This document shows, piece after piece, positions 1 through 64,000 of a DNA stretch of 64,000 nt. A program made the position numbers and the translations under genes. The notes below the pieces were generated by a model. It did not search any database. It was not told where the DNA came from and saw only the letters and a program-made list of their open reading frames with translations. This stretch comes from Tautonia plasticadhaerens (GTDB lineage Bacteria; Planctomycetota; Planctomycetia; Isosphaerales; Isosphaeraceae), in NCBI RefSeq assembly GCF_007752535.1, contig NZ_CP036426.1, positions 186,001-250,000 on the forward strand, given 5' to 3'. Position 1 is the first letter of the stretch. Each line of letters opens with the position of its first letter.

Positions 1-3000
1 GGCCCCGGCCCCGCTGACCTGCCACGGGACGAAGGGCCCGGCCGTCTCGATCGCCGTCCAGCCCGAGAAGGAGCCGGCCTCGAAGCTGCCGTTGGTCAGC
101 AGGTTCCCGTCCGAGGGCCGGTCGAAGGCCACCAGGTTCCCGTCAGGGTCGTACAGCTCGATCTGGGGCAGGTCGCCCCCGGACCGGGGCAGGTGCGTTG
201 CCGCCGAGGTGATCGTCTGTCCGGCCTCGACGGTGAAGGAATAGTGGTCGCTCGGGATCTCGGCCTCGGCGGGGGTGATGCGCGTGCTCTGGCCGGTGCC
301 GACGTACTCGTTGGGCCCGTCGTCGAAGGCCAGCAGGAGCCGGTCGGGACCCTGGGCCCCTGGGCCCTTGACGCCCACCGTGCCGACCGCGCCGCCCGGG
401 ACGAAGTCGGAGTCGAGGTCGAGGTAGTTGAACTGCATCGACCCGTCGGCCTCGTCCAGCACCGCCTGGAAGGTGATCGCGCCGGAGTCGAAGATGTACT
501 CGACCTGGTGCCACTGGATGACCAGCCGTTGGTCGTCGCCGCTGCCGAGGACATCCCAGTAGACCGTGCCGGTGTCGACGTTGTAGAGATCCACCCACAG
601 GGGGGCGATCGCCGCCTGCGTCGGCGAGTCGGTCAGGTCGGTGTTGGAGAAGCTGGAGTTGGGTCCGTCGAAGGTGATCAGGCCGTTGGAGCTGAAGGAG
701 AGCGCGGAGTAGGCCTGGCCGAAGAAGTCGAATTCGAATCCGTCGAGATCCGCCGGGGTCAGGGTGACGGCGGCGTCGTCCACGCCGATGAGCGTCGGGG
801 TGCCGGTGCCGCTGATGTCCTCGAACTCGAAGCCGACCGCCGCCGCGTCGTAGGACGACCCGCCGAACCCGTCCCCGACGCCGAGCACGCCGGCCCGGCT
901 TGCGTTGCCGTCCAGGTCGACGAAGGCGGGGTCGATGTCCTGGGCCGTGCCGAGGTCGTCGTTCGGGGCCCCGGAGTACGTCTCCTCCTCGACGGCCGCG
1001 TTGAGGATCACTCGGGGGATCGAGTAGAGGCCCTGGGAGCCTGAGTCGCCGGAGATGCGGAGGGTGTAGACGCCCCCCACGGTGATCGGGGCGGTCTGGA
1101 GCAGGACGAGCTCCCCGGGGGCCGCGGCGACGGCCGTCGCCACGACGTTGCTCGACGGGTCGAGCAGCTCGACCCTCGGTTGGACGGCCCCGCCGAACGG
1201 GCTCGGCACGACGAGGACGGTGATCGTCTGGCCCGGGTCGACGTCCACGACGTAGTCGTCGGCGTCGCCGTCGTAGGCGATGGTGCCGTCGCCCCCCGAG
1301 GCCTCGTGGATCAGGCTGCCGAGCGGCAGGATCGCCTGGAACGGCCCCACCGGGAGGGCCGCAACCGGGTCGACGGCGAAGTCGACGAAGAAGTTGCCCC
1401 CCTCCACGCCGTCGCCGGTCGGGAAGCCGATCGGCTCGCCGTCGAGGTCGTTGCCGACCAGATCCTCGAAGGCGAAGTCGCCGCTGAGAAGCTGCAGCGT
1501 GTAGGCGTCATCCGGCAGGCCGGAGTACTCCAGGGTCAGGATCGTGCCGGTCGGGTCGAAGGACAGCGCGGGCAGGAAGGAGTTCCCCCGGTAGAGGCCG
1601 AAGAGCGCCGTGTCGGACGCGTCGATCCCGGCGGTATTCATCGGCTCGTCGAAGGTGACGGTGACCGTCAGATCTCCCGGCTCGAGGATCTGCCCCTGGG
1701 CGAGGGAGGAGGAGAGGATGCGGGGCGGCGTCCGGTCGATCGTGAACGTGCTGCTGAAGGCCGAGAGCGGCGAGCCCTGGGTGTCGGTGATGGCGCCGGC
1801 GGGGATCGAGAGCGTGACCTCGCCGTCCTGGAATTCGACGTCGCTGGTGAAGACCAGGGTATTGCCGTCGACCACCTCGACGCCGACGGCGGCCACGCCG
1901 TTGACCAGCAGGTCCGCCGGGGAGACGCTGCTGAGCAGGACGTTGTCGTTGAAGTCGATCGTGAACGAGTCGGCGTCCTTCCGGAGGGCCCCCGGCTCGG
2001 GGTCGATCGCGAGGGCCTCGAAGGGGGGGAGTACGCCGTTGGCGTTGCGGACCGCGAGGACGTACTCGCCCCGGGTGGCGCCGGCGCCGAGCACCTCGAC
2101 GTAATAGGTTCGCGTGTCGCTCCTCGGCGTGCGGTACACGAGCCGGGCGTTGCGACCGTCGGCCGCGCCGTCGTCGTCGGAGGCGAGCAGGGTGCCCGAG
2201 GCGTCATAGAGCCGGATCATCGGGTCGAGCCCGTTGTCGAACGCGCCTTCCCCGGCGGCCGGCAGCAGCGTCTCCAGCTCGAGGTTCCGGTTGCCCGGGA
2301 CGGTGATCTCGTAGAAGTCGGAGTCCGCGCCGCCGAGGGTGACGTTGTCCAGGACGAAGCGGCCGGCGGCCAGCTCGTTGAAGTCGAGCACGGCGCGGGC
2401 GACGGGGGACCCCTCATACTCGAAGAGGCCCTCGGTGAAGACGAACCCCTCGGGCTGGAGCGCCAGGTCGAAGGTGCCGATCAGGTTGTCGTCGGGGTCG
2501 TACAGCTCGACGATGACCCCCGGGTCGACGGGGATGGTGGTCGAGAGGACCAGGCCGAAGGAGAGGAAGCTGGAGGGCTCCTCGAAGTCCATCGTCAGGA
2601 TGCCCGCGGCGTTGCCCTCGAGCGACGGGTCGCTGACGTAGCGGGTCTGGCCGGGGCCGAAGGCGCCGAGGAAGGCGTCGGAGGAGTCCTCGCCGAAGAG
2701 CTTGAAGTCGAAGGTCACGCCCTCGACGGTCTGGCCGTCGGCCGGGACGAAGCCCACCTCGTCCATGGTGATCACGGTGCTGGCCACGGCGCCGCCGGTC
2801 TCCCCCAGGGCATATCGCCGGCCGCCGACGACCCGGCCGTGCAGCGGGTGGGCGTCGTCGAGGCCCTGGTCGCCCTCCCCCTCGAAGGTGGCGTTGCGGG
2901 TGGCGACGAGCGTGTACTCGCCGGAACCCCGGACCCGGGCGTAGTAGGTGCCCGGGGCGGTGGCGAGGTACTCGGTGATCGCGTCGTCGAGGTTGCCGGC

Positions 3001-6000
3001 CAGGTCGTGGCCGGCGGCGATCGGGTTGCCGGCCGGGTCGAGCAGGGTCAGCTCGACGTCGCCGACGCCGGAGACGGTCGTGGAGAGCGAGAGCGTCTCG
3101 TAGGCGGCCAGCTCGATGGCGAAGACGTCGACGTCGGCCTCGCTCGGCCGGACCAGCGCGCTGCGGCCCTCGCCGATGAAGGCGTTCGGGCCGTCGAAGT
3201 TGGAGAGCAGCACCCGGTCGGGCCCCTGGAAGCCGGCGGCCTTGACGCCGGCCGTGCCGAAGGCGAACTCGAAGGAGTCCTGGAGGTAGTTGAACTCGAT
3301 CGAGCCGTCGGCCTCGTGGAGGACGGCCTGGAAGGTCAACGGGGGGAAGAAGCCGCCCGGATAGTACTCCACGTCGTCCCACTGGATGACCAGCCGCTGG
3401 TCGTCGCCGCTACCGAGCACCTCCCAGTAGACGCCGGCCGAGGCGGGCACCACCAGGTCGCTCCAGTACGGCGCGATGGCCGCCTGGTCCGGGGAGAACG
3501 TCAGGTCGGAGCCGGAGAAGTTGAAGTCCGTGTTCGGCGAGCCGAAGGTGATCAGGCCGTTGTCGCTGTAGAACAGCGAGGTGTGGGTGGAGCCGAAGAA
3601 GTCGAACGCGAAGCCGTCGAGGTCGGACTCCGCCAGGTTGACGGCGACGTCGTCCGTCCCGGACAACGTCCGGGTGCCGGTGTCGCTGATGTCCTGGAAT
3701 TCGAAGCTCTCCACCGACGCCTGGTAGCCTTCCAGGTTCACCCGGCCGCCGACCGCGGCCCGCTCGGGGCGGGCGACGGACGGCGGGCCGGCGACGGCGT
3801 CCAGCGGGATGAACGCCCCTTCGATCGCCTGGGCCGAGCCGGTCGAGCCGTTGCCGGGGCCGCCGAACCGCTCGGGCTCGAGGGCGGCGTTGAGCACGAC
3901 CCGGAGGTCGTAGCCGCCGGTCGTCCCGCCGACTTGGGAGACGACGATCGAGTAGTCCTGCGGGGCGCCGTCACCGGTGATCACGCCGGGCAGCGGGGTC
4001 GCGCCGATGACGGCCGTCTCGCCCGGTGCGGCGGTCGTCGCGGAGGCGATCGGGTTGCCGGATCCGTCGAGCAGGGCGATCTCGAGCCGGACGGGGCCGT
4101 CCGGGTCGGCGACGACGGCGATCGTCTGGCCGGGGTCGAGGGACAGGGTGAAGGTGTCGGCGTCCCCCGCCGTGCCGAGGAGCCCCGACACCGTCGCGTC
4201 GTGGGCCAGGCTCCCCAGGGGCAGCGAGGGGGAGAGGTCGGCGGGGAACGGGACGACGCCGAAGTCCAGCTCGTAGCTGCCCGTGAACAGGACGTTCGGG
4301 TTGCCGGCGTCGTCGGTCAGGCGGCCGGGGGGGAGGGTCAGCGTGAGGGTGCCCTCGACGTCGAGGCCGTCGATGGTGGCCTCCAGCGTATCGTCGTCGA
4401 CCGGGGTCAGGGCGGTGACGATCCCGATGCTGGTGAGCAGGTCGCTCGGGTCGACGCTGGCGGGGTCGACCTCCTCGTTGAAGTCGAGCAGGATGCGGGT
4501 CAGCGGCAGCTCGACGGACGACCCGGCCGGGGGCGTGGTGGCGACGACCGCCAGCGGGATCGCGTCGTAGCGGAACGTTGCGGCGAAGGGGAGCAGCGGG
4601 TCGCCGTCGGCGAGCTGCAGGACCGCCCCCTCGGCCATCGCCATCGCCTGGACGCCCTCGGCGGTGACGGGGCTGGTCGCGTAGGAGAAGGTCAGGGTCC
4701 TCTCGTCGGTCTGCGCCACCGAGTCGGCCGGGATGCCGTTGACCGTCAGGTCGGCGGCGTCGACCGTCGCCGGGTCGTACGGGAACGAGAAGTCGATGAC
4801 GAACTCCGTCGGCGGCGTCGTCACGGTCTCGCCGTCGGCCGGGACGCTGCCGACGACGGCCATGGCGTCCAGCTCGATCAGGGTGTTCCTCGCGTTGACC
4901 CGGCCCCCGGTGGCGACCAGGCCGTCGAGCGAGGCGAGCGGCTCCACCCCGGCGAGGATCGCGTCCCGGATCGTGGCGTAGTCGGCCGAGGGGAGCAGGC
5001 TGTAGCCCAGGGCGGCGATGCCCGAGACGACCGGCGTGGCCATCGACGTGCCGTCGATGGCGCCGTAGCCCGACGGGTTGCCGATGATGACGCCGTTGGG
5101 GTCCATCGTGCTGAGGATGGCCGAGCCGGGGGCCGCGACGTCGACGGTCGTCACGCCGAGGTTCGAGAAGACGGACAGCTGGTCGTTGTGGTCGGTCGAG
5201 GCGACCGAGATGATGTTCGGCGCGTCGTAGCTGGCCGGATAGAAGGGGAAGACGTCGTTGTCGGTGCCGAAGCCGTTGCCGGCGGCGGCGATGAAGAGCT
5301 GGTCGTTGGCCTCGGCCTCGTTGATGACGTCCAGCAGGGCCTGGGAGAACGGCCCGCCGCCCCAGCTGTTGTTGGTCAGCGGCATGTTGACGCCGAAGTC
5401 CCGCTTCATCATCACCGTGTAGGCGACCGCCTCCAGGATCGCCGCGTCGGTGGTCGAGCCGAAGTCGTCGAAGATCCGGACGCCCATGAGCTGGACGTCC
5501 CAGGCGACGCCGGAGACGCCGATGCCGTTGTCCCCCTGGGCGCCGGCGATCCCCGAGACGTGGGTGCCGTGCCCGTGGGCGTCGTCGGGGTTGCCGTCGC
5601 CCTGGATGAAGTCGTAGCCGTGGACGTCGTCGACGTAGCCGTTGCCGTCGTTGTCGAGGCCGTCGCCGGGGGTCTCGCCGGGGTTGGTCCAGAGGTTGGG
5701 GATCAGGTCGGGGTGGTCGACGTCGATGCCCGAGTCGATGATGCCGACGACCACGGAGGAGTTGCCCGTGGTGATGTCCCAGGCCTCGGTCGTGTCGACG
5801 TCGGCGTCGACCGTGCCGCCGGTCTGGCCGGTGTTGTCGTGGTGGTACTGGTCGGGATAGAGGGGGTCGTCGGGCGCGGCCGCCAGGTGGCGGTCGACGA
5901 AGTTCGGCACGATGTAGCGGAAGCCGGGGACGCTCGAGAGCGTCGCGTTCAGGAAGTCGAAGCTCACGTCGCCGGGGGTCCGGAGGTGGACCATCCCGTC

Positions 6001-6447
6001 GACCCCGAGCTGCCGGGAGACCCGGGCGGCCAGGCCGTTGAGCGACTGGCCGATCAGCTCGACCTGCTGGTCCCGCAGCGACGCCCCGGTGTCGAACCGG
6101 GCGATCCAGCCCCCCTGTTCCTGCCAGGTCGGGGTCCCGTGCCAGGTGATCGGCACGACGTGCTCGACCGAGTCGGGCGCCCGGGGCGTCCCCCCCGGGT
6201 CGACCTCCCTCGGGACGAGGGCCTTCGTCGCCCCGTCGACGGCCCCCCGCTCGGCCGGGGCGGCCGGATCGGGCCGGGGGCCGGCGTCCGGGCCGAGGCC
6301 GGCGACGCTCGCCCAGGAGCCCAGCGGGTCGGCGGCCGTCAGGCTCAGCAGCCGGCGATCCTCCAGCGACTCGACGCGGGGAGAGACCAGGTGGGCCTTC
6401 GGCTGGTGGCGGGACTGGTCGCGTCGACGGGGCGGCATGGCAGTCAT
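1..6447 (-). CDS. Giant secreted S8 (subtilisin-like) serine peptidase, C-terminus beyond window
   Basis: Secreted subtilisin-family protease; 2149 codons are visible and the frame is still open at the left edge. Near the N-terminus (residues 27-34) is LEDRRLLS, the planctomycete LEPR-XLL type motif, followed by a prodomain to about residue 230. The catalytic set is complete: Asp238 in IIDSGIDVDHPDL, His293 in GHGTHVSG, oxyanion Asn391 in AAAGNGFG, and Ser468 in GTSMATP. Downstream is a long array of adhesion-type modules: two nidogen-like blocks (about residues 930-1070 and 1885-2040, both with YW(E/D)VLGSGDDQRLVIQW), PPC-like domains and SbsA/Big_5-like domains (about 1480-1580). The start ATG is preceded by GAAAGGA. 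The role (extracellular protein degradation or surface attachment) is inferred from the family; the substrate is unknown. Confidence 0.9.
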   Translation of the reverse strand, partial: MTAMPPRRRDQSRHQPKAHLVSPRVESLEDRRLLSLTAADPLGSWASVAGLGPDAGPRPDPAAPAERGAVDGATKALVPREVDPGGTPRAPDSVEHVVPITWHGTPTWQEQGGWIARFDTGASLRDQQVELIGQSLNGLAARVSRQLGVDGMVHLRTPGDVSFDFLNATLSSVPGFRYIVPNFVDRHLAAAPDDPLYPDQYHHDNTGQTGGTVDADVDTTEAWDITTGNSSVVVGIIDSGIDVDHPDLIPNLWTNPGETPGDGLDNDGNGYVDDVHGYDFIQGDGNPDDAHGHGTHVSGIAGAQGDNGIGVSGVAWDVQLMGVRIFDDFGSTTDAAILEAVAYTVMMKRDFGVNMPLTNNSWGGGPFSQALLDVINEAEANDQLFIAAAGNGFGTDNDVFPFYPASYDAPNIISVASTDHNDQLSVFSNLGVTTVDVAAPGSAILSTMDPNGVIIGNPSGYGAIDGTSMATPVVSGIAALGYSLLPSADYATIRDAILAGVEPLASLDGLVATGGRVNARNTLIELDAMAVVGSVPADGETVTTPPTEFVIDFSFPYDPATVDAADLTVNGIPADSVAQTDERTLTFSYATSPVTAEGVQAMAMAEGAVLQLADGDPLLPFAATFRYDAIPLAVVATTPPAGSSVELPLTRILLDFNEEVDPASVDPSDLLTSIGIVTALTPVDDDTLEATIDGLDVEGTLTLTLPPGRLTDDAGNPNVLFTGSYELDFGVVPFPADLSPSLPLGSLAHDATVSGLLGTAGDADTFTLSLDPGQTIAVVADPDGPVRLEIALLDGSGNPIASATTAAPGETAVIGATPLPGVITGDGAPQDYSIVVSQVGGTTGGYDLRVVLNAALEPERFGGPGNGSTGSAQAIEGAFIPLDAVAGPPSVARPERAAVGGRVNLEGYQASVESFEFQDISDTGTRTLSGTDDVAVNLAESDLDGFAFDFFGSTHTSLFYSDNGLITFGSPNTDFNFSGSDLTFSPDQAAIAPYWSDLVVPASAGVYWEVLGSGDDQRLVIQWDDVEYYPGGFFPPLTFQAVLHEADGSIEFNYLQDSFEFAFGTAGVKAAGFQGPDRVLLSNFDGPNAFIGEGRSALVRPSEADVDVFAIELAAYETLSLSTTVSGVGDVELTLLDPAGNPIAAGHDLAGNLDDAITEYLATAPGTYYARVRGSGEYTLVATRNATFEGEGDQGLDDAHPLHGRVVGGRRYALGETGGAVASTVITMDEVGFVPADGQTVEGVTFDFKLFGEDSSDAFLGAFGPGQTRYVSDPSLEGNAAGILTMDFEEPSSFLSFGLVLSTTIPVDPGVIVELYDPDDNLIGTFDLALQPEGFVFTEGLFEYEGSPVARAVLDFNELAAGRFVLDNVTLGGADSDFYEITVPGNRNLELETLLPAAGEGAFDNGLDPMIRLYDASGTLLASDDDGAADGRNARLVYRTPRSDTRTYYVEVLGAGATRGEYVLAVRNANGVLPPFEALAIDPEPGALRKDADSFTIDFNDNVLLSSVSPADLLVNGVAAVGVEVVDGNTLVFTSDVEFQDGEVTLSIPAGAITDTQGSPLSAFSSTFTIDRTPPRILSSSLAQGQILEPGDLTVTVTFDEPMNTAGIDASDTALFGLYRGNSFLPALSFDPTGTILTLEYSGLPDDAYTLQLLSGDFAFEDLVGNDLDGEPIGFPTGDGVEGGNFFVDFAVDPVAALPVGPFQAILPLGSLIHEASGGDGTIAYDGDADDYVVDVDPGQTITVLVVPSPFGGAVQPRVELLDPSSNVVATAVAAAPGELVLLQTAPITVGGVYTLRISGDSGSQGLYSIPRVILNAAVEEETYSGAPNDDLGTAQDIDPAFVDLDGNASRAGVLGVGDGFGGSSYDAAAVGFEFEDISGTGTPTLIGVDDAAVTLTPADLDGFEFDFFGQAYSALSFSSNGLITFDGPNSSFSNTDLTDSPTQAAIAPLWVDLYNVDTGTVYWDVLGSGDDQRLVIQWHQVEYIFDSGAITFQAVLDEADGSMQFNYLDLDSDFVPGGAVGTVGVKGPGAQGPDRLLLAFDDGPNEYVGTGQSTRITPAEAEIPSDHYSFTVEAGQTITSAATHLPRSGGDLPQIELYDPDGNLVAFDRPSDGNLLTNGSFEAGSFSGWTAIETAGPFVPWQVSGAGA

Positions 6448-7129
6448 CGGAAGTCCTTTCTGGCGATGAATCTCGACCTACACCGACGATCCGGTTCGGC
6501 AGACCTTCGGGCCCGCCCCGGGCATGGCCGGTCGGCCACCGGGATTCCCCGGAGGCGCTCGAGAGGCGGGCGGATCTCAGATCAGGGGCCGGAGGGCCTG
6601 GGCGCAGCGGGGGCGATCCGTGCCGTCGCCGGATCGCCCGGCCTGGCCACGGTCCTCCCCGTTTTTCATCCGGGAGCGTTACTTAATCCCGTCGGACCCT
6701 CCTCGCCACCGAGCGAGGGGTCGGGCCGTCCCCGGGAACGTACAAAAATCGTCCTCTACGGCACGCGATGAATATCAACGTGGCGCTCGATCCCTTGCAA
6801 GGAAAAAACGGCAGGGGCCGAGAAAAATGGCGACCCGGTCCCCGCCGAGGCGGGGCCCCCATGCCCCGGGATCGGCGCGGGGCGGCCCCTCAGCTCGGCC
6901 CATCCATGACTTGCGGATCGGTCGATCACGCCTGAACGGGACGGAACGGGCCCGATCACCTCCGCCTTCGGGTCGGGGCTTGAATAAAATAAACAACGCG
7001 AACTCTCCGTCCCGGGAATTCTGTTCGTGGAATCGGGGGGCCGCATTGATAGAGTGACGCGACCCTCGGTTGCGTGGGAGTGCCACCGTGCCGGGCGGTC
7101 GAGTGCCAGTACATTGGGGAGTGATCTCG
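6448..7129. other. Non-coding divergent intergenic region with a possible promoter
   Basis: About 680 bases between the divergent protease and PEP-CTERM genes. Frames that stay open here are rich in Arg, Pro and Gly, lack recognisable domains and look like GC-rich artefacts. The region has unusually AT-rich patches for this genome (around 6665-6690, 6740-6810 and 6980-7000), as expected of promoter DNA. A candidate minus-strand promoter for the protease is listed separately. I see no RNA gene. Confidence 0.5.
6771..6800 (-). promoter_or_regulatory. Candidate sigma-70-like promoter for the S8 peptidase
   Basis: On the minus strand TTGCAA (6800-6795) is followed after 18 nt by GATATT (6776-6771), a 4/6 plus 4/6 match to the -35 and -10 consensus in an AT-rich patch. 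It would give a leader of about 320 nt before the protease start. This is weak evidence on its own. Confidence 0.25.
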
Positions 7130-7927
7130 ATGCGTCGATCTCATGCTGTTGCCGTCCTGGCCTCCTGGGCCGCCCTGGCCCCGCTGGTCGGGCCGATCGA
7201 TCGGGCGGGGGCCGAACTGGTCAACCCGGGCTTCGAGGCGGGCCTCGACGGGTACTCGGTCGAGGGATCGGACACGGTGACGACCGACCCGACGACCCCG
7301 CCGCCGACCTCTGGCGCCGTCGCCGGGATGGCGTCGACCGAGCCGATCCTCTTCGGCAGCGGGGGGCCGGAGACCGACGTCCTGCCGACCCAGGGGGACC
7401 TGTTCGCCCTGCTGACGACGGACGGGGTCACCGCGACCAAGCTGTCGCAGACCTTCGCGCTGCCCGCCGTGGGCCCGATCACGACGCTGGACTTCGACTT
7501 CCGCTTCATGACCGATGACATCGACTCCGGGCCCGACCTGAACGACGCGTTCCTCGCGACGCTGGCCGACGAGTCGGGGGCGGTCCTGGGCAGCTTCGGC
7601 TTCACCCGGGACGACCTCCAGCCGGGCGGGTCGGGCGGCCTGACGCCGCTGGCCATCCTCGGCGTGGGCGGCTACACCGCCGGCACCGACTGGCTGGTCG
7701 GATCGATCGACGTCTCCGCCTTCCTGGGGCAGACCGTGACGCTGTCCTTCACGGTCTTCGACGTCGGCGATGAGGGCGTCGTCTCGGCGGTCGCCCTGGA
7801 CAACCTCCGGTTCGGGGTCATCCCCGAGCCCTCCAGCTTCGTGCTGGCTTTGGGCGGCGCCGTCGCCGTCCTGGCCCTCGGCCTGAGGCGTCGCGGCCCG
7901 GCTCGGGCCGATCGACCGGCCTGCTGA
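7130..7927 (+). CDS. PEP-CTERM sorted exported protein
   Basis: Secreted protein of 265 residues with an N-terminal signal peptide (MRRSHAVAVLASWAALAPLVG, cleavage near RAGA-EL), a beta-rich body starting LVNPGFEAGL, and a C-terminal sorting tail: VIPEPSSF, a hydrophobic stretch, then RRRG. PEP-CTERM proteins are handled by an exosortase/archaeosortase-like system and usually end up in the exopolysaccharide-rich envelope; no exosortase is in this window. The internal ATG at 7130 is chosen over an upstream in-frame ATG at 7070 because it begins the signal peptide and follows GGGGAG at good spacing. The specific role is unknown. Confidence 0.85.
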   Translation: MRRSHAVAVLASWAALAPLVGPIDRAGAELVNPGFEAGLDGYSVEGSDTVTTDPTTPPPTSGAVAGMASTEPILFGSGGPETDVLPTQGDLFALLTTDGVTATKLSQTFALPAVGPITTLDFDFRFMTDDIDSGPDLNDAFLATLADESGAVLGSFGFTRDDLQPGGSGGLTPLAILGVGGYTAGTDWLVGSIDVSAFLGQTVTLSFTVFDVGDEGVVSAVALDNLRFGVIPEPSSFVLALGGAVAVLALGLRRRGPARADRPAC

Positions 7928-8169
7928 GCGTCGCGACCACGTCGTCGCACGTCCGCACCGTCCTGGGAATCGGGCCGCCGATCCCGGGGAGATCGACGTT
8001 CGCTCGGGGGCGGCCGGGCGGCCGATCGACGGCAGTCGGCCCTCCGGGAGGGGGGGACGATCGGGAGGGGGGGCCGCCCTGCCCTCCACCCCGCCGACGG
8101 GGTACCGGGGGGGGCGAGGGCCCGGTGACGGTTGACGGCCGGGTCGGAGGAACGAGCCCCCCCTCCGAC

Positions 8170-8186
8170 CCGGCCCGGCGGGCCGG
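8170..8186 (-). terminator. GC-rich hairpin after the Gly-rich TPR gene
   Basis: CCGGCCCG, one base, CGGGCCGG form an 8-bp perfect stem immediately beyond the stop codon of the minus-strand gene ending at 8189. There is no T tract, so it would be an atypical terminator or stabilising hairpin. The rest of the 260-base gap between the two convergent genes (7928-8188) shows no gene. Confidence 0.4.
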
Positions 8187-8188
8187 GG

Positions 8189-10060
8189 TTACCGGGAGAA
8201 GCGGAGCCCCGCATCCCCGGCAGGGCCCCCCGCGATCGTGAACGTCATGTGATCGGCATCGGCCCAGCTCACGCGCCCGACCAGCACGGGGCCGTCGTCC
8301 TGCGCCAGGGTGAGCAACCCGTCGCCGAAGGTCGACTTGCCGGCGAACCGGCTCGACGTCCCGCCCTTCGAGGCGTCCCAGGTGAAGGTCCCGTCCGGCT
8401 GGATCGCGAGCGAGATCGCCGTGCCGGGATCGGGATCGGCCGTCCAGGTGCCGGCGATCGTCGCCCCCTGGGGCGGATTCTGGTCGGCCGGCGCGGGAGA
8501 GGGGGACTCCGTCGCGGGCGCCGGGGAGGAGTCCGGACCGGTCCTCTGCGGGGAGAGCTGCGCCAGCAGCTTCGCCGAGAGGCTGTCGTCGGGCTTCAAC
8601 GCGACGACGGCCTTGAGCACCCCGACGGCGGAATCGGTGTGCCCCTGGGTCAGATAGTGATAGGCCAGCACGAACAGGTCGGCGGCCGACTGGGGGTTCG
8701 CCTTGCAGGCGGCCTCCAGGGCCCGCAGCTGGCTCGTGTAGGTCGAGGCGTCGGGGTAGAGGCCGATCAGGGTCGACCAGTCCCAGCCCGGCCCCACCGA
8801 GAGCACCGCGTAGAGGACCGCGGCCGCCTCGTCGTACCGGCCGAGGGCGAACAGGCAGAGCGCCCGGAACTGGTGGAGGGCGGTGTCGTCCGGCGTCTGG
8901 GCCAGCGCCGCGTCGGCCTGCTTCAGGGCGTCGTCGTAACCGCCCTGGGCGAACGCGGCCCGGGCGGCGTCGAAGGTGGCGACGGCCTGGGAGGTGGCGT
9001 CCCCCTCGGTCGGGGGGGTGGAGGTGTCGATCGGTTGGGCGTAGTCGTAGGGCACCTCGGCCACGGTCTCCACGACGTACGGGTTGACGTAGGGCCAGTA
9101 GCCCATGGAGTAGAGCATCGAGCCGTATCCCCAGTCCGCCAGGCCCCAGCCGAGGCCGATGCCCGCCCCGAGGCCCCAGGCGGCCCCTCGCCAGCCCCAG
9201 GCGGCGTCCTCGTGGCCGTTCCAGTAGCCGTGGACCCAGCCGGCGTGGTACGCGCCATACGGGTTGAACCCGTACGGGCGGGCCGCCGAGGCGCCGAAGG
9301 CCCGGTAGCCCCCCGCGGCCACTCCCCGGGGCCCGACCGCGATCCCCCCCCGCTCCCCGGCGGCGGCGAACCCGCCGGGGCCCCGGGCCGCGACTTCCCG
9401 GGAGCCGGCGACGGCCGTGCCCCTCGGGCCCGAGGCGACCCCCAAGTCCTCCCGGCCGCCGATGGCGTTGCCTCTCGGCCCGACCGCCCCGGCGGCCCGG
9501 CCGACGTCGGTGAAGGTCCTCCCGCCCGGGGTGGTCGCCTGGATCCCGCCGATGCCCCGGCCGGCTGCCGCCCCGCCGGGCCCCACGGCGCCCCGGCCCG
9601 CGGCGCCGTAGTCGATCGATCCTCCCCTGGGGCCGGTGTAGGAGCCCGTCTCGAAGCCTGACCCGTAGCCCCCGCCGAGCGGGCCGCGCCCGACGCTGCC
9701 GCCCCCGGCGGCCATCCCCCCCGCGTACGAGTTGTAGCCTCGGAAGGCGCCGCCGCCGGCCCGGTTGAAGGTCCCGGGCGAACTGAATGACGGCACCCGC
9801 CCGATCGACGCGCCGCCGATCCCGCCCGGCATTCCGCCGCCGCGGAACCCGCCGACGCCGGGGCCCATGCCGCCGTACCCGCCTCGCATGCCGCCGTACC
9901 CGCCGGGCCTCATGCCGCCGTACCCGCCTCGCATCCCGCCGCCCGCCATCCCGCCCCGGAAGCCGCCGCCCCCGCGGAAGCCGTGGGCGAAGGCCTCCCC
10001 GGAGGCGAGGGTCAGGGCGAGGGCGGCCGTCACCAGTCGCGTCACCTGGGCGCGTCTCAT
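8189..10060 (-). CDS. Secreted Gly-rich protein with TPR-like repeats
   Basis: Exported protein of 623 residues. Signal peptide MRRAQVTRLVTAALALTLASGEAFA, then a low-complexity Gly/Met/Tyr-rich segment (residues about 26-260, units such as GGMRGGYGGM and GYGGMRPGG), a Trp/Tyr/Gly-rich stretch (about 265-330), TPR-like helices (about 350-510, for example ALKQADAALAQTPDD and LYAVLSVGPGWD), a Ser/Pro/Ala linker, and a C-terminal beta domain starting ATIAGTWTADPDPG. Its ATG overlaps the stop of the upstream SnoaL-like gene (ATGA) and GGAGAGGAAC precedes it, so the two are translationally coupled. TPRs suggest protein binding; the function is unknown. Gly-rich surface proteins of this style are common in planctomycetes. 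Confidence 0.8.
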   Translation of the reverse strand: MRRAQVTRLVTAALALTLASGEAFAHGFRGGGGFRGGMAGGGMRGGYGGMRPGGYGGMRGGYGGMGPGVGGFRGGGMPGGIGGASIGRVPSFSSPGTFNRAGGGAFRGYNSYAGGMAAGGGSVGRGPLGGGYGSGFETGSYTGPRGGSIDYGAAGRGAVGPGGAAAGRGIGGIQATTPGGRTFTDVGRAAGAVGPRGNAIGGREDLGVASGPRGTAVAGSREVAARGPGGFAAAGERGGIAVGPRGVAAGGYRAFGASAARPYGFNPYGAYHAGWVHGYWNGHEDAAWGWRGAAWGLGAGIGLGWGLADWGYGSMLYSMGYWPYVNPYVVETVAEVPYDYAQPIDTSTPPTEGDATSQAVATFDAARAAFAQGGYDDALKQADAALAQTPDDTALHQFRALCLFALGRYDEAAAVLYAVLSVGPGWDWSTLIGLYPDASTYTSQLRALEAACKANPQSAADLFVLAYHYLTQGHTDSAVGVLKAVVALKPDDSLSAKLLAQLSPQRTGPDSSPAPATESPSPAPADQNPPQGATIAGTWTADPDPGTAISLAIQPDGTFTWDASKGGTSSRFAGKSTFGDGLLTLAQDDGPVLVGRVSWADADHMTFTIAGGPAGDAGLRFSR

Positions 10061-11094
10061 CGTGGGTTCCTCTCCGAATTCGGGGCGGTCGGGCTGTTCG
10101 TCGGCGCCGAGGGGGACGGGTCGGGTCGGGGATCGTCTCCCAGGCCCGGCCTGGGGGGCACCCGGGTGAGCACCGATCGCTCCTCCCCCGGCACCTCCTC
10201 CCCGTCGATTTCGAGGTCGAACCGGGTCCACCGCACCTGGTCGGGGCCGAGCCGTTCCAGGATCCGGGTCGACGAGGCGGCCAGGCCCTCGGGGCGTACG
10301 CCGCGCTCGGAGACGACCCAGAGGTCGCCGTCCCGGGCCCAGCTCCCCTCGCCGAAGCCGCCCTCGGTATCGAATTCCCACGAGCGGAAGGTGCCGGCGA
10401 TCGGATCCCAGGCGATCCGCTGGGAGACGCCGAGGACGACCTCGCCGGCCCTCTTGAGGGAGAAGTCTCGCAGCAGGTAGTGGCCGTCCGGTGACCATCG
10501 GCACTCGACCCGGGCCTCGGACTCGGGCCCCTCATCGACCCATTCGCCGACCATCCACTCCAGCTCCCGGAGCCGATCTCCGGGGGCGACCAGGGGGTCG
10601 ACCTCCTCCCGGACGCTGGCCAGGAGCCATCGGCCGTCTCGCTTGACGAACAGGGCCGTGTAGAGGTGCGACACCGGAGGCCCCTCGGCCGGGGAGACGA
10701 CGGAACGCCCCTCCTCCTTGGCCACCTCGGGGCTCAGCATCCGGGTCTCCTCGGGGCTCAGTTCGAGCCGGGCCCCGGGATCCGACTCGAACAGGTCGGC
10801 GTAGCGTTGCTCGACGAGTGATCGCCCGCGATACCGGGCGCCGTCGGCCTCGAAGACCTCGGCGTCCTCGGCGTACATCGAGGCCAGGGCCGGGGCGTCT
10901 CCCCGGTCGTAGGCCTCGACGAACGCCTCGTTGAACGCCCTGAGGGCCTGTTCCTCCCCGGAAGCGGCCTCGGTCTCCGGGACTCCCCCGGGCTGGTCTT
11001 GCCCGGGGCTTGCTCCTGCTGTACCCCAGGCGATTCCCAGCAGGATGGGGACGACCGGCACGAGTCGTGGCCGGGACGGTACGGAGAGCGCCAT
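10057..11094 (-). CDS. Secreted SnoaL-like/DUF4440 (NTF2-fold) protein, first copy
   Basis: Exported protein of 345 residues with a signal peptide (MALSVPSRPRLVPVVPILLG). Residues about 45-165 look like an NTF2-fold SnoaL/DUF4440 domain: EQALRAFNEAFVEAYDRGDA, LASMYAEDAEVFEADG and an RDGRWLLASVRE strand. A second beta-rich domain (about 170-310) starts LRELEWMVGEWVDEGPE. The stop overlaps the start of the downstream Gly-rich gene by 4 nt. A paralogue in the same arrangement lies at 12685-13665. NTF2-fold domains bind small hydrophobic ligands or act as simple enzymes; nothing here identifies a substrate. The start ATG is used because it begins the signal peptide. Confidence 0.78.
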   Translation of the reverse strand: MALSVPSRPRLVPVVPILLGIAWGTAGASPGQDQPGGVPETEAASGEEQALRAFNEAFVEAYDRGDAPALASMYAEDAEVFEADGARYRGRSLVEQRYADLFESDPGARLELSPEETRMLSPEVAKEEGRSVVSPAEGPPVSHLYTALFVKRDGRWLLASVREEVDPLVAPGDRLRELEWMVGEWVDEGPESEARVECRWSPDGHYLLRDFSLKRAGEVVLGVSQRIAWDPIAGTFRSWEFDTEGGFGEGSWARDGDLWVVSERGVRPEGLAASSTRILERLGPDQVRWTRFDLEIDGEEVPGEERSVLTRVPPRPGLGDDPRPDPSPSAPTNSPTAPNSERNPR

Positions 11095-11263
11095 CGGCGA
11101 GGGTCCTCCCGGGGACGGGGACGGGGACGGGGACGTGGACCGGCCCGGATTGCCCCCCCTCGGGGCTCCGGGCCTTGGTCCGACGATCGGGCCGAGAATC
11201 CTAGGTCGACATTCGGGTTTCCGGGCGATCGCCGGCGCGGACACGAGAGGGCTTGGCGGCCCG

Positions 11264-12622
11264 CTACGGTTGCGCCTGGGCCGGCGAGCCCTGCTGGGGA
11301 TCGGGCAGTCGGACCAGGGAGAACTGCTGCTGCTGGCCGTCGGCGGTGTGGACCAGCATCGTCGCCTGGTCGCCGGTGAGGTTGACCAGGCCGGCCTCGA
11401 ACACGGGAGTCGGCTGGTCGGCGACGGTCCAGGCGGCCCGCTGGGATTGCGGGTCGACCGAGCCGGCGATCGGGAAGGTCTGATTCGCCTGGACGTTGTG
11501 ATAATTGCCGCGGAGCATCCCCTGGCTGTCGACCGCCAGTTCGAAGAACTCGTTGGGCTGGGCCTGATCGCCCTGGAGCATGGCGAACACGCCGATCGGC
11601 TGCCACTGGGCATCCGCGGCGGGGTCGCCGCCGCCGGCGGCGGCGATCTGCGACGCCTGGGCCGCATAGTCTTGAGGCGTGCCGGCGGGGTCGCCGTTGA
11701 CGTAGACGGCGTCGGGCTGGGCGACGACGTTGCCGCCGTAGTCGTACGGGGCGGGCTGCCCCGTCACGCCGAGCATCGAGGCGAGGGCGCCGTAGCCCGG
11801 GTTCGCGTAGAGTGAATCGGCCACCAGGTTCGACGGCCTCCAGGCCCCCGGATATCCGGCATACATCTCGGGGGTGAAGGCCGGATAGGCATGCGCCCCG
11901 GCGACCACGGTATTCCGCTGGGCGTAGAGCATCGTGTCCGGGGTGTGGTAGGTGCCGTAAGCCCTGCCGGCGCCGCCGCCTCCGGGAAGACCTGCGGCTC
12001 CGGCCCCCATGCCCGGCCGGACGCCGATGCCGCTGTCCGGCCCGCCGACGCCCCCGGCGCCGACCCCCGGTGCACCGGCGCCGGCCCCCGGCCGGACGCC
12101 GATGCCGCTGTCCGGCCCGCCCGCGCCGCCGGCACCGGCTCCCGGACGGACTCCCACACCGCTGGCTGGCCCACCCACACCGCCGGCGCCGAAGCCCGGC
12201 TGGCCTGCTCCACCGGCTCCCATCCCCGGACGTCCTGATCCTCCGGCTCCCATCCCCGGCCGACCGGCGCCGCCGGCGCCGAAGCTCATCCCGGGACTGG
12301 CCGCCTCCCCCATGCCGAAGGAGGCCGACGGGCCCTGTCCCTGCATCCCGCCCTGGGGACTCCGCCCCGAGAGCCCACCTCCGAAGCCGCCGCCGCCCTG
12401 CATGCCGCCGCCGCGTTGCATGCCGCCGCCCTGCATGCCGCCGCGTTGCATGCCGCCGCCCTGCATGCCGCCGCGTTGCATGCCGCCGCCCTGCATGCCG
12501 CCGCGCTGCATGCCGCCGCCCCGTCCACCGCCGCCCCGGCCGCCCCGCTGGGCGAACGCCTGGACGTCCGGGATGAGGAGGGAGAGGGTCAAGAATGAGA
12601 GTGTGATGAGGTTCCGACGCAT
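11264..12622 (-). CDS. Secreted Gly/Met-rich repeat protein
   Basis: Exported protein of 452 residues. Signal peptide MRRNLITLSFLTLSLLIPDVQAFA, then a 10-residue repeat MQRGGMQGGG (about residues 35-75), a collagen-like Gly-rich region with GxGAGG and GVRPGAGAG units (to about residue 225), then a globular C-terminal domain (about 230-452) with WQPIGVFAMLQGD and a Gln-rich end. Repeat units could form an extended, flexible stalk; no catalytic motif is visible. It lies 62 nt downstream of a SnoaL-like gene, the same module order as at 8189-11094. The role in the cell surface or matrix is inferred only. Confidence 0.75.
   Translation of the reverse strand: MRRNLITLSFLTLSLLIPDVQAFAQRGGRGGGGRGGGMQRGGMQGGGMQRGGMQGGGMQRGGMQGGGMQRGGGMQGGGGFGGGLSGRSPQGGMQGQGPSASFGMGEAASPGMSFGAGGAGRPGMGAGGSGRPGMGAGGAGQPGFGAGGVGGPASGVGVRPGAGAGGAGGPDSGIGVRPGAGAGAPGVGAGGVGGPDSGIGVRPGMGAGAAGLPGGGGAGRAYGTYHTPDTMLYAQRNTVVAGAHAYPAFTPEMYAGYPGAWRPSNLVADSLYANPGYGALASMLGVTGQPAPYDYGGNVVAQPDAVYVNGDPAGTPQDYAAQASQIAAAGGGDPAADAQWQPIGVFAMLQGDQAQPNEFFELAVDSQGMLRGNYHNVQANQTFPIAGSVDPQSQRAAWTVADQPTPVFEAGLVNLTGDQATMLVHTADGQQQQFSLVRLPDPQQGSPAQAQP
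12402..12520 (-). repeat. 30-bp tandem coding repeat (MQRGGMQGGG)
   Basis: Three near-identical 30-bp units at 12421-12450, 12451-12480 and 12481-12510, with partial units on both sides. The last unit differs visibly at one base. The repeat encodes the MQRGGMQGGG decapeptide of the gene at 11264-12622 and is not a CRISPR array, as there are no spacers. Confidence 0.9.
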
Positions 12623-12684
12623 GGGAGTGGCTCCAATCCCGGGGTTCCGAGCGTGTTGGGGATCGCCGGCTGGTTGCATCCGGT

Positions 12685-13665
12685 TCACTCCTGCGGCTCG
12701 ACCCGGGTCACCTTGACGGGGGGTAGGTCGGGAAGCTCGACGTCCTCGAGCAGGCGGCCGATCGACTGCCAGGTGAAGGTGTCGTCGTCGACCCGGCGGA
12801 GGATGTTGGTTTCGAAGAGGGTCCGGCCGTCGGTCAAGGTGCCGGCCGCTTCGAGGACCCAGTGGTCGCCATCGGGGTGCCAGTCGGCCTCGCCGATGCC
12901 CCCGCCGGCCTCGAAGGTCCAGGAGTGGAGGGCCCCGGTCTCGGGGTCGTGCCCGATGACCTGAGTCCCGCCGAGGTCCATCGCCCGCTCCTTGAGGGTG
13001 AACTTCGCCTGGAGGAACGCCTCCCCCGGGGCCCACTCGTAGGTCGTCCGGATCTCGGCCGCCTCGCCGGCCGCCGACCGCCACTCGCCGACGAGCCAGG
13101 CCAGGTCCCCGACCGAGGGCCCGCCGCCGGGAGACTCCTCCAGCTGGGCCATCAGCCATCGCCCGCCCTCCCGGACGAGCAGGGCGGAGTAGGCGGCCCG
13201 GGTCTCCGGCTCCGCCGGTCCTCGACGGACGGCCACGGCCCCCTCCTCGATCGCGGTGCCGTCGGAGAGGAACCGGATCGGACCCGGCCGGACCTCGGCC
13301 GTGACCTCGGGCGTGGCGGCGAAGAAGGCGGCGAACCCGGCCCGGAGCGCCGCCCTGCCCCGGATCCGCTTGCCCCCCTCGTCGAGGTACTCGCCCTGGG
13401 CGGTCCAGTGCGAGGCGAGGGCCTCGGCGTCCCGGGCCTCGAACGCCGCCTCGAAGGAGCGCATCGCCGCCCGGATGGACTCGCGGTCCTCCCGCCGGGC
13501 CTCGGGGGAATCGAGGTCGGTATCGGCTTCCACGTCCGCATTCTCTTGCGGCCGCTCGGCCGTCGGTGCGACGGGACAGGCCGGACCGACGTCCGGTGTC
13601 AGCAGGGCGGCGAGGGTGGCCAGGGCCGTGAGCCTGGCCGCTCGGGAGGGGGTCGGCCGGTTCAT
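12685..13665 (-). CDS. Secreted SnoaL-like/DUF4440 (NTF2-fold) protein, second copy
   Basis: Exported protein of 326 residues and paralogue of the gene at 10057-11094. It has a signal peptide (MNRPTPSRAARLTALATLAALLT), an NTF2/SnoaL-like domain (about 55-185; IRAAMRSFEAAFEARDAEAL, GEYLDEGGKRIRGRAAL, REGGRWLMAQLEE) and the same second domain (about 190-320), starting VGDLAWLVGEWRSA and containing ATYEWAPGEAFLQ-like and IGEADWHPDGDHW strands. GAGGA about 9 nt upstream supports ATG 13665; an in-frame ATG 27 nt further upstream is possible. It precedes a Gly-rich gene, as its paralogue does. Ligand and reaction are unknown. Confidence 0.78.
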   Translation of the reverse strand: MNRPTPSRAARLTALATLAALLTPDVGPACPVAPTAERPQENADVEADTDLDSPEARREDRESIRAAMRSFEAAFEARDAEALASHWTAQGEYLDEGGKRIRGRAALRAGFAAFFAATPEVTAEVRPGPIRFLSDGTAIEEGAVAVRRGPAEPETRAAYSALLVREGGRWLMAQLEESPGGGPSVGDLAWLVGEWRSAAGEAAEIRTTYEWAPGEAFLQAKFTLKERAMDLGGTQVIGHDPETGALHSWTFEAGGGIGEADWHPDGDHWVLEAAGTLTDGRTLFETNILRRVDDDTFTWQSIGRLLEDVELPDLPPVKVTRVEPQE

Positions 13666-14124
13666 GGGCAGGTCCTCAACAAGGGTGGGCATGGGGGGGG
13701 GAACTCGGTCGGGCCCGTCATTCGGCGTCCCCGGGCCCGTCGGGGTGTCCGGCCAGGAGGTCGGTCGGCTCGACGCCGATCGGACCGGGCCTTGGTTGGC
13801 TTGCCGGCGACGGCCTTCCCCTCCCCCGATCGGCGGGTTTCGAGGGCAAGCCGCCTTCGACCCTGGCATGATCGCCGTCCTCGGCGAGGGAGGGGTCGCC
13901 TTGAGGTCGTCGGCGCTTGCCGACGTCCGCGACGGGACGGCCGCCTTCGGGCCTGGACCCGGGCCGGCGAGCGGCCAGCCCGGCGTCGGCGGCCTACCCG
14001 GCCTCGGGAGGGACATCCGATGGGGCTTGGACCCTCGACGTCGGCCCGGGGAGGGGGTCCCGGACGGGCCGATCCGCCGGGTAAGGGGCCGACGCGGTCC
14101 TCCCGCGTCGGCCCGGGCGGAGGT
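13666..14124. other. Intergenic region, no gene seen
   Basis: About 460 bases between two minus-strand genes. Open frames are Arg/Pro/Gly-rich and have no family features. It probably holds the promoter of the SnoaL-like/Gly-rich module, but I see no clear -35/-10 pair. Confidence 0.45.
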
Positions 14125-15234
14125 TCAGCGGGCCGGGGCCTTGGCGACGGTCATCTGATCCCACTGCATGTTGCCGAAGAGCGCGGTGGGGGGGGCGGGC
14201 CCCTGGTTGGGCTGCCCACCAGCGGGGGCCACCGCCTGGGTCGGCTGCGGGGCGGGGGGCGCGCCGCCGGCCATGGACATCACCCGGGAGCGCAATTCGG
14301 TGAGCTCCGGGTAGAGGGTGTTGATGTAGAGGAGCTTCTCGTCCCCCTCTTCGGCCTTGCCGAACTGGAGGCTATAGGCGTGCATGAAGTTCAGGGCGTT
14401 GACCAGGGGGACCTCCTTGACCTCCCGGACCTTCTCCAGTATCTCCTCGATGTTGTTCTTGCGGGTCATCTGCAGGAGGCCGACGTGCGCCTTGAGGTAC
14501 CGCTCGGCCTCGGCGAAGTCGGGGCCCCGGAGTTGGGACTTGGCCAGGGATCGCATCTGCTGGAGGATGTTGATCCCCTCGTCGATCATCTCGTCGGGCA
14601 GGTGCTGGCCGTCGGGGATGGCCCGGGCCTTCTGGACGAGGGCCAGGTACTGGTCGCGATAGGGCTTGAACTCGGCCGACGAGAGCGAGTCGGGCCAGTC
14701 CTCGCCCGCCAGCCGCTCGATCGAGATGACGATGCCCTGGGCGGCGGAGTCCAGGGGGATCGTCCGGACCTGCTCGGAGGTGAGGATCAGGTCCTGGCCG
14801 GCCTGGACGAGCAGGTCGTGCGGGATCTTCGGGTTGGTCAGCCAGTGGAAGACGGCGTTCACGGCGTCGCCGTCGACGATATCCTGGTCGGTGGCGTTGT
14901 TGAGGTGGCGGTCCTGGATCGCCTGCCGGCCCTTCGCGTCGAGCTGCTGCTGCTGCGCCATCTGGTCGTAGTATTCCTGATGGTTGCGCTCATTGCACTG
15001 ATAGACGTAGTCGTTGAACTGCATGGCCGTGTTGGCGTTGATCGATCGGGCCTCGGCCGACTGCTCGTTATACTGGCCGGCCCCGGCGGCGAAATTGCCC
15101 ATGCCGTAGGCCCGGGTGCCCTGGATGCTGGAGCCGCCGCCCCAGCCTCCCCAGCCGTACTGGGCCTCGCCGGTCGAAGCCAGGAGCAGTCCGAGCAGCC
15201 CGGAGAGGGTGGTAATGGTGATTCGACGGATCAT
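14125..15234 (-). CDS. Secreted protein of unknown function
   Basis: Protein of 369 residues. Signal peptide MIRRITITTLSGLLGLLLASTGEA, a short Gly/Trp-rich segment (QYGWGGWGGG), then a predicted mostly helical body with NEQSAEARSINANTAMQFND, a Gln-rich helix (YYDQMAQQQQLDAKGRQ) and LNNATDQDIVDGDAVN, and a Pro/Ala/Gln-rich tail. The Asn/Gln and charged-helix composition suggests a helical exported protein. I do not recognise a catalytic motif or named family. It stands alone between two gaps, downstream of nothing it obviously works with. Confidence 0.8.
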   Translation of the reverse strand: MIRRITITTLSGLLGLLLASTGEAQYGWGGWGGGSSIQGTRAYGMGNFAAGAGQYNEQSAEARSINANTAMQFNDYVYQCNERNHQEYYDQMAQQQQLDAKGRQAIQDRHLNNATDQDIVDGDAVNAVFHWLTNPKIPHDLLVQAGQDLILTSEQVRTIPLDSAAQGIVISIERLAGEDWPDSLSSAEFKPYRDQYLALVQKARAIPDGQHLPDEMIDEGINILQQMRSLAKSQLRGPDFAEAERYLKAHVGLLQMTRKNNIEEILEKVREVKEVPLVNALNFMHAYSLQFGKAEEGDEKLLYINTLYPELTELRSRVMSMAGGAPPAPQPTQAVAPAGGQPNQGPAPPTALFGNMQWDQMTVAKAPAR

Positions 15235-15412
15235 GGTGCGTTCCTCGGGGAGAATCCCGCCGGTTCGGGGAGGGTCACGCTGCCCTCTCCCGTCCCGGCC
15301 TGACGACTCGCTGATTGACCGATCGTTCGGCGACGCCCCGGGGGTTTCCGATCACGGCGTCGATCCGGCCCGGGGCCCTCCGGATCGGCGACGGGGTCCA
15401 TCGAGACGCGAT

Positions 15413-16060
15413 TCAATCGGCCTTCGAGACGTCCGGCGGCGTCCACGAGCCGTCCTCCGCCGTGAAAGGATAGAGCGCGTCCTGGGGCCGATTGGCGCCG
15501 AGGCCGATCGCCGTGACGAAGGCCCACTGGGGGTAATTGGTGCCGTGAAGGCCGGCCTTCGCCGAGAAGTTCCGGCCGTTGACCTCGGCGGTCCCCCCCC
15601 CGCCGGGCCCCGTGATCGCGTCGGGCTGGGCACCTGTTCCGGCCGTCCGGGAGCCGGGGACCTGGAACACGTCGGTCCAGCCGCCGAGCATCGGTTTCAG
15701 GAAATCGCGGGCCCCGGCGTCGGGGACGCGGGGGGCGTGCGGGCCGTCGGAGGGGTCGAGCCAGGCGAGCGGAGCGGGCGTGTCGGCGTTCGGCGCCGTG
15801 ACCGCCGTGTCCTCCGGCGTCGGGCAGGCCCGGAGGTGGGCGAACCGGCCCATCGGGGCGTCACTCCCGGTCGGGGAGGCGACGTTAGTCATCACCCGTC
15901 GCGTGAGCTCCATGGTCACCCGCGGGTCGCCGTAGATGTCGGGCGCCGTCCCGATCCGGTGGGCCTCCTCGGGGGAGATCGGGCCCCGGCCCTGGGCGGC
16001 CGTCGCGGCGGGGGGCATCGCGGTGAGCGAGCAGATCGAGGTCGATTGGAGGGCACTCAC
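15413..16060 (-). pseudogene. Degenerate DUF1254-family protein, internally deleted and C-terminally truncated
   Basis: Readable frame of 215 codons from a GTG start preceded by AAGGA. The N-terminal half follows the DUF1254 pattern: (T)APDIYGDPRVTMELTRRVM, MGRFAHLRACPTPEDTAVTAPNADT, AWLDPSDGP and FLKPMLGGWTDVFQVPGSRTAGTGAQ up to AITGPG. Where intact members have roughly 100 more residues before the next conserved part, this one jumps directly to KAGLHGTNYPQWAFVTAIGLGANRPQDALYPF and stops soon after, lacking the usual C-terminal (DUF1214) part. It looks like a decayed gene kept in frame. Family lengths are from memory. It could also be a shortened protein still made. Confidence 0.6.
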
Positions 16061-16122
16061 GGGCGATTTCCTTGAACCGGGTGGTCGGTCGTGTGGGCCG
16101 GCGCCCGGGGCCGAGGCGGGGC

Positions 16123-16401
16123 TCATCGCGAGGGCGCCGGGCCGTCGGGGACGCCGTCGGACGCGCCGGGGGGATCCATCGGTCGGGGGCGGCCCGCCGG
16201 GACCTGCTCGTTCGAGAGGATGATGGGCCGGTCGAGGAGGCCGCCGGGCCGAGCATGGGCGACCAGCAGGGCTTCGACGCGACGCCGAAGCTCGTCGTCG
16301 GGCCCGCACTCGCGGTCGAGCGCGGCGGCGCGACCCCTCGGTGAGGGATGGTCGAGCGCCATCAGGAAGACGGCCTGGACGCGCGCCGGGTCGGGGGTCA
16401 T
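16123..16401 (-). pseudogene. Orphan N-terminus of a Ser/Thr kinase of the downstream type
   Basis: A 92-codon frame beginning MTPDPARVQAVFLMALDHP and containing ALDRECGPDDELRRRVEALLVAHARPGGLLDRPI. This closely parallels the first 60 residues of the kinase at 16553-20407 (MPLDPSRVQRVFLEVVELP, ALDRACGADSELKGRVEALLRAHH, RLDRPI). The kinase domain itself is missing, so this is probably the remnant of a duplicated kinase gene. It may alternatively be a stand-alone version of the N-terminal module. Confidence 0.65.
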
Positions 16402-16552
16402 GGGGTGGTCCTCGCATCGCGTGCCACCTCCAATCCGCCGTCCGCCCGCGTCGCTGTCGAAGAAAAACCGGGATCGGTGGAAATCGGCCGGGAGCGACCC
16501 CGGCGGGATGGGGACGGGCGGGGTGGGGCATGGTGGGTCCTCGGGCGGCGGC

Positions 16553-19500
16553 TCAGGGGGAGGCCATCGCCTCGATCGTCCGCCCTCGGGACCCTCGCCA
16601 GCGTTCGAGCCACTCGTCCGCCGACAGGTTGACCGTCCCTCCCCCGTCGTGAAGCCGTTGGCCGGAGAGGAGTTCGGCCTGGTGGCAGAGGGCGACCGGG
16701 TCGACCGCGTCGCCGGGCGCGAGTCCGGAGAGGTCGATCACGGCCAGGGCGCCCAGGAACCCGCCGACCACCGCGTGGCGGCCGTCCGGGGCGGCGACGA
16801 TGCTCATCGGGTTGCCGTCGAGCCGGAGGGGGGGCATGAGGGGCTTGCCCGAGCGCCAGTCCCAGGCCCGGGCCGTGGCGTCGTTCCCCACCGAGAGCAC
16901 CAGGCGCCCGTCGGGAGAGAAGACGGCCTCGACGGCGTCCTTCTCGTGCTCGAACGGGGGGCAGGCGAGCCGGCCGGCCTCCCAGTCCCAGACCCGGACC
17001 TCGCGGTCCCGGCAGGCGGTCGCCAGCAGCCTCCCGTCGGGGCTGAACGCGGCGGAATAGACGATGTCCGGGTGCTCGGGAAGCTCGGCCACGGTTGCCC
17101 CGGTCTCGACGTCCCGGACCCGGACCGAGCCGTCGTAGGACGCGGTCGCGAGGAGGAGGCCGTCCGGGGAGAATCGCACGTCGTGGCACTTGTCCTCGTG
17201 GCTGATGGGGGCGAACCGGGGCCGGCCCGAGTCGGCCTCCCAGGCGCGGAGGTCGTTGCCCATGCCCCAGGTCAGGATCGATCGGCCGTCGGGGCTGTAG
17301 CGGGCCTCGCCGTTGTTGACCCAGTGGTGCGCGGGCTCGGGCTCGTGGGCCTGCCATCGGCGGACCTCCCGGCCGTCGGCCGGGTCGAAGACGAGCAGCT
17401 CGCCGCCGCCGCAGAGCACGGCGAGGCGCCGGCCGTCGGGGCGGTAGGCCAGGCTCCGGGGCTCGGAGGGCAGCCCCGACCGCCATCGCCGGCGGCCGGT
17501 CGACCAGTCCCAGCAGGAAGCCGAGGGGCCCTCCCCCGGGCCGCCGGCCCCCGAGCCGAGGACGGCGACCGACCGCCCGTCGGGCGAGAAGGCCGCGTCG
17601 ATCACGACACCCCCGGCGGGGAAGCCCGGCCCCGCGGGCCGGCCGGTCGAGATGCGGTAGGCGCGGACGCTCCGGAGCCCCCGGTCCGGCTCGAACGAGA
17701 CCCCGGTCGGGATCGCGAGGGTGCCGTCGGGGCTGATCGAGACGAACGACGCCGGGTTGTCCAGCGGGAGCCGGGCCTTGGGCGCCGCCTGCCGCGGCAG
17801 TCCCCAGAGGCGGATGAGGTCGCCGTCCTGGGTGGCGATCGCCCGCCCCCCCGGGGCGAACGCGACGAGCTGGACGGCGCGGTGCAGGTCCAGGGGCCGG
17901 GCCAGGGGCGTGCCGTCGGGGACGGACCAGAGACGGGCCGTGTTGTCGGTCGAGCCGGTCAGGAGCGTCCGGCCGTCGGGGCTGAAGCAGACGCCCGAGA
18001 TCGTGTTCTCGTGCTCCAGGATCGGCCCGACCGGCTCGCCCGAGGAGAGCTCGAACACCCGGACATTGGCCGGGAGCATGTGCCCGAAGGCCGCGACGTA
18101 TCGGCCGTCCGGGCTCGCCTCGACCCCGGCGATCCTCCCCGACAGCTCGGGGGATTCGAGCGTCCGGGTCACCTCGCCCGTCGCGGTCGACCGCCAGGTC
18201 AGGTCGCCTTCCCCTCCCCAGGTGATCAGCCCCCGGCCGCCGTCGACGAACATCGGGGGGGCGAAGAAGAGGCGGTCCCAGGGGCCTCGCGAGCCCGCCT
18301 GGAGGTGCCGCACCGGCGGCCAGGTCGGTTCGCCGTCCTCCTTGGGGAGGGCGAAGAGGCGGGCCTGCTGGTCGAGGCAGCCGGTGGCCAGCGAGCGGCC
18401 CTCCGGGTGGATCGCCAGCGTCGTGACCGCCTCGGGATGTTCGAGGGCCGGCGAGGCGAACGCGCCGGCTCGGACGTCCCAGACCCGGGCGACGTTGCCG
18501 CCGGCGATCGCCAGCAGCCGGCCGCCGTCGCCGAATTCCAGCAGCCGGATCCGGCCGGGGAACGGGATGCGGGTCGGCGGCCCTCCATCGGGAAACGGGC
18601 GGAGGACCACCCCCCCCTGCTCGTCTTCTCCTGCGAAGGCAATCCGGGAACCGTCGGGGCTCCAGGAGGCCGCCGTCGCCGAGTCCGGCCCGCCCGGGAA
18701 CGGGATGGGCCGCTCGCGATCGAGGTCCCAGAGGGAATGCTCGGCATCCCGCGTCGAGCCGCCGATCACGGTCTTCGAGAGCAGGAAGTGCCCGCCCGGG
18801 TGGAAGCGGAGGCCCCCGGGCCAGGCCCCGTCGGCGACCACGGCCCGGAGCGGCCGGATCGCCCGATCGCCCCAGGTTCGGGACCGGATCGCGTTGCTCG
18901 ACCGGCGGTCGGGATCGGCCTCCGCCTTCCGGGCGGCGTTGGCGAACCAGAGGGCCGCCCGGCCATAGTCGCCCTGGTCCCCGGCCGCGATGCCGCTGGC
19001 GGCGTACAGCTCGACGAGCGAGGCCTCGGCCTGGCGTCGGGCGTCGGCCTCGGCCGTCGCCCGGGTCGCGGCCAGGTCCCGGGCCCGGACCGCCTCTTGC
19101 CACTGCCAGAGCACGCCGATCAGGCCGAGGGCGGCGACCAGGACGACGGCCGCCGTCAAGGCGGCCGGCGACGGGTGCCGACGGCACCATCGCCAGGCCC
19201 GCTCCGCCGCCGAGACCCGACGGGCCACGATCGGCTCCCCCGCCAGGAATCGGGACAGGTCGTCGGCCAACGCCCCGGCCGACTCGTATCGCCGTGCCGG
19301 ATCCTTCTGCAGGCACTTCAGGGCGATCGTCTCCAGGTCCCTCGGGACCCCGGGCACCAGCCGAGACGGCGGGATCGGCTCGACCGACCGGGTCTGTTCG
19401 AGCGTCTCTAGCAGGGTCGCCCCCTTGAACGGGGGCCGGCCGGTCAGCAGTTCGTAGAGGACGGCCCCCAGCGAATAGACGTCGGCCTTCGGGCCGCTGT

Positions 19501-20407
19501 GCCTGGTCTTGCCCTCGGCCTGCTCGGGGGCCATGTAGCTGGGGGAGCCCATGATCGCCTCGGTCGCCGTCAGGCCCGAGTCGACGCCCAGCGCCTTGGC
19601 CAGGCCGAAGTCCGAGAGCTTCGGCGAGCCGTCGGCCGCGATCAAGATGTTGGCCGGCTTGATGTCCCGGTGCACGACCTCCCGGCGGTGGGCCTCCGCG
19701 ACGGCCCTGCCCAGCGGCTCGACCAGCCCGGCCGCCCGTCGGGCCTCCCAGGGGGTGCCGTCGAGCACGCGATCCAGCCCGCCGCCCTCGACGTACTCCA
19801 GCTCCAGGAAGGTCAGGCCGTCCCACTCGCCGACGTGGTAGATCTGGACGATGTTCGGGTGGTGGAGCCGGGCGATCGACTGGGCCTCGACCAGGAACCG
19901 GGCGGCGGCCTCCGGCCTCGCGTGGACGCCCCCGAGGATCATCTTCAACACGCAGGGGCGGTCCAGCACCACCTGGCGGGCCTTGTAGACCACCCCCATC
20001 CCCCCGCGTCCCAGCTCCCCCTGGACCTCGTAGCCGTCGACGACCGCCGCCGGGCGAACGGCCTCCTCCCGCCGTGCGGGCCGGCCGAGGATGCGGTCGA
20101 GGTCGAACTCGGGCTCGGATCGGCGGCCCTCGGCCGGTGCCGGGGCCGACGGCCTGGCCGTCGTCTCGTCCCCCGCGTACCAGGACCCCGAGCCGAGCGG
20201 CCCGGGGCCCGGGACGGCCTCGTCGGCGATCGGCCGGTCGAGCCGCGCATCGGGTCGGTGGTGGGCCCTCAGCAGCGCCTCGACCCGCCCCTTCAGCTCC
20301 GAGTCCGCGCCGCAAGCCCGGTCCAGGGCGTCGGGATACCCCTCGGGGTCGGGAAGCTCGACGACCTCGAGGAACACGCGCTGCACTCGGCTCGGGTCCA
20401 GGGGCAT
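16553..20407 (-). CDS. Transmembrane Ser/Thr protein kinase with WD40 repeats (pair 1)
   Basis: Eukaryotic-like (PknB/Hanks-type) kinase of 1284 residues. N-terminal helical module (1-60), glycine loop GRGGMG (133-138), catalytic Lys155 (CVLKMI), HRDIKPAN with His246-Asp248, DFG at 266-268, and APE-like MAPEQ. A single membrane helix follows (about 414-436, ALTAAVVLVAALGLIGVLW). The C-terminal 850 residues are WD40-like blades marked by repeated (F/W)SPDGR motifs, presumably a sensor or scaffold propeller outside the membrane. It lies 53 nt downstream of an ECF sigma factor gene on the same strand, the usual planctomycete pairing. The start ATG 20407 gives the conserved MPLDPSRVQ N-terminus. 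Substrates are unknown. Confidence 0.9.
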   Translation of the reverse strand: MPLDPSRVQRVFLEVVELPDPEGYPDALDRACGADSELKGRVEALLRAHHRPDARLDRPIADEAVPGPGPLGSGSWYAGDETTARPSAPAPAEGRRSEPEFDLDRILGRPARREEAVRPAAVVDGYEVQGELGRGGMGVVYKARQVVLDRPCVLKMILGGVHARPEAAARFLVEAQSIARLHHPNIVQIYHVGEWDGLTFLELEYVEGGGLDRVLDGTPWEARRAAGLVEPLGRAVAEAHRREVVHRDIKPANILIAADGSPKLSDFGLAKALGVDSGLTATEAIMGSPSYMAPEQAEGKTRHSGPKADVYSLGAVLYELLTGRPPFKGATLLETLEQTRSVEPIPPSRLVPGVPRDLETIALKCLQKDPARRYESAGALADDLSRFLAGEPIVARRVSAAERAWRWCRRHPSPAALTAAVVLVAALGLIGVLWQWQEAVRARDLAATRATAEADARRQAEASLVELYAASGIAAGDQGDYGRAALWFANAARKAEADPDRRSSNAIRSRTWGDRAIRPLRAVVADGAWPGGLRFHPGGHFLLSKTVIGGSTRDAEHSLWDLDRERPIPFPGGPDSATAASWSPDGSRIAFAGEDEQGGVVLRPFPDGGPPTRIPFPGRIRLLEFGDGGRLLAIAGGNVARVWDVRAGAFASPALEHPEAVTTLAIHPEGRSLATGCLDQQARLFALPKEDGEPTWPPVRHLQAGSRGPWDRLFFAPPMFVDGGRGLITWGGEGDLTWRSTATGEVTRTLESPELSGRIAGVEASPDGRYVAAFGHMLPANVRVFELSSGEPVGPILEHENTISGVCFSPDGRTLLTGSTDNTARLWSVPDGTPLARPLDLHRAVQLVAFAPGGRAIATQDGDLIRLWGLPRQAAPKARLPLDNPASFVSISPDGTLAIPTGVSFEPDRGLRSVRAYRISTGRPAGPGFPAGGVVIDAAFSPDGRSVAVLGSGAGGPGEGPSASCWDWSTGRRRWRSGLPSEPRSLAYRPDGRRLAVLCGGGELLVFDPADGREVRRWQAHEPEPAHHWVNNGEARYSPDGRSILTWGMGNDLRAWEADSGRPRFAPISHEDKCHDVRFSPDGLLLATASYDGSVRVRDVETGATVAELPEHPDIVYSAAFSPDGRLLATACRDREVRVWDWEAGRLACPPFEHEKDAVEAVFSPDGRLVLSVGNDATARAWDWRSGKPLMPPLRLDGNPMSIVAAPDGRHAVVGGFLGALAVIDLSGLAPGDAVDPVALCHQAELLSGQRLHDGGGTVNLSADEWLERWRGSRGRTIEAMASP

Positions 20408-20460
20408 GAGGCGGCTCTCGCCGGGTTGGGATCGATCGTCGGGCGGTCCGGCGGCCGGGT

Positions 20461-21021
20461 TCAATCGCCGAGGTCGTCGCGGAGCCAGGCCCGGGCGTAG
20501 GTCCACTTCTTGCGGGCGAGGTAGACGGTGATCCCGAGCCCGGCGGCGACCTCCTCGTGCCCGAGCCCGGCGAACTGCCGAAGCTCGACCACCTTGGCCG
20601 CGACCGGGTCCTCGCCCGCCAGCCGGTCCAGGGCGTCGTCCAGCGCCAGCAACTGCTCGTCGGGGTCCGGACCGGGCGGGTCGTCGAGGTCGACCCGATG
20701 GAGCCCGCCGCCACGCTTCAGCCGGCGCTTGGCCCGGGCACGGTCGACCAGGATCCGCCGCATGGCCTCGGCCGCGGCGGCGAAGAAGTGGCCCCGGCCG
20801 TCCCAGAGGGGACCCGGGCCGTCCCCGACCAGCCGCAGGTAGGCCTCGTGCACCAGGGCCGTCGCCTGGAGCGACTGGCCCGGGGGGACGTGGGACAGCC
20901 GCCTCGCCGCCAGCCGACGCAGCTCGTCGTAGACCAGCGGCAGCAGGTCGCTCGCCGCGAGGGGCGCCTCCGAGGCCCGGGGATTCAGCGTCGCCGGTGC
21001 GTCGCCGTGTCGGTGTTCCAT
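20461..21021 (-). CDS. ECF sigma factor (planctomycete/TIGR02999-like), pair 1
   Basis: Sigma-70-family regulator of 186 residues. Region 2: LLPLVYDELRRLAARRLSH, ATALVHEAYLRLVG and HFFAAAAEAMRRILVDRARAK. Region 4: VVELRQFAGLGHEEVAAGLGITVYLARKKWTYARAWL. This matches the planctomycete-enriched ECF group with the LLPLVYDELR signature, in which sigma genes sit next to kinase genes; phosphorylation by the kinase is the proposed control for that group. The kinase gene follows 53 nt downstream. A GGAG-containing Shine-Dalgarno precedes the ATG at 21021. Confidence 0.9.
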   Translation of the reverse strand: MEHRHGDAPATLNPRASEAPLAASDLLPLVYDELRRLAARRLSHVPPGQSLQATALVHEAYLRLVGDGPGPLWDGRGHFFAAAAEAMRRILVDRARAKRRLKRGGGLHRVDLDDPPGPDPDEQLLALDDALDRLAGEDPVAAKVVELRQFAGLGHEEVAAGLGITVYLARKKWTYARAWLRDDLGD

Positions 21022-21411
21022 GGGAACCCACTCCGCACCGAATCGCGATCGGGAGGGCCGACGTTTCGCATGCCCGGGAGCTGCCCGGCCGGCCCGTGCG
21101 CCTCGGGCATTCCCGATTCCGGTTCACCATCCTACACCCCACCTCCTCCACCCGCATAGGCTCAAGAATTCTTGATGGGACGGGGCCATCCCCCCCCGAC
21201 CGCCGGATGGATCGTCGATGGCCTTCGCCTTCGATGTCCTGAGGCCGCGGGGAATGCCCGGACTTCGGGCCGTCCCGGCGAGCGCGCAGGCGCCGCCCCG
21301 GGCGTCGGAGACCATGGATTGAAGCGACCCCGGGGGTCCCGACCGGTCGCCTCGGTGTCGGCACCCCCGGCGGTGGGCCCACCTCGAACACGGAAACCGG
21401 AGCCCCCGATC
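21022..21411. other. Divergent promoter region
   Basis: 390 bases between the sigma factor (-) and the HAD phosphatase (+). No gene is seen. It contains a 14-bp perfect palindrome (listed separately) and probably the promoters for both directions. Confidence 0.5.
21162..21175. promoter_or_regulatory. 14-bp perfect palindrome in a divergent promoter region
   Basis: TCAAGAATTCTTGA is perfectly palindromic and AT-rich in a very GC-rich genome, 141 bp upstream of the sigma gene and 237 bp upstream of the HAD gene. It could be an operator for a dimeric regulator. No regulator gene is adjacent, so the assignment is inference. Confidence 0.35.
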
Positions 21412-22476
21412 ATGTCCCGAATCCTGTTCGCCCTCACCCTGGCGATCGTCGCCGCGGCCTCCTCCCCGGCGGCCGGTCGGGAGGAACCCCTCCCGTCCTG
21501 GGTCGACGGCCCGACGAAGCGGGCGATCCTCGAATTCGTCGGCCGGGTCTCGGACGAGGCCGGGCCCGGCTTCGTCCCCGTCGCCGACCGGATCGCCGTC
21601 TTCGACAACGACGGCACCCTCTGGTGCGAGCAGCCGGTCTACGTCCAGGCCGTCTTCATCCGGGACCGGGTCCGGGCCCTGGCCGAGCGGCACCCGGGAT
21701 GGCGGGAGACGCCGCCCTACTCGGCCGTGCTGGACGGCGACCGGGACGCCCTCGCCGCCCTCGGCGAGAAGGGGGTCGCCGAACTCGTCTCGGCGACCCA
21801 CGCGGGAATGACCGTCGAGGAGTTCCGCCGGATCGCCGAGGACTGGATCGCCTTGGCCGAGCACCCCCGGTTCGACCGGCCCTACACGGGGTGCGTCTAC
21901 CAGCCCATGCTCGAACTGCTGGGATATCTGCGCTCGCACGGGTTCAAGACGTTCATCGTCTCGGGGGGCGGGGTCGAGTTCATGAGGCCCTGGACCGGCC
22001 CGGTCTACGGCATCCCCCCCGAGCAGGTGGTCGGCAGCACGATCCGGACCGCCTACCGGGAGGTCGACGGCCGGGCCGAGCTGGTCCGGCTGCCGGAGAT
22101 CGACTTCATCGACGACAAGGCCGGCAAGCCCGTCGGCATCGGCCGGCACATCGGCCGGCGGCCGATCGCCGCCTTCGGCAACTCCGACGGCGACTACGAG
22201 ATGCTCCGCTACGCCACCGAGGGGCCCGGCCCCCGACTCGGCCTGATCGTCCACCACACCGACGCCGATCGGGAGTACGCCTACGACCGGGACTCCCCGG
22301 TCGGCCGGCTGGACCGGGCGCTCGACGAGGCCGCCGACCGCGGCTGGGTCGTGGCCGACATGGCCCGGGACTGGGCCCGGGTCTTCCCGCCCCCCTCCTC
22401 GGCCGACGCCCGGCCCCCCGGGGAGGCCGGGGTGCCGGCGACGCCGACCGGGCCGATCCGGCCCGAGATGCCCTGA
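21412..22476 (+). CDS. Secreted HAD-family phosphatase/hydrolase
   Basis: Exported HAD-superfamily hydrolase of 354 residues. Signal peptide MSRILFALTLAIVAAASSPAAG; motif I FDNDGTL with nucleophile Asp65 and acid/base Asp67; motif II in FIVSGGG; a motif III Lys probably within DDKAGKPVGIGRHIG; motif IV GNSDGDYEML. Intervening helices give a cap. The pattern resembles the phosphoserine-phosphatase/haloacid dehalogenase-like (PF12710 type) proteins that act outside the cytoplasm. The substrate is unknown; phosphate scavenging is a reasonable guess. The ATG at 21412 is chosen because it begins the signal peptide. Confidence 0.85.
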   Translation: MSRILFALTLAIVAAASSPAAGREEPLPSWVDGPTKRAILEFVGRVSDEAGPGFVPVADRIAVFDNDGTLWCEQPVYVQAVFIRDRVRALAERHPGWRETPPYSAVLDGDRDALAALGEKGVAELVSATHAGMTVEEFRRIAEDWIALAEHPRFDRPYTGCVYQPMLELLGYLRSHGFKTFIVSGGGVEFMRPWTGPVYGIPPEQVVGSTIRTAYREVDGRAELVRLPEIDFIDDKAGKPVGIGRHIGRRPIAAFGNSDGDYEMLRYATEGPGPRLGLIVHHTDADREYAYDRDSPVGRLDRALDEAADRGWVVADMARDWARVFPPPSSADARPPGEAGVPATPTGPIRPEMP

Positions 22477-22501
22477 GCCGCACGGCCGGGGCGACCCGGC
22501 C

Positions 22502-23455
22502 TCAACCCCCGTCGTCGCCGGTGGGCACCGGCCGTGAGGCCCGACGACGCCGGCGACGGCGACAGGCGGACATCACCCCCAAGGGCACGGTCCCGATCGC
22601 GACCAGGGCCAGGCTCGTCGGCTCCGGGATCGGCGCGACGGCCAGGCCGTAGGTCGGCCCGAACCCCGAACCGAGGGCCCCCAGGAACGTCGCCTCGGCG
22701 GTCGTCAGGTCGATCGTGTACAGGCCGGCCACCCCGTCGACCGTTAGCAGCGCCCGGGCGGTGTTGACCCCGACTGCCGTCGACTCGATGTCGAAGCCGA
22801 CGAACTCGTCGAAGTCCAATACCGAGCCGGCGAGCATCAGCTCACCGATCGACTCCAGTCGGCCGGTGTTGTTGTCCAGCGTCGCCAGGACGTCGAGGCC
22901 GTAATCGAGGACGTACTGCTGCGTCGTCCCGCCGAAGTTGGAACGGAGGCTGTTGGTGTAGGCGTTCTCGATCACCAGCGGCGTGAACGCCTCGTTCGGA
23001 TCCCCCGGCACGTAGAACAGGTTTGTGACCGCGTTCGCCGTGCCGGTTTCCGGGTTGTAGACGAGGTTCTGGGTGCTGTCGGTGACGACCCGGAGGCGGT
23101 CGATCGTCGGGTTCCAGTCCATCCCGAGGAAGAAGGTGTTCGTGGTGGCGCCGACGTCCGGGGCCGTCGCCAGGGTGAGCGCGGCGGTGCTCAGGTCGAC
23201 GGTGAAGTAGGAGTCGGTGAGGTCCTGGTAGCCGTAGAGCTGGCCGGTCGACGGGCGGAAGTCGATCGAGTCGAGGCCGTCGAGGGGGCCGCCAAAGAAG
23301 CCGACCCGGGAGACGTCGCCGGGGTCGTCGGTCGAGTAGCGGAGCAGGGAGAGGCCGCCGTCGCCGATCGAGTAGACCGTCGCCCCCCCGGCCGGGCCCG
23401 CCGCCGCGAGGCCGAGCAGGGCGGCGACGATCGGGGTGATAGCTCGCAGGTTCAT
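22502..23455 (-). CDS. DUF4394 domain PEP-CTERM protein
   Basis: Exported protein of 317 residues. Signal peptide MNLRAITPIVAALLGLAAAGPAGG, a DUF4394-like beta-propeller body (about 25-270; GLDSIDFRPSTGQLYGYQD, FFLGMDWNPTIDRLRVV, TAFTPL-like and AYTNS segments), then the PEP-CTERM tail PIPEPTSLALVAIG with a hydrophobic helix and CRRRRRRR. Predicted to be sorted by an exosortase system to the envelope. It converges with the HAD gene (25-nt gap) and lies downstream of the ferritin-like gene. The function of DUF4394 proteins is not established. Confidence 0.85.
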   Translation of the reverse strand: MNLRAITPIVAALLGLAAAGPAGGATVYSIGDGGLSLLRYSTDDPGDVSRVGFFGGPLDGLDSIDFRPSTGQLYGYQDLTDSYFTVDLSTAALTLATAPDVGATTNTFFLGMDWNPTIDRLRVVTDSTQNLVYNPETGTANAVTNLFYVPGDPNEAFTPLVIENAYTNSLRSNFGGTTQQYVLDYGLDVLATLDNNTGRLESIGELMLAGSVLDFDEFVGFDIESTAVGVNTARALLTVDGVAGLYTIDLTTAEATFLGALGSGFGPTYGLAVAPIPEPTSLALVAIGTVPLGVMSACRRRRRRRASRPVPTGDDGG

Positions 23456-23561
23456 CGTTCGAGGTCCTCATCAGGAAGGGGATCGCCCCGCCTCGCCCCG
23501 GGCGTGGGGCGACGGCGGGCGGCCGGGGCGCACGATCGCCTCCCGGCCGCCAATGCCGGTC

Positions 23562-24476
23562 TCAGCGGATGGCGCCGTTCATGCCCATCGGGAAGAATCC
23601 GCCGGGGGCGGTGTTCGCGTTCAGGTAGACGATGTTCAGGACCTGCTGGGCCGACCGGCTGAAGGCGATCGAGTTCTCGTCGGCCGGCACGATGTTGAGC
23701 TCGCCGTCCTCGACGATCCCCTGGTCCAGGTCGGCCGCACCGTCGGCGGCGTCCCTCAGGTCGGAGATCGCCTGGACGATGCCGGCGATGCCCAGGCCGG
23801 GGGCGTCGGCGTCCATCGCGGCGAGCACCGTGCGGACCTCCCCCGCGTGGTAGGCCTCGACGGCGAGGATGCCCGCCGCGGCCTCCAGGAAGTCCCGGTT
23901 GGCCAGCAGCCGGGCGGCCCCCTTGTAGGCGGTCACGCCGACGTCCTCGAAGATGAACGCCCCGAGCAGGAAGTTCAGCTCGCTGGCGAACGGGTCGAAG
24001 CCCGAGCCGAGCCCGGCGGCCTCCGCCGCGGCGGCGAAGCTGCCCATCAGGTCGATCGCCGGCCGGGCGACCGCGTTGGCACCGAGCGCCGCCCGGAGGA
24101 ACCGGACGTGGTTCTGCTCGTCCAGGGCGATCTCGTTGGCGTACTGCTCGATCAGGCCCCCCGAGGTGAACGGCACCCGGGGATTCGGCTTCACGGTCAC
24201 CGGCCCGGGGTTGCCCGCCCCGGTGCTGACCCCGGTGACGCCGATGCCCAGGTCGGCGATGCTCACCCCGGCGGTCGCGTAGGTGTAGTATTCGGCTTCC
24301 AGGTACTCCAGGTTCAGCGCGAAGTTCAGCACGGGCACGTCCAGCCCGCCGCGCTGGGCGTGGGCGTTCCGGCCCGTCAACGCCCCGCCGGCCAGGCCGA
24401 TCGAGGCGAGCCCGAGCCCCTGGAGGATGCGGCGACGGTTGCTCGCACTGCGGCCGCCTCGGTCCTGTTCGTTCAT
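23562..24476 (-). CDS. Tat-exported ferritin-like domain protein
   Basis: Protein of 304 residues with a twin-arginine signal ([22 protein letters not shown]) ending near NAHA-QR. The mature part is a ferritin-like four-helix protein of the dessication-related PCC13-62/Ferritin_2 type: [57 protein letters not shown] and [14 protein letters not shown], which supply Glu and His residues that could bind two metals. Tat export implies the cofactor or fold is completed in the cytoplasm. The role is unknown; this family is linked to desiccation or oxidative stress in other organisms. Confidence 0.85.
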
Positions 24477-25013
24477 TGGTGAGGATCTCGATGGAGGAGG
24501 GAGGAGTCGGCCCGGGATCGCCCCGGGCCACGATTGCGGGCCGTTTCGCCGCGATCGATCAGGAGGCCCGCCGGGCCCGGCGACGGCGGGCCGAGGCGTG
24601 CAGCGTGGTGCCGCCGTTGCCCAGGACGTACCCGATCGGCCCGGCCGGGGCGGAGGCCGGCGCGGCGAGGCCGATCAGGGCGATCCTCGCGTAGGAGCGG
24701 GTCTTCGAGGGATGCCTCTCCGGTTGGGTGGGGCCGGCGCGCACGATCTACGCGGGGGCGGGTGCCCGGCACGCAGCACGAGGCGCGTCGGGGGGTATTC
24801 GGGGAGGTCCGGGCCGGGGTGGCAGGGCGCCCCGCCGCGTCACCCGGGGACTTCGGGCGGCGAACCGGCCTCCCGAGGGGATCGGCCCGAGGGGGCGGAT
24901 TCGGCCCCTCGGACTCGTACTCCCCGGCCCCCCGGCCCCGGGTTCACCTTTTTTCCCGGGGGGAGGCCGCCAGCCGGCGGCTCGACTCGCCGAGGCGGGG
25001 GAGCGGGGCCGGG
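24477..25013. other. Intergenic region, no convincing gene
   Basis: About 540 bases. A 61-codon minus-strand frame (24559-24744) contains a short hydrophobic run and an Arg-rich end but no convincing start signal or family; I do not call it a gene. The promoter of the ferritin-like gene must lie here. Confidence 0.4.
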
Positions 25014-25877
25014 TCAGCGGCACTCGACGTTCAGCACGTCGGTGAGATTGGGGGGGAGCGCCGCGAACGACTCGAACTCGGCCGCCCGGGCCTGGGCCCT
25101 GAGGGCGACCCCCAGGGTCGTCACGACGGCGGTCGCCAGCAGGACCGCCAGCGGGCCGAGCCACCGGGGCGGGCGTCGGGCGTGCTCGAAAGCCCGGGCC
25201 AGCTCGGCCGGCCGCGAGGCCCCGGCCGACAGGAGCCCCCGGGCGTCGTCGAGCATCGCGCCGACCGTCTTCTCCAGCAGATCCCCGGGCACGGCCGCGG
25301 AAGCCCGCCGGCCGGGCCAGGCCAGCAGGAGGAGCAAGGCCGGGGCGATCCCCCGACGGGCCAGACGGCCCCGGAGCCGCCTCCGACCCCGGACCAGCCG
25401 GGTCTTCAGCGTGCCGAGCGGCCAGTCCAGCCGACGGGCCGCCTCCTCGTGGCTGCAACCCCCGAGGTAGCACAGCTCGATCGGCTCCCGGTACGACCTA
25501 GGCAGCCGGGCCAGCTCCTCGCGCACGACCCGCTCCGAGTCGTCCCAGGCTCGCCCGGGTTCCCAGCAGGCCGGGGACATCGCCGCAATCCTCCGCTCGT
25601 GGTCCCGACGCCGGGCCGCATCCCTCCTCGCCCGGGCGGCGACCCTGAGGGCGACCCCATAGAGCCAGTTTCCCAGGGTCTCCGGGTCTCGGATCGTCGG
25701 CGCCTTGCGGACGAGGACGAGGAAGGTGGCCTGGAACGCGTCTTCGACCTCGTCCGGGTCGCCTAGGATCCGGCGGCAGGCGCGGAGGACCGCCGGGCCG
25801 TGCCGGGCCACCAGATCTCGGAAGGCCGCCTCGCTCCGCTCGGAAACGAATTCGCCGAGGAGTTGATGATCGGTCAT
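25014..25877 (-). CDS. ECF sigma factor with C-terminal membrane segment
   Basis: Sigma factor of 287 residues, unlike the LLPLVYDELR group elsewhere in the window. Region 2: FRDLVARHGPAVLRACRRILGDPDEVEDAFQATFLVLVRKA. Region 4: LPRSYREPIELCYLGGCSHEEAARRLDWPLGTLKTRLVRGRRRLRGRL. Beyond residue 180 it has a hydrophobic LLLLLAWPG stretch and a second, clear membrane helix (about 235-258; WLGPLAVLLATAVVTTLGVAL), so the factor is probably membrane-tethered. This architecture recalls planctomycete ECF factors with long C-terminal extensions. No anti-sigma gene is adjacent; the fused tail may replace one (inference). Confidence 0.85.
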   Translation of the reverse strand: MTDHQLLGEFVSERSEAAFRDLVARHGPAVLRACRRILGDPDEVEDAFQATFLVLVRKAPTIRDPETLGNWLYGVALRVAARARRDAARRRDHERRIAAMSPACWEPGRAWDDSERVVREELARLPRSYREPIELCYLGGCSHEEAARRLDWPLGTLKTRLVRGRRRLRGRLARRGIAPALLLLLAWPGRRASAAVPGDLLEKTVGAMLDDARGLLSAGASRPAELARAFEHARRPPRWLGPLAVLLATAVVTTLGVALRAQARAAEFESFAALPPNLTDVLNVECR

Positions 25878-26232
25878 TGGGGATCGCCGTCGCGTTCGAT
25901 CGGCCGGGGCCCCGGCCGCTGCCTGTCGGGGCCGACTGCGCGCCGTGGTCGGGATGTTTGGTCGAAGTCTCGCCGAGTTACTGCACGATCCGGGCCCCCG
26001 GGGTTCAAATTCTCGCCCCAGGTCGGATTTCCCGGGACGGCCCTCGGGAGGTCCCGGCCCCCCCTCCCCCGGATCCGCCCGGGACGGGGGCGCCCCGGTC
26101 GACGCCCCGATTAGAATACGGAAGCATGGAAGGCGATCGTCGTGGTCAATTGAGCACGAGTGCCCCCGTCACCACGAGCCCGGGCAGGAGTGCCCGGCCC
26201 GGTCGGGGGTGTCCCAGGCCCAGGTCGACGCG
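25878..26232. other. Divergent intergenic region
   Basis: 355 bases between the membrane sigma factor (-) and the lipoprotein (+). It shows no gene; a longer in-frame extension of the lipoprotein is open here but is Arg/Pro-rich and lies before the signal sequence. Confidence 0.45.
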
Positions 26233-26736
26233 ATGTTCGAGGCGACTCAACTCGGGAGTTCGGCAACCGGCGGCTCCCGGGCCGGCGTCGCGATCCGGGC
26301 GGTGGTGGTCTCGGCCCTGCTTGGCCTGGCCGTCCCGATCGGCTGCGGCGACGGGGGGGGCCGACGTCCGGTCTCGGGTCGGGTCTCGCTGGACTCCGAG
26401 CCGCTGGCCGAGGGGTTCGTCCTCTTCGAGCCTGCCCCGGGTCAGGAGGGCGGCCTGGCCGTCGGCGGGTCGATCCGCTCCGGTCGATTCGCCATCCCGG
26501 GCCGCGATGGGCCGACCCCCGGCTCCTACTCGGTCCGGATTTACGCCAGTTCCGGCGTCCAGGCGTCCCCGGCACCGGGGGAGTCTCCTCGATCGCCCCG
26601 GCCGATGATCGACCTGATCCCCGGGCGCTACAATGAGCGGACCGAGCTGGCCGCGACGGTCACGCCCGACGGGCCCAACGAGTACCGCTTCGAGCTGATC
26701 GGCGAACCGGCCCCCCCGTCCCCCGAGGGCGAATGA
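26233..26736 (+). CDS. Probable lipoprotein with transthyretin/carboxypeptidase-regulatory-like domain
   Basis: Exported protein of 167 residues. N-terminal hydrophobic segment VAIRAVVVSALLGLAVPIGC ends at a Cys followed by GDGGG, a probable lipid-attachment site although the residue at -3 is Pro. The body (about 45-165) is one beta-sandwich: RPVSGRVSLDSEPLAEGFVLFEP, GPTPGSYSVRIYAS, IPGRYNERTELAATVT and GPNEYRFELI. This pattern matches the small planctomycete lipoproteins found next to DUF1559 genes; a DUF1559 gene follows 77 nt downstream. The start is uncertain: a GTG 24 nt upstream is possible. The function is unknown. Confidence 0.75.
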   Translation: MFEATQLGSSATGGSRAGVAIRAVVVSALLGLAVPIGCGDGGGRRPVSGRVSLDSEPLAEGFVLFEPAPGQEGGLAVGGSIRSGRFAIPGRDGPTPGSYSVRIYASSGVQASPAPGESPRSPRPMIDLIPGRYNERTELAATVTPDGPNEYRFELIGEPAPPSPEGE

Positions 26737-26813
26737 GCTCCTCCCCTCCCCCCCCCCTCCCCTCACCTCCCTCGGGCCTCCCCCGAGCGAGTCCTCCGAT
26801 CGAGGCCGATCCC

Positions 26814-27794
26814 ATGCCGAGGCGTCCTGTCGGCTTCACGATCATCGAGCTGCTGGTGGTCGTCGCGATCGTCGGCGTGCTGGTCGCGCTCCTGTTGCCC
26901 GCCGTGCAGGGCGCCCGGGAGGCGGCCCGGCGGGTGCAGTGCACCAACAACCTGAAGCAGATCGCCCTGGCGATGCACCACTACCACGACGTCCACCGCT
27001 GCTTCCCCCCGGGGAAGAAGGGCTGCTGCTGGGGGACCTGGCTGGTCTACGTCCTGCCCCACCTGGAGCGGCCCGCCCTCTATGACTCCTGGAACGCCGA
27101 CGGCAGCAACCTGCCGGGCGTGCCGTCCGAGCACGACGACCCGCTCCGATATTTCGGCGCGGCCAACCGGACCGTGACCTCGACCTGGATTTCCGCCTAC
27201 CTCTGCCCCAGCGACGACACCAACGCCCCGATCTCCGAGCGGATGAACGGCGTGACCTACTCCTGCACCTCGCAGAACTACGCCGCGAACTTCGGCAACA
27301 CGACCCAGTTCCAGGAGGATTTCCGGGGGGACGCCTTCGGCGGCGCCCCGTTCGTCGACATCGGTTCCCCCTACCGGGGCCTGACCCGGACCGACCCCGG
27401 TCGTCGGACCGTCGGCCTCAGCGGCCTGGTCGACGGCACCGGCCAGACGCTCCTGCTTTCCGAGGTGGTCGTCGGCCGGGGGAGGGACCTCCGGGGCTTC
27501 TCCTGGTGGGGGGACGCCGCCGGCTTCGAGGCCTTCCTCACGCCCAACAGCTCCTTCCCCGACGCCATGTTCAGCCCGTACTACTGCGACCCCTCCCCCC
27601 CCAACCCCCCCTGCACCGCCGCCACCACCGCCCTGCCCGACAACTACGGCGCCCGCAGCCGACACCCCAGCGGGGTGAACGCGGCGATGGCCGACGGCTC
27701 CGTCCGATTCGTCCGGGACGCGATCGACGCCCTGACCTGGCGGGCCCTCAGCACGACCCGGGGCGCGGAGGTGATCTCGTCGGACTCCTATTGA
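26814..27794 (+). CDS. DUF1559 prepilin-like protein
   Basis: Type IV pilin/pseudopilin-like protein of 326 residues. Prepilin leader cut before G-FTIIELLVVVAIVGVLVALLLPAVQGAREAARR, then the DUF1559 head: CTNNLKQIALAMHHYHDVHRCFPPG, WLVYVLPHLERPALYD, AYLCPSDD, the Gly-rich LVDGTGQTLLLSE block and the C-terminal NAAMADGSVRFV (H-X9-DG region). DUF1559 proteins are massively expanded in planctomycetes; their assembly partner and function are unsettled. It follows a small lipoprotein gene, a frequent arrangement. A second DUF1559 gene is at 53134-54150. Confidence 0.92.
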   Translation: MPRRPVGFTIIELLVVVAIVGVLVALLLPAVQGAREAARRVQCTNNLKQIALAMHHYHDVHRCFPPGKKGCCWGTWLVYVLPHLERPALYDSWNADGSNLPGVPSEHDDPLRYFGAANRTVTSTWISAYLCPSDDTNAPISERMNGVTYSCTSQNYAANFGNTTQFQEDFRGDAFGGAPFVDIGSPYRGLTRTDPGRRTVGLSGLVDGTGQTLLLSEVVVGRGRDLRGFSWWGDAAGFEAFLTPNSSFPDAMFSPYYCDPSPPNPPCTAATTALPDNYGARSRHPSGVNAAMADGSVRFVRDAIDALTWRALSTTRGAEVISSDSY

Positions 27795-27919
27795 CCCATC
27801 CTGCGCCGAGGCCGGCCCTCCCCGCCGCCCGGGTCGATCGATCGATCGGCGAACCGGCTGGTCCCCCCCTCGAACGGACTGGTCGTGGTGGCGGAAATCG
27901 CGCCGCGCTCGGTCGGCCG

Positions 27920-28975
27920 CTACGGGCGGCGGGAGGCCGCGTCGATCGCCGAGGTCAAGGCCGGGCCGATCCGGGAGGGCGGGAGGACTTCGACGGCCGC
28001 TCCCAGCTCGACCGCCGCCCGGGGCATACCCCAGACGGTGCAGGTCTCACGGTCCTGGGCGATGGTGTGCCATCCTTGCCCTCGGAGGGCGAGCAGCCCC
28101 CGGGCCCCGTCGCGGCCCATCCCGGTCAGGACCACGGCCACCCCCGGCCGGACCCGTCGTGCCGCCAGGCTCTCGAAGAACACGTCGACGCTCGGCCGGT
28201 AGGGCAGCGACTCCGGATCGGCAGTGATCGCCAGCCGGCCGCGGTCCTCCAGCGCGACGTGGTCGTCGGTGCCGCTGACCAGGACCGCCCCCGCCTCGGG
28301 CCGTTCCCCCCCGACGATCAGCCGGACGGGGAGCCGAGAATGCCCCTCCAGCCACTTCGTCAGCCCCGGCGCGAAGGAGGCGTCGATGTGCTGGATGACC
28401 ACGACGGCCGCCCCCCAGCCGGCCGGCAGCGCCTCCAGGATCTCGGCGAGCGCCTTCGGCCCGCCGGTCGAGGACCCGATGACGACCATCGGCGGCAGGT
28501 CGTCGATCGGCGACGCGGGGCGGGACGCCGGGGCGGGCCCCTCCGTGGGCCGGGGGGGCGGGGCGCGATCCGCCGTCGGGCGGGCCGCCAGCAGGGCGAG
28601 CTGCGAGAGTTTCCGGGCCAGGTCCTCCCCGCCGGTCGCGACGCCGCCGGGGCCCAGCGCCGGCGTGTTCACGGCGTCCAGGGCGCCGTGCCCCATCGCC
28701 TCGTAGACGCGGTCCATGTTCCCGCTGACCGTCGCCGTCACGACCAGGATCGGGCACGGGCTGCCGATCATGATCCGGCGGGTCGCCTCGACCCCGTCCA
28801 TCCGGGGCATGATGAGGTCCATCAGCAGGGCGTCGGGCCGGTCGGCGGCCGCGCGGTCGACGGCCTCGGCCCCGTCCGCGGCGGTCCAGGCGACCTCCGC
28901 GCCGGGGACCGAACGGACGACGCGCCGGAGCGCCTCGGTCGCCAGGGCCGAGTCGTTGACGATCGCCACCCTCAC
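27920..28975 (-). CDS. cheB: CheB-type receptor methylesterase (WspF position)
   Basis: Protein-glutamate methylesterase of 351 residues that removes methyl groups from chemoreceptors. N-terminal receiver domain with phospho-acceptor Asp53 (LMDLIMPRMDG) and a C-terminal esterase with the catalytic triad: Ser169 in VIGSSTGGPKAL, His196 in VVIQHIDASF, and Asp289 in LTGMGRDGARG. It starts with GTG, overlapping the stop of cheA by 4 nt (GTGA), so it is the last gene of the operon. In Wsp systems the equivalent gene, WspF, opposes CheR and its loss locks the pathway on. Confidence 0.93.
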   Translation of the reverse strand: MRVAIVNDSALATEALRRVVRSVPGAEVAWTAADGAEAVDRAAADRPDALLMDLIMPRMDGVEATRRIMIGSPCPILVVTATVSGNMDRVYEAMGHGALDAVNTPALGPGGVATGGEDLARKLSQLALLAARPTADRAPPPRPTEGPAPASRPASPIDDLPPMVVIGSSTGGPKALAEILEALPAGWGAAVVVIQHIDASFAPGLTKWLEGHSRLPVRLIVGGERPEAGAVLVSGTDDHVALEDRGRLAITADPESLPYRPSVDVFFESLAARRVRPGVAVVLTGMGRDGARGLLALRGQGWHTIAQDRETCTVWGMPRAAVELGAAVEVLPPSRIGPALTSAIDAASRRP

Positions 28976-31872
28976 CGCCGCACCGCCTCCCCGATCAGGT
29001 CGACGACGGTCGAAATGAACGTCTCGTCGTGGAAGCTCCCCTTGGTCAGGTAGGCGTCGGCCCCGGCGTCGAGGCCGCGGAGGCGGTCTTCCGCCCGGTC
29101 CTTGTAGGACACGATGACCACGGGGAGCCCGCGCAGCCGAGGGTCGTCGCGGACGAGTCGGACCAGCCCGATCCCGTCCAGCCTCGGCATGTCCACGTCG
29201 CTGACCACCAGATCATACCGCCCCTGCCGCAGGGCATTCCACCCGTCCATGCCGTCGACCGCCGTGTCCACCTCGTACCCGTGGTTGGCCAGCAGCTGGC
29301 GTTCCAGCTCCCGGACCGTGATCGAGTCGTCCACCACCAGGATCCGCTTCGGCCCCGGGCCCTCCCCGCCCGCCTCGACCGGCCGGGCATCCGACGCCGC
29401 CAGCCGGAACCGATGGCCTTGCAGCCTCGCGTCGATCGACCGGACGAGATCCTCGACGTCCAAAATCAGGACCACCCGGCCGTCGTCCAGGACCGAGGCC
29501 CCGGCCACGTCGGGCACCTTGCCCAGCCTCGCGTCCAGCGGCCGGATGTCCAGGTCCCGCTCGCCGATCAGGGCGTCGACCACCATCCCGAAGCGCTGCC
29601 CGCGGTCGGCGACCACCACGATCGGGGACCGGCCCCCGGCGACCGGCCATCCCGGGTCCTCTCCCAGGCCCAGCACCAGCGCGGCCGGGACCAGGCCGAT
29701 CGGCTGGTCGTCGTCCACCCGGATGAACGGCCTGCCCTCCAGCTCCTCCAGCTCGTCGGGGGCGGCGACGACCACGCGATCGAGCCGGTTCAGCGGCACC
29801 GCGTACGGCTCCCCGCCGATCCCCACCAGCAGCGCCCGGATCACGGATCGGGTGATCGGCAGCCGGAGGTGGAACTGGGTCCCCTTGCCCGGCGTCGAGG
29901 CCGTCTGGAGCATCCCGCCGACCGACTGCACCATGCTCTGCACCACGTCCAACCCCACCCCCCGGCCGGAGAGCTCGGTCACCTCCCCCTTGGTCGAGAA
30001 GCCGGGCAGGAACAGGAACTCGAACAGCTCGGCGTCGGTCATCTGCGCCGCCATCGCCGCGCCGGCCAGCCCCCGCTCGACGACCTTGGCCCGGAGCCGC
30101 TCGGGGTCGAGGCCCCGGCCGTCGTCCGAGACGGTCAGGTGCAGCATCCCCGCCTGGTGCCTCCCCTCCAGCCGGACCGCCCCCTCGGCCGGCTTGCCGG
30201 CGGCGACGCGGTCCTCGGGCGTTTCGAGCCCGTGGTCGAGGGCGTTGCGGATCAGGTGATTGAGCGGCGCCTCGAGCCGGTCGAGGATGTCGCGGTCCAC
30301 GCCGGTCCGATCGCCCACCACCTCGAAGCGGACCTTCTTGCCCAGCTGACGGGCCACGTCCCGGACCATCCGGGGGAAGCCCCGGACCCCGTCGGCCAGC
30401 GGCCGCATCCGGCTCTGGATCACCTCGTGGTGGAGGCGCTCGGACAGCTCCTCGTTCCGACGGGCGTAGCGTTCGAGCGATTCCAGGACGCGGTCCACCT
30501 CGGCCAGGCTGCGATCGGCGGCATCCTGCGCGTGCCCCATCGCCTCGAGGCGGGCGAGGTCCTCCCCGGGCCGGTCGGCCCCCCCGGCGTCGCGACGCCG
30601 GAGCTTCCGGAGCGATTCGCAGAGCCCCGCGTGGTGCCCCCTCACGGCCATCAGGGCGTCGACCAGCGGCCTGAGCTGCCGCACCTCGACGAGGGACTCG
30701 CCGGCCAGCCCCAGCAATTGCGTCAGGCTCCCGGCCGCCACCCTCACCACCGCGTCGGGCGAGGTCGCCGGGGCCGCCTTCCCCGGGGGCGGCCCGACCC
30801 CGGGCGTCGCCGTCGGGACGGGGGGAGTCGCATCCCCGGATCCCGGGGGCGACGCGGGTGCGGCCGCCTCGGGCTCGTCCGCCCCGGGGGCGGCGGGCGA
30901 CGTCGGCCCGGCGTGCGGCGACGCCCGCGGGGTAACCTCCCCGCCCTCGGCGATGGCCCGGAGCGCGGATTCGAGGTCGTCCACCCGTCCCGAGTTCGAC
31001 CGGTGCCAGTCCTCGAAGCTCGACTCGTCGAGCCCGCCGCACTCCGAGAGCAGGTCGACGGCCCTCAGGCAGGTGTCCACCCCCTCGGGCCGCAGGGTGA
31101 TGGCGCCGCGTTGTGAGGCGACCATGACGTCCTCGAGGGCGTGGGCGAGGCGCTCGGCGGCGGCGTGCCCGACGATGCGGGCCGCCCCCTTGAGCGAGTG
31201 CGCCGCCCGCATCATCGGCTCCAACGCCGACGGGACCGCCCCCTCGAGGTCCAACGCGACCAGCCCCTCCGACAGCGTCTGCACGTAGACCTCCGCCTCC
31301 TGGCGGAACAGCTCCAGCAGCGACAGGTCGTCCAGGTACGCCTCGGCCGAATCGGCCCGGGCCGGGGGAGCCGGGGGCTCGGACTCGGGCTCGGCGGGGG
31401 GCCCGGCGCGGGGCGTACCCAGGGCCTCGCCCGGAGGAAGGGGAACGGGCGTCGTCGGCGGGCGGCCCTCGGCCACGGCCCGCAGCGAGGCGGCGAGCCG
31501 ATCCGCCCGATCCGCCTCGGCCTCGGCCCACGCCGGCAGCTCCTCGTTCGAGGTCGAGGCGCACGAGGCCAGCCAGTCGACCGCCTCGAGCCCGGCGTCG
31601 ACCGCGTGCCCCGCCAGGGTGATGTCGCCGCGTTGTGAGGCGACCATGACGTCCTCGAGGGCGTGGGCGAGGCGCTCGGCGGCGGCGAGCCCGACGATGC
31701 GGGCCGCCCCCTTGAGCGAGTGCGCCGCCCGCATCATCGGCTCCAACGCCGACGGGACTGCGTCCCCTTGTTCGATCGCCAGCAGCCCCTTGGACAACGT
31801 GTCGACGTATTCGCCCGCCTCCTGGCGGAACAGGTCGAGCAGCGTGAGGTCCAGCCCGCCCCCGTCGCTCAT
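28972..31872 (-). CDS. cheA: CheA hybrid kinase with two Hpt domains and C-terminal receiver (WspE position)
   Basis: Histidine kinase of 966 residues. Two phosphotransfer (Hpt) domains, each with AAHSLKGAARIVG: His51 and His225. A Pro/Ala-rich linker follows, then dimerisation helices, the HATPase domain (LNHLIRNALDHGLETPED, DDGRGLD, GRGVGLDVV), the CheW-like P5 domain (AVPLNRLDRVV), and a C-terminal receiver (about 845-966) with SDVDMPRLDG as acceptor site. This is the WspE type of architecture; WspE phosphorylates a partner response regulator, here not identified in the window. The start overlaps the upstream cheW stop by 4 nt (ATGA), and its own stop overlaps cheB. The near-identical Hpt copies are described separately. 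Confidence 0.93.
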   Translation of the reverse strand: MSDGGGLDLTLLDLFRQEAGEYVDTLSKGLLAIEQGDAVPSALEPMMRAAHSLKGAARIVGLAAAERLAHALEDVMVASQRGDITLAGHAVDAGLEAVDWLASCASTSNEELPAWAEAEADRADRLAASLRAVAEGRPPTTPVPLPPGEALGTPRAGPPAEPESEPPAPPARADSAEAYLDDLSLLELFRQEAEVYVQTLSEGLVALDLEGAVPSALEPMMRAAHSLKGAARIVGHAAAERLAHALEDVMVASQRGAITLRPEGVDTCLRAVDLLSECGGLDESSFEDWHRSNSGRVDDLESALRAIAEGGEVTPRASPHAGPTSPAAPGADEPEAAAPASPPGSGDATPPVPTATPGVGPPPGKAAPATSPDAVVRVAAGSLTQLLGLAGESLVEVRQLRPLVDALMAVRGHHAGLCESLRKLRRRDAGGADRPGEDLARLEAMGHAQDAADRSLAEVDRVLESLERYARRNEELSERLHHEVIQSRMRPLADGVRGFPRMVRDVARQLGKKVRFEVVGDRTGVDRDILDRLEAPLNHLIRNALDHGLETPEDRVAAGKPAEGAVRLEGRHQAGMLHLTVSDDGRGLDPERLRAKVVERGLAGAAMAAQMTDAELFEFLFLPGFSTKGEVTELSGRGVGLDVVQSMVQSVGGMLQTASTPGKGTQFHLRLPITRSVIRALLVGIGGEPYAVPLNRLDRVVVAAPDELEELEGRPFIRVDDDQPIGLVPAALVLGLGEDPGWPVAGGRSPIVVVADRGQRFGMVVDALIGERDLDIRPLDARLGKVPDVAGASVLDDGRVVLILDVEDLVRSIDARLQGHRFRLAASDARPVEAGGEGPGPKRILVVDDSITVRELERQLLANHGYEVDTAVDGMDGWNALRQGRYDLVVSDVDMPRLDGIGLVRLVRDDPRLRGLPVVIVSYKDRAEDRLRGLDAGADAYLTKGSFHDETFISTVVDLIGEAVRR
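31097..31236 (-). repeat. Near-identical 140-bp repeat, copy 1 (second Hpt domain)
   Basis: Encodes the second Hpt motif region of cheA. It matches 31619-31758 with only two visible mismatches at a constant offset of 522 bp (174 codons). Confidence 0.9.
31619..31758 (-). repeat. Near-identical 140-bp repeat, copy 2 (first Hpt domain)
   Basis: Encodes the first Hpt motif region of cheA, partner of 31097-31236. Flanking coding sequence diverges quickly, so homogenisation stops sharply at both ends. Confidence 0.9.
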
Positions 31873-32480
31873 CGGTCGAAGGCCTCCAACGCGTCGAGGA
31901 ACCGCCCCGAGTCGAGGACCCCCACGGTCCGGTCCCGCCAGCGGAAGGTCGCCTCGCAGTGGCCCTCCGCCCGCTCGACCGTCGACGGGAGCCCCCGGAG
32001 CCGGTCGGCAGGGACGACGTGTACGCCGACCACCTCGTCGGCCTCGAAGGCGACCCAGCCGGCCCCCCGGGCCCCCTCCGCCACCACGATCCGCCTCCCC
32101 TCCCCCCCGCCCGCGCCCGGCGCCCGGGCGTCGAGCGACAGCAGCCGGGCCAGGTCGACGCAGGGCGTCAGCCGCCCCCGGATGTTCACCAGCCCCCGGA
32201 GCAGGCCGCCGACGCGGTGCGGCACGCGGTGGACCGGCCGGGCCTCGACGACCTCGACGAGGATCGGCGTCCGGACCGCCAGCCAGCTGCGACCCAACCG
32301 GAAGACCAGCAGCGAGGCGGTGTCGCCGGAATCCTCCGCCTCCGGCTCGGCCAGCACGGCCGCCCACTCGGCCAGGTAGCCCGGCGGGGCGGGCCGGTCG
32401 AACAGGCGTCGTGCCTCCTCGGAGAGCCTGCGGGCGTCGGCCCGAAGGCCCCGGTCGTCGTCGGGGTCGTGCCCGTTCAT
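31869..32480 (-). CDS. CheW-family coupling protein (WspD position)
   Basis: Coupling protein of 203 residues linking receptor to CheA. The N-terminal 45 residues are an added charged helix (RRLSEEARRLFDRP); then a CheW fold: LLVFRLGRSWLAVRTPILVEVVE, the CheW landmark RGLVNIRGRLTPCVDLARLL, and WVAFEADEVVGVHVV. ATGA overlaps join it to cheR upstream and cheA downstream. Possession of two different CheW proteins flanking cheR is a Wsp trait. Confidence 0.88.
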   Translation of the reverse strand: MNGHDPDDDRGLRADARRLSEEARRLFDRPAPPGYLAEWAAVLAEPEAEDSGDTASLLVFRLGRSWLAVRTPILVEVVEARPVHRVPHRVGGLLRGLVNIRGRLTPCVDLARLLSLDARAPGAGGGEGRRIVVAEGARGAGWVAFEADEVVGVHVVPADRLRGLPSTVERAEGHCEATFRWRDRTVGVLDSGRFLDALEAFDR

Positions 32481-33778
32481 GATCCGACCTCCCGCCGGTC
32501 CGCCCGATCGGCCCGGCGTCGGTAGTTCGCGGCGGCGGCCCGGTCCCCCTTCGCCTCGGCCAGCGCCGCCAGCGCCAGCAACGCGTCGACGCGATGGCCG
32601 TCCAGGTAGACCGCGCGCCGGAAGGACGCCTCGGCCAGATCCGACCGGCCGGCGCCCTGCGCGATCGCGCCCAGCAGGACGTGCGCCGACGGATCCGACG
32701 GCGACCGCGACACCAGGCGACCGGCCATGGCCGTCGCCGCCTCCCAGGCGCCCTGATTGGCCAGCTCGGCCGCGCGTTCGACGGTGTCCGTCGCCCCGGG
32801 GGCCTCGCCGGACGCCGTGACCGGGGGCGTGCGGCGACCCGGGGCGGTCGCCGGGCGGGTCGCCCTCGGGCCTCCCGTCGCCGACCGGGCCCCGGGCCGG
32901 GGGGCCGGGGCGTCGACCCGCCGCGGCGGACCCGGACGCGGCGGGGGGCCGTCCCCGGCCGGGTCGTCGCGCGATCGGAGGAACGCGAACGTCCCCGGCC
33001 TCCCCGTCGCGAGGAAGGCCGGGCCGAGCGGCAGGCCCGCCTCGGCGTGCCCGACGAACAGGGTCCCCCCCGGCGTGACCAGCCTCCCGAACGCCGCCGA
33101 GGCCCGGCGCCTCGCCTCGTCGTGGAAGTAGATCAGGAGATTCCGGCAGAACACCACGTCGAAGTCCCCGAACCGGTCCGCCAGCGCGGGGTCGAGGAGA
33201 TTACCCTGCTGCCAGTCGACGAGGTCTCGGGCGGGAGACGCGACCCGCCACGCCTCCCCGACCCGGTCGAAGTGGCGGTCCCGGACGGCGGCGTCCACGC
33301 CCCGGAACGAATGCGACCGGTAGGTCGCGGCCCGGGCGCGGTCCAGTTCCCGGCGGCTGACGTCGACGGCCACCACGCGGAATCGCCCCGGGGGCAGGCC
33401 GGAATCCAGGAGGGCGATCACCACCGAGTAGGGCTCCTCACCCCCCGCGCAGGGCAGGCAGAGCGACCGCAACGGCGGCCGGCCCGGGTCGTCCCTCCAG
33501 GCCGGGGCGAGGACCATCGCGAGGTGCTCGAATGGGAGCCGGTCGCGGAAGAACCAGCTCTCGGGGACCACCACCTCCTCGATCAGCGCCTGGGGCTCGT
33601 CCTCCCGGCCCGACAGCACCCCCGCGTAGGCCCCGGCGGCGAGCCCGAGGGCCTTCCGCCTCGCCGTCACCGCCTGCGCGATCGGCCCCCGGCCCAACGA
33701 GTCGGGGTTCAGTCCGATCCGCTCCCCCAGCACCCGCTCGGCGGCGATCAGGTCGGGCTCCGACTCGGGGGCGCCCAT
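32477..33778 (-). CDS. cheR: CheR methyltransferase fused to C-terminal TPR (WspC position)
   Basis: SAM-dependent receptor methyltransferase of 433 residues. Catalytic part (about 1-275): VVPESWFFRDRLPFEHL, the SAM loop LCLPCAGGEEPYSVVIAL, VVAVDVSRRELDRARAATY, and FDVVFCRNLLIYFHDEARRR. A Pro/Arg linker precedes TPR-like helices (about 340-430; SDPSAHVLLGAIAQGAGRSDLAEASFRRAVYLDG). A CheR with a TPR tail is typical of WspC and lets the enzyme work without a receptor tether. ATG 33778 is chosen because GGAG lies 8 nt upstream; a GTG at 33787 would instead overlap the preceding cheW stop by 4 nt and add three residues. Confidence 0.9.
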   Translation of the reverse strand: MGAPESEPDLIAAERVLGERIGLNPDSLGRGPIAQAVTARRKALGLAAGAYAGVLSGREDEPQALIEEVVVPESWFFRDRLPFEHLAMVLAPAWRDDPGRPPLRSLCLPCAGGEEPYSVVIALLDSGLPPGRFRVVAVDVSRRELDRARAATYRSHSFRGVDAAVRDRHFDRVGEAWRVASPARDLVDWQQGNLLDPALADRFGDFDVVFCRNLLIYFHDEARRRASAAFGRLVTPGGTLFVGHAEAGLPLGPAFLATGRPGTFAFLRSRDDPAGDGPPPRPGPPRRVDAPAPRPGARSATGGPRATRPATAPGRRTPPVTASGEAPGATDTVERAAELANQGAWEAATAMAGRLVSRSPSDPSAHVLLGAIAQGAGRSDLAEASFRRAVYLDGHRVDALLALAALAEAKGDRAAAANYRRRADRADRREVGS

Positions 33779-33783
33779 GGCGG

Positions 33784-34263
33784 TCACTCCGTCCGGGCCG
33801 CCGACGCCCCGGCCGGCTCTCCGGCCGGATCGACCCCGTCCCGCCCCGCCACCTCGACCAGCAGCCGGGACGGCTCGATCAGCTGGACCAACTGCCCGTC
33901 GACCCGGGCGACCGGGCCGAGGAAGCCCACCCGCTGGACCGGGGCGGCCAGCGTGGTCAGTTCGAGGCCCGAGACGTCCGACAGCTCGCTCACCCGCTCG
34001 GCCGCCAGCCCGAGCCGGCGGCCCTCCCGGTCGGCGCCGAACAGGACGACCCGGGTGCTCAGCCGGTCCTCGCACGGGAGGGCGTCGACCAGCCGGCCGA
34101 GGTCGATGACGGCCACGACCTCCCCCCGGTAGTCGAGCAGCCCGGCGACGGCCGAGGAGGCGTAGGGCAGCCGCCTCAGGGCGACCCGGGGGACCACCTC
34201 CTCCACGAGCGAGACGTCCACGCCGTAGCGTTCACCCCCGGCCTCGAACGTCAGCACCATCAT
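33784..34263 (-). CDS. cheW: CheW coupling protein (WspB position)
   Basis: Single-domain CheW of 159 residues: VLTFEAGGERYGVDVSLVEEVVP, LRRLPYASSAVAGLLDYRGEVVAVIDLGRLV, and VVLFGADREGRRLGLAAERVSEL. It couples the receptor to CheA. It lies 39 nt downstream of the receptor gene, with cheR starting a few bases after its stop. Confidence 0.9.
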   Translation of the reverse strand: MMVLTFEAGGERYGVDVSLVEEVVPRVALRRLPYASSAVAGLLDYRGEVVAVIDLGRLVDALPCEDRLSTRVVLFGADREGRRLGLAAERVSELSDVSGLELTTLAAPVQRVGFLGPVARVDGQLVQLIEPSRLLVEVAGRDGVDPAGEPAGASAARTE

Positions 34264-34302
34264 GAGCCTCGGCCTCCAATCCGACGTCCCGCCGCCGTGC
34301 CG

Positions 34303-36468
34303 TCACGCCCGCCCCGCCGCCGCGTCGCCGCCCGATGCGACCGGTGGCGCCGGGGGTTCCAGCTTGAAGAACGCGATGTCGTCCCGCAGCGTGCCGACGG
34401 CCTGCCGGAGCCGCTCGGTCGCGTCGTTGAACTCGCGGAGCGACGCGGCCGACTGGCCGGCCCCCTCGCTCAGGTGGACCATCGCCTCCCGGATCTGCTC
34501 GGCCCCGAGGGCCTGGGCGCGCATCCCGTCAGTGACCTGCTCGAACCGGGGGGTCAGGTCCCGGACCGCGTCGATGATCTGGCCGAGGCTGCCGGCGACC
34601 CGGTTCACCTCCTCGACCCCCTGGCGCACCTGCTCGTGGAACTTGTCCATCTCCATCACGCCGGCCGAGACGCTCTGCTGCATCTCCTTGACCATCCGCT
34701 CGATGTCCAGCGTGGCCACGGCGGTCTGGTCGGCCAGGCGCCGGATCTCCCGGGCCACCACCAGGAACCCCCGCCCGTACTCCCCGGCCTTCTCGGCCTC
34801 GATCGCCGCGTTGATCGACAGCAGGTTGGTCTGGTCGGCCACCTTGGTGATGGTCGTCACCACGAGGTTGATGTTGTTGGCCCGCTCGCTGATGACCGAC
34901 AGCCGGGAACTGATCGAGCCGGTCGACTCGGCCAGGATGCGCATCGAGTGGTCCATGTTGACCAGCGCCTCGTGCCCCTCGGCCGCCATGGCGCCGGTGC
35001 CGGCGGCCACCTCGTTCACGTCGTTCATCGTCCCCAGCAATTCCTGGCTGGTGGCGGTGATCTGCTTCACCGCGGCGGCGGCCTGATTGGTCGAGGCGCC
35101 GTAGGCCTGTACCGACTGCTCCTGCTGCCGGGACGCCGCCGAGATCGTCGTCGCCGTGCCGAGCAGCTGCACGCTGGACGACTTCATCCGGCCGATCAGG
35201 CCCCGGAGGTACTCGGTCATGGTGCGGAAGGCGGCCAGCAACTGCCCGGGCTCCCCCTCGGCGTGCAGGTCGACCTGCCCGGTCAGGTCGCCGACGGCGA
35301 TCCGGCGCGCCACCTCCGCCGCCGCCCGGATCGGCCGGGCCAGGCTCCCGGCCACCAGGAGGGCCGCCGTCACCACGCCGACGGCCGTCAGGCCGAGCAG
35401 CATGGCCATGGCCGTCCGCTGCCGGGCGATCAGCTCGAACGCCTCGTCGGCGTCCTGCTTGACCACCAGGCCCCATCGGTAGCTCGGCAGGTACCCCCAG
35501 GCGGCCACGGTCGGCTCGCCCCGGTAGTCGACGGCCCGGCCGTATCCCCGCCGCGCCAGGACCGCCTCTTGCAGCGGCAAGGCCCGATCCGATCCCAGCC
35601 TGATCCGCTTGCTGACGGTCGCCTCCCCGCCGCCCGGCAGCGGGACGGTGGCCGTCTCGGAGTCCTCCGACGTCGCGTGGCGGAGCGGGGAGACGATCGT
35701 CACCGTGCGGCCCCCTTCGGCCCCTTCGGGGCGATCGAGGGCGCCGACCAGGACCTCCCCCGTCTCTCCCAGCCCGGTGTGGTCGGAGAAGACGCGGAAC
35801 ACGTCGCGGTTGTCCAGTTGCAGGGCCAGCACGCCGACCAACCGGCCGTCGTCACCCAGCAGCGGCGTGCCCACGAAGGCGATCGACTCGTCCGAACCGG
35901 GATAGGTCGCGAAGGCCGACAGGTCGGCCATGAGGAGCGTCCGGGTCCGCACCACCAGCCTGGCCAGCGGGGAGCCTCGGAGCGGCCCGGACGCGAGATC
36001 CGGGCCCGGGTCGGGCGCCCCGGCCGATCGGAGCAGCAGCGTCCCGTCGGGCGAGAACATCACGACCTCCGGATAGCCGAGCGTCTCCATCGTGTGCGTG
36101 AGCGTCTCCCGGCCCCGGTCGATCAGCTCGCGATACTCGGGGGAGTCCTTCCCGCCTCGCCCGACGATCTCCGCCAGGCGATCGGCCGTGGCGACGAAGG
36201 CCGGGGCCCGGGACAGCGACGTGCCGTACCGGATCCGGTCCCCGGCGAACTGCTCCAATTCGGTCGCCCTCGCCGCCTGGATCACGCCCAGGTTCCGCCG
36301 CACCGTCTCGGCGATCGACCGCGACGAGATCCGGTCCAGCAGCGTCGTCAGCGCCAGGCACGGGACCAGGGCGATCGCCAGGAACCAGAAGGTCAGCCGG
36401 CCGGCGATCGAGCGCGGCACCAGCCGGGAGAGCCGTCGGGCCGCCTCCGCCCTCGAGGACCAACTCAT
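34303..36468 (-). CDS. Wsp-type methyl-accepting chemotaxis protein (receptor)
   Basis: Membrane receptor of 721 residues. TM1 (about 24-44, [20 protein letters not shown]), a large periplasmic Cache-like domain (about 60-330; [35 protein letters not shown]), TM2 (about 345-370), HAMP ([25 protein letters not shown]), then a coiled-coil signalling domain whose tip reads [38 protein letters not shown]. That tip, with [10 protein letters not shown] and [10 protein letters not shown], differs from the flagellar-type consensus and resembles WspA as I recall it. The start overlaps the stop of the upstream binding-protein gene (ATGA). No CheR-docking pentapeptide is seen at the C-terminus (GGDAAAGRA), consistent with a TPR-type CheR. 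Confidence 0.9.
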
Positions 36469-37844
36469 CCGCCGACCTCCCCCGCCGCCCCGGCCGCGCC
36501 CCGATCGGGTGCCCCCTCCCCCGGCCGAGGCCCCGCCGCCTCGGGCCCGGCCGACTCTCCGGCGACGTACTCGGCCGCCCCCGCGGGGTTGCTCCAGCGT
36601 TCACCCCACCCCGTGTAGAGATCCCGCACCAGGTCGTCCCATGCCGACCTGGGGCGAAAGATCGGATAGGGGACCGGCATCACCGGCCGGTCCGAGGCCC
36701 AGACGACCTCGAACCCGCCGTCCTCCGTCACCCGGCCGATCCGGGCGACCTTCCAGGCGTGCTGCGTCTCCGGGTCGATGCTGACCACGCCCTCGGGGGC
36801 CTCGAGGCTCTGCCGACGCAGGGCCCGTCGCACCTCCGCCGGGGAGACCCGGCCCGCCTCCTCCAGCGTCTGCGCCCAGAGCCTCACCCCCACGTAGGCC
36901 GCCTCCATCGGGTCGCTCACCGCCCTGGCCTTGCCGAACCGCGCCCGGAACGCGGCGAGGAACGACCGGTTCGCCGGCCGGTCCAGGCCCTGGAAGTAAT
37001 TCCAGGCCGCGTAATGGCCGACCACGGACCTCAGGTCGCCCATCGACTGGAGTTCCACCTCGGCGATGCTGAACGACACCACCGGAATACGGCGACGGTC
37101 CCGGGTCGCCTCGGCCAGGGCGTCGAAGAATGGGGCGTTGGCCGCGCCGTTGATCGTGTTGAAGATCACGTCCGGCTCGGCCGCCACGATCCGCTCGACG
37201 AGCTCGTCCATCGCCGTGGCCGTCAGCGGCACGTACGCCTCGCCGGCCACCCGGCCTCCCAGCGCGGTCAGCTGATCGCGGATGATGGCGTTGGCCACCC
37301 GGGGGAAGATGTAGTCGGACCCCACCAGGAAGCACGACGTCCCCAGCCGGTCCAGGCTCCACGACACGGCGGGGATGATCTGCTGGTTGGGCGCGGCCCC
37401 CAGATAGACGATGTTCGGGGACAGCTCGCAGCCCTCGTACTGCACCGGGTAGAAGAGCAGGTGGTCGGACTGCTCGACGATCGGCCGCACCGCCTTCCGG
37501 CTGGCCGAGGTCCAGCAGCCGAAGATCGCCAGGACCCCCTCCTCCTCGATGAGCCGGGTCGCCTCCCTGGCGAACACCGCCTCGTCCGACGCGCCATCGG
37601 CGACCACCCACCGTACCGGCCGACCGAGGACGCCGCCCCGCTCGTTGAGCTGCTCGAGGGCCAGCACCGTGGCGTCGATCACCCCGCGCTCGCTCTCGGC
37701 CATCGGGCCGGTCCGGGAGTGCAGGATGCCGACCGTGATCGGCGTCGCGCGCGGCCCGATCACCCCCGCCACGGCCAGGCCGCCGACGACCGCGGCCGTC
37801 GCCACCAGCGTCAGCGCCACCCCCGCCGCCAGTCGCCTCAACAC
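36465..37844 (-). CDS. UrtA/AmiC-type periplasmic amide or urea binding protein at the head of the chemosensory operon
   Basis: Type I periplasmic binding protein of 459 residues of the Peripla_BP_5 (UrtA/FmdD/AmiC) family: [85 protein letters not shown] and [13 protein letters not shown]. The N-terminal hydrophobic stretch (about 8-30) has no lipobox, so it is membrane-anchored or cleaved after it. GTG start with GGAGGGG upstream. It has no ABC permease or ATPase beside it but overlaps the receptor gene by 4 nt (ATGA), so a sensory rather than transport role is inferred. Family members bind short amides or urea. Confidence 0.88.
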
Positions 37845-38344
37845 TCAAGCCCCTCCGGCCGATCGGGCCGAGCCTGGCGCAACTCCCGGCGGCCACGCCT
37901 CCCCCGGGTCGAGCCAGGGGGGGAGGGGCCGCGGTCGCTCGGGCAAGCCTCTTTCCACCTTTCCTAGATTAACACCCGGCCCATCCCCCCGCAATTCGCC
38001 CCTCGGGACCCCGGTCGCGGGTGGCACCCCCCTTGAGTACGCCGCACGCCCGGCTCACCCTGCGACGGCTTCGCCGCCCGAGCCGCCGAGCGGGGGATGC
38101 TCCGCCGGCTGCTCGCCAAGCCCCTCGAGGCGGGCCAGGCCCGAGGCGACCCCCCGACGATGGAGTCCGACGAGCCCGACCTCCGCCCTCGGGAGAACCG
38201 GGTTTCGCGATCGAAGGCCGGCCAACCCCCATGGGCGCGCCCGCGACCGATGCGGGCAACCTGACGTCGCGGGGCTTCCCGGCCGTCGTGGCGCGGAGCG
38301 GCCTTTGCGATTCCTGACATCGAGGGGTGCTCGATTCGGACAGA
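37845..38344. other. Intergenic region upstream of the chemosensory operon
   Basis: About 500 bases with no credible gene. Open frames on both strands here are Arg/Gly/Pro-rich; some run across the tRNA fragment and are artefacts. The operon promoter is presumably within the first 150 bases (AT-rich patch near 37950-37975) but no clear consensus is visible. Confidence 0.45.
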
Positions 38345-38390
38345 TCAAGAAAGAACCCCGCGAACCCCAACAGTCGCTGGGCTTGCGGGG
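38345..38390 (-). terminator. Hairpin with T-rich tail after the tRNA fragment
   Basis: On the minus strand CCCCGC (38361-38356 arm) and GCGGGG pair around a short loop and are followed by TTCTTTCTT. It sits just beyond the 3' end of the tRNA-Ser fragment and is probably its original terminator. Confidence 0.45.
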
Positions 38391-38406
38391 CGAGTCCGTC
38401 CTCGAG

Positions 38407-38470
38407 CGGAGAGGGGGGATTCGAACCCCCGAGCCGGGTTTGACCCCGACTAACGGTTTAGCAAACCGCA
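38407..38470 (-). tRNA. 3' fragment of tRNA-Ser(GCU), probable att site
   Basis: On the minus strand the sequence reads an anticodon arm with loop TTGCTAA (anticodon GCT, 38453-38469), a long variable arm typical of tRNA-Ser, the T arm GGGGG-TTCGAAT-CCCCC, and an acceptor 3' strand CTCTCC. The D arm and 5' acceptor strand are absent: upstream bases do not resemble a tRNA. The gene is therefore 5'-truncated, the scar expected when an element integrates in the 3' half of a tRNA gene. CCA is not encoded. Confidence 0.75.
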
Positions 38471-38670
38471 AGCGGCTTGGCGTAAGTTCCTCGTTCGAAA
38501 AAGGTTTGTGGGATGGGGCACTGTCGCTTGCCCACCATTTGCCCACCGGAGCCGATTTCCCCCCCGACCTGGCGGAGATTGCTTCCGCCTGGCCTGAGCT
38601 TCCCGAGGCGGTGAAGGCCGGCATCCTGGCGATGGTCCGAACCTCCTCGGGTGGACGGAGGGACCGATGA
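38470..38670 (+). pseudogene. Fragment of an element gene next to the att site
   Basis: Short + frame with no start of its own, running out of the tRNA fragment: SSSFEKGLWDGALSLAHHLP and then FPPDLAEIASAWPELPEAVKAGILAMVRTSSGG. The phrase DLAEIASAWPELPEAVKAGILAMV looks like a real conserved protein C-terminus; from memory similar tails occur in planctomycete integrase-associated proteins, but I cannot confirm this. The stop overlaps the next gene's ATG by 4 nt (ATGA), which supports former translation. Probably the remnant of a gene cut by recombination. Confidence 0.4.
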
Positions 38671-39098
38671 GCCGCTCAAGGACGCCCGACCCCGAGGCCA
38701 TCCGAGCCCTCCTCGAAGCCCTCCGGGCGGGGAGCTTCCCCGGGCCCGCCTGCCGGGCCGCCGGGATCAGCCGGAGCACCCTCCGCCGATGGCTGGGGCG
38801 GGGACGCTCGAAGGACGACCACGACGCCCCCTATCGGGCCTTCCGGCGAGACTACCGGGCCGCGATCGCCTCGGCCGAGGTCGGGGCGCTGGATTCGATC
38901 TGCCGCGCCGGGTCCGAGGGCATCCCCGGCTCCTGGCAGGCCAGCGCCTGGCTCCTGGAGCGCCGGTTCCCGGCCCGATGGCGCAGGAAGGACCAGGCGC
39001 CGGATCCGTCGCCACCGAAGCCCCTCTCGCAGATGACCGACGCGGAACTTGACGCCTACTGCGGTCGCCTCGGCCTGCTCGACGAGCCGCGACGGTGA
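38667..39098 (+). CDS. HTH protein resembling phage terminase small subunits
   Basis: Small DNA-binding protein of 143 residues. N-terminal helix-turn-helix: RALLEALRAGSFPGPACRAAGISRSTLRRWLGRGR. It is followed by YRAFRRDYRAAIASAEVGALDSICRAG and SWQASAWLLERRFPARWRRKD, a layout seen in terminase small subunits and related phage or island proteins. The first of three small HTH genes in a row. No large terminase or other virion genes are near, so a packaging role is unlikely; the function is unknown. Confidence 0.7.
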   Translation: MSRSRTPDPEAIRALLEALRAGSFPGPACRAAGISRSTLRRWLGRGRSKDDHDAPYRAFRRDYRAAIASAEVGALDSICRAGSEGIPGSWQASAWLLERRFPARWRRKDQAPDPSPPKPLSQMTDAELDAYCGRLGLLDEPRR

Positions 39099-39129
39099 CT
39101 CCTCTTCCCCTCGCCGGTGAGCCCGATCC

Positions 39130-39558
39130 ATGCCACGACCCACCAAGTTCAGCCCGGAGGTCGGCGAGGAGTTCCTCCGCCTCCTTGCCGGAGGGCGGTC
39201 CCGGAGCGAGGCGACCGACGCACTCGGCATCGGCCGACGGACCCTCCAGGACTGGCTCCGCCGAGGCCGGGAAGGAGAGCCGACCTTCGCGGCCTGGGCC
39301 GAGCGGGTCGATCGGGTGGCGGCGCTGCGTCGCCGGGGACGGATCCGGGCGTCCTGGGATCGCTACGAGGCCGAGTCGAAGGAGCGATGGACGCGGTCCA
39401 AGCGGGCCCGGGAGGAGTACTGGAAGGAACGGCTCGGGCCGCTGGAGTTCTGGAGCCGTCGCCTGGCGTGGCTGGCGGCGCGGGGGAAGTGGGAGGCGTA
39501 CCGCCGGACGATCGAGCGGCTCAAGGCCGAGGGTTTCCGCACCAATGCAACACTATAA
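39130..39558 (+). CDS. HTH protein, terminase-small-subunit-like
   Basis: Protein of 142 residues starting MPRPTKFSPEVGEEFLRLLAGGRSRSEATDALGIGRRTLQDWLRRGR, a helix-turn-helix of the same type as its neighbours, followed by a charged helical half with many Arg, Trp and Glu residues (RARE-EYWKERLGPLEFWSRRLAW). Probably a paralogue of the gene upstream, 31 nt away. Its end overlaps the next gene by 14 nt. No known pathway; likely part of the same mobile island. Confidence 0.65.
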   Translation: MPRPTKFSPEVGEEFLRLLAGGRSRSEATDALGIGRRTLQDWLRRGREGEPTFAAWAERVDRVAALRRRGRIRASWDRYEAESKERWTRSKRAREEYWKERLGPLEFWSRRLAWLAARGKWEAYRRTIERLKAEGFRTNATL

Positions 39559-39844
39559 AAAGGGAAACCAAGCGGGAAATCAGGGGGGCCGTCCGAGCCT
39601 CGACACGCCGGGTCGTCTGGTCGCCCTGTCCCGGGGGATCGTCGAGGGCCTGTCCCGGGACCGTGCGGCGGAGGCGGCCGGCACCGGGAAGCGGACGCTG
39701 CATCGCTGGATCAAGGCCGGGCGCGCCGGCGCTGCCCGCTCTGCCGAGCTGGCCGAGGCGGTCGCGACGGCCGAGCCGCTGGCCGGTTGGGGTCGGAGCA
39801 TCCTCCCGGTGGCCCGGGAGCTGATCCGACTGCGGGTGATCTGA
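39545..39844 (+). CDS. Small HTH protein
   Basis: Protein of 99 residues: MQHYKKGNQAGNQGGRPSLD, a helix-turn-helix (LSRGIVEGLSRDRAAEAAGTGKRTLHRWIKAGRAGA), and a short helix LAEAVATAEPLAGWGRSILPV. The ATG at 39545 lies inside the 3' end of the preceding HTH gene, in a different frame. It resembles a reduced version of the two preceding HTH proteins, lacking their C-terminal half. Calling it a gene rests on its clear HTH and the tight spacing. Confidence 0.55.
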   Translation: MQHYKKGNQAGNQGGRPSLDTPGRLVALSRGIVEGLSRDRAAEAAGTGKRTLHRWIKAGRAGAARSAELAEAVATAEPLAGWGRSILPVARELIRLRVI

Positions 39845-40272
39845 CGCCGCCATGCCGATTGAAACGGTGGGGAGATGGTCTGCGTGGTGCCAGAACCGGG
39901 GGCGTCGGGTTCCGACGCCGACCGTTCCACGGAACAGGAAAGGACCCGATGGGAGCCGGTGACAGAACCCGGGGGCCGGAAGGGGCCGACCTCGGGGGGT
40001 GGTACTGGCGTCGCGTTTCGCTGAAAGCAGCCTAAGGGAGCGGGGGGATCGGTGCCAGAACCAGGCCGGCCGAGGACACCCCGAGCCGACGGGGCTCTTG
40101 GCGCCCTCGCGGAATGGCCGGTCGTTGAGATCACCGGGGGGGCGGATCCACGGCCTGCCATGATCGTTGGTTCAGCGGTGCGTCCCCTGCCCACAACGGC
40201 GAGCCGACCGGCGGCGGACGCGGGGGGGTACGTCCGCCGCCGGTCGACTCGCCTGAACTCGGATGCGATGCC
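39845..40272. other. Intergenic region with three imperfect direct repeats
   Basis: 428 bases without a credible large gene. GGTG(C/A)CAGAACC occurs three times on the + strand, at 39886, 39958 and 40051. A 28-codon frame at 39949 has a good ribosome-binding-like sequence but no supporting features. Confidence 0.45.
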
Positions 40273-43200
40273 TCAGACCTCGGGAGCCCGTGCCGATAGG
40301 ATCTCCAACACGTCGTCGATCAGGTCGATTCGGCTCCCCTCGCCATCGTCGTCACCATCGCCCGATCGCCGGGCCGCCGAGCGTGCCGCGGCGACGGAGG
40401 CGAGCGAGGCGGACGCCGACGACTGGGCCGGGATGTTGTCCGTGACCCGGAGGCGGAAGTACAGCGGCGAGAGGACCGGAATGCCGGCCCCTCCGGTCGG
40501 GTCGAAGGGCTCCGCCCGCCCGGGCCCCGGCCGCCCATCGGCGTTGGCCGAGCCGATCGTCCACGCCCCGGAGCCCTGATCGAAGACGGCGTAGTCGGGG
40601 CGTCCGTCGCCGTCGTAGTCGGCCACGGCGGCGATGTCGCCTGACGAGCCGAAGGTGACGGGGAAGCCGTCGCCGAAGCCAGGGACCTCGCCGCGGGAGG
40701 GGAGGACGAACCACTGGGCGCGGCCGGGCTCCAGGTCGCTCTCCGAGCGGAAGGCGACGATCTCGGCGCGCCCGTCGCCGTCGAAGTCGGCCACGGCGGG
40801 CTGATCGGCGTTGCCGGCGGCGCCGAAGGTGATCGGGAAGGCGCCGAGGGCGCGGCTGAAAGTGGCGTCGTTGCGAGCCGAGGGGAGGATGAACCACTGG
40901 GCGGCGCCCGGGACGAGGTCGCTGATCGGTCGGAAGGTGGCGATGTCGGCGCGCCCGTCGCCGTCGAAGTCGAAGGGGGCGGGCAGGTCGGTGCCGCCGG
41001 CGGCGCCGAAGACCACCGAGAAGGCGCTGCCGCTGGCGCTGGGGAGGATGAACCACTGGGCGGCGCCCGGGACGAGGTCGCTATCGGCGCGGAAGGTGGC
41101 GATGTCGGTCGCACCGTCGCCGTCGTAGTCGGCCGGCGCCGGGCGGTCGAGCACCCCGGCGGCGCCGAAGGGGATGTCGACGCGCTCGCCGTCGGAGGAG
41201 CGGAGGTAGGTCCAGATGCTCGCGTTGGGCTCGCCGCTGCCGGAGAGCCGGGCCTGCGGGTCGACCACGGCGACGTCGGCCTGGCCGTCGCCGTCGAAGT
41301 CGCCGGCGATGGGGATCACATTCGGCCCGAGGTCGTCGATGACGACCGTGGAGGTCTCGGGGCTGCCCTGATTGGACAGCCTGAGCTCGAAGACGGCGGC
41401 GCCGGCCGTCGCGTCGTAGCGGTAGAGGGCCAGGTCGGAGACGCCGTCGTTGTCGTAGTCGCCCTCGACGACCCGGCGGAAGGCGATCGGCTCCGCGAGG
41501 CGGCCGACGCCGGGGTTGCCGGAGAGGTCCCGGAGGCCCCCCGCGTCGACCACCAGCTCGTACCCGGCCGACCTCCGGGTGAGGGCGCCCAGCCCGACGA
41601 CGCGGTAGGTCGTCTCGTCGACCCAATCGACGGCCACGCCGTCCAGGTCGACCGGCTGGCCGTCCCGGGTCAGCCGGAGGTCGTCCACCCCGAAGGAGGC
41701 CGGGTCGATCGGCTCGGAGAAGGTGACCATGGCGACGTCGATCGGGTCGCGATCGGAGGCGCGGCCCCCGGCGGAGATGCCGACGACGGAGGGCGGGGTC
41801 CGGTCGACGGGGCGGATGTCGGCCTCGAGCTGGTAGAAGTTCGTGTCGCCGTCGTACCCGAGGACCCGGACGAGATAGGAGCCCGCGGCCAGGCCGTCGA
41901 GGCCGATCTCCTCGACGTTCTCCTCCCCTGCGGAGCGGTCGACCTCGACGAGGCTCCCGTCCTTCTCGCGCCGGTAGAGGATCAGGTCGAGGTCACCGGA
42001 ATCGTGCTCGAAGCTCGCCTTGATGCGATCCCCCTCGCCCGCGGGGTCGGCGAGGCTGAGGGCGTACCAGTCCTCGTCCCCCCCGCGATCGATCGACAGG
42101 TCGCGACGATCGACCTCCAGGGGGGAGGCCACGGAGATCGTCCCCCAGTCGGTCGCGCCGCCCTCCTCGTCATTCGGCTCCAGGGGGTCCGCGGCCAGGG
42201 GCCCCGGCTCGACGTTGAACTCCATCGTGTAGGTGTTCGGGTCCGAGCGGAACGTGCTGAAGCCCCGCAGGCTCAGGCCATAGGTGCCGAAGTCCAGGCC
42301 GTCCAGGCTGATGAACTTCTCCAAATCGACCGAGTAGTCATCCCTGACGAACTCGAAGGAGCCATCCGGCGCCTGGCGATAGAGCTCGACCAGGATCGGC
42401 TCGCCCGCGCCGCCGTCGTTGTCGGTGCCGAGATGAATGAAGCTGTCGTCGCCGGCCTCGCCGTTCAGGCGGAAGGTGAAGAGATCCTCGTCGTCGGGGT
42501 CGTGGAAGTTCAGGTCCAGCGTGCCGAACAGGGGGCTACCGGCCGAGGCGATGCCGAGGTCCAGCGGGCCGTCGACGAAGAAGTTATTGTTGGGCTCGTA
42601 CTGGTCGGGCAGCGGCCGGTCGAGCCGGATCTGGGCGTCCAGGGTGTAGATGTTCGTGTCGCCCCCCGCCCCGACGACGGCGAGCATGTAACCGACGGTG
42701 AACCCGACGGGATTGCCCTCGTCCCCGGTCAGGTCGAGCAACTCGTCGTCGTCCGTCGATTCGGACTTGTCGGCGAGGACGTAGGATCCGTCGAAGCGCC
42801 TGGCGAAGAGATAGGCGTCGAGGTTGCCGGCCTCGTGGTCGAAGTAGATGGCGATCTTGTCGTCGGGGCCGCCACGGCCGTCGATCTGGTAGTAGAAGTA
42901 GTCGACGTCGTCGCTCGCGTCGATCGTCAGCATCTCGGCCCGACGGAGCGGGGAGCCGTAGGAGGCGGCGCCGAGCCAGCGGGCCGCCTCCCGATCGTCG
43001 TTCGGCTCGAAGGCGTCGGGGCCCGGCGGCGGGTCGCCGAGTCCGCCGTCTCCCGTCAGGGGGAACGAGGGGGGGAGTCGGAAGTCGACGGCCTTGTTCG
43101 CGTCGGCGATCACGACCCGTTGGGGCTTGATCAGCTGGCCGGAGTTCCCCACCAGGCCGACCTCGTAGGTCCCGTTTGGCAGCCACGCCTGGACGATGCC

Positions 43201-44271
43201 GTGCTCGTTGCCCGGCGCGGCCGGGGCCCGGGTGACGGCCCGGGTGCCCACCTCGCGGTATCCGAGCGTCAGGTCGCCGAGGCCCTCGCCGATGTCGTAG
43301 CGGGCGTCCTGGTCGAAGTCCTGGTAGGCCATCCCCACGACGTAGCCGCCGTCCTCGACACGATTGGCGATCCGGTGGGTCGAGTAGTATGTCCGATCCT
43401 CGTAGAATCCGAAGCCGACTCCGATCGAGTTGCTCGCGTAGATCCCCTTGCCCTTCCCGACGCCCGAGAGGCCGAGGCCGCTCGTCGACGCGCCGGCCGG
43501 GCCGTCCCGACCCAGCAGGTTCTTGGCGTGCCCCATGTCGGGGTTGCCCCAGTCGACGATATAGGAGAGGGTGCCGAGGTAGGCCTGGCGTTGGGCGAAG
43601 GCCTCGAAGTCGCCCGCGGACCCCTCGTAGATCTCGCGGCCGGAGGACGGGCCGCCCTCGGTCTTCCGCGTCCCCCCGATGTTCTCGCCCGGCGAGCTCT
43701 GCTCCCCGCCGAGGCGGTCCGGATAATTCACATTATTGTAATCGTAGTTGCCGCCCGGGATCGCCTTCCCCCCGTCGCGGATGCACACGGGGGCCTCGCC
43801 CCTCTGCTGCGTATCCCAGGAATGCGCGTAGCAGACCTCGTCCATGTAGTCGACGTGGTCGTCGGCACCCTGGGCCAGGTACTCGTCGATCCCATAAGGC
43901 CCCAGCGTGGGGCCGTCCTCGCCCCCCTGGGACCTCAGGAACGCCATCGCATCGGAGAAGTGCCAGGTCCCCTTCTCTATGGGCCGGCCGTCGAAGTAGT
44001 CGACGGAGGATCGCACCTCGGCGAGGATCGGGTCGTCGGCATCGAACCCGTGCCCGCCGCGTTGTTCACCGTCGATGTAGGCCTCGATGGTGGAGGCGAA
44101 CCTGGCCGGGTCGGCGCGGAATTCGTTGATCAGTGCGAAGACGTAGGCCTCCGCGGCGGTGACGCCGGCGTCCAGGACGACGCGAGGTTCCAGGGATTCC
44201 ACAATCGGCCGCCGAGGATGCTTCCCCCCGGCCGTCGTCCTGTCCGTCGCCCTTCCAAACGGCCACGTCAT
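40273..44271 (-). CDS. Secreted CAP-domain protein with PPC, Big_5-like and FG-GAP/VCBS repeats
   Basis: Giant exported protein of 1332 residues. LEPRVVL motif at 27-33; a CAP/SCP-like domain (about 40-300; YVFALINEFRADPARFAS, CYAHSWDTQQRGEAP, SPGENIGG, GHAKNLLGRD). Three PPC-type beta domains follow (each starting (F/Y/L)EPND or EPNN), then a Big_5-like domain (VAMVTFSEPIDPASFGVDDLRL) and six or more FG-GAP/VCBS blades with DxDGDGxxDIA Ca-binding motifs (about 950-1290), several nearly identical at DNA level. The ATG at 44271 follows AGGAGACG. The role is likely surface attachment or an extracellular enzyme; the CAP activity is unknown. Confidence 0.85.
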   Translation of the reverse strand: MTWPFGRATDRTTAGGKHPRRPIVESLEPRVVLDAGVTAAEAYVFALINEFRADPARFASTIEAYIDGEQRGGHGFDADDPILAEVRSSVDYFDGRPIEKGTWHFSDAMAFLRSQGGEDGPTLGPYGIDEYLAQGADDHVDYMDEVCYAHSWDTQQRGEAPVCIRDGGKAIPGGNYDYNNVNYPDRLGGEQSSPGENIGGTRKTEGGPSSGREIYEGSAGDFEAFAQRQAYLGTLSYIVDWGNPDMGHAKNLLGRDGPAGASTSGLGLSGVGKGKGIYASNSIGVGFGFYEDRTYYSTHRIANRVEDGGYVVGMAYQDFDQDARYDIGEGLGDLTLGYREVGTRAVTRAPAAPGNEHGIVQAWLPNGTYEVGLVGNSGQLIKPQRVVIADANKAVDFRLPPSFPLTGDGGLGDPPPGPDAFEPNDDREAARWLGAASYGSPLRRAEMLTIDASDDVDYFYYQIDGRGGPDDKIAIYFDHEAGNLDAYLFARRFDGSYVLADKSESTDDDELLDLTGDEGNPVGFTVGYMLAVVGAGGDTNIYTLDAQIRLDRPLPDQYEPNNNFFVDGPLDLGIASAGSPLFGTLDLNFHDPDDEDLFTFRLNGEAGDDSFIHLGTDNDGGAGEPILVELYRQAPDGSFEFVRDDYSVDLEKFISLDGLDFGTYGLSLRGFSTFRSDPNTYTMEFNVEPGPLAADPLEPNDEEGGATDWGTISVASPLEVDRRDLSIDRGGDEDWYALSLADPAGEGDRIKASFEHDSGDLDLILYRREKDGSLVEVDRSAGEENVEEIGLDGLAAGSYLVRVLGYDGDTNFYQLEADIRPVDRTPPSVVGISAGGRASDRDPIDVAMVTFSEPIDPASFGVDDLRLTRDGQPVDLDGVAVDWVDETTYRVVGLGALTRRSAGYELVVDAGGLRDLSGNPGVGRLAEPIAFRRVVEGDYDNDGVSDLALYRYDATAGAAVFELRLSNQGSPETSTVVIDDLGPNVIPIAGDFDGDGQADVAVVDPQARLSGSGEPNASIWTYLRSSDGERVDIPFGAAGVLDRPAPADYDGDGATDIATFRADSDLVPGAAQWFILPSASGSAFSVVFGAAGGTDLPAPFDFDGDGRADIATFRPISDLVPGAAQWFILPSARNDATFSRALGAFPITFGAAGNADQPAVADFDGDGRAEIVAFRSESDLEPGRAQWFVLPSRGEVPGFGDGFPVTFGSSGDIAAVADYDGDGRPDYAVFDQGSGAWTIGSANADGRPGPGRAEPFDPTGGAGIPVLSPLYFRLRVTDNIPAQSSASASLASVAAARSAARRSGDGDDDGEGSRIDLIDDVLEILSARAPEV

Positions 44272-44703
44272 CGGCGTCGTCTCCTGGATTCCACCCCTCA
44301 AACCGGGGAGTCGTCTCGATTGCAGCCCTCTCGATGCGTTAGCCGGCGGACAGGTGCGCCGGCCCGAGGGTCTTCCCCCATCTTCCTGGCGGTTCGCGGC
44401 GAAACCGGACGAAGCGACTCGGCTTAATTTCGAGATGTCCCAAACGCCCCCCGCCGGGGACGCATTAACGTAAGGCCGCACCTGTGGCGCAACCCCATTA
44501 TTCGGAAAGACTTGCTGCCGCGAGAGGGCCGTGCGACTCCGGGGCATCGGGCGGCAAGGCTGCGGTTGAACCGGCGCGTCCCGGGACTTATAATGGATGG
44601 ATTGAGGTTTCGCATGCTCGCGTCCAGCCCTGACACGACGACGATGTGGTGGCGGCCCGGCCGCCGGCCGCGACACGCGGATCGCCAGCGAGGTCGCGTT
44701 ACC
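44272..44703. other. Divergent intergenic region
   Basis: 432 bases between the CAP protein (-) and the sigma factor (+). It contains the + strand promoter at 44566-44594 and no credible gene; a longer upstream extension of the sigma frame is open but begins before the promoter and is rejected. Confidence 0.55.
44566..44594 (+). promoter_or_regulatory. Sigma-70-like promoter for sigma/kinase pair 2
   Basis: TTGAAC (44566-44571), 17-nt spacer, perfect TATAAT (44589-44594), predicting transcription from about 44601, some 100 nt before the sigma factor ATG. It is the clearest housekeeping-type promoter I see in this GC-rich window. Confidence 0.7.
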
Positions 44704-45315
44704 ATGCCCCTGGGTCCCATCGACTGGCGGGGCTCCGACCCCGACGCCTTCGGCCGGGAGCTGGAGGCCTGCCGGAGCTACCTGACCCTGGTCGCCGAGC
44801 GGGCCATCCCGGCGTCGCTGCGCGTCAAGCTGGCCCCGAGCGACCTGGTCCAGGAGACATTCGTCGACGCCCGCCGTCGTGTCGACGACCTGCAGGCCCG
44901 CTCCACCGACGAGCTTCGCGGCTGGCTCTACCGCGTCATGCTGCTGAACCTCGCCGAGCAGCGGCGGAGGTTCTTCGGCACGGCCAAGGCCGATGTCCGC
45001 GCCGAGGTCCGCCTCGACGCCCCCCGGGCCGGGGGCGGGGCCCTCCGGGGGGGCGGGGCCCTCCGGGACGGATTGGTCGATGTCCACTCGACCCCATCGA
45101 CCACCGCAATGGGCCGGGAGCGGCTCGCCTGGCTCGCCCGCGGGCTCAGCGAGCTGCCTGTGCGGGACCGGCAAGTGATCCTCTGGCGCTACCAGGAACG
45201 CCTCGGCTTCGCCGAGATCGGCCGCCGGCTGGGCTGCACCGAGGACGGGGCCCGCAAGAGTTATGGCCGGGCCTGTCAGCGTCTCCGCGATCGACTGGGG
45301 GACACGCAGCCGTGA
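44704..45315 (+). CDS. ECF sigma factor, pair 2
   Basis: Sigma factor of 203 residues. Region 2: YLTLVAERAIPASLRVKLAPSDLVQETFVDARRR and LRGWLYRVMLLNLAEQRRRFFGT. Region 4: GLSELPVRDRQVILWRYQERLGFAEIGRRLGCTEDGARKSYGRACQRL. A Gly-rich insert (GGGALRGGGALRDG) separates the regions. It is a different ECF subgroup from the LLPLVYDELR factors of pairs 1 and 3. Its stop overlaps the GTG start of the kinase gene by 4 nt, so the two are coupled. ATG 44704 lies about 100 nt after a good promoter. Confidence 0.88.
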   Translation: MPLGPIDWRGSDPDAFGRELEACRSYLTLVAERAIPASLRVKLAPSDLVQETFVDARRRVDDLQARSTDELRGWLYRVMLLNLAEQRRRFFGTAKADVRAEVRLDAPRAGGGALRGGGALRDGLVDVHSTPSTTAMGRERLAWLARGLSELPVRDRQVILWRYQERLGFAEIGRRLGCTEDGARKSYGRACQRLRDRLGDTQP

Positions 45316-48300
45316 CGGGCGACCGGACTGACGGCCGACCCGCCGGGGACGACCGACCCGGCGACGACCCGCTGGCCGACTGGCTGGCCGATTACGACGA
45401 GGCCTTGCTCCTCGGCGACACCCTCCCCGACGACACCCCGGAACCGGGCGATCCCGAGCAGGAGCGGCTCCGCGACCTGCTCCACCTGCTGGACCAGGCC
45501 CTCCGGCCCTCGAGGGTGGCACCGGGTCCGGCGTCACCGTTGACCGGGGAGACTCCCGAGGATGTCGCGGGGGGCTACCCGCCGTTGGGCCGCTTCGTCA
45601 TCGAGCGGGAACTGGGGCGCGGCGGCTTCGGCGTCGTCTACCGCGCGTACGACCCCGAGATGGACCGCGTCGTCGCCCTGAAGCTTCCCCGCGCCGATGC
45701 CCTGCTCACCCCCGGGGTCCGCCGCCGCTTCCTCCGCGAGGCCCGCACCGCCGCCCGGCTGGACCACCCCAATCTGGTGCCCGTGTTCGAGGCCGGCCAG
45801 GTCGGCCCCATCTGCTACATCGCCAGCGCCTACTGCGAGGGGCCCGACCTGGGGCGCTGGCTCCGCGAGCAGCCCGGGCCCCTCGACCCGCGGCAGGCGG
45901 CCCGCCTGGCGCGGGTGCTGGCCGAGGCCGTGGCGCACATCCACACCCGCGGCCTGCTGCACTGCGACCTCAAACCGGGCAACGTGCTGATCGATCCGCC
46001 TCGCTCCCCCGGCGGCGATCCGGTGCCCCGGCTCACCGACTTCGGCCTGGCCCGGCTGCTGGAGGCCGCACCGGGCGCCTCGATCACCGCCCGGCCGATG
46101 GGCACCCCGCCCTACATGGCCCCCGAATTGATCGAGGCCCGACCCGACGCCGCCGGGCCGCCGGCCGACGTCTACGCCCTGGGGGCCGTCCTCTTCGAGC
46201 TCCTCGCAGGCCGGCCCCCCCACACGGCCGGGACGCCCTGGACGCTGATGCGGGCCGTCCTCGAAGTGCCCCCGCGATCCCTGAGGAAGGATCGGCCGGA
46301 GATCCCGCGCGACCTGGAGGCGGTCTGCCTGCGCTGCTTGGAGAAGCGGCCCGAGGTGCGCTACGGCTCTGCCCGCGACCTGGCCGACGACCTCGGCCGC
46401 GTCCTGGCCGGCGAGCCGACCGAGGCCCGGCCCCTGGGGCGGGCGCACCGGGCGGCCCGCTGGTCCGCCCGCCACCCGGCCCGGGCGGCGCTGATCGGCC
46501 TGGGGCTGGTCACACTGGTCCTGAGCCTCGGCTCGGCGATCGCGCTGTCGCGGTCCAACGCACGGCTGGGACGCTCCCGGGCCGAGGCCCAGCGGGCGTT
46601 GGAGGGGGAACGCCATCTGCGGTACGTGGCGACGATCGCCCTCGCCCAGGAGGACGCCCGCCGGGGCCGGGTCGAGGTGGCCCAGCAGCGGCTGGGGCAG
46701 CTCGTCCCCACGCCCGGCGAGGCCGACTTGCGTGATTTCGCCTGGCACTTCCTCGATCGCCGGCTCCGCGCCGACCGGACCGTGCTCGGCGTCCTGCCGG
46801 GGCTGGTCGAGCACGCCGCCGTCGGGGCTCGGGGAGACGTGCTGGCGAACACGAGGGGCGTCGTCCGGCGCTGGCGATTGGAGCCCGTCGCCGGGGGCCG
46901 GCCCCGCGTGCGGGAGCTGCCGCCGCCGGACCTCGGGGGCCTCTACACCTGGGCCGTTGGGCCGATCTCCCCCGACGGCGCCCTCGCGGTGCTCAACGTC
47001 GACGACCGCCTGCTAGACGACCTGGATCGGTGGCGGGCGGTCGCTTCGCCGCCGCTGGACGTCGAGCCGAAGCCCGTGCCGGCACGCCGAGAGGCGCTGG
47101 CGCTGCTCGACCTGGCCGACGGCCGGGTCGAGCTGGTGGAGGTCGAGGACCTCGAGGTCGCGATCCCGGGCGCATTCTCGCCCGACGGATCGACGCTGGT
47201 CGTCAGCCGACGGGATGAGGATCGGGGCGTACCGCTCATCGAGTCCCGGCCCGTGACGCTCGCCTCGGGGCGCCGGCTCGCGCTCGTCCTGGTCCGAGAG
47301 GCGCGGGCGCTTATCATGCGCCCCGACGGCCGGTGCATCGCCACCATCCTGCCGGGCGAGCGCCCGACGGACGGGTCGCAGCCGCGCGAATTCGTGATCT
47401 TCGACGCCCTCCCGGCGGGGGGGCACCGTCGCCTGCCCCTGGCCGAGGGGGCATTCCTGGCCGCCTCGCCCGATCCGGGGGGGCCGATCGTCACGACGAC
47501 GGACGGCGACCTGGAGTTCCGCGACGGGGATACCGGCGAGGTGGTCCGCACGGTGTCGTGGTCCGGCGATCGCGTCAACGGCCTCGCCGTCTCTGGCGAC
47601 GGGACGCTGCTCTTCGCCTCCGACGATGCGAGGCGGGCCGCTCTGATTGACCCGGGCACCGGAACGCCCTCCCGGGCGTTGGACGGGCTCTCCGGCCCGG
47701 TCAGCGCCGCCAGCTTCCTCACGGGGGAGCCGGGCCTCGTCCTGGGCCTGGGCAACGGCCAGGTCCTGCTCTGGCACCCCCGGCCGCTTCCCGAGCTTCC
47801 CCAACCGAGGGGCCACGCCGACGAGGCCTGGGACGTCGCGTTCTCCAACGACGGCCGTCTGCTGGCCTCCTTCGGCGGCGACGGGCTGGTCAAGCTCTGG
47901 GAACGCCGGACGGGGACGCTCGTGAAGGCGCTGGAGGGGCACCGGGGCTGGTCGTCCTGCCTGGCGATGGCGCCTGGCACCCGGCGGCTGGCCTCTGCCG
48001 ACTTCGACGGGCGGGTGCTCGCCTGGGACCTCGACACCGGCCGGGTCGAGCGGGAGTTTCGTGGACACGACGCCCGGGTCCGTGACCTGGCCTTCAGCCC
48101 GGATGGGGAGATCCTGGCCGGCGGGGGTGACCTCGGCGAGGTCGTCCTCTGGGACGCTGCGACCGGGTCGGAGCGGGGCCGGCTCGAAGGGGATGGGGCG
48201 AAGATCAGGGGCCTGGCCTTCCGGCCCGACGGCCGGGTGCTGGCCGTGGCCGACGACGTGGCGCGGGTGCGGCTGTGGGACGTGCGAGAAGGCCGGCGGC

Positions 48301-48719
48301 TCGGGTCGTTCGCGGCCGGGTCGACCACCTCGGCCACCTCGGCGGTGACCTGCGTCTCCTTCAGCCCGGACGGGCGGACCCTGGCCGCCGGCGACAACCT
48401 CGGCTCGGTGATCCTCTGGGACGCGGCGAGCGGCCGGGAGCTGGTGCGCCGGCCGCTGCTGCATGCCGAGGAGGTTTGCGACGTCGCCTATAGCCCGGAC
48501 GGCCGGGTGCTGGCCTCTGCGGGGCAGGACGGGGTAGTGACGCTGCTGGACGTCGCCACCGGCGAGGCCCACCTCTCGCTAACCGGTCACGAGAGGGGCG
48601 TCAACGCGGTCGCCTTCAGTCCCGATGGCCGGACGCTGGCCTCGGCCAGCCACGACGGGTCGGTCCGCCTGTGGTGGGCCGGGCCCGGTGAGCCGTTCGA
48701 CCGGGCGCGGGCGGATTGA
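45312..48719 (+). CDS. Transmembrane Ser/Thr kinase with WD40 repeats, non-RD type (pair 2)
   Basis: Hanks-type kinase of 1135 residues starting at a GTG that overlaps the sigma stop (GTGA). Glycine loop GRGGFG, catalytic Lys124 (VALKLPRAD), catalytic loop LLHCDLKPGN where the usual Arg of HRD is Cys218, Asp219 intact, DFG at 243-245, MAPEL. Membrane helix about 392-413. The extracytoplasmic part (about 430-1135) is WD40-like with DVAFSNDGRLLASFGGDG, DLAFSPDGEILAGGG, CVSFSPDGRTLAAGD and AVAFSPDGRTLASASHDGSVRLW blades. Losing the RD arginine usually means no control by activation-loop phosphorylation. Presumed to regulate the coupled sigma factor. Confidence 0.9.
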   Translation: MTGDRTDGRPAGDDRPGDDPLADWLADYDEALLLGDTLPDDTPEPGDPEQERLRDLLHLLDQALRPSRVAPGPASPLTGETPEDVAGGYPPLGRFVIERELGRGGFGVVYRAYDPEMDRVVALKLPRADALLTPGVRRRFLREARTAARLDHPNLVPVFEAGQVGPICYIASAYCEGPDLGRWLREQPGPLDPRQAARLARVLAEAVAHIHTRGLLHCDLKPGNVLIDPPRSPGGDPVPRLTDFGLARLLEAAPGASITARPMGTPPYMAPELIEARPDAAGPPADVYALGAVLFELLAGRPPHTAGTPWTLMRAVLEVPPRSLRKDRPEIPRDLEAVCLRCLEKRPEVRYGSARDLADDLGRVLAGEPTEARPLGRAHRAARWSARHPARAALIGLGLVTLVLSLGSAIALSRSNARLGRSRAEAQRALEGERHLRYVATIALAQEDARRGRVEVAQQRLGQLVPTPGEADLRDFAWHFLDRRLRADRTVLGVLPGLVEHAAVGARGDVLANTRGVVRRWRLEPVAGGRPRVRELPPPDLGGLYTWAVGPISPDGALAVLNVDDRLLDDLDRWRAVASPPLDVEPKPVPARREALALLDLADGRVELVEVEDLEVAIPGAFSPDGSTLVVSRRDEDRGVPLIESRPVTLASGRRLALVLVREARALIMRPDGRCIATILPGERPTDGSQPREFVIFDALPAGGHRRLPLAEGAFLAASPDPGGPIVTTTDGDLEFRDGDTGEVVRTVSWSGDRVNGLAVSGDGTLLFASDDARRAALIDPGTGTPSRALDGLSGPVSAASFLTGEPGLVLGLGNGQVLLWHPRPLPELPQPRGHADEAWDVAFSNDGRLLASFGGDGLVKLWERRTGTLVKALEGHRGWSSCLAMAPGTRRLASADFDGRVLAWDLDTGRVEREFRGHDARVRDLAFSPDGEILAGGGDLGEVVLWDAATGSERGRLEGDGAKIRGLAFRPDGRVLAVADDVARVRLWDVREGRRLGSFAAGSTTSATSAVTCVSFSPDGRTLAAGDNLGSVILWDAASGRELVRRPLLHAEEVCDVAYSPDGRVLASAGQDGVVTLLDVATGEAHLSLTGHERGVNAVAFSPDGRTLASASHDGSVRLWWAGPGEPFDRARAD

Positions 48720-49074
48720 TGATCTTGGCGAAATGATTGACTGCGTTATTTGCCCCATCTCACGCACCCGGTCCGCACTGTGCTCCGGCCTCCGAGCGGC
48801 TCGATCTTCCAGGAACCTCGCGGTAGACCGGTCCAGGTGCCGGTGACTCTACTCATCAACGAACGCTGGATCGCGCAGTGGCTGCACCTTCCGAGATCGA
48901 AGGAGCAGGGACCACCCCTCGCGTTACTGTGCAAATGGCCAAGGGGAACGCGTCGCCTTGTCCCTCGTACGACTATAATCGAACAATCTTTCCATGCGGC
49001 ATGCCCGCCTCTCGGACTGGTGCAACGTCGATCAGTGTAGGGCAATTCGGACGGCAGGTGTTCGGAGACGCTCG
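48720..49074. other. Intergenic region, lower GC
   Basis: 355 bases after the kinase, noticeably less GC-rich than its surroundings. Frames open here on both strands have no protein features. A perfect TATAAT lies at 48974-48979, 95 bp before the next gene, but without a -35 at the right spacing. Confidence 0.4.
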
Positions 49075-49479
49075 ATGCCCTGGAAGCAGCGAGGAGGCCG
49101 GTCCTATTTCTACGAGAGCCGTCGGCAGGGACGGCGGGTCCGCTCGGTCTACGTCGGCTCGGGCCCGCTGGCCGAGCTGGTGACCGATCGGCTCGCCGAG
49201 CATCGGGAAGCCCGCCAGGCGGATCGAAGGCTTTCTCGAGCCCGGCGAGCGGCCGAGGCGACCGAGGAGCGGGCTTTCGCCACTCTGTTCAACCGTAGGC
49301 GTGTTACGAACCACACTCACCCACGGCTCGATAGACGATTATTCCTCCAGTGGCCGCAGGTAATAGGCGAACACGAACTCCGCCAACTCGCGGCCGCTCT
49401 CCAAGCCGGCGATGTTGTCGTACTGCCAGTGGATGCCGCCGTAGATCCGGCTCCGACCGGCCTCTTCCGCGGCGAATGA
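49075..49479 (+). pseudogene. Truncated planctomycete protein (MPWK...YFYESRR type)
   Basis: Frame of 134 codons. The first 70 residues (MPWKQRGGRSYFYESRRQGRRVRSVYVGSG, LAELVTDRLAEHREARQADRR) match a small protein type common in planctomycete accessory DNA, as I recall it. After about residue 75 the sequence loses that character (ATLFNRRRVTNHTHPRLDRRLFLQW) and runs 140 bp antisense into the haloperoxidase gene. It is therefore probably truncated by a rearrangement just before 49300. Confidence 0.5.
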
Positions 49480-50631
49480 CAGGCTCGGCCAGCTCCGCAC
49501 CACAGGGGCGCCTTTTCGGTCCAACAACCGGTCCGGCCAGATGTGAGGGTCGGGAGCGGGGGACGAGATCGGGATATCGCCGAAGAGCCGCACCAGGATC
49601 ACCGCCGAGGCGCCGCTGAACGTGCTGTGACCCGACGTATAGGACGGGAAGGGCGGCGTGGGGATGAGCGGGGCCCAGTCGGGGTCGGCGTCGGTCAGCG
49701 CGTTGCCGTCCTCCTCGGCCCGCGTGATCCCCGTATACGGCCGGAAGTGATCATAGTGGTACTTGCTGTCCCAGGCGACGATGGCCGCGTCGGCCTGCGT
49801 GAGGCTCAGGAGTGCGAACAGCCGGGCGTTCTGGGCCGGCGTCGTGCCGAACGTCGCGGCGAGTTGCTGGGCGATGAGCTGCCAGTGGCCGGGGGGCGTG
49901 GCCGATCCCGGGCCGTCTTCCCAGAAGTAGGCGACCTGCGTCTGGTCGTCGGTTCGCGTCAGGCTACCAAGGTCGCCCAGTTCCTTCACCTCGTGGAAGG
50001 CGATCGCGTACTCCAGGCTGGCCGGCCCCGGCGGCGGGCCCGGCAGGAACTGATCCGCGGCCCGCATCGCGAAGGGCGTGACGGAGGGCCATTGGGGCAA
50101 GAGGGCGTCGGCGAATCGCGGGGGCGTCGGCTCCCACCGGCCGAACTCGCCGGAGGGCTCGTACGCGACGATCCGGTCCGCACCGTCGTCGCGCCGGAGC
50201 GCGAGGATGCGGTCCCCCACGAATCGACCCCAGGCGACGCCCTTGTTCCGCGCGGCGTTGGGGGGTACGCCGGCCAGGGACTCGGTCAGGTAGGCATCGT
50301 AGATGTCCCGCAGGTCGGGAAACAGCGCCGAGAGCACCTGGTGTGCGGCCGCCGCCGCCGCCGCGCCCGGCGACGCGCCGGGGGGAGCGGGCCGCTCCAC
50401 GAAGTACGGTTGATGCGTGCGTTCGATGCCGTTGACCGCATCGTAGATCGCCGCGTGGACCATCGCCAGGGCGCGCGTGGCCGGCGGCGGCGGGACGCGC
50501 CGCGCCCGGATCGTGTCCAGCGTGACGTTGTTCCAGTCGATCACGACGTCCGCACGGGCGGCTGCCGTCGCCGCCAGCACGAGGGACGTGGCCAGCACCG
50601 CAACCCCCGGCATCCTGATACGCGTCGCCAT
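49339..50631 (-). CDS. Secreted vanadium-dependent haloperoxidase / PAP2-family protein
   Basis: Exported protein of 430 residues with signal peptide MATRIRMPGVAVLATSLVLAATAAARA. The mature protein has the vanadate/phosphate site of the haloperoxidase-acid phosphatase fold: KYHYDHFRPYT (Lys and Arg-Pro), PSYTSGHSTFSGASA (Ser-Gly-His) and EAGRSRIYGGIHWQYD (Arg and catalytic His). Long N-terminal helices before these motifs (WNNVTLDTIRARRVPPPPATRALAMVHAAIYDAVNGI) fit haloperoxidases rather than lipid phosphatases. It may oxidise halides with peroxide outside the cell, for defence or matrix chemistry; vanadate and substrate specificity cannot be read from sequence. GAGAGGGG precedes the ATG. Confidence 0.88.
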   Translation of the reverse strand: MATRIRMPGVAVLATSLVLAATAAARADVVIDWNNVTLDTIRARRVPPPPATRALAMVHAAIYDAVNGIERTHQPYFVERPAPPGASPGAAAAAAAHQVLSALFPDLRDIYDAYLTESLAGVPPNAARNKGVAWGRFVGDRILALRRDDGADRIVAYEPSGEFGRWEPTPPRFADALLPQWPSVTPFAMRAADQFLPGPPPGPASLEYAIAFHEVKELGDLGSLTRTDDQTQVAYFWEDGPGSATPPGHWQLIAQQLAATFGTTPAQNARLFALLSLTQADAAIVAWDSKYHYDHFRPYTGITRAEEDGNALTDADPDWAPLIPTPPFPSYTSGHSTFSGASAVILVRLFGDIPISSPAPDPHIWPDRLLDRKGAPVVRSWPSLSFAAEEAGRSRIYGGIHWQYDNIAGLESGRELAEFVFAYYLRPLEE

Positions 50632-50770
50632 GGATTGCCCCTCTCTTCGGCCCGCGGTTCGAGGTCGGCGCCATCCCCGGCCCGCAGGCCGAATACCGGG
50701 GGGATCTCCGGCCGGTGAGGGCGCCTCCCGCGGCAATTCCTCACCGGCCGCGGACACGATGTTGTCGGGA

Positions 50771-50923
50771 TCAGCGTTGCAGGATCATGATGTGCCCCGT
50801 GGCCGCCTTCCCGTGATCAAGTTCGACGAGATCGCCGCCGCCGGACGGGCGGACGACCGGGTCGCCGATGAATCGGCCGAGGTCGGGGCCGCCGGTGAAC
50901 GGCGCCCCGACTCGGCAGCTCAT
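50771..50923 (-). CDS. Possible small protein downstream of the secreted gene
   Basis: 50-codon frame: MSCRVGAPFTGGPDLGRFIG, then VVRPSGGGDLVELDHGKAATGHIMILQR. It starts 2 nt after the stop of the gene at 50926-51612. Composition is protein-like rather than the usual Arg/Pro-rich noise. It may be a coupled small protein, or the former C-terminal end of the upstream protein separated by a frameshift. No start or family evidence beyond this. Confidence 0.35.
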   Translation of the reverse strand: MSCRVGAPFTGGPDLGRFIGDPVVRPSGGGDLVELDHGKAATGHIMILQR

Positions 50924-50925
50924 GC

Positions 50926-51612
50926 TCACGAGAGGGGTTCGACCGGACAGTCCTCCACCCGGTCGAAGGGTATGTCGTCCACGTCAACCCTGAAGTCGAT
51001 CGAGATGTGGCCCTTGCGGATTTCCTCCTGGTCGAACCCGTCGTCGAGACCCAGGAAATCCGGCCCGCCTAGCAGCGTGACCTCGTCCGCGTAGAAGAAG
51101 CGGGCGGGGAGGTCGTCGGAGTGCCCGGCCTGGCCGGAGCCGGGACCCTCTCGGAGCTCGAGGCAGAAGTCGAAGATGTACGGGTCCCCGTCCTCGTCTC
51201 TGACGACGCCCGGCCCTCCGGCCGCCCCGGACAGATCGACGAACGCCGCTTCGCCCAACAGGAACACGGTGTCCTGGTCGGCCGGACCGTCCGCCCGATC
51301 GATCCCCAGGACCTCCGTGAATACCCCCTGGACGATGACCACGCAGCCCTTGACCTGGCACATGAAGTGCCCGTCGACGCTGCCGTCCGCGTCGATCCGC
51401 GCGCTGACGGCGAAGTTGGATTCCCCGAAGGGGGCCTCGGTGTTGAAACCATCGCAGGGGTTGGGGTCGAGGAACTCGCCCACGCCGCCCCCGCTGATCC
51501 TGATTGCCACCGGCGGCCCCTGGGCCTGGACCGCGGCCGGGACCAACGCCAGGGCGACGGCCGCCGTCACGACGGCCGCCGACCGACTCAACCGGTATCT
51601 TGGACCTTGCAT
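50926..51612 (-). CDS. Secreted protein of unknown function
   Basis: Exported protein of 228 residues with signal peptide MQGPRYRLSRSAAVVTAAVALALVPAAVQA. The mature part is acidic and beta-rich: VAIRISGGGVGEFLDPNPCDGFNTEAPFGESNFAVSARIDADGSVDGHFMCQV, then VIVQGVFTEVLG, EAAFVDLSGAAGG and SIDFRVDVDDIPFDRVEDCPVE. Four or five Cys could form disulfides; it lies near the MauD-like thioredoxin gene, though that gene's direct partner is the Cys-rich protein. No named family recognised. Confidence 0.75.
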   Translation of the reverse strand: MQGPRYRLSRSAAVVTAAVALALVPAAVQAQGPPVAIRISGGGVGEFLDPNPCDGFNTEAPFGESNFAVSARIDADGSVDGHFMCQVKGCVVIVQGVFTEVLGIDRADGPADQDTVFLLGEAAFVDLSGAAGGPGVVRDEDGDPYIFDFCLELREGPGSGQAGHSDDLPARFFYADEVTLLGGPDFLGLDDGFDQEEIRKGHISIDFRVDVDDIPFDRVEDCPVEPLS

Positions 51613-52013
51613 GACTCCAGCTCCTGATGGTGGCCTGGTCTGCGTGGTCACGAGAGGACGATCCCCCGGCGCGCAGACCGAGCGCCGGGGCGATGCCGGG
51701 CCGGAGAGATCCTGGCGCATCCGCCAGGACTCGTCGGAGGCCCTTCCACGTCCGGCACGAGCCGGACGCCTCTCCTATCGAGTTCTTGACGGGCCAGCGA
51801 GCCCGCCCTCAAGCTGCTGCCACCGACCATCGGTCCCCCGATTCGATGCGAAACTGGCGCGGCCCTCTTGTGGGCTTCGTGTCGTGCTCGTACCGGAATC
51901 GGCTCAGAGCGGATCGGGCAAGGACCTCCGGGTGAGTGCCTCGGAGGTATGGCATGCGCGGGCCGCTCGGGGAGACGTTCGGCGGCGACCGTCCGCCTGA
52001 CGCTCGATCCACG
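51613..52013. other. Intergenic region, no gene seen
   Basis: 401 bases between two minus-strand genes. It presumably contains the promoter of the secreted protein gene; no clear consensus or repeat is seen. Confidence 0.45.
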
Positions 52014-52295
52014 TCAGCAGCAGCGGCGGCTGCAGCCGTAGGGATAGCAGGGACATTCGCCCCGGGGACATCCACCGCTTTGATCGATGCATCTTCCGTT
52101 CGAGCAATACTGCCTGGGAGGACAGTCGGAATCGAAAGTGCATGGCTTGCCTGCGGCGGCGCGACGGGGACTGGCGAGCAGCCCGCCGGCGGCCATGGCC
52201 AGCACGGCGGCCCCTCTCCCGAATCGCCCCAGCACCTCGCGGCGCGACACGCTCGTCGCCATCTGCTCGGCGGTCCGACCGATCTTCTCAAGCAC
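52014..52295 (-). CDS. Small Cys-rich Tat-exported protein
   Basis: Protein of 93 residues with a twin-arginine signal (VSRREVLGRFGRGAAVLAMAAGGLLA, cut near RAAA-GK). The mature 45 residues hold 10 cysteines: CTFDSDCPPRQYCSNGRC, then CPRGECPCYPYGCSRRCC. The first block resembles Dickkopf-like Cys motifs. GTG start with a very strong GGAGGAGG upstream; it overlaps the end of the MauD-like thioredoxin gene by 8 nt. The pairing suggests that the thioredoxin forms or protects its disulfides, as MauD does for the Cys-rich, Tat-exported MauA (analogy, not homology). Confidence 0.75.
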   Translation of the reverse strand: MLEKIGRTAEQMATSVSRREVLGRFGRGAAVLAMAAGGLLASPRRAAAGKPCTFDSDCPPRQYCSNGRCIDQSGGCPRGECPCYPYGCSRRCC

Positions 52296-52941
52296 GAGAC
52301 ACCTCCTCCGTTGAATGGGACTTCGTACGCTCGACCTCCCCGGCTCCTTCCGGCTCCGGATGCCCCTCCCTGTGCTGCGCGTGGCGGCCGGCGCCCTGGA
52401 GCACGAAGCCCAGGTACTGACGGCTGCCGACGATCCCCTTCGATGTAATGGTCCCGCCCTCGTCGATGACGAACGCGAACGGGGTCGCGAACACCTGATA
52501 CCGCTTCGAGACAGCCCATTTCTCCTGCGTCAGCACCGGGAAGCCGGCGCGATGCCGGGCTGCCCACGCGCGGGTCTCCTCCGGTGCGCCGTTGTTGATC
52601 ACGACGACCTGGTGCTCGCCCCGCCCATGGACGCGATTCAACTCGGGCACGATCGCGCCACAAGGGCCGCATCCCGACTGGGTGAAGACCAGCAGCACCC
52701 TGCGGCCGGCGAGGTCGCGGAGCGATCGCGATGCGCCGTCGTGGCCAACCAGGGTGAAGTCGGGGGCCTTGGCGCCCAGCTTCAAGCCGTCGCGGCCGAT
52801 GCGGCTCGGGGTGACCGTCTCCAGTTGGTCCAGGCGCCAGCGGAGCAGCCCCAGGGAACGCAGGACGCCGAGCAACAGGAACGCGATCAGGAGGACTGCC
52901 GCCCACAGGGCGATGACCGAGCTGAGTGAGAGCACGTTCAT
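52288..52941 (-). CDS. MauD/TlpA-like membrane-anchored thioredoxin
   Basis: Thiol-disulfide oxidoreductase of 217 residues. N-terminal membrane helix (about 7-27, VIALWAAVLLIAFLLLGVLRSLG), then a thioredoxin fold: LGAKAPDFTLVGHDGASRSLRDLAGRRVLLVFTQSGCGPCGAIVPELNRVH with the redox CxxC as CGPC (in SGCGPC), VVVINNG, VLTQEKWAVSKRYQVFATPFAFVIDEGG and VGSRQYLG. This is the MauD-type pattern. It overlaps a 10-Cys Tat protein gene, an obvious candidate client. ATG 52941 follows GGAG; an earlier start at 53022 would add an unlikely N-terminal tail. Confidence 0.85.
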   Translation of the reverse strand: MNVLSLSSVIALWAAVLLIAFLLLGVLRSLGLLRWRLDQLETVTPSRIGRDGLKLGAKAPDFTLVGHDGASRSLRDLAGRRVLLVFTQSGCGPCGAIVPELNRVHGRGEHQVVVINNGAPEETRAWAARHRAGFPVLTQEKWAVSKRYQVFATPFAFVIDEGGTITSKGIVGSRQYLGFVLQGAGRHAQHREGHPEPEGAGEVERTKSHSTEEVSRA

Positions 52942-53133
52942 GGGCGACAACTCCGCGGTTCGCGATTCGTGAAGGACACACTGCCGCATGGCCGGCCGGA
53001 CCCTCCTGGGCGCGCACCCCAAGCGTCGAGCCGATGCCGGGTGGAGCGTGGTCGGCGCGATCCTCAGGACGACACCCGTCCCCTTCTCTTCATCTCACTT
53101 CTACCGGCGTACCAGCTCGCCAGGCCGAGGTGA

Positions 53134-54150
53134 TCAGGGTGCGGCGATCACCTCCCCCCTGGCGCGCGTGCTGAGTGCCCGGAGTTGCTCGATTGCGATG
53201 GAATCCTTGATGAAGCGCACCGAGCCGTCGGCGAAGGCGAAGTGGGCGCCGCCTCCGTGGCCGCTGCCGAAGGCGCTGAGGCGGAAGTCCTCCCAGTCCC
53301 AGTTGTCTTCGCCGGATTCGGGGGGCACGCGATAGTTGATCGGTACGATGGAACCGAGCAGCACATCCCCCTGCGAACCGAGCGGATGCCCCGCCGAGCC
53401 CCAGGCACCCCAACTGGCGAGCGGATAGAAGGAGGGATCGAGTTCGGCGGTCAGGCGGTCGTATTCCGGGTCGAGGTGGTGGCGCTCGCCCAGGAGGATC
53501 GTCTGGCTCGTGCCGTCGGTGATGTCGGCCAGTCGGATGTGACGTCCCTTGAAGAAGATGCCGTCCCTTGACTGAGGATTGCCCGGCCGGCCGTACGACC
53601 TCGTCCCCGCGTTCCCGCCATAGCTGCTCAGGGCGTAATGGGCATTCATCCAGTCGTACGGCGCCTCGGCCTGCAGCCGGTGCACCGGGTCCGGCAGGGG
53701 GTCCGATGGGCAGAGCAGCACCGAGAGGACCTGCGAGACGTGTGCGGTGCGCTCCCCGGCAAGGTTGTTGCGGTAATCCTCGTAATCCCAGTCCCGATGC
53801 AGGGGCCACTGCTCCAGGTAGGGGAGGAGCTCGACCCAGAGATTCGTGCCCCCGTCGAAGCGACCCTGATTCGCGAAGATCGGGACCAACCCCGTAGGGA
53901 AGTATCCCTTCGCGTCGTGGTGGAGCTGGGCCGCGAGGGCCAGTTGCTTCAGGTTGTTGGCGCACTGGGCGCGGCGGGCGGCCTCGCGGGCCGCCTGGAC
54001 GGCCGGCAGCAGGAGCCCGATGAGGATCGCGATGATCGTGATCACCACCAGGACTTCGATCAGGGTGAAGGCGCCGCGCCGATGCTCATGGGACGACAAG
54101 GGGATGGCCCTCCCGTGGGTTCGTGGATTGGTGCGACTCCTGTGGGCCAT
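53134..54150 (-). CDS. DUF1559 prepilin-like protein, kinase-linked
   Basis: Pseudopilin-like protein of 338 residues. Leader ending ...HRRGA-FTLIEVLVVITIIAILIGLLLPAVQAAREAARR, then CANNLKQLALAAQLHHDAKGYFPTG, LLPYLEQWPLHRDWDYEDY, LLCPSDPLPD, LADITDGTSQTILLGERHH and HFAFADGSVRFIKDS. The ATG lies only 4 nt after the stop of the kinase at 54155, so the two are probably cotranscribed. The N-terminal extension before the leader is longer than usual. Confidence 0.88.
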   Translation of the reverse strand: MAHRSRTNPRTHGRAIPLSSHEHRRGAFTLIEVLVVITIIAILIGLLLPAVQAAREAARRAQCANNLKQLALAAQLHHDAKGYFPTGLVPIFANQGRFDGGTNLWVELLPYLEQWPLHRDWDYEDYRNNLAGERTAHVSQVLSVLLCPSDPLPDPVHRLQAEAPYDWMNAHYALSSYGGNAGTRSYGRPGNPQSRDGIFFKGRHIRLADITDGTSQTILLGERHHLDPEYDRLTAELDPSFYPLASWGAWGSAGHPLGSQGDVLLGSIVPINYRVPPESGEDNWDWEDFRLSAFGSGHGGGAHFAFADGSVRFIKDSIAIEQLRALSTRARGEVIAAP

Positions 54151-54154
54151 GCGC

Positions 54155-57100
54155 CTACGGACGCCCCGAACCGAGCGCCTCGTGCGACGAAGGAGTCTCC
54201 CAGATCTTGACCGTTCCGTCCCGACTGGCCGAGGCGATGAGTTTCCCGCCCGGGCTGAACGCAACGCCCAGGACCTGGTCCAGATGGCCCCGCAGCGTGA
54301 AGATCTCTCCCGTGTCCCTCCGTAACACCTCGACGGTGGCGTCGCTCGTCCCCCAGGCCAGCAACCGGCCATCGGGGCTGAAGGCGACACACTGGGCCGC
54401 CGCCGGGTCGCGGATCACCTCGTCCCGCTCCCAGGTGGCCGTGTCCCAGATCCGCACGGTCCGGTCCCATCCCGACGAGGCCAGATGCTGGCCGTCCGGG
54501 CTGAACGCCAGCCCGTAGATGAAGCCCTGGTGTTCGAGCGGCGGGTGGGCGATCCGCTCGCCGGTCGTGGTGTCCCAGATCTGCACCTCGCCATCGCCGG
54601 CCGCGACGGCGAGGAGCCGCTCGCCCGGGTCAGGGCTGAACGCCAACGCGGTGATGAGCGGGCCGCCCGGGAAGCGACGCACGACGCCGGTGGTGACGTC
54701 CGAGATCAGAAGGAGCCCGGCATTGTCCCCCGAGGCCAGGTATCGGCCATCCGGACTGAAGGCGACGCGCGAGACGGGTTCGGTGTGTACTCCCTCCCCC
54801 GGTCGCGCCACCTCCGTGCCGGTCGTCGCGTCCAGGACGGTCGCGAAGAGATCCGAGCCTCCGGCGGCGGCCAGGTGCTCGCCGTCCGGGCTGAACGCCA
54901 GGGTGAGCACCTCCTGGATGCCCGGGTGTATGGTGCTCAGATAGCGTCCCGACTGCGTATCCCAGAGCTTGAGGCTGCCGTCCGTGCTGGCCGAGGCAAG
55001 GCGAGGTACGAGGGGATGGAACGCCAGGGCGGTGACGCCGTCGGTGTGCCCACGCAATGTGAAGAGCGCTTCGCCGGTGGGCTCCCCCTCACGCAGCGGG
55101 CTCGCATCCCAGATGCGGATCGTGCGATCGCCGCTCGCCGAGGCCAGGCGATGGCCGTCAGGGCTGAATGCCAGGTCCATGACCCAGTCGGTGTGCCCCC
55201 GCAGGGTCAGGATCTCCTGCCCACTCGCCGTGTCCCAGATCTTCACCGCCTGGTCGGTGCCGCCGGTGGCCAGGCGCCGGCCGTCGGGGCTGAACGCCAC
55301 GCTCCAGGCCGTGTGCCCCGTGGAGATCGGTCGCACACGGCCGGTCGCGACGTCCCAGATCCTCACCTGGCCGCTGCCCCGCTCGTTCTCCCTGCCACCG
55401 CCCGCCGCGACCAGGAGGCCGTCCGGGCTGAACGCGACGCACCGGAAGGTCGTGTCCCCGCGATCGGTCCGGATCAAGGCGCCTGTGCGGGCGTCCCACA
55501 GCTTCACGGTCCGGTCCCCGCTCGCCGTGGCGAGGAGCGTTCCATCCGGGCTGAGGGTGAGATTCGCGACATTGTAACGCTGCTCGGGCAGCGCGAACAG
55601 TCGCTCGCCCGTCAGCACGTCCCAGATGCTGACGTCTTCAAGCCCGTCGGGCCGCCGGATGCACACGCAGGCGAGCAACTTCCCGTCCGGGCTGAAGGCG
55701 AGGCCCTGCACCGAGCCGGCGGGCATCGGCGTCGGCGTGTCCCACGCATCGATCTCCCGCCACGTCTTCGCATCCCAGACCTTCACTCCGCCGTCCTCGG
55801 CGGAGGCTAGCCGCGCGCCGTTCGGGCTGAACGCCACGTAGTAACAGACCGCGTCGTGGGCGCGGATGGGGTCGCGAAGCTCCTGCCCGGTGCTCGGATC
55901 CCAGACATAGAGGAAGCCCTCGAGATCGGAGGAGACGAGCTGAGTGCCGTCGGGGCTGATGGCGCACGCGAACAAGGCGTTGCCGTGGCGTAACGGGGGC
56001 ATGGCCTTGCTGAGCAGCCGCCGCTTGAGGAGGCGCCATTCCAGGCCGCGCAATGTCGGCGGGCATCGCTCCAGCACCTCGTCGGCACGGGCGAGGTGGT
56101 TCGCCGACCATTCGCGATCCGCCAGGGCGATGCTTTGGAAGTACAAGGATCGGATGAGCTCATCCTTGGCCCGCCAGATGAAGACGGTGCTGGCCGCCAG
56201 GCCGATCACCGCCAGCAGGAGCCCCGCCAGGGCCACGCCCGCCATCGTCAGGGCGCGCTTGTGCCGGCGCGCGAACTTCCGGAAGCGATACGCCGGGGTC
56301 GGGGGGCAGGCCAGCACGGGCTCGTCGTCCAGGTAGCGTCGGAGGTCCGTCGCGAGGCTATTGGCCGTCTCGTAGCGCCGGTTGCGGTCCTTCTCCAGGC
56401 ACTTCATCACGATCCAATCCAACTCGCCCCGGACCAAGGTGCCGAGTCGCTTCGGCTCCAGCCCCCGACGCTCGGCGATCGCCGGCAGCGCCGCCGTCGT
56501 CCTCAGCCGGGTGCTCGGCTTCGGCGGCTCCTCCTCGCGGACCAAGCGGAGCAACTCCAGCAGGGCCGTCTCCTCCAGCCGCCGGCGCTCCAGCGGGGTG
56601 GTGCCGGTCAGCAACTCGTAGAGCAGCACGCCGAGGCTGTAGATGTCGCTGCGGGTGTCGACGTCGAGCTGGTTCAGCTCGGCCTGCTCCGGGCTCATGT
56701 ATTGCGGCGTGCCGATGATCGAGCCGAACTCGGTGAACAGCGTCCGCTCGGTCAGCTTCGGGCCGGTCGCCTTGGCCACGCCGAAGTCGATGACTCGGGG
56801 CACCGGCCGGCCGTCGTACAGCGCGACCAGGACGTTGGAGGGCTTCAGGTCGCGGTGGATGACGCCCTTCTGGTGCGCGTGCTGCACCGCCCGGCAGACG
56901 GGCACGAACAGCTCCAGCCGCTCGCGAGGCGTCAGCCGGCGCTCGTCGCAGAAGGTCGTGATCGGGATGCCCTTGACCAGCTCCATCACGAAGTAGGGCC
57001 GGCCGGAGTCCGTCGACCCGGCATCCAGGACCTTGGCGATGTTGGGGTGGTCCATCAGGGCCAGTGCCTGCCGCTCGGCCTCGAAGCGGGCGAGCACCTG

Positions 57101-57511
57101 GCGCCTGTCCATCCCGTCCTTGATGACCTTCAGGGCGACCAGTCGCCTCACCGGCCGGGTCTGCTCGGCCATGTAGACGGTGCCCATACCGCCCTCTCCG
57201 ATCGGCTGCAGCAGCTTGTACGGGCCGATCCGGCTCCCCGGACCTTCGGTGAGCGAGCGGGCGCCGGGAGCGACGTCTTCCGTCGCGCCGGAGTCGCCCC
57301 CGCCGGCGTGCCGATCCGGCGGCGATTCCACCGCCGCGCCCAGGTTTACCGCCGGTTTCCCCAGGAAGCTATCGGGGTACTCGTAGGCCCGGAGGAGGGC
57401 CTCCAAGTGCTCACGCACGACCGGATTGCTGACACATGCCTCCTCCAGGAAGGCGGCACGCTCCCCGGCGGGCTTCTCCAGGGCGAGGTGGAAGAGCCGT
57501 TCTTCGTCCAT
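54155..57511 (-). CDS. Transmembrane Ser/Thr kinase with WD40 repeats (pair 3)
   Basis: Hanks-type kinase of 1118 residues. N-terminal helical module (MDEERLFHLALEKPAGERAAFLEEAC, VVREHLEALLRAYE), glycine loop GEGGMG, Lys128 (VALKVI), HRDLKPSN with His219-Asp221, DFG at 242-244, and the SPEQAELNQLDVDTRSDIYSLG segment. Membrane helix about 430-452 (LAGLLLAVIGLAASTVFIW). The rest is about 14 WD40-like repeats with (V/C)AFSPDG(R/K/E) and KIWDTASGQ-type strands. The upstream sigma gene lies 102 nt away, and a DUF1559 gene follows after 4 nt. Likely an envelope-spanning sensor that acts on the sigma factor; the substrate is unproven. Confidence 0.92.
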   Translation of the reverse strand: MDEERLFHLALEKPAGERAAFLEEACVSNPVVREHLEALLRAYEYPDSFLGKPAVNLGAAVESPPDRHAGGGDSGATEDVAPGARSLTEGPGSRIGPYKLLQPIGEGGMGTVYMAEQTRPVRRLVALKVIKDGMDRRQVLARFEAERQALALMDHPNIAKVLDAGSTDSGRPYFVMELVKGIPITTFCDERRLTPRERLELFVPVCRAVQHAHQKGVIHRDLKPSNVLVALYDGRPVPRVIDFGVAKATGPKLTERTLFTEFGSIIGTPQYMSPEQAELNQLDVDTRSDIYSLGVLLYELLTGTTPLERRRLEETALLELLRLVREEEPPKPSTRLRTTAALPAIAERRGLEPKRLGTLVRGELDWIVMKCLEKDRNRRYETANSLATDLRRYLDDEPVLACPPTPAYRFRKFARRHKRALTMAGVALAGLLLAVIGLAASTVFIWRAKDELIRSLYFQSIALADREWSANHLARADEVLERCPPTLRGLEWRLLKRRLLSKAMPPLRHGNALFACAISPDGTQLVSSDLEGFLYVWDPSTGQELRDPIRAHDAVCYYVAFSPNGARLASAEDGGVKVWDAKTWREIDAWDTPTPMPAGSVQGLAFSPDGKLLACVCIRRPDGLEDVSIWDVLTGERLFALPEQRYNVANLTLSPDGTLLATASGDRTVKLWDARTGALIRTDRGDTTFRCVAFSPDGLLVAAGGGRENERGSGQVRIWDVATGRVRPISTGHTAWSVAFSPDGRRLATGGTDQAVKIWDTASGQEILTLRGHTDWVMDLAFSPDGHRLASASGDRTIRIWDASPLREGEPTGEALFTLRGHTDGVTALAFHPLVPRLASASTDGSLKLWDTQSGRYLSTIHPGIQEVLTLAFSPDGEHLAAAGGSDLFATVLDATTGTEVARPGEGVHTEPVSRVAFSPDGRYLASGDNAGLLLISDVTTGVVRRFPGGPLITALAFSPDPGERLLAVAAGDGEVQIWDTTTGERIAHPPLEHQGFIYGLAFSPDGQHLASSGWDRTVRIWDTATWERDEVIRDPAAAQCVAFSPDGRLLAWGTSDATVEVLRRDTGEIFTLRGHLDQVLGVAFSPGGKLIASASRDGTVKIWETPSSHEALGSGRP

Positions 57512-57613
57512 CGTCGTCCTCCGGGCCGCACTGCCGCGGCCTCTACCCGCACTAGCGCAGAACGGCCCGAGAAAGCACCACAGAAAGACCGGAAATGTGC
57601 CGGACGCCCGATG

Positions 57614-58165
57614 TCAGCCGCCACGGACCTCGGCCTGGAGCCAGGCCCGCGCGTACGCCCAGTGCCGGTCGGCCGTGGTCGGGGAGATGCCCAGGGCCGC
57701 CGCGGCCTGCTCGCCCGTCAGCCCGGCGAAGTGCCGCAGCTCGACCAGCCTGGCCTTGAGGGGGTCCATCGCAGCCAGCTTCTCCAAGGCTACGTCCAGA
57801 GCCAGCAGCTCCTCGTCGGGCTCGGGCGCCGCCACGGCCTCGAGCGGCTGCCGCAGCAGGCCGCCGCCGCGCTTCCGGGCCCGCTTGCGTCGGGCGTTGT
57901 CGACGAGGATGCGGCGCATCGCCGTGGCCGCAGCGGCGAAGAAGTGGCCGCGGTCCTTGTACACCTGGGGCCCCTCCTGACCGATCAGTCGGAGGTACGC
58001 TTCGTGGACCAGGGCCGTGGCCTGGAGCGTCTGGCCGGGCGGCTCCTGGGCCAGCCGTTGGGCGGCCAGCCTGCGAAGCTCGTCGTAGACCAGCGGGAGC
58101 AGCTGAGCGGCCGCCTGTGCTCCGTCTCGCTCGATGGCCGAGAGGAGGCGCGTGACTTCGTTCAT
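57614..58165 (-). CDS. ECF sigma factor (LLPLVYDELR group), pair 3
   Basis: Sigma factor of 183 residues: AAQLLPLVYDELRRLAAQRL, ATALVHEAYLRLIG, HFFAAAATAMRRILVDNARRK and a region 4 LVELRHFAGLTGEQAAAALGISPTTADRHWAYARAWL. It is a close relative of the pair 1 sigma factor. The ATG 58165 starts the conserved MNEVTRLLSAIERDGAQAAAQ. The kinase follows 102 nt downstream on the same strand. Confidence 0.9.
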   Translation of the reverse strand: MNEVTRLLSAIERDGAQAAAQLLPLVYDELRRLAAQRLAQEPPGQTLQATALVHEAYLRLIGQEGPQVYKDRGHFFAAAATAMRRILVDNARRKRARKRGGGLLRQPLEAVAAPEPDEELLALDVALEKLAAMDPLKARLVELRHFAGLTGEQAAAALGISPTTADRHWAYARAWLQAEVRGG

Positions 58166-58371
58166 GGAGGTCGGCCCCCTTGAATCTCCGCCCGAGGTCC
58201 GGAGGCGGGATCCCGGGCGGCGCCTTGACTGCACGGACGCCCGCGAGGTCACCGGATCGGGTAGAGCCGCTGGGACCACGTTATCACTCGATGCGATGGC
58301 GAGATAGACCTATGCACCGCATGCATGGCGTCGGGAAGGACGGCCCTCGCCTCGGGAGTAGGAGAGACGGC

Positions 58372-59907
58372 TCACGATGCTCGCTTACGGAGCGCGGAGG
58401 GATGCGAGCCGATCCAGTCATCGGGCAGCGACTCACCCAGCCGGTTCACCGGCTGGGTCGGGAGTCGGCCGAGGATGTCCCGGAGGTAGGCGAAGGGATC
58501 GATGCCGTGGTACTTGCAGGCGCCGGTCAACGAGTACAGGACGGCCGCCGTCCGCCCCCCGCGGTCACTCCCAAAAAACCTCCAATTCCTCCGGCCGATG
58601 GCCTGGGCCCTCAGCATCCGCTCGGCGAGGTTGTTGTCGATGCTCAGCTCCCCGTGCTCGGGATAGCGACACAGCGCCGCCCAGTTCGACCGGGCGTAGG
58701 CGATCGCCTGGCCGATCGGGCTCTTGGGCAGCGCGAGGCGGCCGTGCTCGGTCAACCACTCCCCGAAGGCCGTCAGCAGCGGGACCGAATCCCTCTGCCG
58801 CGCGACCCGTCGGTCCTCGGCCGACAGCTCCTCAGCGGCGTGCTCGACAGCGTAGAGCTGCCGGATGCGGGCCAACGCCGCATGCGCCAGCACGGGCGAC
58901 GAGGACCTCGCCTCGAAGAACTTCCGCCGCGCGTGAGCCCAGCACGCGACCTCGATCACGTCCGGGCCGGCGCACATCCGATCGTAGCCGGAGAACGCGT
59001 CGGCTTGGAGGTAGCCCCGGAACCCATCCAGGAACCGCTCCGGCCCGTCCCGCGTCCGACGCGGAGTGTAGTCGTAGACGACGTAGGGACTCCGGACGTC
59101 CCCGATGTACACCCAGAACCGCCCGGTCCGCGTCTTGGGCAAGGTCGGGTCCCAGACCGGTACGGTGGTATCGTCGGTCCAGATCACCTTCGAGGCCCGG
59201 ACCCGCGCGACCATCAGGTCGTAGAGCGGCGCCAGCAGATCGGCCGACCGGGCCATCCAGCCGCAGAGCGTTGCCCGCGACAGAACGACGCCGTGCCGGG
59301 CGAGGATGTCCTCCTGGCGGTACAGCGGCAGATGGTCGCCGTACTTGCTGGTGATCACGTGCGCCAGCAGCCCCGGGCCGGGTAGGCCCTTGTCGATCGG
59401 CTGCGGCGGCTTGGCCGCGATCGCCACGTGCTCCTGGCACGCCCGGCAGGCATAGCGGAACCGCGCGTGGACGGTCACCTGGAGCGACGACGGCACGTAC
59501 TCCAGCTGCTCACTGACCTCCTCGCCGATCTTCACCCGAAGGTACCCGCAGTCCGGGCAGGGCAACTCCTCGGCGGACAGCTCATATTCGATCCGTTGCC
59601 GGGGCAGATGCTCGGGCAGCCGCTGCCGTCCCCGGCGTCGCCAACGTCGCTTGGGCCTCGCGTCCTCTGCCTCCGAGGGCTCCTCCGGGGCGCCTTCAAC
59701 GAGGTTTTCGGTCGCGTCGTAGGCGAACAGCCGGAGTTGATCGGGATCGACGCTCTCCCGCCGGGGTCCGTACTGGCGTCGGAGCAGTTGCTCGATCTGA
59801 TGCTCCAGCTGCTCGATCCGTCGTCGGGACTCCTCGATCGTGTCCGCCTGCTGGCGGATGATCTCGTGGCAGAGGGCCAGATCGTCGGGCAGTATCGTCG
59901 TCTCCAT
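58372..59907 (-). CDS. IS66-family transposase (TnpC)
   Basis: Transposase of 511 residues. N-terminal leucine-zipper-like helix (HEIIRQQADTIEESRRRIEQLEHQIEQLLRRQYG), a zinc ribbon (CPDCGYLRVKIGEE and CRACQEHV), and a DDE domain with KVIWTDDTTVPVWD, GYLQADAFSGYDRM and the C-terminal Glu in SIDNNLAERMLR. The gene looks complete. The neighbouring accessory gene tnpB is only a C-terminal piece (59990-60139), tnpA is not seen, and the IS ends could not be located. The IS66 copy is therefore probably defective. ATG 59907 is preferred over a TTG at 59913. Confidence 0.9.
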   Translation of the reverse strand: METTILPDDLALCHEIIRQQADTIEESRRRIEQLEHQIEQLLRRQYGPRRESVDPDQLRLFAYDATENLVEGAPEEPSEAEDARPKRRWRRRGRQRLPEHLPRQRIEYELSAEELPCPDCGYLRVKIGEEVSEQLEYVPSSLQVTVHARFRYACRACQEHVAIAAKPPQPIDKGLPGPGLLAHVITSKYGDHLPLYRQEDILARHGVVLSRATLCGWMARSADLLAPLYDLMVARVRASKVIWTDDTTVPVWDPTLPKTRTGRFWVYIGDVRSPYVVYDYTPRRTRDGPERFLDGFRGYLQADAFSGYDRMCAGPDVIEVACWAHARRKFFEARSSSPVLAHAALARIRQLYAVEHAAEELSAEDRRVARQRDSVPLLTAFGEWLTEHGRLALPKSPIGQAIAYARSNWAALCRYPEHGELSIDNNLAERMLRAQAIGRRNWRFFGSDRGGRTAAVLYSLTGACKYHGIDPFAYLRDILGRLPTQPVNRLGESLPDDWIGSHPSALRKRAS

Positions 59908-59989
59908 GCCCAATTCTGGTCAACGGCTCGGCCGGGCGCAAGGACCCGGGCCCCTCGGGCGAAGCAATCCTGTCGGCGGGTCCTCGTGC

Positions 59990-60139
59990 TCAGGTGGTCG
60001 CCTCGACCGGGGGTCGGCTGTAGCGCGGCCGGCGTCGGACCGAGGTCAGGTCGATGCCCTCCAGGATCATGGCCAGGTCGGCGGATCGCACCTCGGCAGT
60101 CACGCCGTCGCCGGCCGGGAAGCGGAAGCATCCTCGTTC
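59990..60139 (-). pseudogene. IS66 tnpB remnant (C-terminus)
   Basis: Frame reading RGCFRFPAGDGVTAEVRSADLAMILEGIDLTSVRRRPRYSRPP, the C-terminal part of an IS66 TnpB. The frame is cut at its 5' end by the IS630 element starting at 60142. Beyond the IS630 copy (61311 on) the continuation reads PSEQEEDDGWLE, which does not resemble the TnpB centre, so the N-terminal half was already missing or is degenerate. Confidence 0.8.
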
Positions 60140-61227
60140 TAGTGTCCCGAGTCGGAAGTCCGTTTACAAACCCGCTTGATGCGGTTGAGGATCAGGTCGG
60201 CGTCTGCGGCCCACACGAACGGCTTGGGGTCCGCGTTGTGGTGCTCCAGGTACCCTCGGATCGCCGCCTCCAACGCCGCCACGCTGCGGAACACGCCGCG
60301 TCGGATCCGCGTCTCGGTGATCTCCGCGAAGAACCGCTCGACCAGGTTCAGCCACGAGCTGCTGGTCGGCGTGAAGTGCAGGTGGTACTCCGGGGGCCGC
60401 AGGAACCATCGCTCCACCGCCGGCGTCTCGTGGGTCGCGTAGTGGTCCAGCACCAGGTGGACCTCCACGCCCGGCTCGCGCGGGACGCGGGCGTGGACCT
60501 CGTCCAGGAACCGCAGGAACCCCTTCGCGCGGTGCCTCCGGTGGCACCGACCGATCACCCCGCCGGTAGCCACGTCCAGGGCCGCCAACAGCGATGTGGT
60601 CCCGTTGCGGACGTAGTCGTGGGTAGGCCGCTCGGCCTGCCCCGGCGTCATCGGCAGCAGCGGCTGGGTCCGGTCCAGGGCCTGGACCTGGCTCTTCTCG
60701 CCGACGCACAGGGCGATCGCCCGCTCCGGCGGGCTCATGTACAGCCCGACGACGTCGCGGACCTTCTCGACGAAGAACGGGTCGGTCGAGAGCTTGGAGG
60801 TCTCGCGGAGGTGCGGCTTCGGCCCGAACGAGCGCCAGATCCGCCCGACGGCCGTCTGGGACATGCCGGCGGCCTCGGCCATGCCGCGGGTACTCCAGTG
60901 CGTGGCCGACTCGGGCTTGGTCTCCAGCGTCCCGGTGACGCCCCGCTCGACGTCGGCGTCGGCGATCGTGCGCGGCGCGCCGGGGCGGGGCTCGTCGGCC
61001 AGCCCCTCCAGGCGTCGCTCGACGAACCGCCGCCGCCAGGTGCCAACGGTGGCCGAGCGGACGCGGGGCCTGGCGGCGACCGCCTCGTTCTCCAGCCCCT
61101 CGGCGCAGGCCGGGACGATGCGGGCGCGGGTGGCGAGCCGCAGGGTGCTCTCGGGGCGGCTCGCCCAGGTCGTCAACGTCTGCCGCTCGTCGTCGCTCAG
61201 GACCAGCTCGGCCAGCGGTCGCGCCAT
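60139..61227 (-). CDS. IS630-family transposase, first catalytic Asp replaced
   Basis: Transposase of 362 residues with an N-terminal HTH (LATRARIVPACAEGLENEAVAARPRVRSATVGTWRRRF) and a DDE core: the first block reads ALCVGEKSQVQALDRTQPLLP (normally CVDEKSQ...), the second VLDHYATHETPAVERWF, and the Glu in SSSWLNLVERFFAE. Gly176 takes the place of the first catalytic Asp (codon GGC at 60700-60702; GAC would restore it). The stop TAG takes its TA from the target duplication at 60140-60141. Probably inactive. Confidence 0.9.
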   Translation of the reverse strand: MARPLAELVLSDDERQTLTTWASRPESTLRLATRARIVPACAEGLENEAVAARPRVRSATVGTWRRRFVERRLEGLADEPRPGAPRTIADADVERGVTGTLETKPESATHWSTRGMAEAAGMSQTAVGRIWRSFGPKPHLRETSKLSTDPFFVEKVRDVVGLYMSPPERAIALCVGEKSQVQALDRTQPLLPMTPGQAERPTHDYVRNGTTSLLAALDVATGGVIGRCHRRHRAKGFLRFLDEVHARVPREPGVEVHLVLDHYATHETPAVERWFLRPPEYHLHFTPTSSSWLNLVERFFAEITETRIRRGVFRSVAALEAAIRGYLEHHNADPKPFVWAADADLILNRIKRVCKRTSDSGH

Positions 61228-61308
61228 GTTGGGGTCTCCTTTGGGGAGACTCTACCGGGCGAACGGCGAGGGCGCAAGGTTATTCAACGGATTTCCGACT
61301 CAGGACAC
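60142..61308. mobile_element. IS630-family insertion sequence
   Basis: 1167 bp with terminal inverted repeats of about 21 bp, starting GTGTCC(C/T)GAGTCGGAA at each end (60142-60162 and 61288-61308), two mismatches. Flanked by TA at 60140-60141 and 61309-61310, the TA target duplication typical of IS630/Tc1 elements. It sits inside the IS66 tnpB remnant. Confidence 0.93.
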
Positions 61309-61365
61309 TAGCCAGCCGTCGTCCTCCTCCTGCTCCGACGGCCATAGCCAGGGAGGAGGGGCCAG

Positions 61366-61623
61366 ATGAACCGAGATGTTGACGCCTACCGTAGGGTCGA
61401 CGCAGACTGCTCGATGCCAGGCGAAGCAATGGGATCGACGCCGATTGGTCGCGTGACCTGGCGGCTCGCCGACATCGCCGAGGCGCTCGGTGTGAGCCGG
61501 CGTGCCCTGGAACGCGAGCGATCGGCCGGCCGGCTGCCGAAGCCCGACCTGACCATCGGCAGGATGCCCCTCTGGCGGCCCGAGACGATCCGAGGATGGA
61601 TCGAGCGAGGAGGGCGCCCGTGA
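61366..61623 (+). CDS. Excisionase-like/AlpA-type HTH protein
   Basis: Protein of 85 residues. The core GRVTWRLADIAEALGVSRRALERERSAGRLPKPDLTIGRMPLWRPETIRGWIER is a winged MerR/excisionase-type helix-turn-helix with the typical wing (LPKPDLTIGRMPLW). GGAGGAGGGG precedes the ATG. The stop overlaps the GTG of the ATPase gene by 4 nt, so it is the first gene of a replication/mobility operon and may regulate it. Confidence 0.75.
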   Translation: MNRDVDAYRRVDADCSMPGEAMGSTPIGRVTWRLADIAEALGVSRRALERERSAGRLPKPDLTIGRMPLWRPETIRGWIERGGRP

Positions 61624-62849
61624 TCCGGCCCTTCGACGCCTGGACGCTCCGCACGCTGCTGGCCGGCGGGTCGATCGATGGGGGACAGGAGGCGATCTCT
61701 TCCCCGTTCCGTCTGCTCGCCGCCCACCTGGACAGCTTGCCCTCTGAGGGGAGGCAAGCCGCCTGGAATGGTTTCCTGTGCAGCCGTGCCGACGCTGAGG
61801 AATTGACGATCGCCCTGTCGGATGTCGATCCCTCCAGCCCGTCGCCCGAGCCCGACCCGGCCGGGCGATGTGCCAACCTGGCCGACCTGCGCCGCCTCGT
61901 CGCGAGCGTGGGTTGGCACTGGGGCCAATGGCTCGCAGCCGGGGTGCTTAACGGCCTGGCCGCCGATCCCGGTACGGGGAAGACGGTCATGGCGACCGAT
62001 TTGGCCCGCCGCCTCTGGTTCCGCCAGCCGTGGCCCGACGGACAGGAGAACTCCTTCCCCGAGGGGACGCGGACCCTCTGGGTGCCCGGCGATCGTCACT
62101 ACGCGCAATTGATGGAACTGGCATCCTCGTACGGACTGCCCGACGAAGCCCTGTTGTTCAACGCCTCGCCGGACGACCCGACGGACGGCCTTGACCTGGA
62201 CGACCCGGCCGAGTTGGGGAAGCTTGCCGATCGGATCGAGACCGAGTCGCCCGGACTCGTGATCGTCGACACGGTCGGGATGAGCACCGGGCGGAATCTC
62301 TGCAGGCCCGAGGATGCCAACGCTTACTTCGGGCCCCTCATGGACATCGCCCGAGAGACCGGCGCGGCGTTCCTGCTACTGACCCACCTGAGCAAGAACG
62401 GCGATGCCCTGGGCCGACGCTTCACCGGAGCTTGCCGGGTGGTCTGGAAGATGACCGCCCCGGATCCCGAGAACCAGCCTGATCGCCGGCGGGTGTGGGT
62501 CGACAAGACGTTCTCGATCAATCCTCCTGTCCTGGGGATGTCATTCGGAGACGCCGATTGTTCGTTCGACTTCTCTCCGCCATCCGAGCCCGAGCCGGTG
62601 CCCCGCAAACGAGGCCCGGCTCCCGAGAAGCTTGAGGCGTGCAAGCAGTGGCTGGTCGAGCGATTGGCCTGCCCGTCCCCCGTCAACGAAGTCCGTCGGG
62701 ATTCCGAGAAGGAGAAGTACTCGTCCGGGACCTTGTACGACGCCCGTGACGCCCTGGGTGTTGAGGAGTACATGGTCGATCGTCGGAAGTGGTGGAAGCT
62801 CCCAGGGGAGATGGAGTCCGACTCAAGCGAAGTCGAGACGGCGTTCTGA
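61620..62849 (+). CDS. RepA-like AAA ATPase (helicase loader/plasmid replication type)
   Basis: ATPase of 409 residues of the AAA_25/RepA type: Walker A in GLAADPGTGKTVMATDLARRLWF, Walker B PGLVIVDTVGM, sensor motif AFLLLTHLSKNG, and RRFTGACRVVWKMT. The C-terminal third (about 330-409) has a small winged-helix-like region (LEACKQWLVERLACPSP, RDALGVEEYMVDRRKWWKLPG). GTG 61620 overlaps the previous stop (GTGA) with GGAGGG just upstream. The arrangement with a CHC2-Toprim primase just downstream suggests self-replication of an integrated or plasmid-like element. Confidence 0.78.
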   Translation: MIRPFDAWTLRTLLAGGSIDGGQEAISSPFRLLAAHLDSLPSEGRQAAWNGFLCSRADAEELTIALSDVDPSSPSPEPDPAGRCANLADLRRLVASVGWHWGQWLAAGVLNGLAADPGTGKTVMATDLARRLWFRQPWPDGQENSFPEGTRTLWVPGDRHYAQLMELASSYGLPDEALLFNASPDDPTDGLDLDDPAELGKLADRIETESPGLVIVDTVGMSTGRNLCRPEDANAYFGPLMDIARETGAAFLLLTHLSKNGDALGRRFTGACRVVWKMTAPDPENQPDRRRVWVDKTFSINPPVLGMSFGDADCSFDFSPPSEPEPVPRKRGPAPEKLEACKQWLVERLACPSPVNEVRRDSEKEKYSSGTLYDARDALGVEEYMVDRRKWWKLPGEMESDSSEVETAF

Positions 62850-62853
62850 CCCC

Positions 62854-62968
62854 CTGTCGGAGTTGTCAGAGATGAACGATCGCCGAACTCTGACAACCCC
62901 GACAAGAACTGGGTGTTTGTCGGAGTTGTCGGTCCCCTATACCAACTCGGAAACCCCGACAACCGACA
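62854..62968. repeat. Four iteron-like repeats between ATPase and primase genes
   Basis: Motif TTGTCGG(A/G)GTTGTC occurs four times in alternating orientation: + at 62854-62871 (CTGTCGGAGTTGTCAGAG), - at 62885-62905, + at 62918-62933, - at 62950-62968. Spacing is about 31-33 bp between motif starts. The 218-bp gap is otherwise non-coding. Confidence 0.75.
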
Positions 62969-63067
62969 CGGCATCCGAGGCGGATCGTGGCGGGTTCTGG
63001 CGGATCCGCTGCGAGTCTCCCTCTGATCGGGCGGTTCGACCACCAGAGAACCCTAGGAGCGAGCATC

Positions 63068-64000
63068 ATGGGCTTGAAGGTCTCGGAGATCTGGCGGATG
63101 CAGGCCACGGGAGGCCCCCGAACCGATTGGAAGGCCGAGCGGGACAAGGTCGATCTGGCCGGGGTGGTGACCGCCCTCCTCGGCCCAGCTCCCGGCCGGC
63201 GTGGCGAGCATGGCCGTCGCATCTGGTGTCGCTGCCCGTTCCATGACGATGCCAACCCCTCGTTCTGTGTCGACCCCGGCAAGCCCTGGTGGCGCTGCTA
63301 CGGATGCGACGAGCACGGCGATGCCGTCTCGCTGGTCATGAAACTGCGGGATGTCACCTTCCGCGAGGCGGTGGCCTATCTCACCGGCGGTGGCTCCCTG
63401 CCTGCAGGAAGCACGCCTCGGCCAGCCCGGCCGAGCAAACGGACGAGGTCAGTCGAAGAGGGACGCACTCCGCTTCAAAATGCCTCCCGGCCTGAGCCTT
63501 CTGGGATGGCGCCGGAAGCCACCTCTGCCCTCATCGAAGCCGCCTCGGCTCGCCTGTGGACCTCCGACGGAGCCTCGGCCCTGTCCTACTTGACCGGCCC
63601 TGCCCGCGGACTGAAGCCCGAGACTATCCGGGCCGCCAAACTTGGGGTTACGCCGCCCCTGGACCTACCCGGTAAGCCGAGCGGAATTGTCGTCCCGTGG
63701 TTCTGCGGTGCGGCGCCGGTCCTCGTGAAGTTCCGCCAGCCGAAGCCAAATCGGCCGAAGTATCGCGAGGTGTTCCGCGACCGGGCAGGCCTGAGTGGCA
63801 TCTATCCCGGTCCTGAGGCGATCCGGCCAGGCCGACCGATCATCGTGGTCGAAGGCGAATTCGATGCCTTACTGCTCGGCCAGGAGCTCGGGGAACTGGC
63901 CGCCGTGGTGACGCTGGGGTGCGCCTCGATCCGGCCGACCCCGGAAGTACTCGGGGCCATGCTCGTGGCGGCCTCCTGGTTCATCGCCACCGACTCCGAC
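63068..64000 (+). CDS. CHC2/Toprim DNA primase, C-terminus beyond window
   Basis: Primase-type protein, 311 codons visible and open at the right edge. Zinc finger of the DnaG CHC2 type: CPFHDDANPSF with a following CYGC motif (CRCPFH, then WWRCYGCDEHGDAVSL). A Toprim core follows at about 255-311: VVEGEFDALLL (catalytic Glu) and ATDSD (DxD) right at the edge. Start ATG 63068. It lies after the iteron-like repeats and the RepA-like ATPase, forming a replication module; in such elements it makes primers at the element origin (inference). Confidence 0.85.
   Translation, partial: MGLKVSEIWRMQATGGPRTDWKAERDKVDLAGVVTALLGPAPGRRGEHGRRIWCRCPFHDDANPSFCVDPGKPWWRCYGCDEHGDAVSLVMKLRDVTFREAVAYLTGGGSLPAGSTPRPARPSKRTRSVEEGRTPLQNASRPEPSGMAPEATSALIEAASARLWTSDGASALSYLTGPARGLKPETIRAAKLGVTPPLDLPGKPSGIVVPWFCGAAPVLVKFRQPKPNRPKYREVFRDRAGLSGIYPGPEAIRPGRPIIVVEGEFDALLLGQELGELAAVVTLGCASIRPTPEVLGAMLVAASWFIATDSD

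Follow-up and report, generated by a model that had tools for sequence, protein, structure and literature searches.

One question raised by this locus of Tautonia plasticadhaerens is what a Wsp-type chemosensory operon may sense, and what it may control, when it is led by a gene for a solute-binding protein and ends without WspR. The operon lies in a window of 64,000 nucleotides (the whole stretch of DNA that was analysed), in which seven minus-strand genes occupy positions 27920-37844. Gene calls, Pfam and NCBIfam confirmed the place and strand of all seven, together with the Wsp order and the lack of an adjoining WspR given in the preliminary description. The first gene (36465..37844) encodes a UrtA/AmiC-like binding protein of 459 aa (Pfam Peripla_BP_5, 489 bits) with a hydrophobic N-terminus, which is likely a membrane tether, and a C-terminal R-x4-W-x10-W tail; no other protein encoded in the 9.4-Mb genome matches Peripla_BP_5 at E <= 0.001. 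It is followed by a WspA-like receptor (34303..36468) made of a TM segment, an ectodomain (dCache in homologues), a second TM segment, HAMP and an MCP signalling domain (Pfam HAMP and MCPsignal), and by a WspB-like CheW (33784..34263; Pfam CheW). The WspC-like CheR (32477..33787; Pfam CheR) has a TPR-like C-terminus, detected only through NCBIfam TPR-family matches and not by Pfam. A WspD-like CheW (31869..32480; Pfam CheW), a WspE-like hybrid CheA of 966 aa (28972..31872; two Hpt, HATPase_c, CheW and REC domains in Pfam) and a WspF-like CheB methylesterase with a receiver (27920..28975; Pfam REC and CheB_methylest) complete the operon. Taking the longest starts, five of the six junctions are 4-nt overlaps, in agreement with the mostly overlapping genes described before, but the receptor and the first CheW are separated by a 39-nt gap. 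The downstream neighbour is an opposite-strand DUF1559 gene (26814-27794), about 2.4 kb upstream of the operon contain no called gene, and no tRNA was found in the window by ARAGORN. The gene order is not due to chance, since it is kept in three congeners (L072-L074, 49-92% identity) and is widespread in the Isosphaeraceae as far as the contigs reach.

The kinship of the core with Wsp is seen in identity, gene order and phylogeny. The CheA is 47% identical to WspE, the CheB 47-52% to WspF and the MCP signalling domain 49-50% to WspA. In a tree obtained by a quick method, the kinase was placed inside the WspE clade (44 of the 51 rows, SH-aLRT 100), which includes five proteobacterial WspE-type kinases, with the CheA of E. 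coli and two other CheAs of the same genome falling outside. The order MCP-CheW-CheR(TPR)-CheW-CheA-REC-CheB is that of Wsp, and the Wsp-type core proposed earlier was thus corroborated. The ectodomain gave no blastp match at 1e-3 to two reference WspAs. The Cache-like domain previously ascribed to the receptor is supported in homologues, 22 receptors out of an alignment of 27 having a dCache_1 match, but no Pfam Cache domain was found in the receptor of the window itself. A WspA-type periplasmic domain is a weak criterion for Wsp membership, given the wide variation of this domain noted in the available part of a survey of Wsp systems (PMC8552884). As regards the terminal gene, no REC-GGDEF is found beside the operon and the WspR-type receiver of the genome is joined to a SpoIIE domain instead, so that the pathway would share the ending of Wsp only if any receiver of the WspR type is counted, as with WspH.

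The best explanation, to which we assign a probability of roughly 0.7, is that the operon encodes a chemosensory pathway of the Wsp (non-flagellar) type in which both input and output are changed, each end being new with respect to known Wsp systems. Systems with WspR (the R-system of Pseudomonas, Azoarcus and Mesorhizobium) share the gene order and domains of A-F, but lack the binding protein in front, have an ectodomain unlike that of the window (as judged from the two reference WspAs) and end in REC-GGDEF, whereas the Tautonia genome has an unlinked REC-SpoIIE gene. In the H-system of Burkholderia a WspR-type receiver is likewise joined to another effector, which is a histidine kinase there and a SpoIIE/PP2C phosphatase here; according to the part of the survey available, every Wsp system relies on either WspH or WspR alone (PMC8552884).

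The input was analysed through the linkage of the binding protein gene. In 29 of the 32 Isosphaeraceae genomes with a readable neighbour, it lies directly 5' of a receptor with a similar ectodomain (G408 is counted here, with only the receptor ectodomain on its contig). In one genome it precedes a Cache-HAMP-PAS-hybrid kinase with such an ectodomain, and two more encode it as a fusion with a Ser/Thr kinase, which gives receptor or kinase linkage in all 32. No LivH/LivM-like permease was matched in the fetched DNA of the family loci, nor any LivH/M/G/F between positions 22001 and 44000 of the window. Outside the family, at least a LivH match was present beside the gene in 21 of 40 fetched loci; these 21 permease-linked proteins form one clade (98/95) without any receptor-linked protein, and the protein of the window lies outside it. 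The binding protein is therefore tied to the receptor, as had been proposed. Of the two outcomes named beforehand as contrary to this proposal, urt permease linkage with an adjacency unique to one strain did not occur in the family loci; the other, a WspR-like REC-GGDEF gene beside the operon with the binding protein mostly lost, found no such match in the relatives searched, the protein being retained in 35 of 45 family genomes. Three family loci carry extra binding-protein genes lacking a receptor (L077, a kinase fusion, L084 and L101). Ten Wsp operons in which the receptor gene is not truncated were read from outside the family, and in none of them does a binding protein stand before the receptor; the input module therefore looks like a family-level addition.

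It is very improbable that the protein is a transport-type UrtA, present in the operon by accident and feeding an unlinked urea ABC permease. Such a role would fit its pocket, in which the nine urea-binding residues of UrtA (taken from the available text of PMC10392092) are all identical (among them S113/S122, Q135/Q144, Y178/Y190 and N232/N246, window protein/UrtA), and the match to the NCBIfam UrtA model TIGR03407, although its 433.6 bits are below the cut-off of 492.75. It is opposed by the linkage and the phylogenetic position described above, by an N-terminus that, read by eye, looks like a hydrophobic tether and not like a clear signal peptide, and by the UT urea channel that is encoded beside urease in the genome and already accounts for urea uptake. 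The C-terminal tail also argues against it, being present in 39 of 47 proteins linked to a receptor or kinase and in 4 of 9 unlinked ones, versus none of 21 permease-linked ones, a descriptive count, since the 80 proteins counted are also those from which the motif was derived. Thus, the protein shares the Peripla_BP_5 family with the UrtA of UrtABCDE and the AmiC of the amidase operon (PDB relatives are 8tg1, 7s6e, 8hic, 7s6f and 1pea), but is chemoreceptor-linked and probably tethered, with a tail and without a nearby LivH/LivM-like permease. The amide-type pocket claimed earlier is supported for the window protein. Among Wsp-linked proteins from outside the genus, Q144 and N246 are both lost in 25 of 26, and urea is for this reason not the ligand of the family as a whole; where the pocket of a relative reads WSYAEYWVS, some amide other than urea is predicted. 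In Tautonia, the pocket residues suggest a small amide, most likely urea, in keeping with the urease and UT urea channel of the genome.

A related doubt is whether the receptor might be a surface or envelope-stress sensor like the WspA of Pseudomonas, with a binding protein that is merely modulatory or silent. The WspA-type signalling domain (about 50% identity) and the surface contact for which Wsp is known, as stated in the part of the survey at hand (PMC8552884), would agree with this. Nevertheless, the ectodomain has no match to the reference WspAs and is Cache-like in homologues, and the binding protein is also paired with receptors and kinases outside Wsp; we consider this role of the receptor quite unlikely. 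In a mirror-tree analysis of 21 loci, binding protein and ectodomain co-varied (partial r 0.53, a value reached in 0 of 2000 permutations). However, CheR and ectodomain, compared as a control, also gave 0.42 (again 0 of 2000), the value for binding protein and CheR being 0.10 (231 of 2000). This co-variation is hence unspecific and was not used as evidence of contact. AlphaFold2 models of the receptor ectodomain and the binding protein, run on the window sequence alone, were unusable (pLDDT 38.3 and 43.3).

On the output side, the gene after CheB in many relatives encodes a WspR-type receiver joined to a SpoIIE/PP2C phosphatase. Homologues are present in 36 of 45 family genomes, and the gene directly follows WspF in 21 of the 31 family contexts read. 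The Tautonia copy is located away from the operon (C1:5848905-5850065), beside another che cluster, but nests in the family clade and is thus akin to the WspF-linked regulators. Its receiver is 61% identical to that of WspR, with six other receivers of the genome compared reaching 33% at most. Residues D24, D25, D69, K121, D198, D216, D342, D395 and D396 are invariant in all 20 aligned proteins, and conserved acidic residues are thereby present in both domains. A WspR orthologue elsewhere in the genome was also sought, but the two candidates, compact REC-GGDEF proteins, were rejected because their receivers are only about 31% identical to that of WspR. In one other planctomycete (L308) a REC-hybrid kinase follows WspF. 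Taken jointly with the best explanation, these data point to a WspR slot filled by the REC-SpoIIE phosphatase, WspF-linked in many relatives and apparently relocated in Tautonia. The unlinked response regulator proposed as output is therefore plausible, but the REC-SpoIIE protein in the place of WspR had been missed. In six loci of other phyla the REC-SpoIIE gene is followed by RsbW and STAS genes (L233, L272) or by RsbW (L281, L289, L290, L295), which suggests partner switching; none was seen beside the gene within the Isosphaeraceae.

An alternative is that the relocated regulator serves the second che cluster, the kinase of the window acting only via its own receiver or via a REC-GGDEF protein. 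In Tautonia and two congeners the regulator gene directly precedes the CheW of that cluster (GAF-MCP, CheA, CheX-like, CheD, CheY and CheB), whose own CheA, encoded at about 5.842 Mb of C1, is a possible owner of it, and the genome does encode two REC-GGDEF proteins. However, the WspR-like receiver and the position after WspF in most family contexts read favour the Wsp kinase as partner, and one REC-GGDEF gene, which overlaps by 4 nt a gene for a 1604-aa protein with two receiver-like matches (L315), looks to have a partner of its own. This alternative is unlikely, though less so than those concerning the input.

Among open-licence PMC papers, none was found that describes a Wsp system with REC-SpoIIE at its end or with a Peripla_BP_5 protein at its head. 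In the parts available of each source, an archaeal census lists REC-PP2C and WspR-like proteins as separate names (PMC5847659), and a paper on Geobacter che genes has nothing on a REC-SpoIIE-type Wsp output (PMC2577667). LuxP-LuxQ and other binding-protein/sensor pairs likewise have the binding protein gene beside the receptor gene; adjacency is noted for 10 of 11 pairs with a kinase and for 3 of 11 with a chemoreceptor, and the listed pairs feed kinases or chemoreceptors, none being found to feed a Wsp array (PMC11113362). Among plant-associated bacteria, one cluster of one sequence is reported, in the excerpt available, with a Peripla_BP_5 ligand-binding domain assigned within the chemoreceptor itself, whereas it is a separate protein here (PMC8547431). 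Shewanella Che1-CrsR-CrsA links a che locus to a partner-switching regulator controlling RpoS, but, as far as the accessible text states, its array is F7 and not Wsp, and CrsR has an anti-sigma factor domain (PMC9855816).

In the mechanism that we propose, the tethered UrtA-like protein would close around a small amide, which in Tautonia is most likely urea, and, by analogy with LuxP-LuxQ, engage the WspA-like receptor encoded next to it at its ectodomain. The receptor and the two CheW adaptors would control the WspE-like kinase, with CheR-TPR and CheB adapting the receptor, as is established for these families. The kinase may phosphorylate the WspR-type receiver of the REC-SpoIIE protein encoded elsewhere, and the phosphatase would then dephosphorylate a STAS protein, switching an RsbW-type partner and altering the activity of a sigma factor or similar protein.

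Two wider, linked readings are offered tentatively, since together they have somewhat less than an even chance of being right. First, some planctomycete Peripla_BP_5 proteins may form a class of tethered sensors for urea or amides, which the C-terminal tail distinguishes and which serve at least three types of output: Cache chemoreceptors (of Wsp and other kinds), hybrid kinases with a Cache domain, and Ser/Thr kinases to which they are fused. Second, REC-SpoIIE may be a third output of Wsp, widespread and perhaps older than the others. In several phyla the gene after WspF is REC-SpoIIE, WspR-type receivers are also joined to histidine-kinase and nucleotide-cyclase effectors, and the WspE sequences of proteobacteria fall within the range of kinases from loci with the phosphatase gene; as to age, the kinases in this tree were chosen through the phosphatase and its deep forks are weakly supported. 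If true, this would make the Wsp family modular, with surface sensing through c-di-GMP as one of its derived branches. The survey, in the part available, calls for finding the stimuli of WspA in diverse organisms (PMC8552884), and this locus offers a candidate, urea or a short amide via the binding protein, as well as a third output, a serine phosphatase probably acting by partner switching. What Wsp senses and controls outside Pseudomonas thereby becomes directly testable. The receiver by itself should not lead to such genes being called WspR, and the locus suggests how a planctomycete can carry a Wsp operon without WspR.

The operon of Tautonia plasticadhaerens runs on the minus strand from 37844 down to 27920 of the window (G000:C1:186001-250000, in a genome of 9.4 Mb and 6 contigs). 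Gene calling and Pfam analysis gave, in gene order, Peripla_BP_5 (the binding protein, 36465..37844), HAMP plus MCPsignal, CheW, CheR, CheW, two Hpt domains plus HATPase_c, CheW and REC, and REC plus CheB; TPR repeats at the C-terminus of CheR were supported by NCBIfam TPR-family matches. A 4-nt overlap was found at five of the six junctions and a 39-nt gap at the sixth, which confirmed the seven one-strand, mostly overlapping genes of the preliminary description. No gene was called over ~2.4 kb upstream, and the downstream neighbour is a DUF1559 gene on the opposite strand. An ECF-like gene with sigma-70 regions 2/4 (25014-25877) lies ~2 kb from the operon, with two opposite-strand genes between. 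The two Hpt domains of the WspE-like kinase (28972-31872) are in tandem; the called CheA length across family relatives ranges from 768 to 1106 aa.

Wsp operons on plasmids of Azoarcus and Mesorhizobium were used as references. They share the gene order of the window operon, and their last gene is annotated as a diguanylate cyclase or a PleD-family regulator but, unlike the window operon, they are not led by a binding protein. Against the two references, identity was 47% for the window CheA (both WspE), 52 and 47% for CheB (WspF) and 50 and 49% for the signalling part of the MCP (WspA), whereas the receptor ectodomain gave no match to the two reference WspA proteins. A tree of 51 kinase cores, built by a quick method without bootstrap and rooted at the midpoint, placed 44 in one clade (SH-aLRT 100), consisting of the window CheA, 14 family relatives, five plasmid-borne WspE-type kinases of proteobacteria and 24 kinases hand-chosen from other loci holding the phosphatase gene described below (18 from the named-genome search and 6 from another). 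E. coli CheA, two other CheAs of the window genome and four further planctomycete CheAs fell outside. The Wsp-type character assigned earlier from gene order is thus borne out by the reference operons and by the kinase clade. Wsp genes, wspR among them, are mentioned for planctomycetes, with the gene names as given there, in parts of PMC6461901 and PMC9119077.

Homologues of the binding protein (E <= 1e-30) were detected in 35 of the 45 Isosphaeraceae genomes (40 hits), and linkage was tallied per genome from the DNA at all 40 hits, window included. Because of contig ends in G394, G413 and G424, 32 genomes could be judged. In 29 of them the gene directly after the binding protein encodes a receptor whose ectodomain is of the same kind, so that the linkage proposed for the window holds across the family. 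LuxQ has a Cache-like fold. The MCP signalling domain was visible in 28 of these 29 receptors, the contig of G408 stopping inside the ectodomain. Among the remaining judgeable genomes, the binding protein of G416 (L092) precedes a HAMP-PAS-hybrid kinase whose ectodomain is related (dCache_1 below its cut-off), and in G395 and G396 it is present only as a fusion behind a Ser/Thr kinase. In 21 of the 29 receptor-linked genomes the stretch also contains a WspE-like CheA, and the contig stops first in six more; G425 has no che genes within 19.6 kb, the contig of G427 stops right after the receptor, and both receptors are more distant (~30% identity in the signalling part). No LivH or LivM match was found in the family loci fetched, in agreement with the lack of an ABC permease noted previously; in one locus (L074), matches to LivG- and LivF-like ATPases lie 2-4 kb upstream. 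Extra copies of the binding protein occur as a Ser/Thr-kinase fusion (G430), unlinked (G401, L084; G392, L101) and as tandem pairs (G377, G413). The tandem genes, at L075:13938-16585 before the receptor and at L076:2-2475 where the contig stops, differ in pocket residues.

The phylum sample gave binding-protein matches in 44 of 392 genomes (56 hits); 40 further loci, outside the family, were fetched and 12 hits left out. At least a LivH match stands beside the gene in 21 of these 40 loci, a Cache kinase adjoins it in five (L137 in broken pieces) and a Cache MCP in one; it is fused behind a Ser/Thr kinase in five and in front of a hybrid kinase in three, and five loci show none of these contexts. 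The kinase was confirmed by Pfam in six of the eight Ser/Thr fusions overall, L139 and L140 being judged from the N-terminal sequence. In a tree of 80 binding proteins, all 21 permease-linked proteins plus five unlinked ones formed one clade (98/95), the Ser/Thr fusions another (97/92) and the hybrid-kinase fusions a third (96/94). Most receptor-linked proteins lie across the midpoint from the permease clade, but four Cache-kinase-linked ones do not; the window genus is a clade (100/100) with no firm placement relative to the family's remaining Wsp-linked members. In the family, then, the binding protein is tied to the receptor by gene linkage. Portions of two papers touch on such arrangements, one listing a chemoreceptor cluster with a Peripla_BP_5 domain (PMC8547431) and the other discussing adjacency of binding-protein and receptor genes (PMC11113362).

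The UrtA residues near urea, as named in a section of PMC10392092, are W120, S122, Y141, Q144, E146, Y190, F192, N246 and S274. By alignment, the window protein agrees at nine of nine (W111, S113, Y132, Q135, E137, Y178, F180, N232 and S259). The full pocket is also present in the three congeners, 16/21 permease-linked, 5/8 Ser/Thr-fused, 4/6 Cache-kinase-linked, 1/3 other-MCP-linked, 2/3 hybrid-kinase-fused and 5/9 unlinked proteins. Among 30 Wsp-linked proteins, tandem copies included, it is found only in the four of the window genus; Q144 and N246 are both lost in 25 of the other 26, eight of which have the pocket WSYAEYWVS. In the alignment, AmiC differs from UrtA in having Pro and Val at the Q144 and N246 positions. 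Urea is therefore the predicted ligand for the window genus and not for the family. A urease is also encoded in the window genome, immediately preceded by the gene for a UT-family urea channel. At the N-terminus, Wsp-linked binding proteins carry a hydrophobic helix or, in a small number, a lipobox-like Cys (read by eye). The tail motif R-x4-W-x10/11-W[GDNE], counted on the same protein set from which it was defined, occurs in 39 of 47 receptor-, Cache-kinase- or Ser/Thr-kinase-linked proteins, in 4/9 unlinked, 0/21 permease-linked and 0/3 hybrid-kinase-fused proteins.

On the basis of data from beta- and gammaproteobacteria, PMC8552884 holds that Wsp systems rely exclusively on WspR or WspH. 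Tblastn with WspR detected a protein right after CheB in four relatives, the match ending at WspR residue 232, short of the GGDEF domain's end, and Pfam analysis of six such post-CheB proteins gave REC plus SpoIIE. Homologues of this REC-SpoIIE phosphatase (E <= 1e-40, one such protein as query) were present in 36 of the 45 family genomes, the match in G397 lying only outside the receiver. In the contexts read, 31 of the 36, the gene directly follows CheB in 21 and comes one opposite-strand gene further in one (G420); in the four genus members it is away from wsp, ahead of CheW in a second che cluster in three and of a CheR-like fragment in G432, and in five it is without CheB. The CheB-phosphatase pair is apart from the binding-protein stretch in 12 of the 21, on another contig or some kb distant, part of these separations being due to assembly breaks. 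The window-genome copy (C1:5848905-5850065; L109:12894-14075) precedes CheW, GAF-MCP, CheR, CheA, CheX-like, CheD, CheY and CheB genes. Its receiver shows 61 and 60% identity to the WspR receivers of Azoarcus and Mesorhizobium, compared with 26-33% for six other receivers of the genome (three GGDEF proteins, CheA, CheB and CheY). In a quick-method tree of 126 REC-SpoIIE proteins (120 different), this copy and its congeners nest in a clade of the family (99). Of its 30 rows, 23 follow WspF, four of them coming from named genomes and being repeats or near repeats of family members. Acidic residues of the receiver and of SpoIIE are conserved in 20 of 20 aligned proteins. The unlinked response regulator postulated earlier as output now has a candidate in this gene, to which WspE would pass phosphate.

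An independent phylum search by CheB (E <= 1e-68) retrieved 20 of the 392 genomes, 19 of which also contain REC-SpoIIE (E <= 1e-60), directly after CheB in 17 and elsewhere in the window genome and G094. No WspR-like GGDEF match followed CheB in the DNA read at the phylum loci; a REC-GGDEF gene beside the operon in relatives, which together with loss of the binding protein in most of them would have spoken against the earlier view, was not seen there. The binding protein is absent before the MCP in ten non-family Wsp loci with an uncut MCP gene. In the planctomycete G110 the post-CheB gene (L308:13257-14849) joins a WspR-type receiver to a hybrid histidine kinase, and L276:8359-9819, between CheB and the phosphatase, joins one to an adenylate/guanylate cyclase domain; both are further Wsp output swaps. 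In G364, a Wsp-phosphatase operon (L209), in which the receptor gene was not found, and a binding-protein/Cache-MCP pair (L134) lie on different contigs.

Among named genomes, the best 80 of at least 580 matches, found via the phosphatase, have REC-SpoIIE directly after CheB in 38 and before an MCP in eight, a WspE-like kinase in the locus DNA in 42, a WspR-like gene as well in two and no binding protein; 29 are without CheB, MCP or WspE-like context. The CheB-following rows, many of them metagenome bins, are assigned by record title to Planctomycetota, Lentisphaerota, Verrucomicrobiota, Chlamydiota, Thermodesulfobacteriota, Myxococcota, Ignavibacteriota, Acidobacteriota, Elusimicrobiota and Pseudomonadota. 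In two Methylococcaceae or Methylumidiphilus bins (L232, L234) the Wsp operon ends in a WspR-like gene (42-44% identity) and a divergent REC-SpoIIE gene adjoins it. A ten-member REC-SpoIIE clade has no Wsp gene beside it (L235, L236, L238, L239, L242, L243, L248, L256, L277, L293); in the three read (L236, L243 and L293) there is, 0.8-0.9 kb downstream, an EF-Tu-like gene followed by secE-, nusG- and rplK-looking genes (named by eye), and a 399-aa gene is downstream instead in five others.

RsbW-type genes (PF13581) follow REC-SpoIIE in L281, L289, L290 and L295, RsbW then STAS in L233, and STAS then RsbW in L272; Wsp genes are also present in L233, L281 and L290. In other loci examined, the genes after REC-SpoIIE are unrelated. 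A Shewanella che locus is tied to a partner switch in part of PMC9855816. Gene linkage and Wsp kinship were observed, whereas the ligand prediction comes from the pocket residues. The weakest step is the one to the phosphatase, the gene of which adjoins another CheA in the genus. In the simplest chain that fits, the binding protein, loaded with its predicted ligand, would contact the Cache-like receptor, WspE would phosphorylate REC-SpoIIE, and the phosphatase would act on STAS/RsbW by partner switching.
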